Shown: positions 1 through 64,000 of the stretch, piece after piece
Layout of the letters: each line of letters starts with the position of its first letter
Numbering within the stretch: the first letter of the stretch is position 1
Assembly: GCA_016124755.1 (NCBI GenBank)
Contig: WGNA01000006.1
Location: 1 to 64,000 of the forward strand
Direction of reading: 5' to 3'
From: Bacteroidota bacterium
Lineage (GTDB): Bacteria > Bacteroidota > Bacteroidia > NS11-12g > UBA9320
Length of the DNA: 64,000 nt
Program-made: the position numbers and the translations under genes
The notes under the pieces: generated by a model
What the model saw: only the letters and a program-made list of their open reading frames with translations
What the model was told of the DNA's origin: nothing
Databases searched by the model: none

Positions 1-199
1 AAGGCGGACCGTTACTGTTACAGTTACAGTCACCGTTCCCGTTCCCTTGGGTTCGTTCGCTTCGCTCGCGAAGACGGTCGTTCTTTTTGGTGAATAGAGA
101 TTCTTCGTTCCACTCAGAATTCTATGCTCTCTGCTCTCACACTCTTTAATTGGTGTTTCAGTAACAGTTACAGTTACAGTTACAGTTACTGTTTCTTCC
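1..199 (-). repeat. Composite hexamer repeat, copy A
   Basis: Non-coding block directly downstream (in the minus direction) of the RDD gene stop codon at 200-202. It holds two tracts of degenerate 6-bp units (GTAACT/GTTACA type) at about 159-192 and 11-34, around a core. Read on the minus strand, 44-121 matches 31873-31950 at 72 of 78 positions. Positions 1-10 are the start of the TCCGCC hairpin module that ends the second copy. Module order and polarity relative to the upstream gene are the same in both copies. No ORF here is credible. Confidence 0.85.
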
Positions 200-922
200 T
201 TACCTCGTCAAAATCACATAATCCCGGATGATTTGTTTCAAAAAAGCGTCGTGACTTTTTTCTTTCCGGATAATGTCGAGCTTCTTCTGCAGTGTTTCGG
301 AAGTGTTAACAATGAGTCCGCGATAGTTTTCATTGCCCTTGTTCTGCTCCGATCGATTGATGAGTCTTTTTATTGTGATTACCTGATTCTCGTGCAAAGC
401 CACAACCTCCGGGTATTTTGCCTGGTAATTTTCGGAACGTGCCAAACTGATAATATCATCCAGACGATAGCGGTTTGTTTTCCCTTTTTTCAATACGAAA
501 GTGTTCGCGACTTTATCGCCGATTCGTTGTCCTTTTTCGGAACTTCCGGATGTAATCAATGCAATAAATCCAAGACTGAACCACAGGTCTATTAACCGGA
601 TCGACCAACGTTTGAAAAGATCAATCCCTTCCGGTTGGCTGCCATCAACACTAATCACTTTTATTCCCAAAGCCATTTTACCGGGCGATTGTCCGTCGTT
701 AAATCGTTCGAAAAGCAACGAGTAAAACATCAGTGGAAACATTGCAACCATTTGGGCTAATTCCCCGTCGTGCGTGAGGAAGGCAAATAGAGAATTCAAT
801 ATTCCGAAAACAATCATCATCAGTATTAAATCTATAACAAAGGCGAAAATGCGCTCAGCCATCGAAGCCGGGTTGAGTTGAATCACAACATTCTGAGCGG
901 TGGTAATTTCAATGGTTTGCAT
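200..922 (-). CDS. RDD family membrane protein
   Basis: Inner-membrane protein of 240 aa with an RDD domain in residues ~15-145. Visible features are hydrophobic helices near residues 23-50 and 55-72, the family-like GQSPGKMALGIKVI stretch, and a third hydrophobic segment near 112-125. The C-terminal ~95 residues are charged and probably cytoplasmic. The function of RDD proteins is poorly known; some are linked to ion transport. It is divergent from the SpoIIM-like gene with a 30-bp gap, a pairing often seen in Bacteroidota next to SpoIIM/DUF4129/DUF4350 genes. The stop codon is followed within 10 bp by a hexamer repeat. Confidence 0.9.
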   Translation of the reverse strand: MQTIEITTAQNVVIQLNPASMAERIFAFVIDLILMMIVFGILNSLFAFLTHDGELAQMVAMFPLMFYSLLFERFNDGQSPGKMALGIKVISVDGSQPEGIDLFKRWSIRLIDLWFSLGFIALITSGSSEKGQRIGDKVANTFVLKKGKTNRYRLDDIISLARSENYQAKYPEVVALHENQVITIKRLINRSEQNKGNENYRGLIVNTSETLQKKLDIIRKEKSHDAFLKQIIRDYVILTR

Positions 923-952
923 TCACAATTTTTAGGTAGTTTTCAGCACTAA

Positions 953-2794
953 ATGAAGGAATCGGAGTTCATCGACCAAAATAAACAGAAATGGAGTGAA
1001 TTTGAGAATATCATTCAGAATAAGAATGTGGATCCGGATGATCTCAAAGACACCTTTATTCAGGTTACCGACGACCTAAGCTACTCGCGTTCGAATTATC
1101 CCAATCGTTCGGTTCGGGTTTACGTGAATCAGTTGGCCCGAAGAATTTTCGATAAACTCAGCAAGACTCAAAAACTCAGTCTCGAACCCGTTATCAATTT
1201 CTACAAAACCGAAGTTCCGCAAACAATGTATCTGGCTCGCCGGGAAATGCTGATCTCTCTTGTTGTTTTTCTTTGTTCGGTGATTGTTGGTGTTTATTCT
1301 TCCCGACAAGATCCCGAATTCGCAAGGTTTATTCTTGGGGATGATTATGTGGAAATGACTCTGAGAAACATTGAAAACGGAGATCCGATGGGTGTTTATC
1401 ATCAGGGAAGTGAGGTGCATTCGTTTATGTTTATTCTCGTGAATAATGCCCGGATCGATATTTTAATGCTCGGGCTCGGAATTCTTTTCGGTGTAGGCGC
1501 CGTTTTCGTTTTGATTACAAACGGAATTATGCTGGGAACTTTCCAGTATTTCTTCTACCAACACGGAGGCTGGGACGAATCTCTGGTTACGATCTGGCTT
1601 CATGGCACCATAGAAATCAGTGTTCTGGTTTTGTCGGGCGGAATCGGTTTTCTGGCTGGCCGGGGTTTGCTTTTTCCCGGGAATTTTACCCGATTTCAAT
1701 CTTTTCGGATTCATGCCGGAAATGCGGCCAAACTGCTGCTCGGAATCTTACCTTATACTCTGATTGCCGCTTTTATAGAATCATTCGTAACCGGACAAAC
1801 CGGTGCTCCGGAATTGATTAAAATTTTGCTGATCATCATTTCTCTTGTTCTGGTTGTATTCTATTTCGTGTGGTTACCCTTTCGGGTTTACCGGGAGAAA
1901 GGGGAAGAACTTGCGACGGAAACTTTGTACAACGACGATGTGGATCCGCCCTTTGTTTTTGATGAGGTTAAAAAACTCGGGGAAGTACTTTCGGAAGGGT
2001 TTCGGTTTGTTCGCAATAATCTGGGGAAATATCTTTCGGTTAGTGTAATTGGAGCGGTTATCATCTCGGGAATTACCGCCGCAGTTTGGCCCGGTCAGAT
2101 CGATTATTTTAATTCCAATTATCTGAGAGCTCTTTATCTGGCTTTAGAACGAGTCTTCAGAGTGAACATTAATGAATTAAATCCACTGCAACCCGATTAT
2201 GGTTTTGAAATTTTTTTGGGTTCGGTTACCGGATTGGTGATTACCGCGATTTTATTAATAAGTCTTAAATCCTTTATTGGCGAATCTTTTAAACTAAAAT
2301 CTGTTTTCAACGGCTGGAAGTTCTGGGTGGTTTTTGTAATGAATATTTTTTGCGGATTTCTGTTAACCACAGATTTAATTACGCTGTGGCCAATTGTGAG
2401 AAACCCGATTGTGTGGTATCTCCTGTTGTTGAATTCCGCTTTGCTGCTCTCCGAGTTTTATTATAAAAAAGAGGAAAGAATTTTAGGTGCAGTTGTGGGT
2501 ATGACGTTGCGATTTGTTCCGGTAATTTTAGTGTCGGGTTTAATTTATGTGTTCATCAATTTATTTCTGAATACATCCATTCTGCTTTTACTGAAAAACA
2601 CTTTCGAAAGTCTGATGCCGTTTGGTGCGGAAACTATTGGTGCGATCGAACCGTATATCGAACACACTTTTTATCTTATAATTTATTTTGTGTTGTATGC
2701 ATTAACCATTTCTTTTTTTATGATTTCAATCGGATCTAAAATCGAAAACAGGTTTGCCTTTAAACTCACTAAAGAACTGGAATCCTTAGCATGA
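953..2794 (+). CDS. SpoIIM (DUF95) family membrane protein with long C-terminal membrane extension
   Basis: Predicted polytopic inner-membrane protein of 613 aa. Residues ~1-310 look like the stage II sporulation protein M family: an N-terminal charged helical part (MKESEFIDQNKQKWSEFE), then several helices including a GTIEISVLVLSGGIGFLAGRG stretch near 220-240. The rest (~340-613) carries about five more hydrophobic segments, so the protein is about twice the usual SpoIIM-like length (~320-350 aa). That suggests a fusion or an unusually long variant. In non-sporulating bacteria this family occurs with RDD, DUF4129, DUF4350, MoxR and DUF58 genes. Here DUF4129 and DUF4350 follow with 4-bp and 11-bp overlaps. 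The biochemical role is unknown. Confidence 0.87.
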   Translation: MKESEFIDQNKQKWSEFENIIQNKNVDPDDLKDTFIQVTDDLSYSRSNYPNRSVRVYVNQLARRIFDKLSKTQKLSLEPVINFYKTEVPQTMYLARREMLISLVVFLCSVIVGVYSSRQDPEFARFILGDDYVEMTLRNIENGDPMGVYHQGSEVHSFMFILVNNARIDILMLGLGILFGVGAVFVLITNGIMLGTFQYFFYQHGGWDESLVTIWLHGTIEISVLVLSGGIGFLAGRGLLFPGNFTRFQSFRIHAGNAAKLLLGILPYTLIAAFIESFVTGQTGAPELIKILLIIISLVLVVFYFVWLPFRVYREKGEELATETLYNDDVDPPFVFDEVKKLGEVLSEGFRFVRNNLGKYLSVSVIGAVIISGITAAVWPGQIDYFNSNYLRALYLALERVFRVNINELNPLQPDYGFEIFLGSVTGLVITAILLISLKSFIGESFKLKSVFNGWKFWVVFVMNIFCGFLLTTDLITLWPIVRNPIVWYLLLLNSALLLSEFYYKKEERILGAVVGMTLRFVPVILVSGLIYVFINLFLNTSILLLLKNTFESLMPFGAETIGAIEPYIEHTFYLIIYFVLYALTISFFMISIGSKIENRFAFKLTKELESLA

Positions 2795-3531
2795 ACAAGG
2801 TACTTAAAATCCTGAAATACGGTTTGATTCCGCATTTTCTGTTGGTGATTTTTTTATCGGCAACGACGGTTTCAGGAATCTGTGAAGATCTTAAAAAGGA
2901 ACGTTGGGAGGAAATTAAAGGAAATCGCAATTATCCGGTTCCGAAACCGGAAGGTCAATACAACGACTACAGGAGCCGAAACCGACCGTTAACACACGAC
3001 AACGATGAAAAGCAAGCCAAACCTCAACAACCGGATAACACCGTTTATCAAAGGTTTGATTTAAATATGCCGGCCTGGATTAAATACTTGCTATACGGTG
3101 TGGTGATAGCCGGGTTGGTGGCATTAATCATATTATTAATTATTCAGCGCATTAATCCCGGAAGAAAGTCTGCCGCCGGGCCACGCATTCAGATCGATGA
3201 AGAAAATCCGGAAGAACTTATTAAAAGCGAACTGGAAATTCAGATGGAAGAGGCACTTGTATCCGGCAACTACAATCGTTGTCTTCGCATTAAATTTCTT
3301 TTGATGCTTGAACAATTGCAAAAAATGGGATTAATAGTCTGGCATAAATACAAAACGAATGGCGAGTATTTGCGGGAGCTTTCAAGGTTTGATGACGTGC
3401 CGGAAATTCGCGACCTCACCTTGATTTACGAATATTTCTGGTACGGAGAACACATTCTTTATTACGAACAATACGCCGGTCTGGAAAACAGATTCGATGT
3501 TTTATTAAATCAATGGCGCCGTGAAAAATAA
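2791..3531 (+). CDS. DUF4129 domain protein
   Basis: Exported, membrane-anchored protein of 246 aa. An N-terminal signal-like helix (residues ~10-30) is followed by a polar linker, a second membrane helix (~92-117), and a C-terminal DUF4129-like cytoplasmic domain. Recognisable there are the GLIVWHKYKTNGEYLREL stretch and the aromatic YEYFWYGEH stretch. The start overlaps the stop of the SpoIIM-like gene (ATGA), implying translational coupling. DUF4129 proteins regularly accompany SpoIIM, DUF4350, MoxR and DUF58 proteins; the molecular function is not established. Confidence 0.85.
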   Translation: MNKVLKILKYGLIPHFLLVIFLSATTVSGICEDLKKERWEEIKGNRNYPVPKPEGQYNDYRSRNRPLTHDNDEKQAKPQQPDNTVYQRFDLNMPAWIKYLLYGVVIAGLVALIILLIIQRINPGRKSAAGPRIQIDEENPEELIKSELEIQMEEALVSGNYNRCLRIKFLLMLEQLQKMGLIVWHKYKTNGEYLRELSRFDDVPEIRDLTLIYEYFWYGEHILYYEQYAGLENRFDVLLNQWRREK

Positions 3532-4783
3532 GAATTCCTATATATGGGTAATTCTGGCCGTTTTTGTAATTGGCGGTGCATTGTTTTGGTTGGCAAGACA
3601 ACCCGGAAACCGCGAGTATTCTTGGTTTCCAACGTTTGAGTATCGCGGAGGAAAACAACCGTATGATGTGGATTTATTTGTGGATCTGATTGCATCTGAA
3701 ATTCCAAAAGATAATTTTAAAGTTCTGGGAAGTGAGTTTTCTGAGAAAAACAAAGCCGGAAGGGACGGACTTTATTTATGCGTAAACCGAAGTTATAATC
3801 CTGGTTCGGAATCGGTAAAGAGTTTATTGGATTATGCGGAAAAAGGGAATACCGTTTTTATCGCGGCAGAAGATTTTAATGATACGTTTTTAACGGCAAT
3901 AGATGACCGTCTCGGAATTTTGTATTGCATGGGTGATATCACAAACAGCACCTTATTGCATTTTGATTCTTTTACTGTTTCAACGCTAAACGGCAAAGAG
4001 AAACACGCACCTTCATTAGGTTTATATCCCAGAAACTGGAATCCGTTTCCTGTGTTTAACACCGATGCGTGTATCGATTCGTTTGAAACCCGTTGCACCG
4101 GATATACCGACAACCATCAGGTAAATCTCCTGGAAATTGAAATCGGCAAAGGCACAATTTATCTGCATTCGATGCCGGTTATTTTCACTAATTTTAATAT
4201 GGTGGACAGCAGTGCGTTCCGGTATGTAAAAGAAATATTCAGCGATATTCATTACGATGAAATGCTTTACGACGACTTTGGTTTTCTCAGACCCGATAAA
4301 CAAGACGTAGATGTAGACCGGAATCGTGAAACAAACAGAAGATCAACCTTTTCGGAAATTTTCCGCAACCGGGCTTTGCGGATTGCCTTTTATCTGATTC
4401 TTATTTTTTCGCTTCTATTTATTGTGGTGGCGGCACGACGGAGAACACCAGCCATTAAAATTGTAATGGAACCTGAAAACGCTTCGGTCGCTTTTTCCAA
4501 AACCATCGCACGTTTGTATTGGTTGCATCCGAATCATAAAAAAATGGCGCACAAAAAAATTAAATATTTTTTAAGTGAAATCCGTCAACGGTATAATTTG
4601 GATATTCAGGACACCGGGGAAAATTTCAGAAATAAACTCAGTAAAAAATCCGGAATTGAAATTCGCCACATCAATAAGTTATTCGACGCGTATAATGTGG
4701 TTTTGAGAACCGAACAAATTCATGTGGAGTTGCTCACACAAATTTCCAATTCCATTACTTTTATCCGGCAGAACTGGAAGTAG
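3521..4783 (+). CDS. DUF4350 domain protein
   Basis: Predicted bitopic membrane protein of 420 aa. Residues ~6-24 form a first membrane helix. Residues ~40-270 form an extracytoplasmic DUF4350/GATase-like domain (YNPGSESVKSLLDYAEKGN, then VFIAAEDF). A second helix lies at ~287-308, with a basic cytoplasmic tail after it. The start is GTG, overlapping the DUF4129 stop by 11 bp, so the three genes form one unit. The 3' end overlaps the convergent glycosyltransferase by 23 bp. The MoxR ATPase usually found next is absent here; a DUF58 gene lies about 5.5 kb downstream. Confidence 0.83.
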   Translation: MKNKNSYIWVILAVFVIGGALFWLARQPGNREYSWFPTFEYRGGKQPYDVDLFVDLIASEIPKDNFKVLGSEFSEKNKAGRDGLYLCVNRSYNPGSESVKSLLDYAEKGNTVFIAAEDFNDTFLTAIDDRLGILYCMGDITNSTLLHFDSFTVSTLNGKEKHAPSLGLYPRNWNPFPVFNTDACIDSFETRCTGYTDNHQVNLLEIEIGKGTIYLHSMPVIFTNFNMVDSSAFRYVKEIFSDIHYDEMLYDDFGFLRPDKQDVDVDRNRETNRRSTFSEIFRNRALRIAFYLILIFSLLFIVVAARRRTPAIKIVMEPENASVAFSKTIARLYWLHPNHKKMAHKKIKYFLSEIRQRYNLDIQDTGENFRNKLSKKSGIEIRHINKLFDAYNVVLRTEQIHVELLTQISNSITFIRQNWK

Positions 4784-5786
4784 CAAGAATTTCAGAAACC
4801 TGAGCAATTACTTCTTCAACCGTTATTTTTAAGATCGTACTGTTTTTGACAGTTTGCTTTGTGTGATCCTTTTCCTGAAAATAATGAATCACATGCTGGT
4901 TGGGATAAAGCGGGTAAAAAACATCTTTAACGCCCGGACCAAACAATGAAATCAATGGCTTTTGCTGAACAACCGCAAAGTGCATCGGGCCGCTTTCGTT
5001 ACCAATAAATAATTCGGATTTATCAATAATGACCGCCATTTCGGGAATGGTTGTCTTACCTGCCAGATTAATAACACAATCACCATTTGTTAATTCCGCA
5101 ACTTTTTCATTCAAATCGCTTTCCTCCGGTGAACCGACTAAAACCGTTTTAAGATGAAAGCGGGAGTTGAGAAATGCAGCTACTTCAGCGAACCGATCCG
5201 CCGGCCAACGACGAGCTTCATCGCGGGCGCCGCAGTGCATAACGGCAAATGGTCCGCTCACTTTTTTGCTAATTAGTTCGGTTGCTGAAAGATGTTCCGA
5301 ATCGGAAAAAACAAGTTCCGGCATTTCAAAATCCGAATCTTCAACCAGATTGCGAACGATGTCGAAATTTGTGTAAACCTCGTGCCTTTGACCACCACTC
5401 AATTTATTTCGCAACCGAATAATTCCCCGCTCATATACCAATGCTTTGTTGTCGGTGAAAGCACTTAAAAGGTGTTTCCATTCAAACCGCAATAAGATTC
5501 GTATATCATAATGATCCGAACATTCTGAGGCATCTGTTATAATTTGATCAATCCCGGGTTGGTTGCCAATCCATGCGGCATTAACCGGTTTGCACAAAAC
5601 GTGAATTTGCGCTAATGGAAACCTGGATTTCAGGATCGGGAAAATATGCAGCGAGTAAACCATGTCACCGATTTCGTCCCACTTAATCACCAGAATCTTT
5701 GAAACCGGATCGGGTATTTTACGGATGTGATTGGTAACCGTAAACAAAAGCGAAGACGCCAGAAACCGGATTTGTTCTGAATGCAT
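4761..5786 (-). CDS. Glycosyltransferase family 9 (heptosyltransferase-like)
   Basis: Cytoplasmic GT-B glycosyltransferase of 341 aa. It shows the GT9 N-terminal start KILVIKWDEIGDMVYSLHIF, a mid-protein HCGARDEARRWPADRF segment at the start of the nucleotide-sugar domain, and the GNESGPMHFA donor-site motif followed by PLISLFGPG. GT9 enzymes transfer heptose or another sugar from a nucleotide donor to LPS core or related glycans; the substrate here cannot be read from the sequence. The start ATG overlaps the upstream cyclase stop as TAATG, indicating co-translation. Confidence 0.9.
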   Translation of the reverse strand: MHSEQIRFLASSLLFTVTNHIRKIPDPVSKILVIKWDEIGDMVYSLHIFPILKSRFPLAQIHVLCKPVNAAWIGNQPGIDQIITDASECSDHYDIRILLRFEWKHLLSAFTDNKALVYERGIIRLRNKLSGGQRHEVYTNFDIVRNLVEDSDFEMPELVFSDSEHLSATELISKKVSGPFAVMHCGARDEARRWPADRFAEVAAFLNSRFHLKTVLVGSPEESDLNEKVAELTNGDCVINLAGKTTIPEMAVIIDKSELFIGNESGPMHFAVVQQKPLISLFGPGVKDVFYPLYPNQHVIHYFQEKDHTKQTVKNSTILKITVEEVIAQVSEILATSSSAG

Positions 5787-6535
5787 TAAAGAACCTGAAC
5801 TGGAAATAATAACGGTCTGCTCGGACTTGCATCCGAATCGAAACTGGCGATCTGTATATTCAGCATATACGTTCCGTCGGAAACGGCATCCGGTACAAAA
5901 ATCAATTCGGTGATGGTTGCATGCATTCGTGGATTTTCAGGGTAATTCCAAAATGCGTGATGAGCCAATAATGCTCCGCCGTCTTCTTCGCGATCAACCG
6001 ACGGAAGATCGAGCAGAAGGTGATCAATTCCGTTGTCTGCTAATTTTTTTGTGAGGGCAGGAGAGAGGTAAGTCGGATTGGATCCGGAATATTGATGTTC
6101 GCTTTTTTCGGTTGAATTCGGCAGGGTGCGAATTATTACTGCTTTGATATTATTTAAATCAACGTTTTCTAAAACATCTTCTTTAATGATTTGATCTCCA
6201 TTAGCCGGTTCCGGAATTACGGAAATAACTCTTGCCGGAATCCACACATCTTTTAATGCTAAACGTATGGGATAGCGTTCCGGAGTAATATGTCCCACAC
6301 ATTCGGTATGCGTTCCGTTTCCGTGCGCATTAAAGTGAATGTCTTCGCAATTGCATGCCCCACCTTGTGCTACCGATCCCACAAAACCACCTGAACAAAA
6401 AGGTTCAAACTTTGGCGGACCGATGTAATATGCATTCGGATTGTGTTCACCGTTTCTCAGCGGAAAAGACAGATCAAACCATTCGTTGGAATTGCACTTC
6501 CAGGTTCGACCGTTGATAGTAAAGGAAATCTCCAT
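5786..6535 (-). CDS. Cyclase family hydrolase (kynurenine formamidase-like)
   Basis: Metal-dependent hydrolase of the cyclase family (PF04199), 249 aa. The motif HGNGTHTECVGH at residues 71-82 matches the family pattern HxGTHxDxPxH, but with E/C/V/G in place of the usual Asp-x-Pro. DLPSVDREEDGG lies in the second half, as in kynurenine-formamidase-like members. There is no signal peptide. The substrate is unknown; family members include arylformamidases and polyketide-type cyclases. It is first in a two-gene unit with the GT9 gene, and a -7 promoter element lies 25 bp upstream. Confidence 0.86.
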   Translation of the reverse strand: MEISFTINGRTWKCNSNEWFDLSFPLRNGEHNPNAYYIGPPKFEPFCSGGFVGSVAQGGACNCEDIHFNAHGNGTHTECVGHITPERYPIRLALKDVWIPARVISVIPEPANGDQIIKEDVLENVDLNNIKAVIIRTLPNSTEKSEHQYSGSNPTYLSPALTKKLADNGIDHLLLDLPSVDREEDGGALLAHHAFWNYPENPRMHATITELIFVPDAVSDGTYMLNIQIASFDSDASPSRPLLFPVQVL

Positions 6536-6560
6536 CCGTGTTTTAGCAATAATCAGGTGC

Positions 6561-6568
6561 CAAAGTTA
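6561..6568 (-). promoter_or_regulatory. -7 promoter element for the cyclase/GT9 unit
   Basis: On the minus strand this reads TAACTTTG, an exact match to the Bacteroidota -7 consensus TAnnTTTG. It lies 25 bp upstream of the cyclase ATG. No convincing -33 box at the right spacing was found. Confidence 0.55.
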
Positions 6569-6593
6569 GTCTGATTGTGCATCAAACCGACGA

Positions 6594-7841
6594 GTGTGGA
6601 ATTCTGAAGGAACTGAGGTCGGTGAAAAATATCCTAATTTGCCCGAGTTGTCACCAAATTCATTTCAGATACGAAGCTGGAACCGCCTGGCCCTTATGGT
6701 GCTGGCGGCGATCATTGTTGTGGTTTCACTTTGGTACACCGACAATCTGGTTGAACGACTGAAAGCGGAAGAGCAGGTAAAGGTGAAACTGTGGGCAGAA
6801 GCGACGCGGATTATCGCATCAACACCAACAGACGATAATGTTGACATGACGTATCCGCTTTCCATTGTTTCGGCAAACAACACCATTCCCGTTATCGTAA
6901 CTCTGGAAGACGGAACCATATTAACGCACCGAAATCTCGACTCCGTAAAAAGCAAAGACAAAAATTATTTGCTGGAAAAAATTGAAAACATGAAATCGGA
7001 GAATGATCCGATAGTTGCCGAATATGATGATGGAATGGAAGACGGAGATGGAACCGACAAAGCCAAGCTGATATTTTATTACGAAAATTCAATTCTGTAC
7101 ACGAACCTAAAATACTATCCTTATGTGCAGTTGGCAGTGGTTGCATTATTCCTGCTGATCAGTTATCTCGCCTTTTCGTATTCGCGCAGATCAGAGCAAA
7201 ATCAGGTTTGGGTGGGCATGAGTAAAGAAACGGCGCATCAGTTGGGAACCCCCATTTCATCTTTGCTTGCCTGGATTGAGTTGATAAAGGAGAATCAGGG
7301 GCAGGTGAGTGAAGAGATTGTGGAAGAAATGTCCCGCGATTTGTCGAGGCTGGAACTTATTACGGAGAGATTTTCCAAAATAGGATCGGAACCGGTTTTA
7401 AAACCTGAGAATGTTCACCATGTTGTTGAGGATACTGTGAAGTATTTAAAAAGGAGATTGCCTTCCAGAGTTCGGTTCACAGTTAGTGATTCGGGAAAAG
7501 AATTAACAGCCAAGATGAATATTCCTCTCTTTGCCTGGGTAATAGAGAATCTTACTAAAAATGCCGTGGATGCGATGAATGGGGAGGGAGAACTCACATA
7601 CACGGTTGGCAGGCGAGATGATGGCCACATTTTTATTGATGTTAGCGACACCGGAAAAGGGATTCCATCAAACAAATTTTCAACGATTTTTGAGCCGGGA
7701 TACACCACTAAAAAACGCGGATGGGGTTTGGGTTTGTCGCTGGTAAAAAGAATCGTTGACAATTATCACCGGGGTTCCATTTACGTAAAGGAGTCGATCC
7801 CGAATAAGCAAACGACTTTCAGAATTATACTCAGGGAATGA
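6594..7841 (+). CDS. Membrane sensor histidine kinase
   Basis: Two-component sensor kinase of 415 aa with a GTG start. A membrane helix lies at ~31-50, a periplasmic sensor loop at ~51-175 and a second helix at ~177-195. The phosphoacceptor region is KETAHQLGTPISSLLAW with the phosphorylatable His at residue 215. The HATPase domain shows the N box (NLTKNAVDAMNGEG), the G1 box (VSDTGKGIP) and the G2 box (KKRGWGLGLSLVKR). The HQLGTP H-box is typical of Bacteroidota kinases. No response regulator is adjacent. The TonB-C gene downstream overlaps by 4 bp. Confidence 0.93.
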   Translation: MWNSEGTEVGEKYPNLPELSPNSFQIRSWNRLALMVLAAIIVVVSLWYTDNLVERLKAEEQVKVKLWAEATRIIASTPTDDNVDMTYPLSIVSANNTIPVIVTLEDGTILTHRNLDSVKSKDKNYLLEKIENMKSENDPIVAEYDDGMEDGDGTDKAKLIFYYENSILYTNLKYYPYVQLAVVALFLLISYLAFSYSRRSEQNQVWVGMSKETAHQLGTPISSLLAWIELIKENQGQVSEEIVEEMSRDLSRLELITERFSKIGSEPVLKPENVHHVVEDTVKYLKRRLPSRVRFTVSDSGKELTAKMNIPLFAWVIENLTKNAVDAMNGEGELTYTVGRRDDGHIFIDVSDTGKGIPSNKFSTIFEPGYTTKKRGWGLGLSLVKRIVDNYHRGSIYVKESIPNKQTTFRIILRE

Positions 7842-8545
7842 CGATTAGAAAAAGCCAACGAATTCTTTTCTTGTTGCTCTTAACCACATTACGACTCGTG
7901 GTGAACGCTCAGGATATTCCAGCCAGATTTCCGGGAGGTGGCAATGCATACGACGAGTTTATGCAGAACAATCTCAAATATCCAGAGAAGGCTTTAATTA
8001 CTGAATCAGACCATACAATAAAAGTATTGGTAAAAATTGATTCGGTTGGAAATGCTTCGGTTCAAAATTTTATTTATGAAAGGAGCGGACTTGGATTCGA
8101 AGAAGAAGTAGAAAGTTTTATCAGCAAAATGCCGAGATGGATTCCGGCTCTCTACAATAATGTTCCTTCAACATCTCAAATTATTCTCACCTTTCATTTT
8201 AACTACGTACATGAAGAAGCAGAACCACAGGGCTCATACAAACTAAAATATTATGATGTGTCAGACATTCCGCCATTTTATGAATTCGGTTACGATTCAC
8301 TGATGCGATATATCGGCCACATAGTTCACGATAGTTTACAGCTTTCGGTTAAAGGAGGAACCTGCCGGATCGAATTTTTGGTTGATACGACCGGAAGACT
8401 TTTAAATGTTTCGGTTTTGGAAAATAAAAGTGATCTGTCCGACAACTACTGGATTTATAGTTTTCAGTCTGCCGGTAACTGGATCCCCGGATTGCGGAAA
8501 GCTAAAAAAGTGAATGTTCAGAAGACTTTGCTTCTTAAGATTTAG
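7838..8545 (+). CDS. Exported TonB C-terminal domain protein
   Basis: Protein of 235 aa with an N-terminal signal peptide (hydrophobic ~9-22, probable cleavage after VNA). Residues ~28-130 resemble a TonB-C domain: RFPGGGNAYDEFMQNNLKYP, IDSVGNASV, then RWIPALYNN. A second, weaker TonB-C-like half (FLVDTTGRLLNVSVL, NWIPGLRKAKKV) follows at ~135-235. There is no Pro-rich linker or N-terminal energy-transducing helix, so it is probably a periplasmic TonB-C module rather than TonB itself. The start overlaps the kinase stop (ATGA); the end overlaps the convergent M23 gene by 4 bp. Confidence 0.8.
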   Translation: MTIRKSQRILFLLLLTTLRLVVNAQDIPARFPGGGNAYDEFMQNNLKYPEKALITESDHTIKVLVKIDSVGNASVQNFIYERSGLGFEEEVESFISKMPRWIPALYNNVPSTSQIILTFHFNYVHEEAEPQGSYKLKYYDVSDIPPFYEFGYDSLMRYIGHIVHDSLQLSVKGGTCRIEFLVDTTGRLLNVSVLENKSDLSDNYWIYSFQSAGNWIPGLRKAKKVNVQKTLLLKI

Positions 8546-9789
8546 TGCAGAGACAGTTTCGACAATCTCAAAATTTCAGCATCGCGATACGACTCAAAGC
8601 TGTCTTTTAATTCTTCGTGAATCGGGATTGATGGGGGTATTTTAACCGTAAACGGATCGATCTGTACACCGTTTTTCCAGAAACGAAAACACAAATGAGG
8701 TCCGGTTGCAAGTCCGGTGCTGCCCACGTAACCAATCACATCACCCTGATTTACCCGGTTACCTACTCTTGATATTCTGGCGATTTTACTCATGTGAAGA
8801 TACTGAGTGGTGTAGGTTTCATTGTGTTTTACTTTAACATAATTTCCGTTTCCGGCGGTGTAACCCGAAGCGATAATTACTCCGTCACCAACTGTATGAA
8901 TTGGTGTTCCCGGAGCTGCAGCGTAATCGGTTCCGAGGTGAGCTTTCCATCTTTTCTGTACCGGATGAAATCGTTTTAAGGTATAGCGGGAACTGATTCG
9001 TGTATATTTCAAAGGTGCTTTTAGAAAAGCTTTTCGGAGACTCTTTCCATTCTGATCGAAATAGCTGTTCGTGCTGTCTTGAAAAAAATTGAAAGCATAA
9101 AACGTATCTCCCTTGTGATAAAATTCGGCGGCTTTAATTTTTCCAATACCGATCGTTTCTCCATCAACATGGTACTCGTCGTAAATTACCTTGAAGTAAT
9201 CGTTCTTGTCTATTTTGAAAAAGTCAACCTGCCAGGCAAAAACTTCTGCGAGTTTTATTCCGAGGTCGTAACTCGCTCCGGCATCCAGAATACTGTTGTA
9301 GAGTGTTCGCGTAATTCGGGATGCAATATTTCTTTCAACTGTATCGGTTGGAAGAATAAACCAAAGTGATGAAGTGGCATTTGTGATGGGCACTACCAAT
9401 CGTCGGTTTGGCTGTTCGTGATAGATAAAATAATCGGCAACTTTTTGCTTATCTGCCAGATGATAAACAATGTTGAATGTCTGGCCGGATCGTATCTTTT
9501 TTAAAGAGAATAAACTATCGGCACGTGTGATGGCAGCTAATAAATCGGAATCGCTGATCTGGTAGCCAAAAAAGAAATTATTGAACAAAGAATTCTTCTT
9601 TACTTCCAGCGTATCGATTCGGTGGAAGTTGTTTTTCAGGGTTATTCCGCAAAACTGAAATGATGTGTCTTTGTGGATTTCCTCTTGCTTTTGGGTATAG
9701 GTTTCTTGAGATTTTTTATCCTGCACGTGAGTAGAATTATTACATGCGAAGACGATGATAAGAGACGCGAGAATCAGAATTTGTTTCAA
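8542..9789 (-). CDS. M23 family metallopeptidase, putative lipoprotein
   Basis: Peptidoglycan endopeptidase of the M23 (lysostaphin-like) family, 415 aa. The start codon is TTG. The N-terminus is a signal sequence ending in FACNNS, consistent with lipidation at Cys16. The central part (~60-250) is an OapA-like N-terminal domain. The catalytic domain (~280-385) has the Zn-ligand segment HLGTDYAAAPGTPIH, a LHMSKI His and the closing motif GPHLCFRFW. The usual HxH in that last motif is HxC here, a form I recall from Bacteroidota members. It likely cleaves stem-peptide cross-links during growth. Confidence 0.9.
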   Translation of the reverse strand: MKQILILASLIIVFACNNSTHVQDKKSQETYTQKQEEIHKDTSFQFCGITLKNNFHRIDTLEVKKNSLFNNFFFGYQISDSDLLAAITRADSLFSLKKIRSGQTFNIVYHLADKQKVADYFIYHEQPNRRLVVPITNATSSLWFILPTDTVERNIASRITRTLYNSILDAGASYDLGIKLAEVFAWQVDFFKIDKNDYFKVIYDEYHVDGETIGIGKIKAAEFYHKGDTFYAFNFFQDSTNSYFDQNGKSLRKAFLKAPLKYTRISSRYTLKRFHPVQKRWKAHLGTDYAAAPGTPIHTVGDGVIIASGYTAGNGNYVKVKHNETYTTQYLHMSKIARISRVGNRVNQGDVIGYVGSTGLATGPHLCFRFWKNGVQIDPFTVKIPPSIPIHEELKDSFESYRDAEILRLSKLSLH

Positions 9790-9841
9790 TCGGATAGCGA
9801 GTTATTATGAAGTTATTGGAACAAAATATTGAACAATAATA

Positions 9842-9870
9842 TTGTGAAAGCCGTTGCTCAGATACTTTTG
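9842..9870 (+). promoter_or_regulatory. trxA promoter
   Basis: A TTG at 9842-9844 (-33 region) and TACTTTTG at 9863-9870 (exact TAnnTTTG -7 consensus) are separated by 18 bp, the normal Bacteroidota spacing. The trxA ATG at 9908 is preceded by AAGAAG, a weak ribosome-binding site. Confidence 0.65.
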
Positions 9871-9907
9871 TAATCAACATTAATAACCTATTAAAATTTA
9901 AAGAAGA

Positions 9908-10228
9908 ATGATTGTAACACTCACAGACAGCAACTGGGAGCAGGAAGTAACCAATAGCGACGTTCCGGTTCTGGTGGATTTCTGGGCCGTTTGGTGCGGA
10001 CCGTGCCGAATGATTGCCCCGATAGTGGAAGAGCTTTCCAGAGAGTACGATGGCAAAGTGAAAATTGGAAAAATGAATGTGGATGAAAACCGCAATACAC
10101 CTTCGCAGTTTGGCATCCGAAGCATACCGACCTTGTTGGTTTTTAAAGGTGGTCAGGTTGTGGACAAACTTGTTGGAGCCGCTCCCAAAAGCACAATCAG
10201 TTCAAAACTCGAAGCGCAACTCGCCTGA
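9908..10228 (+). CDS. trxA: Thioredoxin
   Basis: Cytoplasmic thioredoxin of 106 aa, the usual family length. The active site is [11 protein letters not shown] with Cys30 and Cys33. The cis-proline loop ([13 protein letters not shown]) and the Asp of LVDFW are present. It reduces disulfides in cytoplasmic enzymes, recycled by thioredoxin reductase. It has its own promoter and an intrinsic terminator just downstream, so it is probably monocistronic. Confidence 0.97.
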
Positions 10229-10250
10229 TTGGCTTCGTTATAATATTTTG

Positions 10251-10287
10251 AAAAAGCGGTGGTTATTTTTGCGACTACCGCTTTTTT
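10251..10287 (+). terminator. trxA intrinsic terminator with a promoter element in its loop
   Basis: The stem AAAAAGCGGT (10251-10260) pairs with ACCGCTTTTT (10277-10286) and runs into a T-rich tract. The 16-nt loop contains TATTTTTG at 10264-10271, an exact TAnnTTTG match that could start transcription of the DUF58 gene. Confidence 0.75.
10264..10271 (+). promoter_or_regulatory. -7 promoter element for the DUF58 gene
   Basis: TATTTTTG matches the TAnnTTTG -7 consensus and lies 19 bp upstream of the TTG start of the DUF58 gene. It sits in the loop of the trxA terminator. No clear -33 box at standard spacing was seen, so this is moderate evidence. Confidence 0.5.
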
Positions 10288-10290
10288 ATT

Positions 10291-11190
10291 TTGGAAGAAA
10301 ATCAAATAGTACGCGCCGACAATCTTGAGCTTTTTGCCCGACAGGTTGTTGAAGGTTTTATAACCGGTTTACATAAAAGTCCGTATCACGGATTTTCCGT
10401 TGAATTTGCCGAACACCGCCAATACAATACAGGCGAATCAGTTCGAAATATTGACTGGAAACTTTTCGCAAGAACCGAACGCCTGTATGTGAAAAAGTTT
10501 GAAGAAGAAACCAATCTTCGATGTAACATTCTGATTGATACTTCCGGTTCGATGTATTATCCGGAAGCCGGAATTAATAAATTTCAGTTCTCGGCTCTGA
10601 GTGCAGCTTCGTTAATGCACCTGCTGAAAATTCAGAGAGATGCTGTGGGTCTCACATTGTTCGACGAGGTAATTCACACACAAACAGAAACGCGTTCATC
10701 TCCTTCTCATCACATTCAATTATTACAATTACTAACCGATTATTATAATCAGAAACGCGGGCAAAAAGCAACCGACATCTGTGCAACCTTACATGAGATT
10801 GCGGAGCGAATTCACCGCCGCAGTCTGGTTGTGATTTTTAGTGATATGTTCGACGACAAAGAGGCAGATAAAGTATTTGATGCCCTTCAACATCTCAAAT
10901 ACAACAAGCACGAAGTGATTCTCTTTCACACTATTCATAATCCGCTGGAACTTGAATTTGAATTCGAAAACCGGCCCTACACGTTTCAGGATAGTGAAAG
11001 TGGTGAAAGAGTAAGATTGTTCCCATCAGAAGTTCGAGAAGATTATGTGTCTAAGATCAGTGCGTTTCACCGTGAACTGAAGTTCAGAGCGGCGCAATAT
11101 CGAATTGACTTTGTTGAGGCGGATGTTTCAAAAACCGTTGAACAAATCTTTATTCCATTCCTGGTTAAAAGGCAAAGAATGCGGGGTTAA
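10291..11190 (+). CDS. DUF58 domain protein (vWA-like)
   Basis: Cytoplasmic protein of 299 aa with a TTG start. It has the DUF58 signature SPYHGFSVEFAEHRQYNTGE followed by VRNIDWKLFART, then a von Willebrand A-like fold with the MIDAS motif DTSGSM and the strand VVIFSDMFDD. DUF58 proteins normally work with a MoxR AAA+ ATPase as substrate adaptors. No MoxR gene is in this window, but SpoIIM, DUF4129 and DUF4350 partners lie about 5.5 kb upstream, so the usual cluster seems split. The start agrees with the family's N-terminus. Confidence 0.9.
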   Translation: MEENQIVRADNLELFARQVVEGFITGLHKSPYHGFSVEFAEHRQYNTGESVRNIDWKLFARTERLYVKKFEEETNLRCNILIDTSGSMYYPEAGINKFQFSALSAASLMHLLKIQRDAVGLTLFDEVIHTQTETRSSPSHHIQLLQLLTDYYNQKRGQKATDICATLHEIAERIHRRSLVVIFSDMFDDKEADKVFDALQHLKYNKHEVILFHTIHNPLELEFEFENRPYTFQDSESGERVRLFPSEVREDYVSKISAFHRELKFRAAQYRIDFVEADVSKTVEQIFIPFLVKRQRMRG

Positions 11191-11217
11191 CAGTCCGCTT
11201 ACCTGATGGATTAGGAA

Positions 11218-11225
11218 TATCTTTG
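11218..11225 (+). promoter_or_regulatory. -7 promoter element for the arginase gene
   Basis: TATCTTTG, an exact TAnnTTTG match, ends 19 bp before the arginase ATG at 11245. No clear -33 box was seen. Confidence 0.55.
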
Positions 11226-11244
11226 CCCGGACCAAATCAGGAAT

Positions 11245-12186
11245 ATGGATAGAAATGTGGTGATCATTGAAAACCCGTCTGAAGTAGGAGCCGGCGTTCG
11301 TGGAGCCGGATTAGGGCCGGTTGCCGTGCGCATGGAAGAACACAGGATGGGAAACAGGATTTATTCTAAATATCCATTTTACAACATCGATTCTTACAAC
11401 CACGAATTGGTTCATGAAACCCCTTATAAAAATGCCCGCTATATAGATTTCATTTTAAAACAAAATGAGCGGCTCGTGGAAGAAATACAAAAACATCTTT
11501 CGCTACATCAATTTCCGTTAATTATGTCGGGAGACCACAGCAATGCAATGGGAACGATTGCGGCGCTTAAGGATTTTAACCCGGATAAGAAATTGGGTGT
11601 GATCTGGATAGACGCACATGCAGATCTTCACACTCCGTTTACGACACCCAGCGGAAACATCCACGGAATGCCACTCGGGGCAAGTTTGGGAGAAGGTTAT
11701 GCCTCAGACCCGGTTAATACTTTGCACAAGGACACCGCATCTTACTGGGAAAAACTAACTCATTTAGGACCTAAAAAAATTCACCCTAAAATTTTACCGG
11801 AGGATTTGGTTTTTATCGCGATTCGGGATCTTGAAGAGCAGGAATGGCAAGACATCGACGACAATAGGATTATGAATTATGTGCCGGCAAGATTGTTACA
11901 CAAGTCGATGACCGAGCTGGCGGAAGAAACATTAGAATATCTCGATAAGTGCGATCAGATTTATATTTCTTTTGATGTGGATTCCATGGATCCATCGGTT
12001 AGTAAAGGAACCGGGACCAGTGTCGAAAACGGGCTCACACTAACACAGGCTACGGAATTACTCGCGGCTTTAATGTCGTCTTCAAAAATCTGTTGTCTCG
12101 AAATCACAGAGGTTAATCCAACCATTGACGAGCAAAATAAGATGGCTAAAGCAGTAGTGAAAATTATGCAGAAACTGCTGCTGTGA
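11245..12186 (+). CDS. rocF: Arginase family protein
   Basis: Ureohydrolase of 313 aa, probably arginase (L-arginine to ornithine and urea). The Mn ligands are in place: SGDHS (His98), DAHAD (Asp123, His125, Asp127) and SFDVDSMDP near residue 245. The loop TTPSGNIHGMP resembles arginases (SGNxHG) more than agmatinases. EVNPTID near the end is also typical. The position equivalent to the Asn after DAHADI in classical arginases is His here, so specificity is not certain. It has its own -7 element and is followed by an inverted repeat. Confidence 0.9.
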   Translation: MDRNVVIIENPSEVGAGVRGAGLGPVAVRMEEHRMGNRIYSKYPFYNIDSYNHELVHETPYKNARYIDFILKQNERLVEEIQKHLSLHQFPLIMSGDHSNAMGTIAALKDFNPDKKLGVIWIDAHADLHTPFTTPSGNIHGMPLGASLGEGYASDPVNTLHKDTASYWEKLTHLGPKKIHPKILPEDLVFIAIRDLEEQEWQDIDDNRIMNYVPARLLHKSMTELAEETLEYLDKCDQIYISFDVDSMDPSVSKGTGTSVENGLTLTQATELLAALMSSSKICCLEITEVNPTIDEQNKMAKAVVKIMQKLLL

Positions 12187-12210
12187 GGCTCGTTCATTTT
12201 AATAGACGAG

Positions 12211-12238
12211 AAGTCTCAATTTGAGCTCTCAAAGACTT
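12211..12238 (+). terminator. Inverted repeat after the arginase gene, possible terminator
   Basis: AAGTCT (12211-12216) pairs with AGACTT (12233-12238), with an inner TTGAG/CTCAA stem and a 4-nt bulge. A T-run follows only after about 11 nt, so termination is less sure than folding. Confidence 0.4.
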
Positions 12239-12305
12239 GATATTCACATTTTTTCAATTTACTTTGTAACAGCTTTTATTACTACTTTTTCGAAAATTTA
12301 ACCGT

Positions 12306-15300
12306 ATGACCCAGGAAAGGTCTGTGCTGACTCTTAATAAAGATCTGTTTACGTATTGCTCTGTGTTTGATCAGGTGCCATTTCCAACGGCGCTTTTTGA
12401 TCAGGAAGGGTATGTGATTTACCGGAATCAAAAATTCGAACAATATCTTGATCAGGTAGATGGTCATGCCGTTTCGATGGACCAATCTGCTCCTGGATTT
12501 GAACAGGAATTAATTGGTTTTTTAGAACAGAACACACTTACTCACGAATGGAAGGCTGCCGGTTGGAATATCATTTTCAGGCGGGTTGTGTCGACCGAGA
12601 AGGAATTTGTTCTGGCCACACTAAAGCACAGAACTTCACATCTTACCAACGGCAATTCAGAGTCTCACCTTTTTTCGGAAGACGACAGAAGTTGGTTTCG
12701 GGCAATTGTTAATCATGCTCCGGAAGCAATTCTGATTCTCGACTTTCAGAATAAAAAATACATCGAAGCGAATCCGCAAGCGATTAAACTTTTCGGGATT
12801 CCCAAACACGAACTGTTGCACAGACATGTGGGAGATTTGAGTCCTGAATTACTTTCCGATGGTAGAAGCGCCCGGGAAATATCGGTGGGCAAGATTCAAA
12901 AATGTATTGAAACCGGTAAAACGGTAAAGTTTAATTGGGAGATAAAAAGACCGAACGGAGACCTTATTCCGGTTATCGTTCGGGTATTGCGATTACCAAC
13001 CGACAAAGGCATTCTGGTTCGGAGCAGTATTACAGATTTATCTTTCAATGAGCAGGCGAAATCTGAGATAAAAGCCAGAAAGAAGCAATTCAATATGCTT
13101 TTTGGCAACGACATTTTTTCAATGCTGATCTGCGATTTATCCGGAAGAATTGAAGACGCCAATCCTGCATTTTGCAAAATGATCGGAATGTCCCGAAAAG
13201 AGTTGGTTGGAATGCCTGTAAGAAAACTGATTCATCCCGAAGAATTGAGCAAGCATGACGAGTGTTTTAGTTCACAACCAAAGGGAAATCAAAAGGCACA
13301 TTCGGTTGAAATGAGAATTATCCACAAGACCGGAAAGGTGTTGTATTGTACTTGTTCTTCCAAATTGTTTACAGATCCATCCGGAAAGCAATTTCAGGTT
13401 CAAACCATCATTGATTTAACCCGGGAAAAGCAAATCCGAAAAAGCCTGGAGGATAGCGAACATAAGTTCCGAAGCTTATTTTCCAATAGCATCATTGGTA
13501 TTTTAATGATTGATGTTGAGCAGAAATCTGTTTTGGAAGCGAATCCGATGGCTCAATATATTTTGGGAAGAAACCTTGAGGAAATTACCAGTGATCCATT
13601 GCTCATCTTTGGTAATGAATCTACAGACGATCAGAATCAAAAATTTATTAAAACGGTTCTGAAAAAAATTCGGGCAGGCGAACAATCGGTAATAAAATCG
13701 CAAATTGTTCGTCCCGACGGGTCTTTGGTTTGGATTCGTGGAGGCGCTTACCCGCTCAGTTCAGATGATTCCAACATTATTGTAATCGGATTTATTGACA
13801 TCTCGGATTCCGAGCGGAGGAAACAACAATTTATCCGGCAAAACAATCAGCTCAACGCATTTATCGAACACAGCGTAATTCCGGTTGCCATGTTCGATTC
13901 AAACATGAATTATTTGTTCGTTGGTCAGAAATGGGTTGAGATGTATCCGACACAATTCGGCAGAGACATCGTCGGTAAAAACTATTACGATTTGCATCCT
14001 AATATTCCACAGCGATGGAAGTTGGCCCACATGAAAGCACTTTCCGGTAAAACCATTAAAAACGATATGGATCTGCATATCAAAGCAAATGGCAGAAAGG
14101 AATGGTTTCGCTGGCTGGCAAAACCCTGGTACGAAGAGAATCAGGTGATTGGCGGTATCATTGTTTATGCTGAAATAATTACCGACGAAGTGCTCGCTGC
14201 CGACGAGGCCAGAAAACAGGAAGCCCGGTATAAGAGCTTTTTTGAGAATTCAACTCTTGGGTGGATTGAAGCCGAAGCGGTTAAGTTGATAAAATACTGC
14301 CAACAAATGGGTGCTGAAGAATTTTCTCACGACCGGGCGTTTGAATTATTTACCGAATGCCAGGTAGTCGGGTTTAATGATCAGATCCGGGAAATATTCA
14401 GACTCTCTAATACTTCGGTTGAAGAGTTCAAACCTATGAAATATGTAACCGGGAGTCTGTCCGGTTTTGTTCGTCAGATGGTAAATTGTCTTCGAAACGG
14501 AATTCAGGTTTTTGAGTACGAATTAGCCATTACCAATGAAGAGGAAGATAAACGCAATCTCTTCATTTCCGTTCGGCTTCCGGAGGACGATGACTACCAG
14601 CATATAGTTTACGGTATTCTGGATGTTACCGATCTTAAATCTTCTATTTCTGCTTTAAGAGAGAGCGAAGAAAGGTATCGTACCATGTTTGAAAGCAACA
14701 GTCTGGGAGTTGTTTATACCAATTACAGAAAATCTATTATTCGTGTTAATGGCGCTTTCGAGCAAATGTTCGGTTACACAGAGGAGGAAATGCAGTTCAA
14801 GGATGAACGGGAAATGCTGTATCCAAAATTCCGGAAACAACACGATGAAATTGTGCGGCAACTTAATTCCGGAGAGACACGCTTCGTTTCTGTAGAGAAA
14901 GAATACAAGAAGAAAAATGGCAAAAAATTAATTGCACATACCACTTCCAACGCTTTATACGACGACGAAGGTTTTCACTATGGAACAGTTACCATTATTC
15001 GGGATATTTCTGAACATAAACTGAATGAACTAAGACTTCGGAAGAAAAACGAAGAGTTGAAAAAAATCAATCAGGAACTCGATCAGTTTGTATACAGTGC
15101 CGCTCACGATCTCCGGGCACCAATTGCAAATGTTCTTGGGTTGGTGAAACTTCTGAAACTGGAAACTATGTCGGATGAGGCACATCATTATCTCAAACTA
15201 CAAGAGAAAAGTCTCGACAAACTGGATGAATTTATAAAGAGCATTGTTGATTATTCCCGAAACTCCAGATTGGATTTGGCCAAAAATGAAATCGACTGGA

Positions 15301-15758
15301 AAGAATTTATTCAGGATGTACTTGACCAATATATGTTCTCTGAAAATGCGAGCCGGTTAAAAGTTATTGTGAAGGTTGATCAAAAGATTCCGTTTGTTTC
15401 AGATCTCAACCGGTTGTCGGTTGTAATGAATAATCTGGTTTCGAATGCCGTGAGGTACATGGATATTTCGAAGGATCACCCGTTTCTGCATATTACAGCA
15501 AAAGTTACCAAAACAAATGTGGTTCTTGTTGTGGAAGACAATGGAATCGGGATAGAAAAACAACACCTGCAATCCATTTTTAATTTGTTTTACCGGGCGA
15601 ATTCTGATTCAAAAGGAACCGGCATCGGTTTGTATATCGTTAAAGAAACAATTTCAAAATTGAAAGGAAGTATTGGAGTAGAATCGGAATACCGGAAAGG
15701 AACAAAATTCATTGTTCAGGTTAAAAACTTTGCTACCTCGAAACGCAAAAAGCGCTAA
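12306..15758 (+). CDS. Multi-PAS sensor histidine kinase
   Basis: Soluble sensor kinase of 1150 aa with no clear membrane helix. I count about seven PAS-like modules: ~15-110 (degenerate), 130-250, 258-375, 385-505, 513-630, 640-780 and 787-905. The sixth has the longer variant with a helical insert before the VGFNDQIREIF part. The kinase core has FVYSAAHDLRAPIANVLG with phospho-His934, then the N box NLVSNAVRYMD and the G boxes EDNGIGIEK and KGTGIGLYIVKE. No receiver domain is fused; a stand-alone receiver follows 9 bp later. The many PAS modules suggest intracellular redox, ligand or light sensing; the signal is unknown. Confidence 0.93.
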   Translation: MTQERSVLTLNKDLFTYCSVFDQVPFPTALFDQEGYVIYRNQKFEQYLDQVDGHAVSMDQSAPGFEQELIGFLEQNTLTHEWKAAGWNIIFRRVVSTEKEFVLATLKHRTSHLTNGNSESHLFSEDDRSWFRAIVNHAPEAILILDFQNKKYIEANPQAIKLFGIPKHELLHRHVGDLSPELLSDGRSAREISVGKIQKCIETGKTVKFNWEIKRPNGDLIPVIVRVLRLPTDKGILVRSSITDLSFNEQAKSEIKARKKQFNMLFGNDIFSMLICDLSGRIEDANPAFCKMIGMSRKELVGMPVRKLIHPEELSKHDECFSSQPKGNQKAHSVEMRIIHKTGKVLYCTCSSKLFTDPSGKQFQVQTIIDLTREKQIRKSLEDSEHKFRSLFSNSIIGILMIDVEQKSVLEANPMAQYILGRNLEEITSDPLLIFGNESTDDQNQKFIKTVLKKIRAGEQSVIKSQIVRPDGSLVWIRGGAYPLSSDDSNIIVIGFIDISDSERRKQQFIRQNNQLNAFIEHSVIPVAMFDSNMNYLFVGQKWVEMYPTQFGRDIVGKNYYDLHPNIPQRWKLAHMKALSGKTIKNDMDLHIKANGRKEWFRWLAKPWYEENQVIGGIIVYAEIITDEVLAADEARKQEARYKSFFENSTLGWIEAEAVKLIKYCQQMGAEEFSHDRAFELFTECQVVGFNDQIREIFRLSNTSVEEFKPMKYVTGSLSGFVRQMVNCLRNGIQVFEYELAITNEEEDKRNLFISVRLPEDDDYQHIVYGILDVTDLKSSISALRESEERYRTMFESNSLGVVYTNYRKSIIRVNGAFEQMFGYTEEEMQFKDEREMLYPKFRKQHDEIVRQLNSGETRFVSVEKEYKKKNGKKLIAHTTSNALYDDEGFHYGTVTIIRDISEHKLNELRLRKKNEELKKINQELDQFVYSAAHDLRAPIANVLGLVKLLKLETMSDEAHHYLKLQEKSLDKLDEFIKSIVDYSRNSRLDLAKNEIDWKEFIQDVLDQYMFSENASRLKVIVKVDQKIPFVSDLNRLSVVMNNLVSNAVRYMDISKDHPFLHITAKVTKTNVVLVVEDNGIGIEKQHLQSIFNLFYRANSDSKGTGIGLYIVKETISKLKGSIGVESEYRKGTKFIVQVKNFATSKRKKR

Positions 15759-15767
15759 TCTTGAAAC

Positions 15768-16130
15768 ATGATATTTCTGGTCGACGACGATGAGATTCAG
15801 AACCTGATCAACAGCAAAGTGATCAGTATTGTTAATCCGAATATTACGGTTGATGCCTATTTGGGTGCAGAACGTGCACTTGCCGCGCTTGAGGAAGGTC
15901 GGCAGCCGAAAATTATCTTTTTAGACATCAACATGCCGAAATTAAATGGTTGGGATTTTTTAGAAATTTACCAAACCAAATATCAGATTCCGGTTTATAT
16001 GTTGTCTTCTTCCATCAATGTTAAAGACAAGGAAAAATCGGAAACCTATCCGGTGGTAAAGGGCTTTATATGTAAGCCACTCGTTGTTGAAAAACTTCGT
16101 GAAATTCTCCGTGAAAATTCTATGGTATAA
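15768..16130 (+). CDS. Single-domain response regulator
   Basis: CheY-like receiver of 120 aa without an output domain. The acidic pocket is VDDDE, the phospho-Asp is Asp53 in IIFLDINMP, the conserved Ser lies in MLSSS, and the Lys is Lys103 in CKPL. It lies 9 bp after the multi-PAS kinase and is its likely phosphate acceptor. Lacking a DNA-binding domain, it must act through protein contacts or pass phosphate on. Confidence 0.93.
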   Translation: MIFLVDDDEIQNLINSKVISIVNPNITVDAYLGAERALAALEEGRQPKIIFLDINMPKLNGWDFLEIYQTKYQIPVYMLSSSINVKDKEKSETYPVVKGFICKPLVVEKLREILRENSMV

Positions 16131-16131
16131 A

Positions 16132-16162
16132 AAAAACTCAGTGGGTTTCCAACTGAGTTTTT
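16132..16162. terminator. Bidirectional intrinsic terminator
   Basis: Hairpin with an AAAAACTCAGT arm (ending 16142) and an ACTGAGTTTTT arm (16152-16162), A-rich before and T-rich after. It can serve both the response-regulator gene (plus) and the 77-aa gene (minus). The last codons and stop of the minus gene lie inside it. Confidence 0.8.
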
Positions 16163-16371
16163 AATGACTCCTCCAGTATGAGCTGAACGGATGTCTGATT
16201 GGGTTCGGTGTAGGCTTTGTCGAGGAGTTCAACAGTAAACAGCAGACTGTTCATTTCATCTTCCAAAACTTCATCAATACTGAGGAGGTTTGCTAATTCA
16301 ACCTCTTCATTTTGGCTGAGTTCACCGTAGATTTTTTGAAGGAGAGTGTTAATTGTAGAGTTTTGATCCAT
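16138..16371 (-). CDS. Small acidic protein downstream of an ECF sigma factor (putative anti-sigma or regulator)
   Basis: Soluble protein of 77 aa, no cysteines and no membrane segment. The stretch LLQKIYGELSQNEEVELANL resembles the short N-terminal helical region of Bacteroidota anti-sigma proteins, and it lies 47 bp after the sigma-factor gene on the same strand. A regulatory role on that sigma factor is inferred from position only. The sequence would fit a truncated anti-sigma domain; there is no zinc-binding HxxxCxxC. Confidence 0.6.
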   Translation of the reverse strand: MDQNSTINTLLQKIYGELSQNEEVELANLLSIDEVLEDEMNSLLFTVELLDKAYTEPNQTSVQLILEESLKTQLETH

Positions 16372-16418
16372 ATAAGTGCGTTTGTGCGAGACATCAGGAC
16401 AACGCCACTTATATCACC

Positions 16419-16997
16419 TTATTGTAAGACGATGGATTTTTCTGCAATTATTTTTCTCATGTTGTTTAGAGCATAGCGCATTCGTCCTAAAGCAGTGTTA
16501 ATACTTACATCGGTAATGCGTGCAATTTCTTTAAAACTCATCTCACCATAGTGGCGGAGAACCAAAACTTCTTTCTGTTCGGGAGGGAGCATATTGATGA
16601 TTTGGCGGATGGTATTTTCCTTTTGGCTGCGGATATATTTCTGCTCGCGATTTTCCTCGTTGATTTCAAAGGTTCTGAAAATATCTTCACCATCTTGCGA
16701 AGTAACCTTAGGCATCCGTTTAGTTTTTCTGAAATAGTCGATTGCAAGATTTCGGGCGATGCGAACAACCCACGGTAAAAACTTCCCTTCTTCGTTGTAC
16801 TTCCCGGATTTAAGAGTTCGGATTACCTTAATAAAAGTTTCCTGAAAAAGATCTTCCGCAATGTAGGTGTCGTTCACAATCAGAATAATGGTTGTGAATA
16901 CTTTTGATTTATGCCTGGTGATTAACATCTCCAAACATGCTTCATTTCCTTGAACGTACTGCTTAATTAAAGCCTTGTCGCTGATCTTGTTTTTCAT
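16419..16997 (-). CDS. RNA polymerase ECF-type sigma factor
   Basis: Sigma-70 family protein of 192 aa. Region 2 (~15-85) contains DTYIAEDLFQETFIKVI and FLPWVVRIARNLAIDYFRK. Region 4 (~130-185) contains MLPPEQKEVLVLRHYGEMSF, then KEIARITDVSINTALGRMRY. Regions 3 and 1.1 are absent, as in ECF sigma factors. The linker is somewhat long and charged. A 77-aa protein follows on the same strand. No clear promoter was identified in the 219-bp gap that separates it from uvrA. Confidence 0.93.
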   Translation of the reverse strand: MKNKISDKALIKQYVQGNEACLEMLITRHKSKVFTTIILIVNDTYIAEDLFQETFIKVIRTLKSGKYNEEGKFLPWVVRIARNLAIDYFRKTKRMPKVTSQDGEDIFRTFEINEENREQKYIRSQKENTIRQIINMLPPEQKEVLVLRHYGEMSFKEIARITDVSINTALGRMRYALNNMRKIIAEKSIVLQ

Positions 16998-17216
16998 AAA
17001 TACCTCTCTTTTTAAAATTTAATGACCCTGTATGGTCGGATGTAAAACAAATGGGGTAGAGTAGAGGTACTTATTCGATAGGCTTAAGTGATTTTTCTGT
17101 TCACTAAAGTAAAAGGAATTTTTAATTATTCAAAACCTCATACAAAAAAATATTTTCTGGCGAACGGTTTTGAAGTGGATTTGTTCTCTTTGCAACTTCA
17201 TTTTTAAAACTCTCCG
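16998..17216. other. Divergent intergenic region, sigma factor / uvrA
   Basis: This 219-bp AT-rich gap must carry both promoters. I see only a near-match to a -7 box for uvrA (TCTCTTTG at about 17184-17191) and a small inverted repeat GACC..GGTC near 17024-17037. Nothing else is recognisable. Confidence 0.4.
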
Positions 17217-20075
17217 GTGAGCAAAAACGACAATAAATACATCGAGCTGAAAGGTGCACGAATGCACAATCTTAAAAACATCGATGTGGCTCTTAAACGA
17301 AATGCATTTACCGTGGTAACCGGTGTTTCCGGTTCAGGCAAATCTTCTCTCGTTTTCGATACACTTTATGCCGAAGGTCAAAGACGTTATGTGGAAAGTC
17401 TTTCTTCCTACGCACGGCAATTCTTGGGAAGACTTGATAAACCGGATGTTGATTACATAAAAGGATTAACTCCTTGCGTAGCGATCGAACAAAAAGTGAA
17501 TACCCGAAACCCGAGATCAACGGTTGCTACTTCTACTGAGATTTACGACTATCTCAAATTGCTGTTCACCCGAATCGGTCATACCATTTCTCCGATTTCG
17601 AACCGGGAAGTGAAATGTCATTCTGTGGAAGATGTTGTTACCGATGTGAATGCGAATACCAATCCGGATGACACTCTATATATATTGTGTGCGCTTCCCA
17701 TGGAAGATGCAAAAGAACTGAAGTCGGTTCTGGAACTTGAAACTCAGAAAGGATATAGCCGCCTTTTATATAAAGGGGAAGTGGTTAAAATTGATGAATT
17801 CAAACAAAAACGGGTTCGTAGCAAGGATATCTTTCTGCTGGTTGACCGTGTGGTTATTCCGGATCATAAAGATGACGAATTCAACCAGCGTTTATTTGAT
17901 TCGGTGCAAACTGCCTTTTATGAAGGAAAGGGAGAAATGACCGTTCAACTCAATTTGCCGGATGGGAAAAAGCAACTCGAATATTCTAATAAGTTCGAAC
18001 TGGATGGAATGACGTTCGAGAAACCTTCCATCAATTTTCTAAGTTTTAATAATCCCTACGGAGCGTGCGGAACCTGTCAGGGTTTCGGATCTGTAATCGG
18101 TATTGATCACGACCTGGTAATTCAGAATCCTGATTTTTCGGTGTACGAAGGTGCCGTGTATCCTTGGAGAGGTGAAACTCTCGGTGAGTGGAAAAAGAGA
18201 TTTATCACTCAGGCTTCCAAGTTTGATTTCCCGATTCACAAACCATACTCTGAATTGGATGACGCCGAACGCGATCTACTTTGGAATGGCAATAAACAAG
18301 TTCGAGGCATTAACGATTTCTTTGCCTTTCTTCAGGAGAACGCCTATAAAATTCAGTATCGGGTGATGATCGCCCGGTACCGGGGTAAAACTATTTGTCC
18401 GGATTGCCAGGGAACCCGACTTCGAAAAGATGCCTCTTTTGTGAAACTGGTTTCTAAATCAAAACTCCCGCATCATTCCAAAGGCCAGCCGAACCAAATT
18501 GCACTTACCGATGTAATGCTTCTCACCGTTAGCAAAGCGATTGAATTATTTGAAGCGATTTCTCTCCCCAAACATGAATTGGAAATCGCCGACCGAATCT
18601 TGTTCGAAATAAAATCGAGACTCGCATTTCTGAACGATGTCGGACTTTCTTATCTCGGGTTAAATCGACTTTCCAATACCTTATCGGGTGGAGAATCACA
18701 ACGCATTAATCTGGCAACAACACTCGGATCAAGTCTCGTCGGCTCTACGTATGTATTGGATGAACCCAGTATTGGCCTGCATTCGAGAGATACAGAGAGG
18801 TTAATTTCTGTAATTCATAAACTCCGTGATGCCGGAAATACTGTTGTGGTTGTGGAACACGATGAAGAAATTATGTATGCGGCGGATGAGCTTCTAGACA
18901 TTGGTCCGTTTGCAGGGACGAATGGCGGAGAAGTAGTTTTTCAGGGAGATTTTAAAAAACTTACCGGAAGTAAAACCCTTACCGCCGAATATCTCAACCT
19001 CGTTCGGCAGATTGAAATTCCTGCTCAACGCCGGAAATGGAACAACTCTGTTCGGGTTGTGAATGCGCGAAAGCACAACTTAAAAGGTGTTACCGTTAAT
19101 TTTCCACTGAACACTTTTACCGTGGTTTCAGGAGTTTCCGGTTCCGGAAAAACTACCTTAGTTAAAAGTATTCTGCATCCGGTTTTAATGCGATCGCTGG
19201 ATCAGATTAATGAAGGTGGAAAAACTACCGGCGATAAAGTGGAAGGAGATATCAAATTAGTAAAGGCGGTTGAATTGGTGGATCAGAATCCGATAGGTAA
19301 ATCTTCCAGATCGAATCCGGTCACTTATATTAAAGCGTATGATCCGATCCGCGATCTTTTTGCAGATCAGGTTTTATCGAAACAACGCGGATATAAAAGT
19401 TCGACCTTCTCTTTTAACGTTGATGGCGGAAGATGTGATAACTGCAAAGGGGAAGGAGAAGAAATCATTGAAATGCAGTTTATGGCCGACCTGCATTTAC
19501 CCTGTGAAATTTGTAAAGGCAAACGCTTTAAACAGGAAGTACTCGAGATTAAATACCGAAATAAAAACATCTCAGAAATTCTGGAAATGACGGTTGATGA
19601 AGCCATAGAATTTTTTGAAGGCGTGAGCAATGTTCAGAAGAAACTCATTCCACTTCAAGATGTGGGTCTGGGATATATTTCGTTAGGTCAGTCTTCGAAC
19701 ACACTCAGCGGAGGGGAAGCTCAGCGAATTAAACTCGCTTCCTTTCTCAGCAAGTCCTCATCGGGCAATCACACACTTTTTATTTTTGATGAACCAACCA
19801 CCGGTTTGCATTTTCATGATGTTCAAAAACTCATGAAATCTTTTAATGCTCTGGTGAATTCGGGCAACACCATTATAACAATCGAACACAATCTCGACGT
19901 AATAAAAATGGCAGATTGGGTTATTGATATGGGACCCGACGGCGGTGACAACGGAGGGCAGGTAGTATTTGAAGGAACCCCGGAAGATCTGGCAAAATCG
20001 GATAGTGTTACAGGTTTTTATCTAAAGAAGAAACTCGACGGTGAGTTGAGTAATCCTGCGCTCAGTAAAAATTAA
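17217..20075 (+). CDS. uvrA: Excinuclease ABC subunit A
   Basis: DNA-damage recognition subunit of nucleotide excision repair, 952 aa, with a GTG start. It has two ABC ATPase modules: Walker A GVSGSGKSS with signature LSGGESQRI, and Walker A GVSGSGKTT with signature LSGGEAQRI. Two Cys-rich zinc modules are present, CGTCQGFG/CPDCQGTR in the first half and CDNCKGEG/CEICKGKR in the second. YVESLSSYARQFLGRL near residue 60 is a UvrA hallmark. It works with UvrB and UvrC, which are not in the window. Its terminator overlaps the end of the convergent TlpA-like gene. Confidence 0.97.
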   Translation: MSKNDNKYIELKGARMHNLKNIDVALKRNAFTVVTGVSGSGKSSLVFDTLYAEGQRRYVESLSSYARQFLGRLDKPDVDYIKGLTPCVAIEQKVNTRNPRSTVATSTEIYDYLKLLFTRIGHTISPISNREVKCHSVEDVVTDVNANTNPDDTLYILCALPMEDAKELKSVLELETQKGYSRLLYKGEVVKIDEFKQKRVRSKDIFLLVDRVVIPDHKDDEFNQRLFDSVQTAFYEGKGEMTVQLNLPDGKKQLEYSNKFELDGMTFEKPSINFLSFNNPYGACGTCQGFGSVIGIDHDLVIQNPDFSVYEGAVYPWRGETLGEWKKRFITQASKFDFPIHKPYSELDDAERDLLWNGNKQVRGINDFFAFLQENAYKIQYRVMIARYRGKTICPDCQGTRLRKDASFVKLVSKSKLPHHSKGQPNQIALTDVMLLTVSKAIELFEAISLPKHELEIADRILFEIKSRLAFLNDVGLSYLGLNRLSNTLSGGESQRINLATTLGSSLVGSTYVLDEPSIGLHSRDTERLISVIHKLRDAGNTVVVVEHDEEIMYAADELLDIGPFAGTNGGEVVFQGDFKKLTGSKTLTAEYLNLVRQIEIPAQRRKWNNSVRVVNARKHNLKGVTVNFPLNTFTVVSGVSGSGKTTLVKSILHPVLMRSLDQINEGGKTTGDKVEGDIKLVKAVELVDQNPIGKSSRSNPVTYIKAYDPIRDLFADQVLSKQRGYKSSTFSFNVDGGRCDNCKGEGEEIIEMQFMADLHLPCEICKGKRFKQEVLEIKYRNKNISEILEMTVDEAIEFFEGVSNVQKKLIPLQDVGLGYISLGQSSNTLSGGEAQRIKLASFLSKSSSGNHTLFIFDEPTTGLHFHDVQKLMKSFNALVNSGNTIITIEHNLDVIKMADWVIDMGPDGGDNGGQVVFEGTPEDLAKSDSVTGFYLKKKLDGELSNPALSKN

Positions 20076-20077
20076 CC

Positions 20078-20117
20078 AAAAGAAAAAGCACTGAGTAAAT
20101 CAATGCTTTTTCTTTTT
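20078..20117. terminator. Bidirectional intrinsic terminator after uvrA
   Basis: AAAAGAAAAAGCA (20078-20090) pairs with TGCTTTTTCTTTT (20104-20116) across a 13-nt loop. On the minus strand the same sequence encodes the KKKKH C-terminus and contains the stop codon of the TlpA-like gene. Confidence 0.75.
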
Positions 20118-20666
20118 ATCGGCGGCTCCGGTTCCTGATCCCGAACCGGAATTGGTAACTCCGGCTGCTGCCTGAATATGTTCTTCGAGTTCGTATTCAT
20201 CACCTTCAAGATATCCGGTGTGTGTGTAAACAATGGCTCCGGTTGAATCAACTAAAAAAGTCACCGGCGGATTTGTAACGTTCATGGCTCTTTGTAATTC
20301 CTGATTTGGATCGAGGAGGATATCGAACGACCAGCCTTGTCCGGTTGCAAATGGTTTCACCTGTTGTGAATTTCGGGAATCGTCGAGCGAAACGGCTACC
20401 AGTTCAACATTGTATTTTTCCTCCCATTCTTCAAGAAGATCATTCATATTCCGGAGTTCTTTAATACAGGGCTTGCACCAGGTTGCCCAAAAAGAAATAA
20501 TGGTGATCTTTCCATTTGAACCGTAAGAACTAAAGTCTACGTTTTTGCCATTTATATCTTTTAAGGTAATGCTCGGAAGAGTTGTAACGGCTTTCGTTGT
20601 ATCACTTGTCTGAGCGTAAAGTCCTGTGGAAGACAGAAGTAGTAAGAGGATAAATAAATTTTTCAT
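20100..20666 (-). CDS. TlpA/ResA-like periplasmic thioredoxin
   Basis: Exported thiol-disulfide protein of 188 aa. The signal peptide ends near LYAQ (residue ~19). The thioredoxin fold has the active site FWATWCKPC with Cys64 and Cys67 and the NVTNPPVTFLVD cis-Pro region. A Gly/Ser-rich tail ends in KKKKH. Proteins of this kind reduce disulfides in the periplasm, for example in apocytochromes. It is encoded alone, convergent with uvrA. Confidence 0.92.
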   Translation of the reverse strand: MKNLFILLLLLSSTGLYAQTSDTTKAVTTLPSITLKDINGKNVDFSSYGSNGKITIISFWATWCKPCIKELRNMNDLLEEWEEKYNVELVAVSLDDSRNSQQVKPFATGQGWSFDILLDPNQELQRAMNVTNPPVTFLVDSTGAIVYTHTGYLEGDEYELEEHIQAAAGVTNSGSGSGTGAADKKKKH

Positions 20667-20801
20667 TTCTTGTTTTTGTTCCGGCGGAAGTCAAATATTG
20701 TTCCGCGTGATCAGCGCAAATTAAGACCAATTTTGAATTAATTACACGCTGAGGTGCGGTAAAATCAGAGATTGAAGAAACGCATAAATTAAAAATCGGG
20801 A

Positions 20802-23471
20802 ATGATCAGAGTCGGAATTTTCTTCGGAGGAATCAGCAGAGAGAGAGAAGTATCTTTTGCGGGAGGCAGAACCGTGTACGACAATCTGGACAAAAATCTG
20901 TTTGAAGCCATTCCGGTATTTGTGGATCCGTGGGGAAATTTCGCTGTTCTCGATTGGGCTTTTGTATATCGAGGAACCATTCGTGATTTTTATCCGCCGG
21001 TAAGTTATCTCCCCGAAAGTAAAAATCAGTTTCAGATTTACGCGGATAGTCTTCAACTCACAAAATTCGAACAGCGCGAAATGCTCTCGCAGATCGGAAG
21101 GGTAATCAATCCAAATGAATTATCGGAACTCATCGATTTTGCTTTCCTGGCTCTGCATGGATTGCACGGAGAAGACGGAACCATTCAGGGTTTGCTCGAA
21201 TGGATGGGTATTCCGTATTCCGGTTCTTCCATACTTCCATCGGCGTTCGGAATGAACAAAGCGGTTCAGAAAAAATGGCTCGCTTCTCAATTTGAAGGAC
21301 CCGAATTTATTTCCGTTTTAAGGAATGCATTTTTTCAAAATCCAAAAGAAGTTGCCAAAGAGGTTTTAACGAATATCGGATTTCCTCTGGTGGTGAAATC
21401 GGCAAATCAGGGATCTTCTATCGGTGTTGGCATTTTAAAGAATGGGGATGAAGATTCTCTGCTAAAAGCAATTGAAAACGCATTTTTTACCATCAAACCC
21501 GATCCGGAAATAATTCGGAATAATGCGGTTGAGTTCGTTCGAAATCTCTCCGACATCCGAAGTTCCATTGGATTTCCATTAATCCTTAATGGCAATAAAA
21601 TCTATCATCCGGAAGATGCTTTAGACCAGATTCAAAACCTTCTTCAGACCAATTCTGCTATCGAAATTTCTGCGGTTAATGCTGAAACGGAAGTGGTGAT
21701 TGAGCAGTTTATCGAAGGTCGTGAATTCAGTTGCATCGTAATCCGCGACATCGACGGAAGCCCCAAGGCACTTCCGCCGACTGAAATTGTAAAGCGAAGT
21801 GAGTTGTTCGATTATCGTTCGAAATATCTCCCGGGCTTATCCCGAAAAGTTACGCCGATCGATTTGCCCGATGCAGATGTGGAGCGAATTAGAGAAGAAT
21901 GCGTTAGGCTATATGAGCATTGTGGATTCGAAGTGTACGCCCGCATTGATGGCTTCTTCAACCGCGATGGAAAAATCTTTTTAAACGATCCGAATACAAC
22001 TTCCGGAATGATGCCTTCCTCGTTTTTCTTTCATCAGGCTTCCGAAATCGGATTAAATCCGAGTCAGTTTCTCACCTATATTTTCAGAACTTCATTAGAG
22101 GAAAGAAGAAAAATTTCGATTTTGAAGGAGACTGCCGAACGTCTTTCGCAACAGTTTGATAAAGACTGGCAAAAAACCAAACAGGCCTCCGAAAGGCGAA
22201 CCCGTGTTGCTATTATAATGGGAGGATATTCTACCGAAAGACATATCTCTGTGGAGAGCGGCCGCAACATTTACGAAAAACTGGCTTCGTCTGCGAGGTA
22301 CGAAGTGATTCCGATTTTTCTAACCGGTTCAGCCGAAAATCACTTGCTATTCCGGTTGCCGGTTAACATTATGTTAAAAGACAATGCAGACGATATTGGT
22401 AACAAATTAAAATCCTTCCATCAGGCGGAAGTCCTGAAAAAGATCATTCAGGAGTTTTCGGAACTCACCAATTATTACACATTGCACAAACCGATTTTCG
22501 AACCGGTTCAGGTTACCTACGAAGATCTTCCGGAAATCTGTGACGAAGTATTTATCGCACTTCACGGCAGACCGGGAGAAGACGGAGCAGTTCAAAAACA
22601 TTTAGATCAATTAGGAATTCCCTATAACGGTTCGGGTGTTCAAAGCTCTGAAGTAACCATTGATAAATTTACAACCAACAACATTTTACGGGAAAACGGA
22701 TTTCTCGTGGCCGATAATTATCTGGTTCTGGAAGACGAATGGAAAAACCGACAAGCAGAGGTTGAACGTCGGATTCTCGAAATTGGTTTTCCGTTGATTG
22801 CAAAACCGTCGGATGAAGGTTGTAGCAGTGCCGTTTTAAAATTAAAAAATATGGAAGAGGTTCGCCATTATGCGCAACTGACTTTCAGAAATTCAGAAGA
22901 ACTCACCGATGAGATGCGGCAATTAATGCAACTTGATCAGCAGGATGAATTTCCGAAAAAGCCATACTTCCTCATCGAGAACTGTATTGAAAAAGGAGAT
23001 GCCCACCATTTTCTAGAGATCACCGGAGGAATGCTGACTTTTTATAAAAATGGCGTTCTCAATTACGAAGTTTTCGAACCATCTGAGGCGTTGGCTTCGG
23101 GAGCAATTCTTTCACTTGCCGAAAAGTTTTTGGCAGGCGAAGGCCAAAACATTACACCGGCAAGATTCAGTAAAGACCCGGATGTGAATCGCTCGGTATC
23201 GGCTAAAGTGAGAGAAGTTCTGGAAGGTGTAGCACGAACTTTAAAAGTGGAAGGATACTGCCGGATCGACGCATTTGTGAAAATATATAAGGATGGGAAA
23301 ATCGAAGTGTACATCATCGAAATTAATTCCCTACCGGGCATGACTCCGGCAACCTGCATCTACCATCAGGCTGCAATCAACGGTTATAAGCCTTTTGATT
23401 TTATTGATAAAATCTTGACCTTTGGCCGCGACCGATTAGCAGCCGGAAAACACCTGTATGAAAATTCTTAA
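20802..23471 (+). CDS. ddl: Tandem fused D-alanine--D-alanine ligase (two Ddl modules)
   Basis: Protein of 889 aa with two head-to-tail ATP-grasp Ddl modules, where Ddl is normally ~300-370 aa. Module 1 (~1-440) has GGISREREVSFAGG, ALHGLHGEDGTIQGLLEWMG, KSANQGSSIGV, DYRSKYLPG and ARIDGF, then FLNDPNTTSGM, where the usual metal-binding Glu is Asp. Module 2 (~463-889) has GGYSTERHISVESG, ALHGRPGEDGAVQKHLDQLG, KPSDEGCSSAV, CRIDAF and IIEINSLPGMT with the Glu kept; its DYxxKY motif is altered. It joins two D-alanines for peptidoglycan precursors. One or both halves may be active. The PASTA gene overlaps by 14 bp. Confidence 0.9.
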   Translation: MIRVGIFFGGISREREVSFAGGRTVYDNLDKNLFEAIPVFVDPWGNFAVLDWAFVYRGTIRDFYPPVSYLPESKNQFQIYADSLQLTKFEQREMLSQIGRVINPNELSELIDFAFLALHGLHGEDGTIQGLLEWMGIPYSGSSILPSAFGMNKAVQKKWLASQFEGPEFISVLRNAFFQNPKEVAKEVLTNIGFPLVVKSANQGSSIGVGILKNGDEDSLLKAIENAFFTIKPDPEIIRNNAVEFVRNLSDIRSSIGFPLILNGNKIYHPEDALDQIQNLLQTNSAIEISAVNAETEVVIEQFIEGREFSCIVIRDIDGSPKALPPTEIVKRSELFDYRSKYLPGLSRKVTPIDLPDADVERIREECVRLYEHCGFEVYARIDGFFNRDGKIFLNDPNTTSGMMPSSFFFHQASEIGLNPSQFLTYIFRTSLEERRKISILKETAERLSQQFDKDWQKTKQASERRTRVAIIMGGYSTERHISVESGRNIYEKLASSARYEVIPIFLTGSAENHLLFRLPVNIMLKDNADDIGNKLKSFHQAEVLKKIIQEFSELTNYYTLHKPIFEPVQVTYEDLPEICDEVFIALHGRPGEDGAVQKHLDQLGIPYNGSGVQSSEVTIDKFTTNNILRENGFLVADNYLVLEDEWKNRQAEVERRILEIGFPLIAKPSDEGCSSAVLKLKNMEEVRHYAQLTFRNSEELTDEMRQLMQLDQQDEFPKKPYFLIENCIEKGDAHHFLEITGGMLTFYKNGVLNYEVFEPSEALASGAILSLAEKFLAGEGQNITPARFSKDPDVNRSVSAKVREVLEGVARTLKVEGYCRIDAFVKIYKDGKIEVYIIEINSLPGMTPATCIYHQAAINGYKPFDFIDKILTFGRDRLAAGKHLYENS

Positions 23472-24060
23472 AACTCTTTTATTTCTTGGAATCGTTACGG
23501 CCGTTTTGCTGATCGGAACGTATTTCTTTCTGAACTTTTATACGAATCACGACGACCCTTTGGTGCAGGTTCCCGACATCGAAGGGGTGCGAATTGATAA
23601 AGCTTTGCGAATGCTGGAAGAAGAAGGATTTGATTACGAGGTAACCGATACCATGTACCGCGACGGAGTTCCGTTGCTTTCGGTGATTGATCAGAATCCG
23701 GTAGCTGGGAGTGAAGTTAAAAAGGGAAGAAAAGTTTACATAGTTTTAAATTCCAAAGATGTTCCGAATGTTGAAATGCCGGATTTGGCGGGGCATACAG
23801 GCTTTGGACAAGCCGTTACTATTTTAAAAAGCAAGGGATTGGATCTAGGGAGAAAAATCTCAATGCCGTTGGAAAATATAATGGATCCAGACAGTGAACC
23901 GGTTCTCGAACAACGCATTCACGGAGATTCAACTGCCGTTGCGCCCGGAAAATCCATCAAACGACACACAAAGATTGACTTAGTTGTTGGGCGCTATATT
24001 GAACGCTCTTCCGGTAACGATTCCATCGGGAATTTAGAACCGGCTCCTGATGAATTGTAA
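23458..24060 (+). CDS. PASTA domain protein, membrane-anchored
   Basis: Protein of 200 aa with one N-terminal membrane helix (~5-27) and two PASTA domains: ~37-99 (VPDIEGVRIDKALRMLEEEG, then DQNPVAGSEVKKGRKVYIVL) and ~104-180 (MPDLAGHTGFGQAVTILKSK). PASTA domains bind peptidoglycan fragments or penicillin-binding proteins. There is no kinase or transpeptidase domain. It follows ddl with a 14-bp overlap, an arrangement common in Bacteroidota that fits a cell-wall role. Confidence 0.9.
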   Translation: MKILKTLLFLGIVTAVLLIGTYFFLNFYTNHDDPLVQVPDIEGVRIDKALRMLEEEGFDYEVTDTMYRDGVPLLSVIDQNPVAGSEVKKGRKVYIVLNSKDVPNVEMPDLAGHTGFGQAVTILKSKGLDLGRKISMPLENIMDPDSEPVLEQRIHGDSTAVAPGKSIKRHTKIDLVVGRYIERSSGNDSIGNLEPAPDEL

Positions 24061-24065
24061 TTGGA

Positions 24066-24073
24066 TATTTTTG
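24066..24073 (+). promoter_or_regulatory. -7 promoter element for the T9SS cargo gene
   Basis: TATTTTTG matches TAnnTTTG. It ends 7 bp before an in-frame ATG at 24081 and 49 bp before the ATG at 24123, which favours the latter start. Confidence 0.5.
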
Positions 24074-24122
24074 CTGCAATATGTCTGAACCAGTGGCGTT
24101 CAGGCTGTACTACCCTCACAGG

Positions 24123-26033
24123 ATGATTCGAATTTATCTCACCATTTCCGTTTTTATTTTTTGCTTTTCAACATCTGTTTTTGCACAGATCGGATTAATT
24201 CCCCTCAGGAGCAATCCCGTTATTCAATCGTATCTCGAAAATCATCCGGATTATGAGTGGGGTAAAACGAACAAACTTTTTAAATGGGGAACCGACGATA
24301 CGCTTCAACTTCCTTTTTTCGAAGATTTTACTTCCACTACGATTTACCCGGATTCCTCCAAATGGAGAGACAACAATGTTTATGTAAATCGCGACTTTGC
24401 CATCAATCCACCTTCATACGGTGTGGCAACTTTCGATTTTCTGGATAAAACCGGTTACCCGTATTCACCCATTGAAGCTTTGGAAATTTTAGGGGCAGAT
24501 ACTCTGACTTCTCAAGCAATTAATCTCAGGGATTCGGCCGGAAAAACACTCAGCCTTGCCGACTCAGTTTATTTTAGTTTCTACTATCAATGTCGTGGAC
24601 TTGGTGATATTATTACCAGCGATGATTCGCTCAGAGTGGAATTTAAAGACAATCAGGGAAGCTGGAATCTGATGTGGAGCGCCGGCGGAAAGCAGGATAA
24701 AAATTTTCACCGTGTAGTGGTGCCCATCAACGACAGCCGTTATCTGCACGAAGATTTTCAGTTCAGACTTTTAAATATTACACACGCCTGGGGTAACGAT
24801 AACCATTGGCATGTCGACTATATCCTGCTCAATAGTGGAAGACGATTCAGCGATAGTTTGCATCGCGATATCAATATTCAAAGCCGGCCGACTTCTTTGT
24901 TGAAGCATTACTCAAGTATGCCGTACGATCATTTTATGGCAGATCCTTCTGAGGCTGCCGATACCACAAACTTTTTTGTTTCCAACCGCAACGACGCGAT
25001 TATAAATGCGGAGGTAAAACACATCGAAAAGCACAATGGAAATACTCTTGTCGATAGTGATTTTAAACTAAATGCCGGTAACGTTCCGAGTTACGGATTT
25101 ACCGAACGACAAGTTGGTGGTTATGACTTTTCCGGACTTCCCGGTTTTCCGGTTGTGATCGAGCGGCAGTTTTTAATTCGGGAATCGGGGCAGAACGATC
25201 CGACCATTTATGCTAATAATAACAGTTTAACGGAGTATCAGATTTTTGATCGATATTATGCGTATGATGATGGTACCGCCGAATCCGGTTTTGGATTCAA
25301 CGATCTAAAAAAAGGCGAGGGAACTATTCTGATTGCTTTCGATCTAAAAAAGGCAGATACCCTGCATGGCATATATATGAACCTCACACACATTGTGAAA
25401 GATGTACACCGGCAGCGTTTCGATTTGTTGGTGTACAGCGACATTGCATTAAATGGAGGTGAGGACAAATTGCTCACTTCACATACATGGGTAACCGATT
25501 CTCTTTATACCGTAACCCAACAAAACGGTTTTCGGTACTTGCCGCTCGACAGCTCCATTTTTCTGGATAAAGGAACTTTCTATGTCGGCTGGAAACAAGA
25601 CAAAGAATATTTGCTCGGTATAGGTTTCGACAAAAACAATGGCTATCTCCCGGGTGGCAACACAACGAACAAAAACATTTTCTTTAATATCGGAAGTGGT
25701 TGGATTCAAAACAGTAGTGCGGAGTTATCCGGCGCACCTATGATCAGACCTTTGGTTGGATCGTCGTATCCATGGAATGTCGGAATTAAAAAAATCGCGA
25801 GTCCGGCTCCAAACGTCTATCCGAATCCAACAAACGGTTTGGTGAATCTTCCGTTTGGGACAAAGGACGTGAGAGTTTATAATTTCTCGGGTCAGGAAGT
25901 TCCGGTGAAGTTTGAGAATGAAACGGCAGACCTTTCGAATTGTGCGGCAGGAATTTATTGGTTGATGCTAACCGATTCTGAAAACCAAACAACTACCGTA
26001 AAAATTATTAGAACTAATGAGAGCGGAAATTAA
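24123..26033 (+). CDS. Secreted protein with type IX secretion C-terminal sorting domain
   Basis: Cell-surface or secreted protein, 636 aa from this start. I chose ATG 24123 because it gives a clean signal peptide (MIRIYLTISVFIFCF..FAQ) and a normal leader after the -7 box; ATG 24081 would add 14 residues before the signal peptide. The body is rich in beta structure with no enzyme motif I recognise. The end (~565-636) is a type A T9SS domain: VYPNPTNG, then VRVYNFSGQEV, and AGIYWLMLTD. It should be exported by Sec and then by the Por/Spr apparatus. Confidence 0.85.
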   Translation: MIRIYLTISVFIFCFSTSVFAQIGLIPLRSNPVIQSYLENHPDYEWGKTNKLFKWGTDDTLQLPFFEDFTSTTIYPDSSKWRDNNVYVNRDFAINPPSYGVATFDFLDKTGYPYSPIEALEILGADTLTSQAINLRDSAGKTLSLADSVYFSFYYQCRGLGDIITSDDSLRVEFKDNQGSWNLMWSAGGKQDKNFHRVVVPINDSRYLHEDFQFRLLNITHAWGNDNHWHVDYILLNSGRRFSDSLHRDINIQSRPTSLLKHYSSMPYDHFMADPSEAADTTNFFVSNRNDAIINAEVKHIEKHNGNTLVDSDFKLNAGNVPSYGFTERQVGGYDFSGLPGFPVVIERQFLIRESGQNDPTIYANNNSLTEYQIFDRYYAYDDGTAESGFGFNDLKKGEGTILIAFDLKKADTLHGIYMNLTHIVKDVHRQRFDLLVYSDIALNGGEDKLLTSHTWVTDSLYTVTQQNGFRYLPLDSSIFLDKGTFYVGWKQDKEYLLGIGFDKNNGYLPGGNTTNKNIFFNIGSGWIQNSSAELSGAPMIRPLVGSSYPWNVGIKKIASPAPNVYPNPTNGLVNLPFGTKDVRVYNFSGQEVPVKFENETADLSNCAAGIYWLMLTDSENQTTTVKIIRTNESGN

Positions 26034-26042
26034 TTTTGAACT

Positions 26043-26342
26043 ATGAATGAAATAACCGTTACCGAACTAAAGGAAAGACTCGACAAGGGAGAAAAACTCA
26101 ACATAATTGATGTGAGAGAACCCTGGGAATACGAAGAATTTAACATTAATGCCCGCCTGATTCCATTGGGAGAATTGCAGGCCAATATCGACGATCTCGA
26201 CGAGTGGAAAGATCAGGAAGTAATCGTTCATTGCAAGTCGGGAGGCAGAAGTGCTGCGGCATGTGATTACATGACCAGCCAGGGATTTACCAATGTGAAA
26301 AATCTTCGAGGCGGAATGTTAGCCTGGCAGGAGATGAACTAA
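26043..26342 (+). CDS. Rhodanese-like domain protein
   Basis: Single-domain rhodanese of 99 aa, cytoplasmic. Visible are IIDVREPWEYEEF, the active-site loop HCKSGGRS with Cys64, and the C-terminal NLRGGMLAW. It likely transfers sulfane sulfur through a Cys persulfide; the acceptor is unknown. It lies 9 bp after the T9SS cargo gene and 1 bp before the cytochrome gene. The stop codon upstream overlaps a TAATTTTG that fits the -7 consensus but would leave almost no leader. Confidence 0.93.
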   Translation: MNEITVTELKERLDKGEKLNIIDVREPWEYEEFNINARLIPLGELQANIDDLDEWKDQEVIVHCKSGGRSAAACDYMTSQGFTNVKNLRGGMLAWQEMN

Positions 26343-26343
26343 A

Positions 26344-28266
26344 ATGCGCTTTCGCCGCATTTCTCTTTTTGCTTTTCTAATTACAGCGTTGATAACGGCA
26401 ACGCTTCAGTTTTGTCATTCACCTTCTGAAAATCAATCTGAAAATTCGCCCTACATAAATCACCGCGATTCGGTTGAATATGTAGGTATGGCCGTTTGCG
26501 CATCTTGCCATGCCGACAAACACGAAACCTTTGTTCACACCGGTATGGGACAGAGTTTTGATTGGGCTTCGATGCGAAAAAGTTCCGCTGATTTTAATGC
26601 CCAACATCTGCTTTACGACTCCTTTTTAAATTTTTATTACCATCCCTTCTGGAAAGGTGATAAGTTGTTCGTGAAAGAATTCCGAATCGAAAATGGTGAC
26701 ACCGTGTATCAGCGGAATGAAGAAATCACTTACATCATCGGATCGGGTCAGCACACAAATTCACATTTAATAAAGAAGGGAGATTTTGTGGTTCAGGCAC
26801 CCTTCACCTGGTACGCCCAGCGATCAAAGCTGGATTTTCCTCCCGGATTTGAAAATGGAAACAATTCCCGGTTTTCCCGAATAATTGATGAAGAGTGTAT
26901 GAGTTGCCACAACTCGATGCCCGTGATGAAATCCTCGTCACGAACATTCTCGAAAATCGGAACCGGAATCGATTGCGAAAGATGTCATGGTCCGGGAAGC
27001 GCTCATGTTGCGTTCCGGTCTTCGGGAAAAATTCCGGATGGCGATATTGATTACACCATTGTAAATCCAGCTAAACTCTCGTGGAAACGACAGATGGATG
27101 TTTGTCAACGCTGCCATTTGCAAGGAGATAATGTTCTGAAACCCGGAAAATCCTTCACCGACTTCAGACCCGGAATGGAGCTCGCATCGGTCTTCGAAGT
27201 TTTTCTACCGGCCTATTCAGATTCGGATGATGCCCGTTTTAACATGGCCAATCACGCAGACCGGCTGCAATCCAGTAAATGTTTTATTGCCACCAACGGA
27301 AGCAATCTCGAGAGCACAACCTTTACTTGCATCACTTGTCATAATCCGCATGTGAGTGTGAAAACCCTGAAGAGTTCACACTTTAATAATGTTTGTCAGA
27401 ATTGCCATAAAAGCGGTAAATCTATGTGTTCGGCACCAATGGAAAAGAGAAATTTGCTTTCCGACAATTGTGTAAAATGCCACATGCCGGTGAGTGGAAC
27501 CGAGGATATTCCGCACGTTTTAGTCCACGATCATAAAATTGCCGTCTATTCCGATACCGTTCATGCTCAACCCAAACACAGTGAAGTTACCGGATTGTAT
27601 TGTGTTAATAAAACGGATCCGGAACCCGACATGCTCATCCGGGCATATCTAACGTATTACGAAAAATTTGATCCGCTTCCGGTATATCAGCAAAAGGCAG
27701 AAGCTTTATTAAAGGAGCATCCCGATCCCGAATTGCTCATTCATCTACGGTATCAGCAGCAGAATTGGAAGGCTATTATTCTCATAAGCACAAAAGAAAA
27801 AGACCGGCAGTTCGATGGAATGACCTGTTACCGGATCGGTAAAGCCCATCACATGTTAAACAGCTTTACCGGTGCTAAACAATGGTTGGAACTGGCGGTA
27901 CTGAAGGAAAAAGAAAGATTCGAATTCCAAAACGAACTGGCTGCAACGCTGATTAAACTGGAAGATTATGCTAATGCTTTGGTTCATTTAAAAGAATGTC
28001 TCGATCTGTTTCCGGAATATGTTCCCGCGCTTAATAATGCCGGATTCTGTCACATCATGAATTTCGAACCCACGCCGGCTTTAGTCTTTTTAAAAAAATC
28101 TCTTTCGCTTGATCCCGATAACATAACCGCTTTGGAAAACCTGGCTTTGTTGTACGACCGGATGAATCAAACCGAAAAACTGAAGCAAACATTAGAAAGG
28201 ATATTAAAGATTGACCAAAATCATGACGCTGCGCGTAAACGGTTGTTGACAATCAAGTCCGGTTAG
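26344..28266 (+). CDS. Heptaheme c-type cytochrome with C-terminal TPR repeats
   Basis: Exported protein of 640 aa. An N-terminal hydrophobic segment (~8-22) is followed by LQFC; this is a poor lipobox, so the anchor is uncertain. Seven CxxCH haem-binding motifs are visible: CASCH (52-56), CMSCH, CERCH, CQRCH, CITCH, CQNCH and CVKCH. Residues ~455-635 form TPR repeats ([20 protein letters not shown], then [15 protein letters not shown]). The family resembles cytochrome c554-like multihaem proteins and suggests periplasmic electron transfer; the substrate is unknown. It shares a strand and tight spacing with the rhodanese gene. Confidence 0.9.
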
Positions 28267-28281
28267 TGGCCGCAATGAATT

Positions 28282-28289
28282 TATCTTTG
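28282..28289 (+). promoter_or_regulatory. -7 promoter element for ferredoxin/NlpC unit
   Basis: TATCTTTG, an exact TAnnTTTG match, ends 17 bp before the ferredoxin ATG at 28307. Confidence 0.6.
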
Positions 28290-28306
28290 CCACAAATTCT
28301 GACCTC

Positions 28307-28654
28307 ATGGCCATTATTATAACAGACGAGTGTATTAACTGCGGAGCATGCGAACCCGAATGCCCGAATAACGCGATATATGAAGCCGGTGCTGAGTGGG
28401 CAATTGCCGACGGCACCAATGTAAAAGGTACGTATTCTCTTCTCGATGGATCGGTTACCAATGTTGACGATAAGCACAAACCGATTTCTGCGGAAGTGTA
28501 TTACATCGTTCCGGATAAGTGTACAGAGTGCACGGGCTTTCACGAAGAACCCCAATGTGCGGCGGTTTGTCCTGTGGATTGTTGTGTCCCTGATCCCGAT
28601 CATGTGGAGTCGGAAGAACTTCTGCTCAACCGGAAAGAACGTTTGCATATATGA
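28307..28654 (+). CDS. 2[4Fe-4S] ferredoxin (YfhL-like)
   Basis: Small electron carrier of 115 aa. Cluster 1 is bound by [12 protein letters not shown] (Cys9, 12, 15, 19). Cluster 2 uses [18 protein letters not shown] (Cys72, 75, 84, 88) with the longer C-x2-C-x8-C spacing typical of YfhL/Alvin-type ferredoxins. The ~45-residue insert between the two halves is longer than in E. coli YfhL, as I recall from Bacteroidota homologues. The stop overlaps the NlpC/P60 start (ATGA). Confidence 0.93.
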
Positions 28655-29349
28655 TTTCGGGGCGCGGACAGTGCCTTATTTCCTGTGTTCCCGTTCGGGC
28701 TGAAGATCGAAGCGCCTCCGAATTGGTGACACAAATTCTCTATGGTGAAACGTATTCGGTTTTAGAAAGAAGTGAGAAGTGGCTTCGTATAAAACTCGAA
28801 ACGGACGGATACGAAGGTTGGATAAGCTCAGATCAGTTTTCTAAAATTGTTTTTGAACCCAAAGGAATTCAACGTGAGTTTCCTTTTGTTTGGTTGGATG
28901 GGATTATGGCTCCGGTTGGGAGTCTGGTTCCGGGTGATTTAGTTGTTGAATTTCCCGATTGGTTAAATCTTTCAAGACAAATGCTGAACGTTCCGTATCT
29001 GTGGGGCGGAAAAACATTTATGGGAATTGATTGCTCCGGTTTTGTTCAGGTTGTTTTTAAAGTGTCTTCCAATCTTTCACTTCCCCGCGATTCGTCACAA
29101 CAGGCATTGGTTGGAGACCGAATTAATTTTGAAAACCGGTTGGCAGGTGATCTCGCATTTTTTAAAAATAATAATGGCGTAATCACTCATGTGGGAATTT
29201 TAACTTCCGAAAAAAGTATAATTCATTCTTCGGGTAAGGTGCGGGAAGACGGGTTTGATGAAAGGGGAATTATACGGCCCGACGGTTCAATCAGTCATTC
29301 GTTTTCTCATCTGCAAAGGGTTTTCAATGGTTTGCTTTTGAATCATTAA
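28651..29349 (+). CDS. NlpC/P60 family cysteine peptidase with SH3-like domains
   Basis: Protein of 232 aa. Bacterial SH3-like segments lie at ~10-65 and ~70-105. The NlpC/P60 domain (~108-232) has [16 protein letters not shown] with catalytic Cys128, His180 in THVGIL and a third polar residue at His192 (IIHSSG). Family members cut gamma-D-Glu-diaminopimelate bonds of peptidoglycan stem peptides. No signal peptide is visible, so it may act on recycled muropeptides in the cytoplasm, as homologues of this architecture do. Confidence 0.9.
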
Positions 29350-29383
29350 ATCCTCATATTGCGGCGGATCATTCTGAATTTAC

Positions 29384-31258
29384 ATGTCGAATAACAATGA
29401 ATCCTGGGGTTCCCGGGTCGGCCTTATTTTAGCCATGGCCGGAAACGCCGTCGGGCTTGGAAACTTCCTCAGATTTCCGGTTAAAGCGGTTCAAAACGGC
29501 GGAGGTGCCTTCATTATTCCGTATCTCGTTTCTTTCCTCCTGATGGGAATTCCGCTCCTTTGGGTTGAATGGTCAATGGGAAGATTCGGCGGTCGATACG
29601 GTGATCACTCCACACCGTTTATTCTCGACAACATGACCAAGAAGAAATTCTGGAAGTACTTCGGAATTTTCGGAATCTTCACCAACATCGGTGTAATGGC
29701 GTACTATACGTATATCGAATCGTGGACATTAACCTATACCATAAAATCTATCGGTGGGAGTTTTCACGGAATCGATATCGGAGCCGTGGGAGAGATATTC
29801 GATAAATATGTGGATTCACACGGAGGTGTAAATCTTCCAGTACTCGCAATCGGAGCATTTGTGCTAACACTGGCCATCAACATCTTCATTCTTTCACGCG
29901 GTTTGAGCGGAGGAATTGAAAAGGTTGCCAAAATCGCCATGCCACTGCTTATCGGTTTCGGATTGTTTCTCGCCATCATGGCCATCAGTATGGGAAGTAC
30001 CGGTCGTTGCCCGGATTGTAACTCTCATGCCGGACTCGACTTTTTATGGACGCCGGATTATTCTTCGTTGCGAAATCCGAAAGTCTGGCTTGAGGCTGCC
30101 GGACAAATATTCTTTACACTTTCTGTTGGTATGGGAACCATTCAGTGTTATTCCAGTTATGTGAGTAAAAAAGATGATATCGCTCTGAACGCCATGAGCG
30201 CCGGGTGGATGAACGGTTTTGTTGAAATTGTACTCGGAGCTTCTGTTGTAATTCCGATTGCAGTAGGTTACCTCGGATTAGATTGGGTGAAGGAAAACGC
30301 CGGATTTTTTACTGCTTTTAAAACAATGCCTTACCTCTTTGATCAATGGGGACAGGCTCTGGCTGTTCTAGCCGGAGTTGCCTGGTTCGGACTTCTGTTC
30401 TTTGCCGGAATAACTTCTTCCTTAGCCATGGGTACACCGTGGATGGGATTTGTACAGGACGAATTTAAATGGACCCGAAACAAATCTGCGTGGACATTAG
30501 GAATCGTTGTATTTCTGCTCGCTTTACCAACTATTCTCTTTTACGATTACGGAGTTTTTGATGAATATGATTACTGGACAGGTACGGTTTCTTTAGTAGT
30601 TTTTGCTCTGGCAGAAGTCGTCTTGTTTGCATGGGTTTTCGGAATGGACAAAGGCTGGGAGGAAATAAACCACGGTGCCGATATGAAGGTTCCGGTGATT
30701 TACAAATACATCATCAAATACATTACGCCTCTATTCATCCTCATCATTTTTGCCGCATCATTGGTAACTCCGAAAGGCAACGACTGGGGAAAAGCATTTT
30801 CCGGAAACTGGCAACTCGACGGAGGCAGTATCATCGGACAGATTTTACATACCGGAACACATTACAACAAGCAATATTTTGCAGATGTGAAACAGTCGGA
30901 GTGGGATGGAGAAGTGGCAGCAATTACCAGTAACGAGAAGAAAAACCTCATTCAGATTCATGAGCCGGCAGAGTTTTATTACAAGGCTAATGGCAATATT
31001 GTTAAATCAAAACCGGAAGGGGAGGAGTATCAGGTGATCGACTCTTTTGCCACACAAACCATTTATGTGAATAAAGAAGCGAAGATTACGGTGGAAGCGG
31101 GTCAGCCCGTGAAAGCCGGAGAAACGGTCGCAACCGGAAGTTTTATCAATAAGATTTTCTTCATCGATATGTCGAGGCTCATTCTGCTGCTTACCTTTGT
31201 CGGCCTCGGTTTCATGGTACACTACGCAGCAAAACTCAGAAGACAAAACGCGAACTGA
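29384..31258 (+). CDS. Sodium-dependent transporter (NSS/SNF family)
   Basis: Inner-membrane sodium symporter of 624 aa. The family signature GSRVGLILAMAGNAVGLGNF, followed by LRFPVKAVQNGGGAFIIPY, is at residues ~8-45, covering the TM1 sodium and substrate site. About 11-12 membrane helices follow. Between the last two helices is a soluble insert (~475-585) with repeated charged stretches, longer than in typical prokaryotic members. The substrate (amino acid or similar) cannot be read off. Two tiny one-helix proteins follow directly, the first probably an accessory subunit. Confidence 0.92.
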   Translation: MSNNNESWGSRVGLILAMAGNAVGLGNFLRFPVKAVQNGGGAFIIPYLVSFLLMGIPLLWVEWSMGRFGGRYGDHSTPFILDNMTKKKFWKYFGIFGIFTNIGVMAYYTYIESWTLTYTIKSIGGSFHGIDIGAVGEIFDKYVDSHGGVNLPVLAIGAFVLTLAINIFILSRGLSGGIEKVAKIAMPLLIGFGLFLAIMAISMGSTGRCPDCNSHAGLDFLWTPDYSSLRNPKVWLEAAGQIFFTLSVGMGTIQCYSSYVSKKDDIALNAMSAGWMNGFVEIVLGASVVIPIAVGYLGLDWVKENAGFFTAFKTMPYLFDQWGQALAVLAGVAWFGLLFFAGITSSLAMGTPWMGFVQDEFKWTRNKSAWTLGIVVFLLALPTILFYDYGVFDEYDYWTGTVSLVVFALAEVVLFAWVFGMDKGWEEINHGADMKVPVIYKYIIKYITPLFILIIFAASLVTPKGNDWGKAFSGNWQLDGGSIIGQILHTGTHYNKQYFADVKQSEWDGEVAAITSNEKKNLIQIHEPAEFYYKANGNIVKSKPEGEEYQVIDSFATQTIYVNKEAKITVEAGQPVKAGETVATGSFINKIFFIDMSRLILLLTFVGLGFMVHYAAKLRRQNAN

Positions 31259-31259
31259 T

Positions 31260-31415
31260 ATGGGAACGACAGCATTGATATACATGATCGTTGTTCAGGG
31301 ATTGGTAACGGTTATCACGATTTACTTTTTTGCTAAAGTGCTGAAAACACCGCCGAAACCAGAGCCGGATTCGTATTCCGACAACGACGACAAAACAGAA
31401 CGACAACCCGAATGA
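31260..31415 (+). CDS. Small one-helix membrane protein, putative NSS transporter subunit
   Basis: A 51-aa protein starting 1 bp after the transporter stop. One membrane helix spans ~5-26 (TALIYMIVVQGLVTVITIYF) with a polar, acidic tail. The position and form fit the small subunits that accompany some bacterial NSS transporters (MetS-like). A longer in-frame ORF reaching back to 31197 is less likely because it overlaps the transporter. The function is inferred from context. Confidence 0.7.
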   Translation: MGTTALIYMIVVQGLVTVITIYFFAKVLKTPPKPEPDSYSDNDDKTERQPE

Positions 31416-31612
31416 TGCTTCTCGAAACAGCCGATGCACACAGTCAGTCTTTCAGAATTATTCTGATCGCTTCCGAAATTATTATTCCACTGATCGTATT
31501 CATCGGAGCCTATCTTATTTTTAAACCGGTATTCGACAAACAGGAAAAGGAACGATTGGCCAAAGAAGAGGAGCAACGAAAAATAACAGAGCAGGAGAGA
31601 GGGGAAGGGTAA
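31412..31612 (+). CDS. Small one-helix membrane protein of unknown function
   Basis: A 66-aa protein whose start overlaps the preceding small gene (ATGA). One membrane helix lies at ~18-40, and a charged Glu/Lys/Arg-rich tail (DKQEKERLAKEEEQRKITEQ) probably forms a cytoplasmic helix. The last codons and the stop lie at the edge of the hexamer repeat, so the tail may derive in part from repeat sequence. I know no family for it; the tight linkage suggests a second accessory protein of the transporter. Confidence 0.6.
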   Translation: MMLLETADAHSQSFRIILIASEIIIPLIVFIGAYLIFKPVFDKQEKERLAKEEEQRKITEQERGEG

Positions 31613-32035
31613 CAGTAACGGTAACTGTAACTGTAACAGTAACGGTCCGCCTTCGCTAAAGCTACGGCGGATAAAAGAGCATTGAATTCTGAGTGGAACG
31701 AAGAATCCCCTCAACCTTCATCATACAATCGAAACTGTCCGTAGCGTCCCCGCTAAGGACTTAATTCTTTTCATTGTTTTCATTCATTTCATTTTAGAAA
31801 TAGTTGCCAAAGTCGGTAGCGAGGACGCTACCTACAGGTTCCGGTTTTTACTTAGATTCCGTTTATCCAATAAATTCTGAGTGCAGCGAAGAATCTCTGT
31901 TCACCAAAAAGAATGACCGTCTTCGTGAGCGAAGCGAACGAACCCAAGGAAACGGTAACTGTAACTGTAACTGTAACTGTAACTGTAACTGTAACTGTAA
32001 CTGTCCGCCTTCGCTATGGCTACGGCGGATGAAAG
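31608..32035 (+). repeat. Composite hexamer repeat, copy B (non-coding)
   Basis: About 430 bp with no credible gene. In order: hexamer tract 31608-31645; hairpin 31646-31671 (TCCGCC..GGCGGA); AATTCTGAGTGGAACGAAGA at 31685; two more small inverted repeats near 31737-31760 and 31816-31833 (GGTAGCG..CGCTACC); core 31873-31950, matching 44-121 of the first copy; a tract of eight perfect GTAACT units at 31955-32002; and a second TCCGCC hairpin at 32004-32029. It starts at the stop codon of the small membrane protein gene, as the first copy does at its upstream gene. Confidence 0.87.
31955..32002 (+). repeat. (GTAACT)8 perfect tandem hexamer
   Basis: Eight uninterrupted GTAACT units. Shorter, degenerate versions of the same unit occur at 11-34, 159-192, 31608-31645, 39580-39605 and 39651-39693. 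Confidence 0.95.
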
Positions 32036-32060
32036 AGCAATTCCAGAGCCTTGGTGAAAC

Positions 32061-32834
32061 TCAGACATCATCGCTATCCAGAGGAATGGGCTCGCCGGTG
32101 AAAATCTCGTTTTCAACCCAATCCACGAAATCCAGTTTCTTCAATTGTTTATTGATCCGGATAATTTCGCTCACTGTGCCAAATGGAATTTTTACGCTCG
32201 AAAAGATCAATGTGTCGTAATAATTAACATTCGGTCGATCCCGGTTTTGCGAATCCATTAAACCGAGTTCGGTAAGTTGTTTAATCTCTTCAAGCGTAGG
32301 TCGTCTGGAGTAATAAATAGTGAAATAATTACTTAAACCACCCGCGAATTCTCCTCTCACAAACGATGCGGAAACGCGGTATTTTTTCATCCAGTTCTCT
32401 ACGGAATCTGTGGGAACGTAAATCGTATTCAACCAGGGAACGGCAGGCAGAATTGAGTGATCAAGTTTAAAAAGATAATCGTGAAAGGAAACCGGTTTAA
32501 AACTCGAATCTGCACGTCGTTCGGTCCAGACCATTTCATTTATACAGAAGTGGATTTGTATTTTTTTCCTATTCCTGATCAGCAGTTCAGCTTTTTCCCA
32601 TTTAACCTTTGGTGAATTTTTAGTTTTTTGAATTTCTACCTTGTTATTAATTACAGAATCAATTGTTTTTATCGGTGTGCTTGTGTCGGTTTGAAAGGCT
32701 ATATCACCAGAATCAGAAATTGTTTTTTCAGAATCAGAATTCACGGTGCTGCTATCAGACGGACTTCCACACGACAAAAGTGTGGCAGCATAAAAAAGAA
32801 AAATCAACCAGAAAAGAATAAATTTTTGGTTCAT
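32061..32834 (-). CDS. Lipoprotein of unknown function
   Basis: Protein of 257 aa. I chose ATG 32834 (4 bp after the upstream stop) over an in-frame GTG at 32849. The N-terminus is a signal sequence with lipobox LLSC (Cys22), then a Ser/Asp-rich linker to ~residue 75. The remaining ~180 residues show no motif I recognise. It is the third gene of an operon with an alpha-2-macroglobulin-like protein and an outer-membrane barrel, so an outer-membrane-attached partner of those is plausible. Confidence 0.75.
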   Translation of the reverse strand: MNQKFILFWLIFLFYAATLLSCGSPSDSSTVNSDSEKTISDSGDIAFQTDTSTPIKTIDSVINNKVEIQKTKNSPKVKWEKAELLIRNRKKIQIHFCINEMVWTERRADSSFKPVSFHDYLFKLDHSILPAVPWLNTIYVPTDSVENWMKKYRVSASFVRGEFAGGLSNYFTIYYSRRPTLEEIKQLTELGLMDSQNRDRPNVNYYDTLIFSSVKIPFGTVSEIIRINKQLKKLDFVDWVENEIFTGEPIPLDSDDV

Positions 32835-32838
32835 TATT

Positions 32839-34662
32839 CTAATAATCACTCCTTTTAAAATACCACGAGATTCGTGTATAAAAGCGGGCCGGCATCACCT
32901 GACGGAAAGCGGCCTGCTGAAATTGAACCAATGCCGAAGCCGGTTGATTTCCGTAATTCATCAAATTCGTTACACCCAAAGTGAAATAGAGAAGTGGTGA
33001 ACCATAATACGACTTAGAATAATTTACGGTAAGGTACATATCGCTGGTGATTCCCGCCTTTTGTTTTTGTAATTCAGATCCTGCAACAATCGGTAAATCG
33101 TATCCGGAAATATATCCCAATGAAATATTGGGTTGAATTTTTATGTAACTGTGAAAGCGAACAATATATCGGGAATAATTATACCACGCATTCGGATTCG
33201 CTGAGGAAAAATTAAGCATCACATTATGCTGCGGGACAAACATTCCCACATTTCGGTTGTCCGTTTTTGAAAAAGTATAATGAACGGATGTATGAAATTT
33301 ATTGGTTCGGAAAAAATTATCAATTGAAACGGTTGCCTGGGTTAGTGAATTAAAAGACCTGATTAACGCTCCGCCCTCGCCACCTTTTGATGTAAGTAAT
33401 AGTTTGTTGAATGAGGTTTGATTGCCTGCCACCACAGAAATAGTTTTCTCCCGGTAAAATGTCCACTGACCGTGAAACCAGAAATTCCGATACAATTCCG
33501 GTTGATTAAATTGATAATTCAGATTTCGCAATCCGGATCGTAAGTATTGCGGTATTACTTGTGAGATAAAAGCTGTTTGTGAAGTAATACCGGCTCCTGC
33601 AGAACACTTGAGTTTTGAATTTTTGGTGTGGAAATACGTCTTAATAAACGGCAAATAATCAAACCCTGACTGATCACCGTTTCGAATCCGGAAGGTGTGT
33701 TGGTAAATTAAATTCAACCGGCGGTTCTTACCAAAAAAAGAATATTCCTGTACAAAACCGAAATTCTGATACAATTGAAATAATTCGGCGGATTGGTATA
33801 AATCTTTGAATTGATTAAACTGTGCGAATACTTTATTCTGAATCGAAAAATACTGTCGCGTAAACGTTAAATTGGAGTTCAGGTTTAATTGGCGATCATT
33901 GAGTTTGTCATTAAAAACGGCATTCTGATCTCCGTTAAGAATTAAAATATTGGCCTCGCTAATCCATTTAATATTCGCCGAAACGTTTTTCGTAAAAGTT
34001 AATGAAGAGTTAAACAGATTTTGATTTCCGGTACTGTTGTATAAAGGAGTTCCACCCGACGAAACATATTTTTCATTCCGGTGGTTGCCTAACCAGCCGG
34101 CACGTAAATCAATCCGGCCGGCTTCACGGTTGTTCTTTATCCAGTAATCACCAACCGTAATGTATGCGTTGCCATTTTTCCAGGCGTTTTCACTGGAATA
34201 ATTCGAACGGTTTGATTTTAAATTCCAGATTTCTCCAGCGGCAAATGCAGATAAGTTCAGATGGTGATTTTTGAAAGACTTATTTTGATAATATTTAATT
34301 TCAAAATTTAACCAGTCTTTGCAATTGGAAGTAAGACTCGTATTCATATCTCCGTAACCCGGCTGATACGAATTGGTGGTAATGGTTTGCAGTCCGCTTT
34401 CAATGTTGAGATACGGAATACCACCTCTTTGAACCGACATACCCTGTGTTATTCCCTGATTTATCTCGGATTGCAGAACTAAAAGTTTCGCCGGGAAATT
34501 GGATATCAGCGGTGTTTGCCCCGACCTGATATTATTGCTCATTTCAAAGGATGTCAATCCATATTTTAATCCCGGATTTCCTCCAAAATTCTGAGCAGAT
34601 AATTTTAGCTGAAATCCCAATAGAACTATCCAGAAGAAAAAGCTATTCATTCGAATTTTCAT
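32839..34662 (-). CDS. Outer-membrane beta-barrel protein (TonB-receptor-like C-terminus)
   Basis: Protein of 607 aa with a signal peptide (~1-23, ending LSAQ). The sequence is dominated by alternating aromatic/polar strands typical of a large outer-membrane barrel. It ends with an aromatic C-terminus (ARFYTRISWYFKRSDY) as TonB-dependent receptor barrels do. No plug domain or TonB box is visible, so it may be a plugless barrel or a relative of such receptors. It follows the alpha-2-macroglobulin-like gene with a 3-bp gap. Confidence 0.75.
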   Translation of the reverse strand: MKIRMNSFFFWIVLLGFQLKLSAQNFGGNPGLKYGLTSFEMSNNIRSGQTPLISNFPAKLLVLQSEINQGITQGMSVQRGGIPYLNIESGLQTITTNSYQPGYGDMNTSLTSNCKDWLNFEIKYYQNKSFKNHHLNLSAFAAGEIWNLKSNRSNYSSENAWKNGNAYITVGDYWIKNNREAGRIDLRAGWLGNHRNEKYVSSGGTPLYNSTGNQNLFNSSLTFTKNVSANIKWISEANILILNGDQNAVFNDKLNDRQLNLNSNLTFTRQYFSIQNKVFAQFNQFKDLYQSAELFQLYQNFGFVQEYSFFGKNRRLNLIYQHTFRIRNGDQSGFDYLPFIKTYFHTKNSKLKCSAGAGITSQTAFISQVIPQYLRSGLRNLNYQFNQPELYRNFWFHGQWTFYREKTISVVAGNQTSFNKLLLTSKGGEGGALIRSFNSLTQATVSIDNFFRTNKFHTSVHYTFSKTDNRNVGMFVPQHNVMLNFSSANPNAWYNYSRYIVRFHSYIKIQPNISLGYISGYDLPIVAGSELQKQKAGITSDMYLTVNYSKSYYGSPLLYFTLGVTNLMNYGNQPASALVQFQQAAFRQVMPARFYTRISWYFKRSDY

Positions 34663-34665
34663 GGA

Positions 34666-37600
34666 TCAGTTATTAGAATTACGAATGCTCACAACCACCG
34701 GTGAAACAGAGCTTTTTATTTCCGGTGTATAATATTGATACACATAATTTTCTTCGGTGTGGTAGGTCCCGCAGACCTGAGGTGTGAGTGCCAGTTGAAT
34801 CGTTTTCTTTTCGTTCGGCCCCATTTCCAGCATGTACAGAACTAATTCGTTTTCGGAACTTTCGTAATAGTCAATAATTTTTTCATCTGTGAGATATTTC
34901 AATTCTTCTAATGAATAATTTAATCCTCCTGCAAAGTGTAAAACCGCCACAATCTGAGGTTTTCCTTTATCGGTTTTATTTTCAATTTCAATAGTCGCCG
35001 TGGTGGATTCACCAAGCTGTAATGACGTGTCGGAATAATTCACTTTTAATGCAAGTTCGGGGTGTTCCGTCTTATCATTTTCTTCATACCAATGCAATTC
35101 AAAATCAATAAATCGTTCCGGATCCGAATTAATTAATTCAAGGGTGTTTTTACCTTTTTTAAATAAGTCGCTGCTCATGATGGAAATATATTCTGAGCGG
35201 TTGCGAAAATCGATAGTTGTCTGTACGACTCCGTTAATCAGCATTTTTACCTCCGGAATTCCGGTTCCTGAGCGGTAATTAGTGAGATGATAACTCAACG
35301 CCTCCATGGTAAGTGCTGTAGATTGAGTGGTGCCGAAGCCGCTATAGTTTGAGTTTTTCATCATTTCAGTCATAAGTCTGGATAAGGATGATGAGTAGTT
35401 GTGATAATTTTTTAGCCTGTAACCGAGAATGTACGTCAGAGCAAAACATTCTTGCTTTAATGAATTCCCGTAACTGTACATAACCGATATGCCGGCAGTA
35501 ACGCTCTGAAAATTTTGTTTTTCGTAAGATGCAATGAGCTTATTAAATACGGTATTGGCTTTTTCGGTTTCGCCAATGTTATAATAAATATTTCCGAGAA
35601 GACTGAGTTTGTACGCATCAAAATTCTGATCAACATCGCGTTCAATTGCACGCAACTGATCCTTGTCAATCGGTTCGCCGATGAGAGAAAGCACATAGGT
35701 GATATAGGCATTATTAACTTCATAGGTGGCAGAAGAGAATCCGTATTTGCCTGAATGAAACATATATCCTCCGTTTTTATCTCGCCGGCCGGACAGCCAC
35801 TTTACGGAACGTCGAACCAGACTTTCATCGACGGGAATTCCCACTTGTTTCATGAGATAAAACTGGTATAATCCGTATGCTGTCAGCGTCTCATGCGGAG
35901 GTGTTCTTCCATACCATTCAAATCCGCCCTCCGAAGTTTCATAAGCCGCGAGTTTGTCGTAACCATGCGCAAGAACCTGCCGGAGCTGGTTGATTTCATT
36001 TGCATTATCATTCGGATTTTCGAGCAGAATCTTCAACGCCAGAATATTGGGATAATTGGAAGAAGAAACCTGTTCGAAACACCCATGCGGTTCCCGGATC
36101 ATTTTTTTCGCCGTATTGTAAGCGATGTCCCGGAAGTCATTCATCAGGTTTAACTTCAGATACATTTTTTCGGAGACAACTGTCTGTAATTCAAAATCGA
36201 TTTTGTGATTTCCCTTTCCGCTAATTGTTTTCACAACTTTGTGGCCTCTCGGAATTATCTGAATTGAACGGTTTACGACAGAATTTGAAAATGAATTTTG
36301 GGGAATGCTGTTCGCCGAAACATAAGCTCCAATAGTTCGGTTTGTATCGGTTGCGGTATAATTAAATTGAAGTTTATAAGGCTCACCGGGCAAAACCTTA
36401 ACTTCTTTTTGATGTCTCATTTTATCTATTCCCCAATAAAGCGTTACCCGAATTGCTGTATCGGCTTTATTATTAATGATGGATTCCAGTTTTATTTCAT
36501 CACCAAAGGTTACGGATGTTGGAGCCTTAAAAGAAATAGAGATAACATTACCCGTTTCAAAAGAAGTGGAAGCGTTAAACGGAATTCCATTTTCACTGAT
36601 GCCTTCACAGAAAACAGTGTATCCGGTATTCTTATTTGATGTGCGAAACTGGCCGGCAATTCCGGGATTGCTAATACTTTGAATCGGCGCCCAATACAAT
36701 GTGTTGGAATTGAGTTGAAGGGCATTGTTGAACATCAAAGGCTGACCGGTTCGGGTTGGATAGGCATAAACATAAAAAGGTCGGGTGTATGAATTATAGA
36801 AGGATACATCTGCCGGATACGAAACATCATTCGCAATTCCTCCCCAGTAATACCAGTAACCGATTCTTTGAACACTCGATAAACTCGTAACCTGATATGA
36901 GGAAATTGAACGGGATAATGATTCTATCGCGGGAGAGGTGTAACTGGCAGAGTTCTCAGTTCTGTCTATCGCATAATCGTATTTATAAACCGGACTGATT
37001 AAAGAGATTCGGGTTGAACGATTGGCAGAATTTTCATTTACGGGAGCCTCTTCGTTGTCGACAAGTGAAAGAGGTGATCCGGCAATAAAATCATTGGAAA
37101 TAAACATGGGGTTAGCGTTTATTTTCTCCTCAACTTTTTCGAGCCCTTTTTTAATAATTAGTGTAAATCCGTTTTCGACCCAGGATGCGGGAATCATGGA
37201 AAAGCGGTACATGCCGTTCGAATCGGTTTCCACTTCCGCAGATGTATTTTTTATGTTAACTGAAGCGCCTTTTACCGGCAATTGATAATTCTGATAATCG
37301 TACACATGTCCGTAGAAATTGGCAACTCCCCGGTAGTAAAAGACATCCTTTCGCTGATCAGGTTTTCCGGTTTCTGGATTTCTGCGCCAGTGGGTTCGCT
37401 CCGTGGTTAACACCAAATCAAGTGCATCAGAAGCATGTTCATTTTCCGGATCAAAATAATATTGGGGTTCTTCGATTTCGGAACTGAATTCCACTCCGAG
37501 ATACATCCACGAAACCATGTTGTGGGAGCGGTCTTTAATCTGATTCAAAAATTGATTTTCGACTACGTGTGTAGTAAAGTTCAACGATTTACTCTGGTCG

Positions 37601-38913
37601 GTATCCCAGTTTAATGAGTAGTTGGTATAACGATTAACATCAATCATACTATCGGTTTTTACCGCCACCTTTAAGGATTTTCGCACAATCATAAAGAGTC
37701 GGTGTGCGAGTGTTTTTCCGTTCACATCCGAAACCCAGACAGAGACAATTCCTTCGATTAACTGATCTGAAGGAATTTCAATCGTTTCGGCAGGAGTTAC
37801 CGACATGAGCTTTTTAAGCACTCCGTTTACATCCGAGATTACAATGTTCTTTTTGCGGTTATCGCCTTTAATGCCGAACGCAACTTTTCCATTTCTTTCC
37901 GACTTGGTAATGATGAAACCCTTTTCCGTTGCTGCCGGTAAATCAAGCGTTTGATAATCGTCGCCGGGTGCACAGCGGTAAAACACTTTGTAGGTTTTAC
38001 CGGCTTCGGGTGTAACCTGTACCTTCGACATTCCCTTATAAATGGTTTTAAAATTTACCGGAACGTTTTTGCCATCGCCGGAAGAAACAAATCCTTCGAC
38101 GTTAATTGGGCGATCGTTTACATCCAGCGTTTGCAGAACCAGTTCGTTCTCAACTCCGGCCAACAAAAATTCACTACCGGATTTGTTAAAAATCTTAGCC
38201 CTTATATCCGGACTCTTAATTGGAATTCTCGCGGTTTGAGTTTCTGTATTTCCCTGAAAAGTGGCGCTGTATTCAAAATAACAGGTTGAAGTTTCTTCCG
38301 GATTAATCGCAAATACCGGATGTACCATTCCTTTCGAATCCGTTTTTAATTCAATCTGGTTGATCACATTTCCATTTGATTTTAGTCGCACCGAAACGGC
38401 TAATCCGGGAATCGGTTTGTTATCGGTTTTACGAAATGTGGCTTTGCCGGTAACTTCCTCACCCGGACTATAATTTTCTTTTTCAAATTCAGCATTAATG
38501 AAAAAACTCCTGCTGACGAAGCTTTGAACATAAATTTTCTTTTCAAAAAAGTCGCGCTTCACCGGGTTGAGTTGCCAGGAAGTATAACCTCTCAGCGTAT
38601 AAACACCACCTGTTTTGGGTAGGGTTAATCTTCCGCCACCTCTGCCGTTGTTACAAAAAATACGAACCGAATCCACAATCTGATTTCGCGCATCGAGGAG
38701 TTCGGCTTTCAGTTGAACAACTTCCGTAATAAGTGCATTCTGATCGTTGGTAACATACGCGCAGAAGTACATGTTTTCGGAAGGATTATAGAGATACCGG
38801 TCTGTAACTAGAAAGACTTTTTCCATATCCACCGGTTGTTGACCACGGGATTGAAAAGCGTTTAAAACTAAAAAGGAGAAAAATAGAAAAGGCAGGGTTC
38901 GGAAGACTGACAT
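34666..38913 (-). CDS. Alpha-2-macroglobulin-like protein with intact thioester motif
   Basis: Exported protein of 1415 aa with a signal peptide (~1-24) and no lipobox. The N-terminus (~30-150) resembles the MG2-type domain of Bacteroidota proteins (FLVTDRYLYNPSENMYF). A carboxypeptidase-regulatory-like domain lies at ~555-610 (KGASVNIKNTSAEVETDSNG). A Ser/Tyr-rich stretch at ~640-760 sits near where the bait region occurs in A2M proteins. The thioester motif CFEQ (Cys945-Gln948, in PHGCFEQVSSSNYPN) starts an alpha-helical thioester domain (~945-1240), followed by the receptor-binding-like C-terminus. Such proteins trap attacking proteases covalently. It is first in an operon with a barrel and a lipoprotein. 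Confidence 0.9.
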   Translation of the reverse strand: MSVFRTLPFLFFSFLVLNAFQSRGQQPVDMEKVFLVTDRYLYNPSENMYFCAYVTNDQNALITEVVQLKAELLDARNQIVDSVRIFCNNGRGGGRLTLPKTGGVYTLRGYTSWQLNPVKRDFFEKKIYVQSFVSRSFFINAEFEKENYSPGEEVTGKATFRKTDNKPIPGLAVSVRLKSNGNVINQIELKTDSKGMVHPVFAINPEETSTCYFEYSATFQGNTETQTARIPIKSPDIRAKIFNKSGSEFLLAGVENELVLQTLDVNDRPINVEGFVSSGDGKNVPVNFKTIYKGMSKVQVTPEAGKTYKVFYRCAPGDDYQTLDLPAATEKGFIITKSERNGKVAFGIKGDNRKKNIVISDVNGVLKKLMSVTPAETIEIPSDQLIEGIVSVWVSDVNGKTLAHRLFMIVRKSLKVAVKTDSMIDVNRYTNYSLNWDTDQSKSLNFTTHVVENQFLNQIKDRSHNMVSWMYLGVEFSSEIEEPQYYFDPENEHASDALDLVLTTERTHWRRNPETGKPDQRKDVFYYRGVANFYGHVYDYQNYQLPVKGASVNIKNTSAEVETDSNGMYRFSMIPASWVENGFTLIIKKGLEKVEEKINANPMFISNDFIAGSPLSLVDNEEAPVNENSANRSTRISLISPVYKYDYAIDRTENSASYTSPAIESLSRSISSYQVTSLSSVQRIGYWYYWGGIANDVSYPADVSFYNSYTRPFYVYAYPTRTGQPLMFNNALQLNSNTLYWAPIQSISNPGIAGQFRTSNKNTGYTVFCEGISENGIPFNASTSFETGNVISISFKAPTSVTFGDEIKLESIINNKADTAIRVTLYWGIDKMRHQKEVKVLPGEPYKLQFNYTATDTNRTIGAYVSANSIPQNSFSNSVVNRSIQIIPRGHKVVKTISGKGNHKIDFELQTVVSEKMYLKLNLMNDFRDIAYNTAKKMIREPHGCFEQVSSSNYPNILALKILLENPNDNANEINQLRQVLAHGYDKLAAYETSEGGFEWYGRTPPHETLTAYGLYQFYLMKQVGIPVDESLVRRSVKWLSGRRDKNGGYMFHSGKYGFSSATYEVNNAYITYVLSLIGEPIDKDQLRAIERDVDQNFDAYKLSLLGNIYYNIGETEKANTVFNKLIASYEKQNFQSVTAGISVMYSYGNSLKQECFALTYILGYRLKNYHNYSSSLSRLMTEMMKNSNYSGFGTTQSTALTMEALSYHLTNYRSGTGIPEVKMLINGVVQTTIDFRNRSEYISIMSSDLFKKGKNTLELINSDPERFIDFELHWYEENDKTEHPELALKVNYSDTSLQLGESTTATIEIENKTDKGKPQIVAVLHFAGGLNYSLEELKYLTDEKIIDYYESSENELVLYMLEMGPNEKKTIQLALTPQVCGTYHTEENYVYQYYTPEIKSSVSPVVVSIRNSNN

Positions 38914-39025
38914 ACAATTGAGGTTTTGATCTTCAACGGCAAGTTAGTCTCAGAATAAACGAATACAGATTCTTTTTTTACAGGTGGTAATAACTGATTT
39001 ACAAATGACCCAATGAGCGAAAAAC

Positions 39026-39481
39026 TCAATCTGTATCGAGGGCGAATTTTAAATCGCGAACCAAAAGTCCTGCGGGTTTGGAGCCTTCGAGTCTCAGATG
39101 AACATGGTTGGTTCCGGCTTTCAAAACCAGTAAAGTCGGGTATTCATTAACAGAATATTGAGCGGCAAACTTTTTACTCTCAGCGGAATCAGCATCGAGT
39201 TTTACGACAATAAAATTCTTTTCAATCAGATGAATCAAAGCCGTATCGTGAAATGTTTTTTTCTCCATCTCGCGACAGGGTCTGCACCATGATGCGTAAA
39301 AATCCAGCAGAATGTGCTTGTTGGTTTGTGTTGATAAAGCTATTGCCGAATCCACCGATCCGTAAAACAGGTGAATTTCTTCTCCCTGCTGAGCCTTCGC
39401 CTGATTGAGTGATAAAGTAAGTAATAGAAAACCAACCAGCAGATTACTGATCAGATTGTGTGCTTTTGTCCGGTTGATCAT
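39026..39481 (-). CDS. Exported thioredoxin-like protein (DsbD C-domain type)
   Basis: Protein of 151 aa with a signal peptide (~1-31, ending KAQ). The thioredoxin fold has the active site FYASWCRPC (Cys66, Cys69) followed by REMEKKTFHD and a cis-Pro segment VNEYPTLLVL. It resembles the periplasmic thioredoxin domains of DsbD-like proteins. The start overlaps the 3' end of lspA by 38 bp because lspA carries a repeat-derived extension. Confidence 0.9.
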   Translation of the reverse strand: MINRTKAHNLISNLLVGFLLLTLSLNQAKAQQGEEIHLFYGSVDSAIALSTQTNKHILLDFYASWCRPCREMEKKTFHDTALIHLIEKNFIVVKLDADSAESKKFAAQYSVNEYPTLLVLKAGTNHVHLRLEGSKPAGLLVRDLKFALDTD

Positions 39482-40334
39482 CGTTTTCAGTTTTCTCCTC
39501 CGGCAAGATAGAACTTTCTGCCGAGTCCGCTGAACTCTGGGCCTCTGTTTCTACATCAGGTTCCGTTTCCGTTACTGTTTCTGTTTCTGTTACAGTTACA
39601 GTTTCCTTCTCATCGCTCTCCCGCTCTTCCGCTCTCTGCTCTTCCCCAACGGTTCCCGTTACAGTTACAGTTTCCGTTTCCGTTTCCGTTTCCGCTCCCC
39701 CATCCATCTGAAACAAATCTCTCTTAAACAGCAGAATAGTAAAAACCCCAACACTGATAGAGGCATCTGCAAGATTGAATACCGGCCGGAAGAAAATGAA
39801 TTCACGACCGCCTAATTTGGGTACCCAGCTCGGATAATAACTTTCGATCAAAGGGAAATACAGCATATCGACAACTTTACCCCGGAAATACCCGGCGTAT
39901 CCGTTACCATTAGCCCATTCGGCGGTTTGATAAAACTGGCTCGCAGTAAACCATTGTCCGTAAAATACACTGTCGATAATGTTACCCATTGCGCCGGCAA
40001 GTATGAGGGAAAGCAAAACTGTAGTGAGAACACTGGCGTGTTTTCGGATTTGTATCGATAAATAATAAATGATGCCTGCAACCGCCACTAAACGAAAAGC
40101 AGTGAGGGCAATTTTTCCAGCCTGACCAGCGAATTCGAATCCGAATGCCATTCCGTTATTTTCGGTAAAGTGAAGAATAAACCAGTTGCCGGCCATGTGA
40201 ATATTCTCGCCAAGAGACATGTGGGTTTTCACCCAAAACTTGAGCATTTGATCGGCTGCGAGAACAGCAATCACAACGGCTACACTGAGGAAAGCGAGCT
40301 GTCTGATTTTTTTATTGGATCGGTCTGGGTTCAA
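39444..40334 (-). CDS. lspA: Lipoprotein signal peptidase (signal peptidase II) with repeat-derived tail
   Basis: Inner-membrane aspartyl protease of 296 aa that removes signal peptides from prolipoproteins. Catalytic Asp121 (GNIIDSVFYG) and Asp190 (PVFNLADASISVG) are present, with the ENNGMAFG motif and four membrane helices. The family normally ends near residue ~212. From ~214 a tail of 83 residues follows, rich in Glu/Thr/Val (TETETETVTVTGTV) and encoded by the GTTACA-type hexamers seen elsewhere as non-coding repeats. It is in an operon with ileS and the dksA-like gene; its tail overlaps the next gene. Confidence 0.93.
   Translation of the reverse strand: MNPDRSNKKIRQLAFLSVAVVIAVLAADQMLKFWVKTHMSLGENIHMAGNWFILHFTENNGMAFGFEFAGQAGKIALTAFRLVAVAGIIYYLSIQIRKHASVLTTVLLSLILAGAMGNIIDSVFYGQWFTASQFYQTAEWANGNGYAGYFRGKVVDMLYFPLIESYYPSWVPKLGGREFIFFRPVFNLADASISVGVFTILLFKRDLFQMDGGAETETETETVTVTGTVGEEQRAEERESDEKETVTVTETETVTETEPDVETEAQSSADSAESSILPEEKTENDDQPDKSTQSDQ
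39561..39693 (-). repeat. Hexamer repeat inside the 3' end of lspA
   Basis: Two degenerate hexamer tracts (GTTACA/GTTTCC units) at about 39561-39605 and 39651-39693 flank a pyrimidine-rich spacer (CGCTCTCCCGCTCTTCC). The layout matches the two intergenic copies. Here it is read in frame as Thr-Val and Thr-Glu pairs. Confidence 0.8.
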
Positions 40335-40357
40335 CCGTTTGTTTTAAGTGTAAAGTC

Positions 40358-40747
40358 TTACTTATACTGGTTGAGTTTAGCCTCCATGCTTTGAGTAGTA
40401 TGAGGCACTGCGAGCAACCTTTCTTTGGCGATGAGTTTCCCGGTTACGCGGCAAATACCATAAGTTTTGTTCTCAACCCGAACTAAAGCAGCTTCCAGAT
40501 TTTGAATGAATTTCTTCAATCGCGATGCAAGCTGACTTGTGTTTTCTTTTTGAAGAGTTGATGAACCGTCTTCGAGTGTTTTGTAAACACTTCCGGTATC
40601 GTCGGTTCCGTTCTCGTTTTCGGTCTGAAGTGCGGCAATCAGGTTTTGGAGTTCCTCTTTTGCTACTTCCAGTTTTTGAAGAATTACTTCTTTGAATTCC
40701 TGAAGCTCTTCGTCAGAATATCTGCTTTTAGTAAGTGTTTCGTCCAC
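40358..40747 (-). CDS. DksA/TraR family protein lacking zinc cysteines
   Basis: Protein of 129 aa with an N-terminal coiled-coil region (~10-90) and the C-terminal DksA-like segment YGICRVTGKLIAKERLLAV. Only one Cys remains where classical DksA has four, a pattern common in Bacteroidota homologues. It probably modulates RNA polymerase through the secondary channel. It lies 2 bp after ileS and 23 bp before lspA, a conserved order in this phylum. Confidence 0.9.
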   Translation of the reverse strand: MDETLTKSRYSDEELQEFKEVILQKLEVAKEELQNLIAALQTENENGTDDTGSVYKTLEDGSSTLQKENTSQLASRLKKFIQNLEAALVRVENKTYGICRVTGKLIAKERLLAVPHTTQSMEAKLNQYK

Positions 40748-40749
40748 GG

Positions 40750-43700
40750 CTAAACTTTTAGTATTCGTATTTGAATTGGAATCTGATTGATTTCGAAACG
40801 TTCATCCTCTTCGCTAAGTGTTTGAAAGACAATTCGCGACGCTAAAATTTCGGCGCGAATATAATCATTATAGATGTTCACCGCACTTTCAAGTTTTTCA
40901 GCAGGACTGATGTACACTTCTATCCGGTCGGTAACATCGAAGTCGTTTGATTTTCGGAGGTTTTGAACGCGATTAACTAATTCTCTTGCGAGGCCTTCCG
41001 CTTCGAGTTCCGGCGTTATCGTCATATCGAGTGCAACGGTAATTCCGCCTTCGCTCATCACCTGCCAACCCGGCATATCGGTCGAAGTAATATTTACTTC
41101 TTCCAGACTTAAATCAAACGTGCCCTGATCACCCAGGTTGATTTCTAATTTCCCGGTTGCCTGAATTGTTGCGATTTCATCCTGACTTAAAACCTTGCAT
41201 GCTTCCGCAACCTGTTTCATATTTTTTCCGGCTCTCGGTCCGAGAATTTTAAAGTCGGGTTTCAGTTGCTGAATAATTTTTATTTCACTGTCGGGATGCA
41301 GAAATTCAATTTCCTTCACATTTACTTCCGTAAGAATTACATCTGCAACCTTACGGATTCTGTCTTCGGTTTGCTGGCTGCGAACCGGAATCAGAATTTT
41401 CTGCAACGGCTGTCGAACCTTCACCATTTCCTTTTTTCGGATAGCGAGAATCATGGAAGTGATCTGCTGAGCGAGATCCATTCTGCTTTCGAGTTCTGAG
41501 TCGATCGCCGATTCATTTAATTCCGGGAAATCAGACAAATGAACCGAAAGTGCGGCATCATCACCCTGATGCAAATCCATATACAAACGGTCGCTGTAAA
41601 AGGGTGTAAAAGAACTCATCAAACGGCTGAGTGTTTCCAGACAAGTATATAGAGTCTGGTATGCAGCTGCCTTGTCTTTCGGATCATCACTTTTCCAGAA
41701 TCGTTTTCGGCTCAGTCGAACGAACCAGTTACTGAGATGTTCGAGCGTAAAATCCTGAATCATCCGGCAACCTTTGGTCGGATCAAAATCTTCCATGCCT
41801 TCCTGAACTCCTTTAATCAGTGTGTTCAGCCGCGATAAAATCCAGCGATCCAGCTCGGTTCTTTCGTCTAAAGGTATCTGTTCTTCGTTGCGGTCGAATT
41901 CATCCAGATTAGCATAAAGCGCAAAGAATGAATACACATTGTATAAGGTTCCGAATTGCTTTCGGAGCGATTCGTCTAAACCGGTCGGATTGAATTTCAG
42001 ATTATCCCAGGGAGCGGCGTTCGTAAGCATGTACCAACGAACAACGTCTGCTCCGGTGGCATCAATGGTGATAAACGGATCCACAGAATTCCCCAACCGT
42101 TTCGACATTTTCTGTCCGAACTTGTCGAGTACCAATCCGTTTGAAATAACATTCTTATAAGCCACAGAATCAAAAACCATTGTGGCGATGGCGTGCAAAG
42201 TATAAAACCAACCACGGGTCTGGTCGACGCCTTCTGCGATATAATCCGCCGGAAATTTGGTCCCGTTATCAATCAGTTCTTTATTTTCAAACGGGTAGTG
42301 CCATTGAGCGTAAGGCATGCTTCCCGAATCAAACCACACATCGATGAGATCCGATTCCCGCTTCATGGGTTTCCCGTTGGATGAAGTGAGAATAATACGG
42401 TCAACGATATTTTTATGCAGATCAACTTTAGCATAATTGTCTTTCGACATGTCTCCGGTAACAAAACCAATAAACGGATTTGTATCCATCAAGCCGGCAG
42501 AAACAGATCGATCGATTTCGGCCACGAGCTCTTCAACGGAGCCGATTACTTTTTCTTCTTTTCCGTCTTCGGTTCGCCAGATAGGCAATGGAATTCCCCA
42601 ATATCTCGAACGGGAAAGGTTCCAGTCGTTTGCATTCTGAAGCCAGTTTCCGAAACGACCTTCACCCGTTGCTTTTGGCTTCCAGTTGATGGTCGAATTG
42701 AGTTCCACCATCCGATCTCGCACCGAAGTCACTTTGATAAACCACGAATCGAGCGGATAATAAAGAATCGGTTTGTCTGTTCTCCAGCAGTTCGGATAAC
42801 TGTGTGTGTATTTCTCAACTTTAAAGGCCTTGTTCTCCTCTTTTAGTTTAATCGCGATTTCCACGTCTACCGATTTTTCAGGAGCCTCGTCATCGTCGTA
42901 ATATTCATTCTTCACATATTTTCCGGCAAACTCGCCCATGTGATGCGTGAATCTCCCCTGAAGATCAACCAATGGAACCGGATTATTCAGACTGTCTAAC
43001 ACCAGCATTGGAGGCACCGGAGGATTGGCTTCCCGGGCAACTTTGGCGTCATCGGCACCAAAAGTTGGCGCGGTATGAACGATTCCCGTACCGTCTTCAG
43101 TGGTCACAAAATCACCGGCAATTACCCGAAATGCGTTCTCCGGATTTTCATAAGGCAGGGTGTAGGGAAGTAGTTGTTCGTAACGAATTCCTACCAATTC
43201 GGAACCCGGAATATGTGCGGCAACAAAATACGGAATGTGTTTGTCGCCCTCGCTGTAAAGTAATTCGTCTTCATTATGAACCACAGAGAATTTTCCAGAC
43301 AGAACGCTATTCACTAAATCATTAGCCAGAATTACCGTAACCGGCTTATGTGTGTATTGATTAAAAGTTCTTACGACCGCATAATGAATTTTCGGTCCAA
43401 CGGTAAGAGCAGTGTTGGAAGGCAAAGTCCATGGTGTTGTGGTCCAGGCTAAAAAATGAAGTTCCGGATAAGGTTTAAGTTTCTCCGGTAACGTATCAAC
43501 TTTAGCCCTGAATTGAGCAACTACGGTTGTGTCGGTAGTGTCGCGATAGGTACCCGGTTGATTTAATTCGTGTGAACTGAGTCCGGTTCCTGCTTTGGGA
43601 GAATAAGGTTGAATTGTATAACCTTTATACAACAGGCCTTTGTTATAGATTTCCTTCAGCAACCACCAAACACTTTCCATGTATTTCGGATCGTAAGTCA

Positions 43701-44166
43701 CATAAGGATCCTGCATATCTACCCAGTAACCCATTTTACGGGTGAGTTCGAGCCAGATATCGGTGTAGCGCATTACCGCTTCCCGACAGGCGAGATTGTA
43801 TTCTTCAACGGAAATGGTTTTACCGATATCTTCTTTGGTGATACCGAGTTCTTTTTCAACACCGAGTTCAACCGGCAAACCGTGTGTGTCCCAACCGGCT
43901 TTTCTTTCGACCCGAAATCCTTTGAGCGTTTTATACCGGCAGAAAATATCTTTGATGGTACGTGCCATCACATGATGAATTCCCGGCAAACCGTTCGCAG
44001 AAGGAGGCCCTTCATAAAAGACAAACTGATTGTCTTTACTCCGTTGTTCAACACTTTTAGTAAATATGTCGTGATCTTCCCAATAGCGCAGAACCTCCTT
44101 CTCAATTTCCGGAAGGTTGAATCCTTTGTATTCGGGATATCGCTTAAGACCGCTGTTTGACGCCAT
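40750..44166 (-). CDS. ileS: Isoleucyl-tRNA synthetase
   Basis: Class I synthetase of 1138 aa that charges tRNA-Ile. The HIGH-type motif is PSANGLPGIHHVMA (~56-68), the KMSKS loop is KMSKRLGN near 685, and the editing domain lies at ~200-420. The length and the GIHHV form match the longer, eukaryote-like IleRS type, which tends to be less sensitive to mupirocin; that resistance is inference. It has its own -7 element. dksA-like and lspA follow. Confidence 0.97.
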   Translation of the reverse strand: MASNSGLKRYPEYKGFNLPEIEKEVLRYWEDHDIFTKSVEQRSKDNQFVFYEGPPSANGLPGIHHVMARTIKDIFCRYKTLKGFRVERKAGWDTHGLPVELGVEKELGITKEDIGKTISVEEYNLACREAVMRYTDIWLELTRKMGYWVDMQDPYVTYDPKYMESVWWLLKEIYNKGLLYKGYTIQPYSPKAGTGLSSHELNQPGTYRDTTDTTVVAQFRAKVDTLPEKLKPYPELHFLAWTTTPWTLPSNTALTVGPKIHYAVVRTFNQYTHKPVTVILANDLVNSVLSGKFSVVHNEDELLYSEGDKHIPYFVAAHIPGSELVGIRYEQLLPYTLPYENPENAFRVIAGDFVTTEDGTGIVHTAPTFGADDAKVAREANPPVPPMLVLDSLNNPVPLVDLQGRFTHHMGEFAGKYVKNEYYDDDEAPEKSVDVEIAIKLKEENKAFKVEKYTHSYPNCWRTDKPILYYPLDSWFIKVTSVRDRMVELNSTINWKPKATGEGRFGNWLQNANDWNLSRSRYWGIPLPIWRTEDGKEEKVIGSVEELVAEIDRSVSAGLMDTNPFIGFVTGDMSKDNYAKVDLHKNIVDRIILTSSNGKPMKRESDLIDVWFDSGSMPYAQWHYPFENKELIDNGTKFPADYIAEGVDQTRGWFYTLHAIATMVFDSVAYKNVISNGLVLDKFGQKMSKRLGNSVDPFITIDATGADVVRWYMLTNAAPWDNLKFNPTGLDESLRKQFGTLYNVYSFFALYANLDEFDRNEEQIPLDERTELDRWILSRLNTLIKGVQEGMEDFDPTKGCRMIQDFTLEHLSNWFVRLSRKRFWKSDDPKDKAAAYQTLYTCLETLSRLMSSFTPFYSDRLYMDLHQGDDAALSVHLSDFPELNESAIDSELESRMDLAQQITSMILAIRKKEMVKVRQPLQKILIPVRSQQTEDRIRKVADVILTEVNVKEIEFLHPDSEIKIIQQLKPDFKILGPRAGKNMKQVAEACKVLSQDEIATIQATGKLEINLGDQGTFDLSLEEVNITSTDMPGWQVMSEGGITVALDMTITPELEAEGLARELVNRVQNLRKSNDFDVTDRIEVYISPAEKLESAVNIYNDYIRAEILASRIVFQTLSEEDERFEINQIPIQIRILKV

Positions 44167-44182
44167 TTGCTGATAAAAGCGG

Positions 44183-44190
44183 CAAATTTA
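44183..44190 (-). promoter_or_regulatory. -7 promoter element for ileS
   Basis: Minus-strand TAAATTTG matches TAnnTTTG, 16 bp before the ileS ATG at 44166. Confidence 0.6.
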
Positions 44191-44221
44191 AGGAAATGAA
44201 ATCGCGCTCCGAAAGGAAAGA

Positions 44222-46738
44222 TCAGGCAGCGTCGTCGGGGTAGTCTATGAGCGGGGATTTTTTGCTTTTTGCCCGTTCTAATGCCAGATCGTATGAGAGG
44301 AGCAAACTCGGCAAAACAATCAGATTTGAGAGAAGGGCGATCACCAAAGTTAGTGACGTGAAAACTCCAAGAGCTATGGTTCCTCCAAACGAAGAACCGG
44401 CAAAAATGATAAAACCGAAAAAGAGAATAATGGAAGTATAAACCATACTCACACCGGTTTCGTTGAGCGCTTTTGCAACAGCTTTCTGAATGTTGAATTT
44501 ATTTTTCCGCAACTCCATCCGGTATTTGGAGAGGAAGTGAATGGTGAAGTCAACCGCAATTCCAAATGCTACGCTAAACACCAACACGGTACTTGGTTTT
44601 AAGGCAACTCCGAAATAACCCATCGTTCCGGCAGAAAAAAGCAACGGAATAATGTTGGGGATTAAGGAAATTACGATCATTCGAAGCGAAATGAAAATGG
44701 TGGCCATAATGGAACCGATAACAATGAACGCCACGATGAGACTAATGAGCAGGTTCCGGTTGAGATAGTCGTTACCTTTTACGAAAATTACTGAAGTTCC
44801 GGTTAAACGGACTTCTATTTTTTCGGAACTGTCGACAGGTGTGTAGGTTGTAACCAGCTTAGCAAAGTACGTCGTGTCCATGCGGGTAGAATCCTCTTCA
44901 CTTATCTCAATCGAAATAATGGAATCTGTAGGTTCTTCCGAATCCTGGCGTTCGTAATTAAAAACAGTATCGGCGGCAGCCAGAATTTCCTGCTTTAAAA
45001 TTTTCGTTTTGCGGGTTCCGATGTCGGCCAACTGAACTGATATTCTCGCCTTGCTGTTTGCCGAATCGATCATCGAACGAATCATCTTGCTGTTGCGGCT
45101 CGTGTTCGAAGAAGGCATCAGACTCATGATAGTTGAAAGCTCCAGGTTTCCGGGAATACGATAGAACCGGCTGTCTCCGTCGTGTAATTCCTGACGAGCA
45201 AAGTTTATTACCTGTGCAATGGATATGGATCTGGAAAGATCCGGATATCGGGTTAAAATTTCGCGTTCGAAATAATCAATCTTCCGGAGGATTCTCGGAT
45301 TCTGAATCGCTCCGTCTTTTTTGGTATCAACCACAATTTCAAACGGCAGAACTCCTTTTACATTCCGCTCAAAAAATTTGAGATCCTTATAAATCTGATC
45401 CGATTTGCTGATGTCGTCAACCATGTAACCCACCGCATTCACCCGGCTCATCCCGAACAGCATAATGACTACAACCGCTCCGGTTACGATATAAACCAAC
45501 TTGCGTTTGTTGGTAACAATGTGCGATAATTTCTCAATAATTTTTCGGAGGTATTTGCTGTCGAGGTGCTTCGTATGCCGGTCTGCAGGCTCGGGCAGAT
45601 AACTGAAAATTATTGGAATCAGGATGATGGAAATAATAAAGACGGCCATTACACTTAAAAAGGCAGTAAGTCCGAATTCCTGTAGAACGGTTGAGCCGGT
45701 TAAAACAAAAACACCAAAGCCGATTGCCGTTGTGAGATTAGTGAAGAACACGGCAATTCCAACTTTAGAGATTACCCGTTGGAGAGCTTTGATTTTATTA
45801 CTGTGTGCCCGGTATTCGTCGTGGTATTTATTAATCAGGTAAATACAGTTCGCAATTCCGATTACCACAATCAAAGGTGGTAATAAACCAATAAACATTG
45901 TGATTTTATAACCCAATAAAACTAAAATGCCAAGACTCCAGAACACCCCGCTCATTACAACCAGCATCGAGAAAATGAGGATGTAAAAAGAACGGAAAAA
46001 GAAGAGTAGAATAAGGGAAGTAATCAGCATCGAAAGCGCAGTGAAAAACCGCAATTCTGTTTCAACCCTTTTCGAAAATTTGGTTCGTATATAAGGAAGC
46101 CCGGAGTAATGAGCTACCACATCGTATTTCCCGCAAACACTTTCGACTTTGTCAACCAGATCGTTTACGTAGTCTATTCTCTTCTTGGAATCAAGAATTT
46201 TCTTCTCCAATGTTACCGCCATCAGGGTAAAATCACCGGAGTCTACGAAAATGATGTTCTCGTAAAACTTGAGATTGAGAATGATGTTCTTAAGCGAGTC
46301 AAGTTCTGCCTGACTCTTCACCTTTTCTTTAACTACTTCCTTTTGAACAAAAACTTCCCGTGTAAATGTGTCTTCTCCGATCACATTGGTTTCCATTCCT
46401 TTTGAGAGCATCGGAATGTTTGCTAAAGAGAGTACGCGTTGAGTGCCTTCTGTTTTTTCAATCTGATCCGAAAGTGCACACCAGTCGTTAAAGAAATCGG
46501 TGTTCCATATTTTCGGAGTTTCGATTCCGATCACTAATACGCTTCCATCGTCGCCAAATGTCTTTTTGAATTCCTGATAGGCAATGTATTCTTCATCGTT
46601 ATCAGGGATAAACTTCGGATTGTCGTAAGTAAGCCGGGCAAATGTTGCCTCGTAAACCATGAACGCCGTCAATACTGCCAGAGTCAGTATGAGCGTAAGC
46701 CGGTTACGAATTATAAATACAGATATTCTCTCCCACAT
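44222..46738 (-). CDS. RND/MMPL family exporter
   Basis: Inner-membrane transporter of 838 aa from ATG 46738. A TTG at 46753, 15 bp further up, lies inside a -7 promoter box and is rejected as start. It has a first helix at ~8-30, a periplasmic domain ~30-215, a five-helix block ~220-390, a second periplasmic domain ~420-640 and a second block ~650-815. This is the duplicated MMPL/SSD layout. The substrate may be a lipid or hydrophobic compound; this is inferred from the family. It lies between the amidase gene and ileS. Confidence 0.9.
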   Translation of the reverse strand: MWERISVFIIRNRLTLILTLAVLTAFMVYEATFARLTYDNPKFIPDNDEEYIAYQEFKKTFGDDGSVLVIGIETPKIWNTDFFNDWCALSDQIEKTEGTQRVLSLANIPMLSKGMETNVIGEDTFTREVFVQKEVVKEKVKSQAELDSLKNIILNLKFYENIIFVDSGDFTLMAVTLEKKILDSKKRIDYVNDLVDKVESVCGKYDVVAHYSGLPYIRTKFSKRVETELRFFTALSMLITSLILLFFFRSFYILIFSMLVVMSGVFWSLGILVLLGYKITMFIGLLPPLIVVIGIANCIYLINKYHDEYRAHSNKIKALQRVISKVGIAVFFTNLTTAIGFGVFVLTGSTVLQEFGLTAFLSVMAVFIISIILIPIIFSYLPEPADRHTKHLDSKYLRKIIEKLSHIVTNKRKLVYIVTGAVVVIMLFGMSRVNAVGYMVDDISKSDQIYKDLKFFERNVKGVLPFEIVVDTKKDGAIQNPRILRKIDYFEREILTRYPDLSRSISIAQVINFARQELHDGDSRFYRIPGNLELSTIMSLMPSSNTSRNSKMIRSMIDSANSKARISVQLADIGTRKTKILKQEILAAADTVFNYERQDSEEPTDSIISIEISEEDSTRMDTTYFAKLVTTYTPVDSSEKIEVRLTGTSVIFVKGNDYLNRNLLISLIVAFIVIGSIMATIFISLRMIVISLIPNIIPLLFSAGTMGYFGVALKPSTVLVFSVAFGIAVDFTIHFLSKYRMELRKNKFNIQKAVAKALNETGVSMVYTSIILFFGFIIFAGSSFGGTIALGVFTSLTLVIALLSNLIVLPSLLLSYDLALERAKSKKSPLIDYPDDAA

Positions 46739-46750
46739 CAGGTAAGCGCG

Positions 46751-46758
46751 CAAATTTA
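46751..46758 (-). promoter_or_regulatory. -7 promoter element for the MMPL exporter
   Basis: Minus-strand TAAATTTG (TAnnTTTG), 12 bp before the chosen ATG at 46738. Confidence 0.6.
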
Positions 46759-46816
46759 GCCATATACCTATATAAAAATCAGAAAATGAGTTTTTTCAAA
46801 ACCGTGTCGATCTACT

Positions 46817-48124
46817 TTAATGTTGTGGGATTACAACTCGACGGGTTTCCCGGAAACCATTCCGATAAGTAATTTCAATCCAGTAAATTCCGGCGTTCGG
46901 GAGTTGGATGGTTTGCAGATCTGAGTAGGAAGAAAGAGTTTGTCCCGCAATATTTATCAGTCGGCAAGACTCCCATTTTTGATCCGAAACAATCTGGATT
47001 TCGTTTTCCAGAATTCGGATGCGGGTGTTGGATTTTAAAGGTTTCAACACATCAACAAAGCCATCGCAATTTTTCCAATGAACATAAACGCTATCGATAA
47101 TTTCCGGAATTCTCAGATATAACGAATCCCCCGGGCAAGCAGTTGAACATCCGTCGCGATGACCTGCAACAGCATTCAGCAAAGGAGAAGAAGCATCGGG
47201 ATGATGGGAAGAAGACTTCGGATCGAGATTTACTTTATGGCACTTCCAACTCAGAACTTTAATAAGCGAATTGATAGATTGATCGGTAGGATGGGTTTCC
47301 ATATAATTTCCCAGAACACAAATTCCCATGGTGAGGTTGTTCTTACCACAGAAATGTGCACCTTTAATTAAATCGTCATCACCGGCACCTTGCGGATCGC
47401 GACCCTCGAATATGGTACCGTCCTGTGCCACCACGAAATTGTAACCGATATCGTCCCATCCGTTACTTTGTGTATGGAGCAGATAGATGTTGCGAATCAC
47501 ATTCATATAGTCGTGATTGCTGTTCGACGATGCTGCGTGATGAATAATGTTATGCTCGGTTGTGGTGACTTCCCTTGTTCCGATCGGATCCGGTAGTCCG
47601 TCGCGCCAAACATCTCTCGAAATCATTGCCGGACGAACACACCATTCGTCATCCGATTTTTTTAAAGATGTTTTGTTTAAAATGTCAACCGGAGGAGCGA
47701 AGAATAAATAAACCCTCACCTTGCCCAACAAAGTTCCGGTTTGAAGATCCATGGTTTTTTGCGCCTTAACGGTAATAATGAAACTGGAAAGAATGCGTCC
47801 GTCATCAGTATCAGTTTTAGCCCGGCCAATTATAGGATACGAATCGCCATCGGATTCGGTAAAAATTATTCCTTCCGGATTCTGGTCTTCCAGCATTTGA
47901 AATTGAAAACTGGTAAACGGGAAGCCGAAGTCAATAGCGGGATATCGTGTGTGGGATTGAAAATCTACATCGAACACCCGAACAAATGCTTTGCTGTAAG
48001 GAATTTGTTCCTCAGATTCGGTTACCGGTTCAAATCGAATTTCTTTCTGATTTCCGGTAGAAGTAAAGGTCCAGCCAATACCTGCAAGGGTAAGCAGTGC
48101 TACAAAGAGTGTGTTTCGGTTCAT
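46817..48124 (-). CDS. Exported PGRP-type N-acetylmuramoyl-L-alanine amidase with T9SS-like tail
   Basis: Protein of 435 aa with an N-terminal signal-like helix (~5-23), a beta-rich region (~30-165), and a PGRP/amidase_2 domain (~185-330). The Zn-site residues lie in TEHNIIHHAASS and in VAGHRDGCSTACPGDSLY. It cuts the bond between MurNAc and L-Ala. The last ~75 residues (CRLINIAGQTL, then NAGIYWIEITYRNG) look like a T9SS type A sorting domain, so it may act outside the cell. The start overlaps the inositol monophosphatase stop (ATGA). Confidence 0.9.
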   Translation of the reverse strand: MNRNTLFVALLTLAGIGWTFTSTGNQKEIRFEPVTESEEQIPYSKAFVRVFDVDFQSHTRYPAIDFGFPFTSFQFQMLEDQNPEGIIFTESDGDSYPIIGRAKTDTDDGRILSSFIITVKAQKTMDLQTGTLLGKVRVYLFFAPPVDILNKTSLKKSDDEWCVRPAMISRDVWRDGLPDPIGTREVTTTEHNIIHHAASSNSNHDYMNVIRNIYLLHTQSNGWDDIGYNFVVAQDGTIFEGRDPQGAGDDDLIKGAHFCGKNNLTMGICVLGNYMETHPTDQSINSLIKVLSWKCHKVNLDPKSSSHHPDASSPLLNAVAGHRDGCSTACPGDSLYLRIPEIIDSVYVHWKNCDGFVDVLKPLKSNTRIRILENEIQIVSDQKWESCRLINIAGQTLSSYSDLQTIQLPNAGIYWIEITYRNGFRETRRVVIPQH

Positions 48125-48909
48125 TGCATTTTTCGGACTTCCGGCAGAAAGTCCTCAAATACAACGGGACTTCCGGCAAGAATCTGACGCCCGAAAATAG
48201 GATCGCCATATCCGCTGAAGTCCGAAACCTTTCCACCGGCGCACTCTGTAATGTACGCTCCGGCAGCCACGTCCCAGGCGTTTAAACCATATTCGAAAAA
48301 CACATCGAATCTTCCACATGCCACGTAAGCCAGATCCACGGCAGCGCTTCCCAAACGGCGAACGCCCCGGGTATTCTTCATCGCGAACACCAGAACTTCG
48401 AGGTATTTATCAAGTCCTTCGAAGGTGTAATAAGGAAAACCCGTTGCGACTAAAGAGTTTTCTAAAGTAGATTCTTTATTAACGGAAATGGGAGAGTCGT
48501 TGCAAAAAGCTTTTCCGTTAAATGCCGAGAAAAGTTCATCGCGGTTCAGCTCGTAAACAAAACCGAGAATGGTTTCGGAGCGGAATTGCAAGGCTACACT
48601 AATGCTGAAAACCGGAATCTTATGAACATAATTGGTTGTGCCGTCAATGGGATCAATAATCCACCTCAGGTCGTTTTTTTCCTGAACAACAGTTTCCTCT
48701 TCCGTAAGAAAACCTGCTTCGGGAGTGAGTTCTGCAAGTCGGGTAGTCAGAAATTTTTCGACGGCAATGTCGTTGTTTGTCACCAATTGATTGAGCCCTT
48801 TCAGATCTAAAGAATGGTAATCTGTGCTTTCAAAGAATTGCTTTCTGCACTCTTTTAATACCGATTTAACAGCTTCGTGCAGTTCACTCAAATTAAGATT
48901 ATGAGACAT
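48121..48909 (-). CDS. Inositol monophosphatase family protein
   Basis: Mg-dependent phosphatase of 262 aa. The metal-binding motifs are FLTEEET, WIIDPIDGTTNYVH and NAWDVAAGAYI. Family members act on inositol phosphates, related sugar phosphates or 3'-phosphoadenosine phosphate; which applies here is unknown. It lies 9 bp after the TrmH-type methyltransferase gene and overlaps the amidase gene by 4 bp. Confidence 0.93.
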   Translation of the reverse strand: MSHNLNLSELHEAVKSVLKECRKQFFESTDYHSLDLKGLNQLVTNNDIAVEKFLTTRLAELTPEAGFLTEEETVVQEKNDLRWIIDPIDGTTNYVHKIPVFSISVALQFRSETILGFVYELNRDELFSAFNGKAFCNDSPISVNKESTLENSLVATGFPYYTFEGLDKYLEVLVFAMKNTRGVRRLGSAAVDLAYVACGRFDVFFEYGLNAWDVAAGAYITECAGGKVSDFSGYGDPIFGRQILAGSPVVFEDFLPEVRKMQ

Positions 48910-48918
48910 GGTTTTATT

Positions 48919-49650
48919 TTAATTCATAATTAACCGGTCGCAAATTATACCGGTTGCGATGGCGGCGTTTAAACTCTCGGCTTCTCCGATTCTTTTAATC
49001 GTTATAGAGCGGTGCGGCAGGGTTTGCAGTTGTGTTCGTATTCCGTGTGCCTCACTTCCAATGACTATAATTCCGGGTTTAATATGTTCTAAAGTGTGCA
49101 AAGTTTCACCTTCCATTTCACAGAAATAAACCGGGATATCTGTTTTTAAATACGTTGAAAGATCGCAATAATCAACCTGAACCCGGGCAAACGATCCCAT
49201 GGTTGAACTAATGGTCTTAGGATTGAAAAGATCGACCGTGTCTTTAGAACAAATCATCTGTTTAATGCCGTACCAGTCTGCAATGCGAATGATGGTTCCG
49301 AGGTTTCCGGGGTCGTTTATTCCATCTAAAGCAATTATCCATTCACCGGGTTTTAAATGAATAGAACCGGATGTTGGTATTTCCGCGATTGCAATAACCG
49401 GCGATGCGGTTGCAAAAAAACTGATGCGTTGAAGATCTGCTTCGTCTGTAATTACAAATTCTTCCGGAGTATTGAAAGCCGGCTGTAAATCGAGCCATTC
49501 CTGTGTACAGAAAATTGATTTGATCCGGAAATTACTGTGCAGTAATTCCCCGACCGATTTGGCGCCTTCGACTGTAAATTGCCCGTATTTTTGGCGATAT
49601 TTCTTTTTGTGCAGCGACTGAACAAACTTTATTCGGCTCTTGCTGATCAA
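48919..49650 (-). CDS. TrmH/SpoU family RNA 2'-O-methyltransferase
   Basis: SPOUT-class methyltransferase of 243 aa with a TTG start at 49650. An N-terminal RNA-binding domain (FVQSLHKKKYRQKYGQFTVE) is followed by the knotted SpoU domain: ALDGINDPGNLGTIIR, IVIGSEAHGI and EAESLNAAIATGI. It methylates ribose in rRNA or tRNA; the site is unknown. Its 5' end overlaps the divergent outer-membrane protein gene, and its promoter lies inside that gene. Confidence 0.92.
   Translation of the reverse strand: MISKSRIKFVQSLHKKKYRQKYGQFTVEGAKSVGELLHSNFRIKSIFCTQEWLDLQPAFNTPEEFVITDEADLQRISFFATASPVIAIAEIPTSGSIHLKPGEWIIALDGINDPGNLGTIIRIADWYGIKQMICSKDTVDLFNPKTISSTMGSFARVQVDYCDLSTYLKTDIPVYFCEMEGETLHTLEHIKPGIIVIGSEAHGIRTQLQTLPHRSITIKRIGEAESLNAAIATGIICDRLIMN
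49586..49593 (+). promoter_or_regulatory. -7 promoter element for the BamA/TamA-like gene
   Basis: TATTTTTG (TAnnTTTG) ends 15 bp before the GTG at 49609 and lies within the coding region of the divergent TrmH-type gene. Confidence 0.5.
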
Positions 49651-51912
49651 ACGTGCGGATTTTTAGGGAGGGCAAATGTAGGGTTTGTTTTAATCTCAGT
49701 TCTTTTGTTCTGGGGCTGTAATCTTACCCGAATGGTTCCCGAAGGTCAATATCTCCTTCAGTCAAACAAAGTGAAGGGAACTTATTTGTCTGCCAGCAAT
49801 TCAGAAATTCTGAGTCAGGTTAAACTGCAACCCAACCGAAGAATTTTTTTGATAAAAACACATCTCATTGCTCATAAAATCGGCGAGTCGGTTGGTCTGG
49901 AAAAAATAGGAGAGAAGCCTGTTCTGGTTGATACCGCAGCCATAATTGCGTCGGCTTCCAATATTCAGCGATATCTTTTTAAAAAAGGATACTTTAATAA
50001 TACAGTTAGTTACGAAATTCATCAGGGACGGTTTGCCAAATTTATGGGGCAGCGCAAATTGAAAGTAACGTATTTGGTGAATGAAGGAAAGGGATATTTC
50101 GTAGATAAGCTCAACTACAAAACCGACAATTATGAGATCCGCAGAATTCTGGAAAACAACCGTGAAAAGTCGCTGGTAAAAGAAGGCGGCCATCTCGATT
50201 ATAATTTGATTTCCGATGAAAGAACACGCATCACCACGATGCTGAAGAACAGCGGTTATTATTTTTTTAATGCTTCATACATCGACATTGTCATCGATTC
50301 TGCGAAGGGTAATTTTAAGGGAGATGTCGAATTTCAGATTCTCAATCCGAAATCGGGAGAACACATTCACCAGAATATTTATTCGGTAACAACTGAAATT
50401 ATTTCCGGTGAGCAAGTCAATGATTCGATTGTGGATCAGCAAAGCGGATTGGTTTTTAAACTGAATGGAACCGACATGAACACGCAGGTGTTGTCGCGAA
50501 ATATTTTAATTCGTCCGGGGCAGTTGTATTCGCAGCAAAAATTGCAGAGTACGTATGCCCGTTTGGCGGCACTGGATATTTATGAGACGCTCACCATTCA
50601 ATCGAAAGTACACGAAGGCGACAGCGGCAGATTAGATGTTTTAATACAACTTCGTCCGGCACCAAGATTCGATTTAACCTGGCAACCTCAGTTTATTACA
50701 ACAGATCAGCGGTTCAATCAAAGCCAGTCGAGCCGTAATGCGGGTATCGCGAACGAACTTTCTCTGAAGAATAAAAATGCCTTTAATAATGGTGAAGAAT
50801 TGAGTATTAATGTTCGTACTGCATTAGAAACTCAGATCACCCGGGATTCTAATTCAGCTTTTTCAACGTTTATTCAGGAAGTAAATACAGAGTTAAAAAT
50901 TCCGCAGTTACTCTTTCTTCCCAATCTCAATAAATCGGATAGGTTTAAATCGGTAAGCACACAGTTTAATGCGTCTTATCTGTATGAAAACAACCCGTAT
51001 TACAGAAGGAATCTGTTTCCGCTTTCTTATACGTATCGCTTCGAGATGGACAGAAGTCTGTTGTATGTTTCGCCGCTTTTAATTAGTCTCAACAAAGCTG
51101 TATATAAACCGTATCTGGTTGAAAAGGCATCGGAAACATACGTACAAACACTGGATCGATTGTTTACCAATAATCTGATAACAAGTTGGAGAATAGGAGG
51201 TGTTTATACTTCAAGGGTTTCTCCGAGCGGTGAATATTTTCAGTTGAACAGCAATCTTCTGGAGGTCGCCGGAATGTTCCTCCCGCAGTTTACCGATTAT
51301 GGCAACAAGCTCGATGTGCATCATTCCACTTTTGTTCGAACCGACCTTGATTTTAAATATTACCTCAAATTTTCGGATGATCATCAATTGGTCTTTCGCT
51401 CATATACTGGAATCGGAGTTCCGATTGGCGATCGCTCGGTACTACCATACGAACGACGATTTTTTGCGGGCGGAACAAATTATCTAAGAGGTTGGCGGTT
51501 GAGAACTGTCGGGCCGGGATCCTTTACAACGGGGAATAATCTTCAGTTTACGCGTTCCGGAGAGTTGAGTTTGATTGGCAATGTCGAATATCGTTTTAAT
51601 ATTTTCAGAGGAGCGATTGATCTGAACGGAGCGGTTTTCGGTGATGTAGGAAATGTTTGGAACCTCAAGGCCGACACACTATTTCCGGGAGGTGAAATAA
51701 ATATCAACCGGTTTTACAATGAGTTTGCAGTAAACGGCGGATTGGGTTTGCGGGCAGACTTTCAGTTTTTAATTCTTCGGTTCGACTGGGGAGTTCCTGT
51801 TTGGGATCCGAATAAAGATCTGGAGAACCGGTTGGTAATCGCCGGCGCATTCAAAGACAAGTGGTTATTCAGAAGACCGGTTTGGAACGTGGCGGTGGGT
51901 TATCCGTTTTGA
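49609..51912 (+). CDS. BamA/TamA family outer-membrane protein (Omp85 superfamily)
   Basis: Protein of 767 aa from GTG 49609. A TTG at 49579 lies upstream of the apparent -7 box and cannot be in that transcript. A signal sequence ends at LLFWGC, a possible but imperfect lipobox. POTRA-like domains occupy ~40-360. The barrel (~370-767) contains RFFAGGTNYLRGW, the conserved loop-6-type motif, and ends in a WNVAVGYPF strand. It belongs to the Omp85 superfamily, probably TamA-like rather than the essential BamA, given the lipobox-like start. Divergent overlap with the TrmH-type gene is about 40 bp. Confidence 0.87.
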   Translation: MQRLNKLYSALADQTCGFLGRANVGFVLISVLLFWGCNLTRMVPEGQYLLQSNKVKGTYLSASNSEILSQVKLQPNRRIFLIKTHLIAHKIGESVGLEKIGEKPVLVDTAAIIASASNIQRYLFKKGYFNNTVSYEIHQGRFAKFMGQRKLKVTYLVNEGKGYFVDKLNYKTDNYEIRRILENNREKSLVKEGGHLDYNLISDERTRITTMLKNSGYYFFNASYIDIVIDSAKGNFKGDVEFQILNPKSGEHIHQNIYSVTTEIISGEQVNDSIVDQQSGLVFKLNGTDMNTQVLSRNILIRPGQLYSQQKLQSTYARLAALDIYETLTIQSKVHEGDSGRLDVLIQLRPAPRFDLTWQPQFITTDQRFNQSQSSRNAGIANELSLKNKNAFNNGEELSINVRTALETQITRDSNSAFSTFIQEVNTELKIPQLLFLPNLNKSDRFKSVSTQFNASYLYENNPYYRRNLFPLSYTYRFEMDRSLLYVSPLLISLNKAVYKPYLVEKASETYVQTLDRLFTNNLITSWRIGGVYTSRVSPSGEYFQLNSNLLEVAGMFLPQFTDYGNKLDVHHSTFVRTDLDFKYYLKFSDDHQLVFRSYTGIGVPIGDRSVLPYERRFFAGGTNYLRGWRLRTVGPGSFTTGNNLQFTRSGELSLIGNVEYRFNIFRGAIDLNGAVFGDVGNVWNLKADTLFPGGEININRFYNEFAVNGGLGLRADFQFLILRFDWGVPVWDPNKDLENRLVIAGAFKDKWLFRRPVWNVAVGYPF
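49673..49680 (-). promoter_or_regulatory. -7 promoter element for the TrmH-type gene
   Basis: Minus-strand TACATTTG (TAnnTTTG) lies 22 bp before the TTG start at 49650 and inside the coding region of the BamA/TamA-like gene. Confidence 0.55.
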
Positions 51913-51959
51913 TACAGGCAATCTTGAATTTTCCGGTAAATCCATTAGCTTATTCAGAT

Positions 51960-51967
51960 TATTTTTG
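51960..51967 (+). promoter_or_regulatory. -7 promoter element for the M48 peptidase gene
   Basis: TATTTTTG (TAnnTTTG) ends 7 bp before the ATG at 51975, implying a very short or absent leader. Confidence 0.5.
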
Positions 51968-51974
51968 CCAACCT

Positions 51975-52793
51975 ATGAAGCGACTTCTTTTTTATACCAG
52001 ACTTGTTGTTCTGATGGTTCTTCCGCTCACCATCACTTTGTCGGCATGTAAGGATGACGAAGGAAACAAGACTTCTGTTAACCTCTTTACGATCGACGAC
52101 GATAAAGCTTTAGGAGCACAGGTAGCGGATGAAATAGCAGGTGATCCGGCGACTTATCCGATCCTCGATAGTGCGCAGTATCCGCTGGCGTATCAGCATC
52201 TTCACCGTATTGCGAATACCATTTTTGCTTCCGGTAAACTCAAACACCTTGATGATTTTGTGTGGCAGATGCGAATCATTCAGGACGATTCTGTACTCAA
52301 TGCTTTTTGCACTCCGGGTGGATATATTTACGTGTATTCCGGAATTATCAAATACCTCGATTCGGAAGATCAGCTTGCCGGAGTTCTTGGTCACGAAATG
52401 GCTCACGCCGATGAGCGACATTCAACCGAAGCAATGACGAAGGCTTATGGAACGGAGGTTTTGTTCGCAATCGTTTTTGGTAATGATCAGGGAACTTTAG
52501 CTCAGATCGCGAAAGGAATGCTGGAACTCAAATACAGTAGAACCAATGAATCGGAAGCAGATATGCGTTCCGTAGATTATTTATACCCGACCGAATATGA
52601 TGCGCGGGGAGCTGCAAGATTTTTTGAAAAAATTGTTGCGGCAGGGGGTTCAAGCGGCCCTGAATTTTTAAGTACGCACCCAAGTCCCGAAAACCGGGTT
52701 GAGGCCATCACTGCTCATTGGCAGGAACTCGGCGGAAAGGAGGGAGGAACCTTTGAATCACGCTATCAGGAATTTAAACAAAGCTTGCCGTAA
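51975..52793 (+). CDS. M48 family metalloprotease lipoprotein
   Basis: Protein of 272 aa. I chose ATG 51975 because it yields a clean lipoprotein signal (LTITLSAC, Cys25); the open frame extends further up but overlaps the previous gene. The Zn site is HEMAH (His140, His144) with the third ligand in NESEAD. Homologues such as BepA and LoiP degrade misfolded outer-membrane proteins, which fits its place right after an Omp85 protein. A strong terminator follows. Confidence 0.9.
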   Translation: MKRLLFYTRLVVLMVLPLTITLSACKDDEGNKTSVNLFTIDDDKALGAQVADEIAGDPATYPILDSAQYPLAYQHLHRIANTIFASGKLKHLDDFVWQMRIIQDDSVLNAFCTPGGYIYVYSGIIKYLDSEDQLAGVLGHEMAHADERHSTEAMTKAYGTEVLFAIVFGNDQGTLAQIAKGMLELKYSRTNESEADMRSVDYLYPTEYDARGAARFFEKIVAAGGSSGPEFLSTHPSPENRVEAITAHWQELGGKEGGTFESRYQEFKQSLP

Positions 52794-52818
52794 CATTCAG
52801 GCAAGACAAGGATATTAC

Positions 52819-52854
52819 AGCCTTTTTGCCGGTGAGCAGAAAGGCTTTTTTTTT
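52819..52854 (+). terminator. Intrinsic terminator after the M48 peptidase gene
   Basis: AGCCTTT (52819-52825) pairs with AAAGGCT (52840-52846) across a 14-nt loop, followed by a run of nine T. Confidence 0.85.
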
Positions 52855-52875
52855 AGATAAAATTAGAAGTAAAAC

Positions 52876-54108
52876 ATGGAATTAACACCCAATGGTTACC
52901 AGATTCAGGGAGTAAACCTGCTGGATGTGGCGAAGCAGTTCGACTCACCTCTTTATGTCTATGATGCCGACAAAATCATCGATCAGTATCAACAGCTTTC
53001 CGGTGCATTCAGCGGAATAAAGATGCGGGTTAAATACGCCTGTAAGGCACTCACCAACATTAGTGTGTTAAAGGTTTTGAGAAAAGAAGGTGCTGGGCTT
53101 GATACGGTTTCCATTCAGGAAGTGATGATTGGATTGGAGGCGGGATTTCAACCGGAGGAAATTCTGTATACCCCGAACTGTGTATCGTTCGAAGAAATTC
53201 AAATGGCTGTTGAAATCGGTGTGCAAATCAATATCGACAACCTTTCTATTTTGGAACAATTCGGCAATAAATACGGATCGTCAGTACCGTGTTGCATACG
53301 ACTCAACCCGCACATTATGGCCGGTGGCCACGCGCATTTGTCGGTGGGACACATCGATTCCAAATTCGGCATTTCGTATTATCAGGTGCCGCATGTGGTG
53401 CGTATTGTTAAAACCACGGGAATTCGTGTAAACGGACTCCACATGCACACCGGATCAGATATTCTGGACTCCGGAGTTTTTCTGGCAGGCGCACAGATTT
53501 TATTTAATGTAGCTAAAGAATTCCCCGATCTTGAATTCATGGATTTCGGCTCCGGTTTTAAAGTCGGTTATCGGGAGGGAGATGTAACAACGAATGTTTC
53601 GGATCTGGGAGAAAAAATCTCTGAGCGTTTCAAAGAATTTTGCAACGAGTACGGAAAAGAACTCGAACTCTGGTTTGAACCCGGGAAGTTCATCGTAAGT
53701 GAAAGTGGCTATTTTTTAGTGAAATCGAATGTGATCAAACAAACAACTTCCACCGTTTTTGTGGGAGTCGACAGCGGACAAAATCACCTGATCCGCCCAA
53801 TGCTCTACGATGCATATCATCACATAACCAACATCAGCAACCCGGATGGAACCCAAAGAGTTTATTCGATAGTGGGATATATCTGCGAAACGGATACGCT
53901 GGGCTATGATCGTTTGTTGAATGAAGTAAGGGAAGGAGATATTCTGGCGATTCACAATGCCGGTGCATACGGATTTGCCATGTCGTCTAATTACAATTCA
54001 CGATATCGCCCGGCTGAGGTGATGATATACAAAGGTGAAGCTCATTTAATCCGCAAGCGCGAAACGTTTGAAGATCTGATAAGGAATCAGATAGTATTGG
54101 AACTATAA
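52876..54108 (+). CDS. lysA: Diaminopimelate decarboxylase
   Basis: PLP enzyme of 410 aa, alanine-racemase-like fold, converting meso-diaminopimelate to L-lysine. The PLP Lys is Lys57 in RVKYACKALTN. Other motifs are HMHTGSDI, GYICETDTLGYDR (the catalytic Cys of the CxxxD region) and HNAGAYGFAMSSNYNSR. Its own upstream region contains the M48 terminator, so it is separately transcribed; no clear -7 box was found. Confidence 0.95.
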   Translation: MELTPNGYQIQGVNLLDVAKQFDSPLYVYDADKIIDQYQQLSGAFSGIKMRVKYACKALTNISVLKVLRKEGAGLDTVSIQEVMIGLEAGFQPEEILYTPNCVSFEEIQMAVEIGVQINIDNLSILEQFGNKYGSSVPCCIRLNPHIMAGGHAHLSVGHIDSKFGISYYQVPHVVRIVKTTGIRVNGLHMHTGSDILDSGVFLAGAQILFNVAKEFPDLEFMDFGSGFKVGYREGDVTTNVSDLGEKISERFKEFCNEYGKELELWFEPGKFIVSESGYFLVKSNVIKQTTSTVFVGVDSGQNHLIRPMLYDAYHHITNISNPDGTQRVYSIVGYICETDTLGYDRLLNEVREGDILAIHNAGAYGFAMSSNYNSRYRPAEVMIYKGEAHLIRKRETFEDLIRNQIVLEL

Positions 54109-54131
54109 TCATGCGGGTGTTGAGACGACTA

Positions 54132-54139
54132 TAAATTTG
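54132..54139 (+). promoter_or_regulatory. -7 promoter element for the potassium channel gene
   Basis: TAAATTTG (TAnnTTTG). Its last three bases are the TTG at 54137 that opens a longer reading frame, so that TTG cannot be translated from this promoter. Confidence 0.6.
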
Positions 54140-54178
54140 CAAACCCCAACTAATTGCCAATCGATTTACCTTAGCAAC

Positions 54179-54979
54179 GTGAAGCAGAGAATCTACCGAT
54201 TAGTAGAGAAAGGAGCCCACGGATCCAGAATTGATCTGTGGTTCGACTGGGGAGTTATGGCGCTCATCATTCTCAATATGGTTGCCGTTGTGATCGATAC
54301 AGTGCAGTCGATTCGCGTTCAATGGCATCACGAACTCTACATTTTTGAGTTGATTTCAGTTGTGATTTTTACACTGGAATACCTGATGAGATTATACGTT
54401 TCGGACCTCACGCATCCGGCCAAAACACGTGCAGGTTCTGTGTTAAGATTCATGGGGTCTACGTATGGTATTATTGATTTGTGCGCAATTCTACCGTTTT
54501 ACATTCCGCTTTTATTTCATATTGATGCGGAATCCCTTTCGCTTCTTTTGCTGTTAAGATTTGCCCGAATTTTTAAAATTAACCGATACAACAATTCCAC
54601 GAATCTTATTCTATCCGTTATTAAAGAAAAGCGGAGTCAGTTGGCAACTACTTTTTTTGTGGCCTTTATTCTTTTGGTTATTTCTTCGGTACTTATGTAC
54701 CATGTGGAAGGCAAGGTTCAACCCGATAACTTCCCAAACATAGTTGCGGCATTCTGGTGGGCGATTTCAACTCTCACCACAGTTGGTTACGGCGATGTGG
54801 TTCCGGTAACCGGACTCGGAAAACTCATCAGTGGTTTACTGGCGTTTCTGGGTTTGGGGATTGTGGCTCTGCCAACTGGTATTATCAGTTCCGGATTTTT
54901 AGAGAAAAGCCGAGATAAATCGGAAAGCAGATTCTGTCCGCATTGTGGTGAGGAAATCGATCCTCATCTTCATGGATGA
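54179..54979 (+). CDS. Voltage-gated-type potassium channel
   Basis: Six-helix ion channel of 266 aa from GTG 54179; the longer TTG start at 54137 is part of the promoter. Helices lie at ~22-45, 60-80, 98-120, 128-145, 165-190 and 220-245. The selectivity filter is TLTTVGYGDVVP between the last two. The S4 equivalent (LRFARIFKINRYNN) has few basic residues, so voltage sensing is doubtful. The C-terminus has CPHCGEEIDPHLH, a possible metal-binding end. The 3' end overlaps the convergent acyltransferase by 10 bp. Confidence 0.9.
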   Translation: MKQRIYRLVEKGAHGSRIDLWFDWGVMALIILNMVAVVIDTVQSIRVQWHHELYIFELISVVIFTLEYLMRLYVSDLTHPAKTRAGSVLRFMGSTYGIIDLCAILPFYIPLLFHIDAESLSLLLLLRFARIFKINRYNNSTNLILSVIKEKRSQLATTFFVAFILLVISSVLMYHVEGKVQPDNFPNIVAAFWWAISTLTTVGYGDVVPVTGLGKLISGLLAFLGLGIVALPTGIISSGFLEKSRDKSESRFCPHCGEEIDPHLHG

Positions 54980-55854
54980 AGAACTTCGTCTTCGCGTCTT
55001 TTTCGTTTCCACCGTCGGTGCGTCCATAACCAGTATTCTGGTTTTTCAATAATTTGCTGTTCTAAAATCTGACTGTGTTTGCGGGTTATTTCGCCATAAG
55101 AAGTGGATGACGGATCGTCGCAAATTTTCTGAACCTTGAATGAATACCGTCCCCGGCTTGTTTTGGTGATGAAGCCAAAATACACTGCATGGTTATATTC
55201 TACCGCGTATTTTTCAGTACCAAAAGCCATCGCAGTTTCCTGATTCAGAAAGTTGGTCCAGAATACTTTTTTTGCGTGCGTTGGCGATTGATCTGTGGCA
55301 AAAATTACCGTTTTTTCTACGCGCTTCTTTTCTTCAAAAAACCTGCTTACATCGGTAGTTGGAAGCATTCTCAATCCGAATTGTCCGCGCGATTTGTTAA
55401 CCTTGAGATCGTAAAACTCATTCGAAAGTTGTTTGTAAATACCTGCTGTAAGTCCACGCAGATATCTCGCAATTCCTACCGCCAGAATTTCCCAGTTGTT
55501 GTAATGGCCGCCACAAAGAATCACCGACCTTCCGGATTCAAGATCTTCATTCATCTCTTCCGGATTTTCAAAAACAAATCGCTTCTGAATCTGAGATTCG
55601 CGAATGCTGAAGAGCTTTATACTTTCCAGAATCAGATCGCAGAAATGTCGGTAAAAATCAGAAGTTGTTTTTTTTATCCAGGCTTCGTCTTTATCGGGAA
55701 AGGAGTTTTTCAGATTAGTAACTACAACTTTTTTTCGGTAACCTATTATCCGGTACAAGATTAAGTAGGTGAAATCGGAAAGCACGTATATAGCACTAAA
55801 AGGTAATAGAGAAACCGGCTTTACAAAGAAGTAGTACCCAAGTCGACTTAGCAT
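54970..55854 (-). CDS. LpxL/HtrB-type lipid A acyltransferase
   Basis: Inner-membrane-associated acyltransferase of 294 aa. An N-terminal hydrophobic anchor (~10-35) is followed by the catalytic HX4E motif in GGHYNNWE (His117, Glu122). ATDQSP is the second conserved block, and the basic end WLWTHRRWKRKRR is typical. It adds a secondary acyl chain to lipid A or a related lipid. It lies 9 bp after rimM on the same strand. Confidence 0.92.
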   Translation of the reverse strand: MLSRLGYYFFVKPVSLLPFSAIYVLSDFTYLILYRIIGYRKKVVVTNLKNSFPDKDEAWIKKTTSDFYRHFCDLILESIKLFSIRESQIQKRFVFENPEEMNEDLESGRSVILCGGHYNNWEILAVGIARYLRGLTAGIYKQLSNEFYDLKVNKSRGQFGLRMLPTTDVSRFFEEKKRVEKTVIFATDQSPTHAKKVFWTNFLNQETAMAFGTEKYAVEYNHAVYFGFITKTSRGRYSFKVQKICDDPSSTSYGEITRKHSQILEQQIIEKPEYWLWTHRRWKRKRREDEVLHP

Positions 55855-55863
55855 GGGGCAAAT

Positions 55864-56391
55864 CTAATTTTTGTCGGTTGAATCCGGTTCTGTATAAAGT
55901 TCAATCAGACCTTCCGGTAATTCAACATAAACTGTATGTGTGTCGTGATTGACTTGTGTGAAAATTTCGGGTACTATGGGAATCAGACATTCGCAGTCTT
56001 TGTAATTGATAACCGCAATTTGCTGAAAACCGTGATCGAGCTGTTCTAAAATTTCTCCCAGATTTCCGAGTTGCTGATCAATCATAGTGTAACCTTCCAA
56101 ATGCCAGGCATCGGGGTCTGCTTCCGGATCACCTTTCTGGAAAACTTCTTTACCGGAAAATTTTCGCGCAGAATCATAGGTGTCAACTCCGTCGAGAAGA
56201 ATCACGGCATTATCGCCTTCAGAAATTTCATTAAAAAAAAACGGAACCGGCTTTCCTTCCATTAGAATGAAAACAGGTTCCGTTGGATTAAAATATTCTT
56301 CCGATTCGATCTGAAATCTCAACCGCCCTTCGAAGCCATGTGTTTTAACGATGGTTCCAACACGAACTAATGGGCCGGTTGAAAAAATCAT
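55864..56391 (-). CDS. rimM: Ribosome maturation factor RimM
   Basis: Protein of 175 aa for 30S subunit assembly. The N-terminal domain begins VRVGTIVKTHGFEGRLRF. The PRC-barrel-like C-domain (~100-170) includes WHLEGYTMIDQQLGNLGEIL and CLIPIVPEIFTQVN. It follows rpsP by 16 bp, the usual ribosomal protein S16-rimM order, though trmD and rplS are not next. Confidence 0.94.
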   Translation of the reverse strand: MIFSTGPLVRVGTIVKTHGFEGRLRFQIESEEYFNPTEPVFILMEGKPVPFFFNEISEGDNAVILLDGVDTYDSARKFSGKEVFQKGDPEADPDAWHLEGYTMIDQQLGNLGEILEQLDHGFQQIAVINYKDCECLIPIVPEIFTQVNHDTHTVYVELPEGLIELYTEPDSTDKN

Positions 56392-56407
56392 GAATCAGAT
56401 GAGCAGA

Positions 56408-56971
56408 TTACTCTGCTGCTGGTTCTTCAGTATTTTCAGTAGTTTCCGGTGCATCTTCGGTTGACTCAGCTGCTTCTTCTGAAACTTCTGCGTTTGCAAC
56501 TTCTTCAGCAAGAGGGGAATTCTTAGCAAGAATAGCCGCCGCTTTTGCTTCCCGAACTTTTGCTTCCTGCTCAAGTCTTTCTTTTAACTGTGATGCACTT
56601 GCCTCAGAAAGTTTGTCTCGTTTCGACTGGATTTTTCCGGATTTTTCTTCGAGCCATTTGTTGAATCGAACATCAACTTCTTCTTCGGGGAAAGCACCTT
56701 TTAAGGCACCTTTAACCAGGTGGTGTTTGTACAACACACCTTTGTAACTCAGGATGGCGCGAACGGTGTCGGTAGGCTGAGCACCATTTTGCATCCACTG
56801 AACAGAGCGGTCAACATCGAGTTCGATAGTAGCAGGGTTTGTGTTCGGGTTGTACGAACCTACCCTTTCAATAAATCTACCGTCCCTCGGAGCACGTGAA
56901 TCCGCCGCCACAATGTAGTAGAAGGGCTGACTTTTTCGCCCTTTTCTCAACAATCTTAATTTTACTGACAT
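56408..56971 (-). CDS. rpsP: 30S ribosomal protein S16 with long acidic tail
   Basis: Protein of 187 aa from ATG 56971. An upstream in-frame start at 57043 would lie before the apparent -7 box and is rejected. The core (1-~85) is standard S16: VKLRLLRKGRKSQPFYYIVA, DGRFIERVGSYNP and AILSYKGVLYKHHLVKGAL. A charged helical stretch and an Ala/Glu-rich tail follow (~100-187), about 100 residues beyond the usual bacterial length. Such tails occur in Bacteroidota S16. rimM follows. Confidence 0.95.
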   Translation of the reverse strand: MSVKLRLLRKGRKSQPFYYIVAADSRAPRDGRFIERVGSYNPNTNPATIELDVDRSVQWMQNGAQPTDTVRAILSYKGVLYKHHLVKGALKGAFPEEEVDVRFNKWLEEKSGKIQSKRDKLSEASASQLKERLEQEAKVREAKAAAILAKNSPLAEEVANAEVSEEAAESTEDAPETTENTEEPAAE

Positions 56972-56986
56972 ATATAAATGTGTTAA

Positions 56987-57007
56987 CTCCGGGTCTCCAT
57001 TCCGGAG
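56987..57007 (-). promoter_or_regulatory. Leader hairpin upstream of rpsP
   Basis: CTCCGG (56987-56992) and CCGGAG (57002-57007) form a 6-bp GC-rich stem with a 9-nt loop, between the -7 box and the rpsP start. It could be an autoregulatory site; no T-run follows. Confidence 0.45.
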
Positions 57008-57012
57008 GGCCG

Positions 57013-57043
57013 CAAGATTACAGCTATTCCCTGAATTATACAA
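57013..57043 (-). promoter_or_regulatory. rpsP promoter
   Basis: On the minus strand a TTG (-33 region, 57041-57043) is separated by 20 bp from TAATCTTG (57013-57020), one base off the TAnnTTTG -7 consensus. The rpsP ATG is 41 bp further downstream. Confidence 0.5.
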
Positions 57044-57071
57044 GTGATATTAACACCGTGAAATTGAAGTG

Positions 57072-57659
57072 TTAATCTGCGATAGTATAAGTAACCTGGA
57101 TGGTACCGGAGGTATTCATATCTATAAGATGTGTTTGTCCCGGTATAGTTTCCAGAGTGTACGTCAGTTGATGACCGTTACCGGTTCCCGTTCCGGTGTA
57201 AGTTGTTGCAATGGAAGAAACAATGGCTTCATCTGAATTAGATAAGGTTACTGCTCCGGTTGATTGACCAAGATGATCTGCCTGATCGCCCGCCGGCTGT
57301 CCTGCTTTTACCTTTAATACGAACCCCGGAGGGACTGTTCCTGAGGAAATTTTCACATAGACTTTCCGGGAAGGGTGAGTGCTTTCACTTTTAACATTGC
57401 TGTAATTCAACCATAAACTGGAATCTGATGCGACTTCTTTCGGAAGGAAGGCGCCGGCTTCCAATGGTGTTTCCGGATTCAGCGAGATACTGTTACCAGA
57501 TGGTCCCCGAACAGCAACAAGTGAAACCTCAGGGATTGAGATTGTAATGGCATGCGCGTCGTCCTGATCATCCTGAGAAAATACTTTTTGCGGAACAAAA
57601 AATACCAAAACAAGAATCAGAAACCCTGCACCATGCTTTAAATTTTGATTACCACACAT
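57072..57659 (-). CDS. Secreted protein of unknown function
   Basis: Exported protein of 195 aa with a signal peptide (~10-29, ending VFSQ), followed by a short acidic stretch and a region rich in Ser/Thr/Gly with alternating hydrophobic residues (ITISIPEVSLVAVRG near the start, TIQVTYTIAD at the end). This suggests a beta-sandwich. No catalytic motif or sorting tail was seen. It is 28 bp upstream of the rpsP promoter on the same strand. It may be an adhesin or structural surface protein; that is only a guess. Confidence 0.75.
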   Translation of the reverse strand: MCGNQNLKHGAGFLILVLVFFVPQKVFSQDDQDDAHAITISIPEVSLVAVRGPSGNSISLNPETPLEAGAFLPKEVASDSSLWLNYSNVKSESTHPSRKVYVKISSGTVPPGFVLKVKAGQPAGDQADHLGQSTGAVTLSNSDEAIVSSIATTYTGTGTGNGHQLTYTLETIPGQTHLIDMNTSGTIQVTYTIAD

Positions 57660-57881
57660 AACGACTAAGAGCCTGGTTGCGGTAGCAAAAGAAAATGATT
57701 TATTTCATATTTCCAAAATCGGGATGATAATTTCCGGGAATCGGAAAAAGTTGTTGCACAGTCATTCGATTAAATTTTAGAAAAAATAATCATACGTCTT
57801 TTGAAATCAAAAACTGAGAAGAGTTAGAAATGTGTTTGTTGGATAATAAAAGAAGTAGTTGGAGAAAATGGCGAAATGAAA
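57660..57881. other. Intergenic region, 222 bp
   Basis: AT-rich gap between clpS and the secreted-protein gene, both on the minus strand. No RNA gene, repeat or clear terminator was recognised. A promoter for the secreted-protein gene should lie here; no exact TAnnTTTG was found. Confidence 0.4.
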
Positions 57882-58217
57882 TCAGCCAATATCTTCAATC
57901 ACTGCATTCAACCCTTTTCTGCAAAGAGCATCACATATAGGAGCGAGGTCATAAGGGCCACCGTGCTTTACGGCACATTTTCCTTTAAAGTGAATGATGA
58001 GGGAGCATTGTTCTGCTTGTTCAGCCGTGTGTTCGCAATACTTCATTAAACACTCAATAACATGGTCGAAGGTATTTACGTCGTCGTTGAAAACCACGAG
58101 TGCCCAACCACCCATTACGTCTTCTAAAACAGCGGAATCTTTCTCCTCATAAGGACTGCCTTCATAATCGTATGAAGAAGAAAGCTGCCTGAATCTGATG
58201 TTAATTCTCTTCAACAC
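57882..58217 (-). CDS. clpS: ClpS-family adaptor protein
   Basis: N-degron adaptor of 111 aa that delivers substrates to a Clp AAA+ unfoldase. The substrate-binding motif FNDDVNTFDHVIECL matches the NDD..T/M pattern, and the conserved His lies in IIHFKGK. The ~34-residue N-terminus is the flexible part. The start overlaps plsY by 17 bp. Confidence 0.9.
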   Translation of the reverse strand: MLKRINIRFRQLSSSYDYEGSPYEEKDSAVLEDVMGGWALVVFNDDVNTFDHVIECLMKYCEHTAEQAEQCSLIIHFKGKCAVKHGGPYDLAPICDALCRKGLNAVIEDIG

Positions 58218-58842
58218 TTTTGTGTTTAAATAAGTAGATTTTCTTCTCCGTCCCGTTCAATATCCGAATGATATTCCCCCGGTGCGTGAAGAGAACCAAT
58301 AAAGTTGCGACCAAACCAAAAATCAACAGGGACGGTTCTTTATAACCGTATATTGACCACGCAAAGATAGAAAAAGACGCGGCAGCGCAAATAGAACCTG
58401 CGGAAACCATGTGCGTGATCATCTGAACAATCAAAAAAACAGCGACAACTGAAAGCGCTAAAACCGGGTTAAGGGCGATCACCATTCCCAGCAAAGTTGC
58501 AATTCCTTTTCCTCCCCGAAAACCTGCGAACACGGGGTATAAATGTCCGATAACGGCTGCAATTCCCAGGAGAATTTTGGATAGATAAATATCATCTAAT
58601 GTGTTGATACCGGGGAACAACAGTATAAGATTAGCTGCCGTAAAGCCTTTGAGAATATCGATTATGAGTACCAAAGTTCCGGAACGTTTTCCGAGTACAC
58701 GGAATACATTCGTTGCACCCGCATTTTTACTTCCGTGTTCTCTTACATCAATGCCGTGATACGACTTGCTAACCAACACGGCAGTTGGAATAGATCCAAA
58801 CAAATATGCCAGTAAAATGACCAGTATAAACTCAATACTCAT
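58201..58842 (-). CDS. plsY: Glycerol-3-phosphate acyltransferase PlsY
   Basis: Polytopic membrane enzyme of 213 aa that transfers an acyl group from acyl-phosphate to glycerol-3-phosphate, the first step of phospholipid synthesis. Family motifs are AYLFGSIPTAVLVSK, GSKNAGATNVFRVLG, and GHLYPVFAGFRGGKGIAT. It overlaps the giant protein gene by 4 bp (ATGA) and clpS by 17 bp. Confidence 0.95.
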   Translation of the reverse strand: MSIEFILVILLAYLFGSIPTAVLVSKSYHGIDVREHGSKNAGATNVFRVLGKRSGTLVLIIDILKGFTAANLILLFPGINTLDDIYLSKILLGIAAVIGHLYPVFAGFRGGKGIATLLGMVIALNPVLALSVVAVFLIVQMITHMVSAGSICAAASFSIFAWSIYGYKEPSLLIFGLVATLLVLFTHRGNIIRILNGTEKKIYLFKHKSVEEN

Positions 58843-61800
58843 GATCCGGTTAATGCATCTATTTTTTCAATCTGACGAGAAATTTTAATCGGGGTCGCAG
58901 GCCTTATCGTGTATCCTTTCGAACTGGTCTTACCTCTTTTCGACATCAGATAATCATTGAATTCTTTATCTGTTGAATAGATGTACATATTGCCACGGTA
59001 AAATTCGAAATAAAACCAATCGTACTCAGAAACCTTCATGTAGAAAATGAAACGGGTTCCGCTTCTCTTGGTTTCAATGAGTATGCGGGAGTCGAAAGCT
59101 TTATTTACCACTTTGCCATCAATCAATGCAACATCGACAGTGGAGGTTGAAACAAAAGCCTGAAGTGGTTTGGAATAATAGAAGTTCGCACGTGAAATGA
59201 GAATGTCGTGGTTAATTTCATCAACAGATTTGATTTCACCCACTTCTTCCATGTCTTTTCGAACCTTTTGATATTTTTTGTCGTCCAGAAATTCGGAAAT
59301 GGCGCGTTTTGTTTCATCGTTGTCAACCGAAATTGATCGGGTGCCTCCACCGTTTTTCTCAATTACCTGGAGCAAACGCTGGTAACATTCATCCGGTAAT
59401 TTAAGTCGCATTCCCATCAGGGTTTCTACATTAAACACGGTATCATCTTCTTCTTTAGAAACTGTGCCGGCCGTTTGAATATTAAAATTCTCATGGAAGT
59501 TTAAACCAAAATCAAGACGACCTTCTGAGCTAATGGTTTTATCTCCTTCATTAAAAACGAGAATGTTTCCTCGTGGCGAACCATTTAGGGCCTTATTGCT
59601 GTCACCGACAATAAAAGCATCTCTTGTTTCATCGTAATACAAAATTCCCTTGTCGTTGGTCACGTCGAGATCTCCGTAAGATCTTTTGAAATTAAAGAAA
59701 CTCGGATAGAGATTAACCGAATCAACCATTGAGTAACTCATGGTAACAGCGATTCCTTTGCGCTCTTCATTTTTCGGATCGTGTGCATTAATAATAACAT
59801 CAGCCGGATCCGGACGATCTGTATACCGGAACCACAAACTTTTATATTCACTAAAACTGTGAAGTGGTTTTACATAGCCGTTGAAAGAAAGAAACTCCTG
59901 ATTACTGTTTAATTCTACAGAGCCTTTGTAGCCGATTTTGGGACTTATGGTAAAGTTCAGCGAGTCGGTCATGTAACCGATTGCCTGATAAGTGGTGTCG
60001 CGCAGAATCCGCATTTTATCAAAGTAAATTACCTGACCGGTTCTGTGCTTGTCTTTATAAATATAGAATCCCTGACCGGTAAGTGAATTGCGACCGAGAA
60101 CATTGATGGTACAATCGTACAATTCGTGGAATTTGTTTTCACGGGCCGCGAGTACCTTACTGTTTTTAAGTGGTTGGATGTACGCATCTTTTTCTATCAC
60201 GGCCTTTCCTTCAAACGGGAAGACTCTGGAATCGGCAATGTCGATATACGGAATTTCCTCGGCGTAAATAATTCCGGTATTCATATCGAAAAGTGCTTTA
60301 GTTGAAATAAAAAACAAGCCTTGCTGAGCCGGATTTGTTGAACGGAAAACATAATCGTCTTTCTTCATCCTGCCGGTAGCCGTCATTAAAATTGTCTTTT
60401 TATCCATGTCCCATTTAAAGTCATCCATGGTGGAAGTCATCATGTTGTACGGCAACTGGGTAACGTGTCCCAACTCATTCGCTCTGAATTCACCGGTTCG
60501 TTTCTGGAAATCGATATGGCTTTTAACGTTGGTGGAGACAAAGGAAATTTTGCCGGCATCCACATCACCAATTTTAATGGCGGAAACTGCTGCGTCTGTT
60601 TCGTCCGGGGAGAATCGCATATCTGTCGAAGTGAGTGTTGCATTGTCCCAGGCCAGAACCCCGTTACCGGACAGTTCAACTGGAGTATGTTTCATTTTGC
60701 CGGTGAATGTTTGTTTAGCTTCAAATACCTCTACAGTGTGACCTTCGGTTGAAATAAACATTTCTTCCTCCTTAGGCATCCAGTGGGTTTTCACGTCGCG
60801 GGCATACAATCTCGGGTATCGTTCGCTCTTGTCGATGCTGTAAACATCCACATCCGCATTAAGAGAGTCGGGCATCATAACGATTTTATTGGATTGCATT
60901 TTTGCTCCCTGATAATCGATTTCGCCTTTAGCCCAAAAGCCCTCTTCACTCAGACTAATGTCGATGTCTCCATGACCTTTTCCTTCGTACATTTCATATC
61001 CACCGGGCGGATTGGTTCTGTTAAAACCGAGTGAATAATCTTTCATGATGTACGCCTCATATCGGAATTCCGGTAGAATCCCGGCCGAAACAAATGTTCC
61101 CGGAAATTTCAGACCTTCAATGGTAAAGTCGTCAAGCGAGTCGATTGTAAACGGATCCACTTCAAAACGGAAGATATCTTTTTTATAGGCTCCATTAAAA
61201 ATATGTTGTTTGTCGTAAGCGATAACTGATGGAGCCCGACTGGTGAAAATTGGATATTCCGGGTAATCGGTAAGTCCGGATTTGTTGTTCGATTTATCGA
61301 TGTAAAGGGTTCCGTTTATGTCTCTTAAAACCGATTTAACCGGAATTAAAAAGTTCTGATTTATGGTATCGGGATAGAAGATTTTCATGGAGTCGATCTT
61401 CTCACTTGAAACCGTGAATTTTTCATAATCGAATAAGAAGCGATCACCAAAAAAGTCGAATCGGCCAGCGGTTATTTTACCGTCGAATAAAAGTTTGCGA
61501 TTATTTTTAACGATCACGATTTGTTCCTCAGGAACTGCCATCACATTTTGTGAATCGCTGAACCGAAATGCCGGAATGCCTTCGATTTTTAAATCATAAT
61601 TTATCAGGTTGAGTTCTGCATTTGCTCTTGATGCTATCACAGAACTAAAACGGATCACATCGTAATCGCCGAGTTTGTAATGGTATTTATAATGATTAAA
61701 TAATTTCTCTTTGGGAGTTACCATTTCGGTTTCCGGATCGTAATAGATAAAGCCTTCATCAGCCAGCTTGTACATCTGCTGATACATATTCTCTTTTTTG

Positions 61801-63266
61801 CTGCCTACAAAAGCTGCATAACTGGAGAGCGGGAATTTTTTGACTTTAGTTTTAATACAGAATTCATACATCTTTAAAACCGGATGATACGGCATCATTC
61901 CTCCGTTTGTGATTTTTTCGAAATTGAATTCCCGATAATAATTTTTGGATTCGAATCTGGCCCGGTCATCATTGAGAATCATGTCGAAATCAATCTTGGG
62001 TTGCTGTAGTTTCCATCGGATCTGATCCACCCAAATTTCAAGGTTGTGATCCGTGTCGTAAAACGGAGCTTGTTCGAGGCCTTTATCTCCTCTTGTGAAA
62101 ACCAACATGGAATCCGCCTGATTGTAATTCATTCGGATTATGGGATGAAAAATGGTTCCGCTGTCGGTGAAGATCGTCATCTCGGTTTCGAGTGCATTGA
62201 TCTTTCCATCCTTCATGGTAAAGTGTGCGGAAACTGCCTGAACAACGAGTTTTCCTTCGTAATAAAATTCGAAAGTGGATTTATTGTTCTCATCACCAAT
62301 GCCCTGAATATTCTTTCCTTCAATGGCGAAACCACCTTTAAATTTTATACTTCCATTTGTGAAATTATTTAAAGTTAAATCCTTTCGGTCCGCAACAAAC
62401 CGAGGATAGGTTGAATTCGAAAAGTCCTGATTTTTATTCGAGATAACACCGCTTGATATTTTATCGGAAAGTGTTCCGGTAACTTTTTCACTTAAAACGC
62501 CTTTGTATTGGAATTCAACATTCTTTACCTCCATTTCACCTTTCGTCATATCGATGGAGTAATCCGGAATAGTTGCATACGCAACGGAAGGATTGATGCC
62601 AACCCGCGACCAGTTAACAGAGCCGCCTTTTCCTTTCCAACTTTGTTTGAGAACATCGTAGGTTCCGGAGGTGTTGTAAACATTTATTTCGTCATCGGGA
62701 CCTTTACATTTGAGATCGAGTCTTTTGATTTCAATAAGAACATCTTCTTCTTTAAAAATAAATTTAAAATCAGCTTTGCCGATGCTCCATGTTTTAGATC
62801 TGTCTGAATACAAGGCACCGTCACTAAAAAGATTATAAGATGTCTGAAGTACAGTTTTGTACGCCTGCCGGTTGCTCTTGAGAAGTTTGTAGGTTTCAGC
62901 GATCCAGTTATCAAATTTGGCTTGTGCAACAGACGAATCTCTGGCAACCAGAAGAGTCTTCATAAACAAATGAAAATCGGGATCGATGTCGAATTCATTA
63001 ATAAGCATGTATTCGCTCACCCGAATTACCATTGCCTGTTGATCTTCATTAAAGATTCCGCTGTTCCACTTAACTTTCAGGGCATCATACACTTTGTGCA
63101 CTTCGGGTTTCTGAACAGATTTTACATGCGCGCCGAGTTCATCGATATACACTTTCGGGTCTCTGCTGAATCCGCGTGTCTGAGCATTGGAGTGTTGTGT
63201 AAGACCGACAAGAATGATTATCAGAAGAAAGCTTGACAGTTTGAAAAGACCTTTGGAGGCAATCAT
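58839..63266 (-). CDS. Giant exported protein of unknown function
   Basis: Protein of 1475 aa with a signal peptide (~8-29, ending SNAQ) and no lipobox. A helical N-terminal part (~30-160) precedes a very long beta-rich region. Repeated short strands with the pattern of fatty or lipid-bridge proteins (for example MQSNKIVMMPDSLNADVDVY, then FISTEGHTVEVFEAKQTFTG) recall OstA/LptA-like or AsmA-like beta-taco structures. That is inference from pattern only. No membrane helix follows. It is between prmA and plsY with overlaps of 4 bp on each side, so it belongs to one transcript with a phospholipid gene. Confidence 0.8.
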   Translation of the reverse strand: MIASKGLFKLSSFLLIIILVGLTQHSNAQTRGFSRDPKVYIDELGAHVKSVQKPEVHKVYDALKVKWNSGIFNEDQQAMVIRVSEYMLINEFDIDPDFHLFMKTLLVARDSSVAQAKFDNWIAETYKLLKSNRQAYKTVLQTSYNLFSDGALYSDRSKTWSIGKADFKFIFKEEDVLIEIKRLDLKCKGPDDEINVYNTSGTYDVLKQSWKGKGGSVNWSRVGINPSVAYATIPDYSIDMTKGEMEVKNVEFQYKGVLSEKVTGTLSDKISSGVISNKNQDFSNSTYPRFVADRKDLTLNNFTNGSIKFKGGFAIEGKNIQGIGDENNKSTFEFYYEGKLVVQAVSAHFTMKDGKINALETEMTIFTDSGTIFHPIIRMNYNQADSMLVFTRGDKGLEQAPFYDTDHNLEIWVDQIRWKLQQPKIDFDMILNDDRARFESKNYYREFNFEKITNGGMMPYHPVLKMYEFCIKTKVKKFPLSSYAAFVGSKKENMYQQMYKLADEGFIYYDPETEMVTPKEKLFNHYKYHYKLGDYDVIRFSSVIASRANAELNLINYDLKIEGIPAFRFSDSQNVMAVPEEQIVIVKNNRKLLFDGKITAGRFDFFGDRFLFDYEKFTVSSEKIDSMKIFYPDTINQNFLIPVKSVLRDINGTLYIDKSNNKSGLTDYPEYPIFTSRAPSVIAYDKQHIFNGAYKKDIFRFEVDPFTIDSLDDFTIEGLKFPGTFVSAGILPEFRYEAYIMKDYSLGFNRTNPPGGYEMYEGKGHGDIDISLSEEGFWAKGEIDYQGAKMQSNKIVMMPDSLNADVDVYSIDKSERYPRLYARDVKTHWMPKEEEMFISTEGHTVEVFEAKQTFTGKMKHTPVELSGNGVLAWDNATLTSTDMRFSPDETDAAVSAIKIGDVDAGKISFVSTNVKSHIDFQKRTGEFRANELGHVTQLPYNMMTSTMDDFKWDMDKKTILMTATGRMKKDDYVFRSTNPAQQGLFFISTKALFDMNTGIIYAEEIPYIDIADSRVFPFEGKAVIEKDAYIQPLKNSKVLAARENKFHELYDCTINVLGRNSLTGQGFYIYKDKHRTGQVIYFDKMRILRDTTYQAIGYMTDSLNFTISPKIGYKGSVELNSNQEFLSFNGYVKPLHSFSEYKSLWFRYTDRPDPADVIINAHDPKNEERKGIAVTMSYSMVDSVNLYPSFFNFKRSYGDLDVTNDKGILYYDETRDAFIVGDSNKALNGSPRGNILVFNEGDKTISSEGRLDFGLNFHENFNIQTAGTVSKEEDDTVFNVETLMGMRLKLPDECYQRLLQVIEKNGGGTRSISVDNDETKRAISEFLDDKKYQKVRKDMEEVGEIKSVDEINHDILISRANFYYSKPLQAFVSTSTVDVALIDGKVVNKAFDSRILIETKRSGTRFIFYMKVSEYDWFYFEFYRGNMYIYSTDKEFNDYLMSKRGKTSSKGYTIRPATPIKISRQIEKIDALTGS

Positions 63267-64000
63267 TTTAATAGTTCAATTTTTTGGTACAGCAGACATT
63301 CCCAATCGCCGAGATGGATATTTCTGATTAGTTCAAATCCGAATTGTTTCACATTTTGGTGAACTTCTTCAAGATCGAAATTAAGAAAACCTGCCAGCGC
63401 AAGATGTCCGTTTGGTGATACGCACTTTACCAGATCAGGTAAAAGGGTGAGGTTAATATTTTTGGTAATGTTCGAAAGCACGATATCGAACGTGCTCCCT
63501 TTCGGAATGGCTTCCGTTGAACCACGTGCGAGGGTAACGTTGTGCACGGGGTTATATTTCAGATTTTCACGGGCGCTTTCCACACATTTATCATCGTAGT
63601 CGATTGCCAAGACATCCCTTGCTCCCATGAGGGAAGCGAGAATGGCAAGAACTCCGGTTCCTGTGCCCATATCCAGAACACTTTTGTTTTTAAAATTCAT
63701 GGTTAACATCAGTTGCATCATTAGCCGGGTCGTTTCATGATGACCGGTGCCGAAAGCCATTTCCGGTTTTATAATGATGTCGAAAGATACTTTTTCGGGT
63801 TTTGGATGAAAGTCGGAGCGAACACAAATCCGGTCGTCGATAAATACCGGTTCGTAATTCTTTTCCCATTCCGAGTTCCAGTTCACCTCCTGAAGCAAAG
63901 AATAGGTGAATGAATTTTCCATACGATACCGGGCCAGTGTATCGTAGAGTTGTTTGTGATGAAACAGGTTTTCCGGAATGTAGGCACTTATGGTAGTACC
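63263..64000 (-). CDS. prmA: Ribosomal protein L11 methyltransferase PrmA (5' end beyond window)
   Basis: SAM-dependent methyltransferase that trimethylates ribosomal protein L11. The reading frame stays open to the window edge: the 26 codons before the internal Met at 63922 have no stop and encode TTISAYIPENLFHHKQLYDT, which fits PrmA N-terminal sequence. At least 245 aa are visible. The C-domain has MAFGTGHHETTR, the SAM motif DMGTGTGVLAILASLMGA and IVLSNITKNI. The giant exported protein gene overlaps its stop by 4 bp. Confidence 0.93.
   Translation of the reverse strand, partial: GTTISAYIPENLFHHKQLYDTLARYRMENSFTYSLLQEVNWNSEWEKNYEPVFIDDRICVRSDFHPKPEKVSFDIIIKPEMAFGTGHHETTRLMMQLMLTMNFKNKSVLDMGTGTGVLAILASLMGARDVLAIDYDDKCVESARENLKYNPVHNVTLARGSTEAIPKGSTFDIVLSNITKNINLTLLPDLVKCVSPNGHLALAGFLNFDLEEVHQNVKQFGFELIRNIHLGDWECLLYQKIELLK

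Follow-up and report, generated by a model that had tools for sequence, protein, structure and literature searches.

Alpha-2-macroglobulins (A2Ms) are textbook baited traps, and TonB-dependent transporters (TBDTs) are textbook single-chain machines in which barrel and plug are one protein. The window analyzed here, a stretch of 64,000 nucleotides from a Bacteroidota genome, places an A2M gene a few base pairs from the gene of an outer-membrane barrel, raising the question of whether the trap and the barrel work together.

An A2M gene beside an outer-membrane barrel

The features of the locus are collected in Table 1. The A2M has a plain Sec signal peptide and no lipobox. Among solved structures, CD109 and human A2M are nearest to it in sequence, and its sequence profile also matches E. 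coli YfhM. The thioester motif GCFEQ is invariant in five of five aligned orthologues, and the thioester motif is kept in nearly all wider relatives. The A2M domain, PF00207, was matched in three of the five aligned orthologues; for A2M_recep the count is four of five aligned members, with a best match of 5e-8 among orthologues. These results uphold the preliminary description of an exported 1415-aa A2M with an intact CFEQ thioester. The same description had likened the N-terminal MG2 and carboxypeptidase-regulatory domains to Bacteroidota receptor proteins, and the likeness holds for ~905-aa MG2-CarbopepD-Plug proteins and for the N-terminal extension (NTE) of SusC, which is PF13715 (PMC7782687). 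By domain family, the CarboxypepD_reg-like domain of the window A2M is the putative counterpart of that extension.

Traits of ECAM-type A2Ms are absent from the window A2M, which has neither a lipobox or inner-membrane anchor nor a PbpC neighbor; the genes around it encode the barrel, a lipoprotein, thioredoxin and lspA. The same genome also encodes a classical 1831-aa A2M, whose N-terminus, LLTSFLITVLACNRS, reads as that of a lipoprotein. A comparison of the bait-position region of the window A2M with a plug profile found no plug (hhalign, probability 0.2%), and an LxEVVV-type TonB box was not found in its linker or in the linkers of its orthologues. Scans for promoters and terminators performed no better than on shuffles.

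Three further features of the window were recorded. Short repeats of type GTAACTGTAACT lie between genes at 31610-31655 and 31950-32010. The product of lspA (signal peptidase II, 39444-40334) carries E/T/V repeats in a long C-terminal tail that looks like a GTAACTGTAACT-type repeat read as protein. An ORF of 1475 aa at 58839-63266 matches nothing in Pfam at E ≤ 1e-4.

Table 1. Positions of the A2M, barrel and lipoprotein features in the window
Feature	Position	Strand	Extent	Basis and remarks
Lipoprotein, family not recognized	32061-32834	minus	257 aa	ATG start; lipobox LLSC; 4 bp after barrel
TBDT-type outer-membrane barrel	32839-34662	minus	607 aa	starts 3 bp after A2M stop
Beta-strand-rich region of barrel, about 21-22 strands	32857-34320	minus	barrel residues ~115-602	AF2 models, pLDDT 49 and 55
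A2M-family protein	34666-38913	minus	1415 aa	ORF, Pfam, solved-structure relatives
Receptor-binding (C-terminal macroglobulin) domain	34714-34926	minus	A2M residues 1330-1400	Pfam A2M_recep 0.0072
Thioester domain	35287-36156	minus	A2M residues ~920-1209	Pfam TED_complement 8.7e-13; alignment with CD109 and human A2M
Thioester motif GCFEQ	36070-36084	minus	A2M residues 944-948	CXEQ intact
A2M domain PF00207	36442-36636	minus	A2M residues 760-824	Pfam 0.027, weak in the window member
Bait-position linker (putative)	36706-37113	minus	A2M residues ~601-736	alignment; TonB box and plug here in relatives
CarboxypepD_reg-like domain	37183-37311	minus	A2M residues 535-577	Pfam 2.2e-5, under the Pfam cut-off
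MG2 domain	38611-38820	minus	A2M residues 32-101	Pfam PF01835 1.7e-12

The barrel and the conserved gene pair

Family searches with Pfam and NCBIfam gave no family above chance for the window barrel. The Pfam Plug domain was not found in it at E ≤ 1, or in its orthologues at E ≤ 10, and no TonB box was recognized in it by reading. The fold was approached with two AlphaFold models. The first, built from an alignment of the six A2M-linked barrels only, with no TBDT sequences, is poor (pLDDT 49) and shows a run of about 21 strands starting at residue 115; all 50 Foldseek matches listed for it are TBDTs, the best being FepA at 4e-7. The second, whose alignment contained TBDT rows and which was hence partly guided by them, has a pLDDT of 55 and a pTM of 0.58; it superimposes on BtuB1 with a Z of 19.5 over 439 residues (rmsd 4.0), and Foldseek matched it to BtuB at 1e-11.

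Profile comparisons pointed in the same direction. The profile of the window-family barrels aligns with that of the Saprospiraceae barrels plus TBDTs at an hhalign probability of 92% (E 6e-7), collinearly to the C-terminal strands, and with the Saprospiraceae barrels without TBDTs at 82% (E 1e-5); a profile of the four closer orthologous barrels, omitting those of the window and L016, did not reach significance. We regard the link by profile as moderate. Length and strand order leave about 90 residues before the strands, and the absence of a plug from the N-terminal ~90-130 residues, which are unmodelled, is a negative result. As judged from these comparisons, the window barrel is of TBDT type and has no plug that could be detected, in agreement with the plugless-looking barrel, 3 bp after the A2M, of the preliminary description.

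Co-occurrence of the genes had been named beforehand as the test of a functional unit, and the A2M and barrel pass it. Five further genomes of the family have A2M orthologues, at 29-34% identity, and in all five the gene of an exported 573-595-aa barrel follows with a 4-bp overlap of the A2M stop. The barrel is immediately downstream of this A2M in 6/6 family genomes having it, with gaps of -4 to +3 bp, and a barrel profile run over 38 family genomes gave no further matches: barrel and A2M were found only together. These relatives were revealed by profile search and adjacency, a BLAST search with the window barrel having returned no relative in 57 related genomes. The window barrel resembles the others weakly when compared directly: in leave-one-out profile searches it was recovered at 5.7e-5, and the L016 barrel was not significant. 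The barrels of this family evolve fast. Because the pair recurs in five other genomes with a 4-bp overlap, its adjacency is not a matter of chance, and the conserved module very probably consists of the A2M and a plugless TBDT-type barrel.

At L017:7906-12133 (genome G017) a frameshift breaks the A2M orthologue into ORFs of 785 and 627 aa beside an intact barrel; the gene is either a pseudogene or an assembly error. The L016 A2M has a plug-like start that was seen by eye only. At L020:3240-11122 (genome G053) a broken-up A2M lies beside a gene that reads as PbpC-like, the classical pairing in decay.

The lipoprotein, which the preliminary description had counted as a third component, fails the co-occurrence test: a search of 107 other genomes of the order turned up no relative (0/107). 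Pfam gives no match for it at E ≤ 1, which leaves it outside the SusD families searched, and it has nothing in NCBIfam and no significant match among solved structures; a likeness to the protease-propeptide fold, an idea from reading, was dropped. An alternative 262-aa form starting at GTG overlaps the barrel gene. In other family members the barrel is followed by genes that are unrelated or run in the opposite direction, and since the relatives lack the lipoprotein, the conserved unit is two genes and the lipoprotein is probably outside it. The three window genes are co-directional with gaps of 3-4 bp, as would suit a complex of A2M, barrel and a surface lipoprotein acting as a SusD-like lid, but the lack of relatives and of Pfam matches, together with the differing genes after the barrel elsewhere, makes such an assembly very unlikely.

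Plugs in the bait position of related A2Ms

Bacteroidia were sampled evenly with 395 genomes, of which 81 matched the A2M profile at E ≤ 1e-40; the matches are full-length A2Ms of ~1450-1700 aa and ~905-aa MG2-CarbopepD-Plug proteins that have no thioester domain. A single-sequence contig scan with the window A2M gave no matches, and a scan based on an alignment contributed a further 80 loci from named genomes, which were chosen by similarity and are not an even sample. A TonB plug was detected by a local profile in 40 of 99 non-redundant A2Ms, and Pfam confirms it in two of them (2.5e-14 and 5.2e-12). Directly upstream of 38 of these 40, on the same strand and in 26 cases only 2-5 bp away, is a plugless SusC-type barrel of 780-996 aa, which we call class I, whereas none of the 59 plug-less A2Ms has a SusC-type barrel in that place (Fisher 2e-25, a value that overstates the evidence because the rows are related and not independent). 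The two exceptions are L154, which is cut off by its contig, and L083, which bears a plug and has no neighboring barrel. Class I barrels, of which the one at L177:6039-8897 in Aquimarina algiphila is an example, match SusC BT_2264 at 8e-53, with the match starting at the barrel. The local plug profile misses FepA-type plugs, and the absence of plugs from class I barrels was rechecked with Pfam: Plug was absent in ten of ten scanned, most of which keep an N-terminal PF13715 domain, and present in both of the ordinary TBDT controls.

The majority of this family's A2Ms in Bacteroidia have no adjacent barrel. Plug-like stretches are visible by eye in L068 and L075, with no barrel adjoining. The ~905-aa proteins (L084-L093) have no barrel of their own, and no plugless barrel was recognized in the 10 neighborhoods fetched. 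Many plug-less A2Ms precede a small exported protein ending in C-F/Y-x-W/F, often with DPRNPxCPCHK near the N-terminus (L054:9356-9895, L055:9238-9723 and L058:9433-9843; also L060, L061, L065, L072, L078, L081 and L082), possibly a third type of A2M partner.

We take the bait region of human A2M to span about residues 690-728 of the precursor. The region is 39 residues long (PMC13069473). In the family profile, the stretch directly following the plug or linker (..stiYWnP..) begins its alignment with human A2M at residue 731 of the chain, adjoining the bait region, and the plug cassette thus lies in the bait-region position. The window linker falls in the same position by alignment and is a putative bait. 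In plug-bearing A2Ms the cassette runs in the order carboxypeptidase-regulatory domain, LxEVVV motif, plug, which repeats the N-terminal order of SusC: N-terminal extension, TonB box (VDEVVV; PMC7782687), plug. The LxEVVV motif was found in 20 of 40 plug-bearing A2Ms, compared with 8 of 62 plug-less A2M linkers and 0 of 204 equally long control segments.

A different set of barrels accompanies eight Saprospiraceae-type A2Ms, each with a plugless TBDT barrel of ~600 aa downstream; together with the window-family barrels, these are called class II. Decayed plug remnants persist in most of these A2Ms, and six of the eight keep the LxEVVV motif. The Saprospiraceae barrels have matches to ordinary ~740-aa TBDTs in 299 of the 395 Bacteroidia genomes, at E values as low as 1e-78 and confined to the barrel part. 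The class I barrel profile gave no clear match to class II barrels (best 0.0056, 4 bits), and the two classes were probably recruited separately or have diverged beyond recognition. Two sister lineages thus combine an A2M that has a plug or plug remnants in the bait position with an adjoining plugless barrel. The window pair shares such a barrel with the class I module but differs in that the barrel is downstream of the A2M, not upstream, and the bait position has no plug. One Saprospiraceae-type A2M (L064:4715-9682) has a TonB C-terminal domain, PF03544 (4.6e-19), in the bait position, and a trap of this kind may contain its own TonB piece; TonB_C-like stretches are also visible by eye in the L075 and L076 A2Ms.

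To place the window A2M among its relatives we used a tree of 107 thioester-domain regions, with a midpoint root for drawing only. Fifty of the 54 A2Ms without a recognized barrel partner form one branch (SH-aLRT 99), and the barrel-partnered A2Ms of the window family, the Saprospiraceae and class I group together on the other side of the tree. Four rows without a recognized partner fall among the latter (L107, L112, L125 and L151), of which L112 is a near miss with a truncated barrel at a contig end. The simplest account is that the barrel partnership arose once and that the plug was then lost in the window and Saprospiraceae lineages; a change of barrel partner along the way is possible, because neither barrel class recognizes the other by sequence. 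The window A2M has neither plug nor TonB box, and therefore its tie to the split-TBDT module rests on descent and gene order. That relatives carry the missing plug inside the trap, where the bait normally is, suggests that the trap evolved as both the cork and the guard of a pore.

A candidate mechanism and its relation to known systems

On balance we lean, by a little, toward the view that the A2M and barrel form a protease trap docked at the outer membrane and derived from a split TBDT, the plug having been inserted into the A2M bait loop. The domain architecture and the gene linkage are shown by sequence; physical docking, which we infer, is somewhat more likely than not, and the coupling of bait cleavage or TonB pulling to the pore is doubtful. 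The outer-membrane-linked protease trap of the preliminary description is thus retained as the best reading of the locus.

The plug of a TBDT has both of its ends on the periplasmic face. For this reason the plug would seat from below and the ancestral A2M would lie on the periplasmic side, tethered to the outer membrane through its plug in the partner barrel. The trap would then guard the pore, with bait loop and cork as a single module. A protease arriving at the lumen or periplasmic mouth would cut the bait cassette, and the A2M would fire, expose its thioester and capture the protease, much as bait cleavage in classical A2Ms leads to collapse, thioester exposure and capture (PMC4498604). 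The cut, or alternatively TonB pulling, would loosen the seal or reshape it. With no plug, a 22-strand barrel would leak if nothing closed it, and a closing partner or an occluding N-terminus is therefore favored: after loss of the plug in the window lineage, the A2M linker, the N-terminal ~90 residues of the barrel, or both would close or narrow the pore, and the A2M would be docked by contacts other than a plug. A bolder version, which we hold only tentatively and think less likely than not, is a protease-gated outer-membrane channel whose cork is the bait region, so that cleavage or TonB pulling, opening and thioester capture would be one mechanical event; the window pair would then descend from such a channel and have lost the plug, leaving the A2M itself to seal or guard the open barrel.

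The same genes could encode two proteins that never meet, an ordinary soluble periplasmic protease inhibitor and an independent outer-membrane barrel, co-transcribed as envelope-stress genes. Operon order alone is no proof of contact, most of the family's A2Ms elsewhere have no adjacent barrel, and the window A2M lacks plug and TonB box. However, the partner barrels of 38 of the 40 plug-bearing relatives lack the very domain found in the A2M, a pattern hard to account for unless the two proteins touch, and the Saprospiraceae A2Ms retain remnants of the same cassette together with the same kind of partner; we consider independence unlikely. Contact might instead serve transport, with the pair importing or exporting proteins or peptides by a TonB-linked route and the A2M binding or tagging cargo by its thioester, as complement C3 does, or, in a variant, being exported through the barrel to the cell surface. 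SusC-type barrels move large cargo, and the bait positions hold plug or TonB_C domains, not a simple protease-sensitive loop. Secretion of the protease PopC requires the TBDT Oar (PMC6434023). The thioester is kept in all five aligned orthologues, as trapping needs, although tagging would need it too, and the pair has no conserved neighbor that encodes a dedicated cargo. We consider a transporter unlikely.

For the docked trap, the implication of a TBDT plug inside the A2M bait region, at some 40 loci in several Bacteroidota families, is a possible new way of docking A2Ms at the outer membrane. It bears on what bacterial A2Ms protect and on whether a plug needs a covalent link to its barrel, and it suggests that some annotated plug-domain fragments and plugless barrels may be halves of one machine. 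Our literature search, which left subscription journals and bioRxiv aside, found no published description of an A2M linked to TonB, SusC or a split plug, and a prior description is possible.

Among proteins known from annotation only, the Bacteroidota ~905-aa MG2-CarbopepD-Plug proteins share the N-terminal half of the window A2M and a plug without a barrel of their own, but differ from it in having no thioester domain and no adjacent plugless barrel that we recognized. The type II A2M MagD of Pseudomonas is stabilized by its operon partners (PMC5764988); having operon partners is its likeness to the window A2M, whereas MagD has no thioester and no barrel and uses an inner-membrane anchor protein, MagB. 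SusC and other TBDTs (SusCD, BtuBG, RagAB) have the barrel fold that is predicted, at low model confidence, for the window barrel; they differ in that plug and barrel are on two proteins in the window's relatives, that the plug is lost in the window, and that no SusD- or BtuG-type partner was recognized there. The type I bacterial A2Ms, E. coli ECAM/YfhM and Salmonella SaA2M, have the CXEQ thioester, MG and receptor-binding domains in common with the window A2M, but its partner is an outer-membrane barrel rather than PbpC, it has no inner-membrane anchor, and its bait position is taken by a carboxypeptidase-regulatory domain and linker where its relatives carry a plug.
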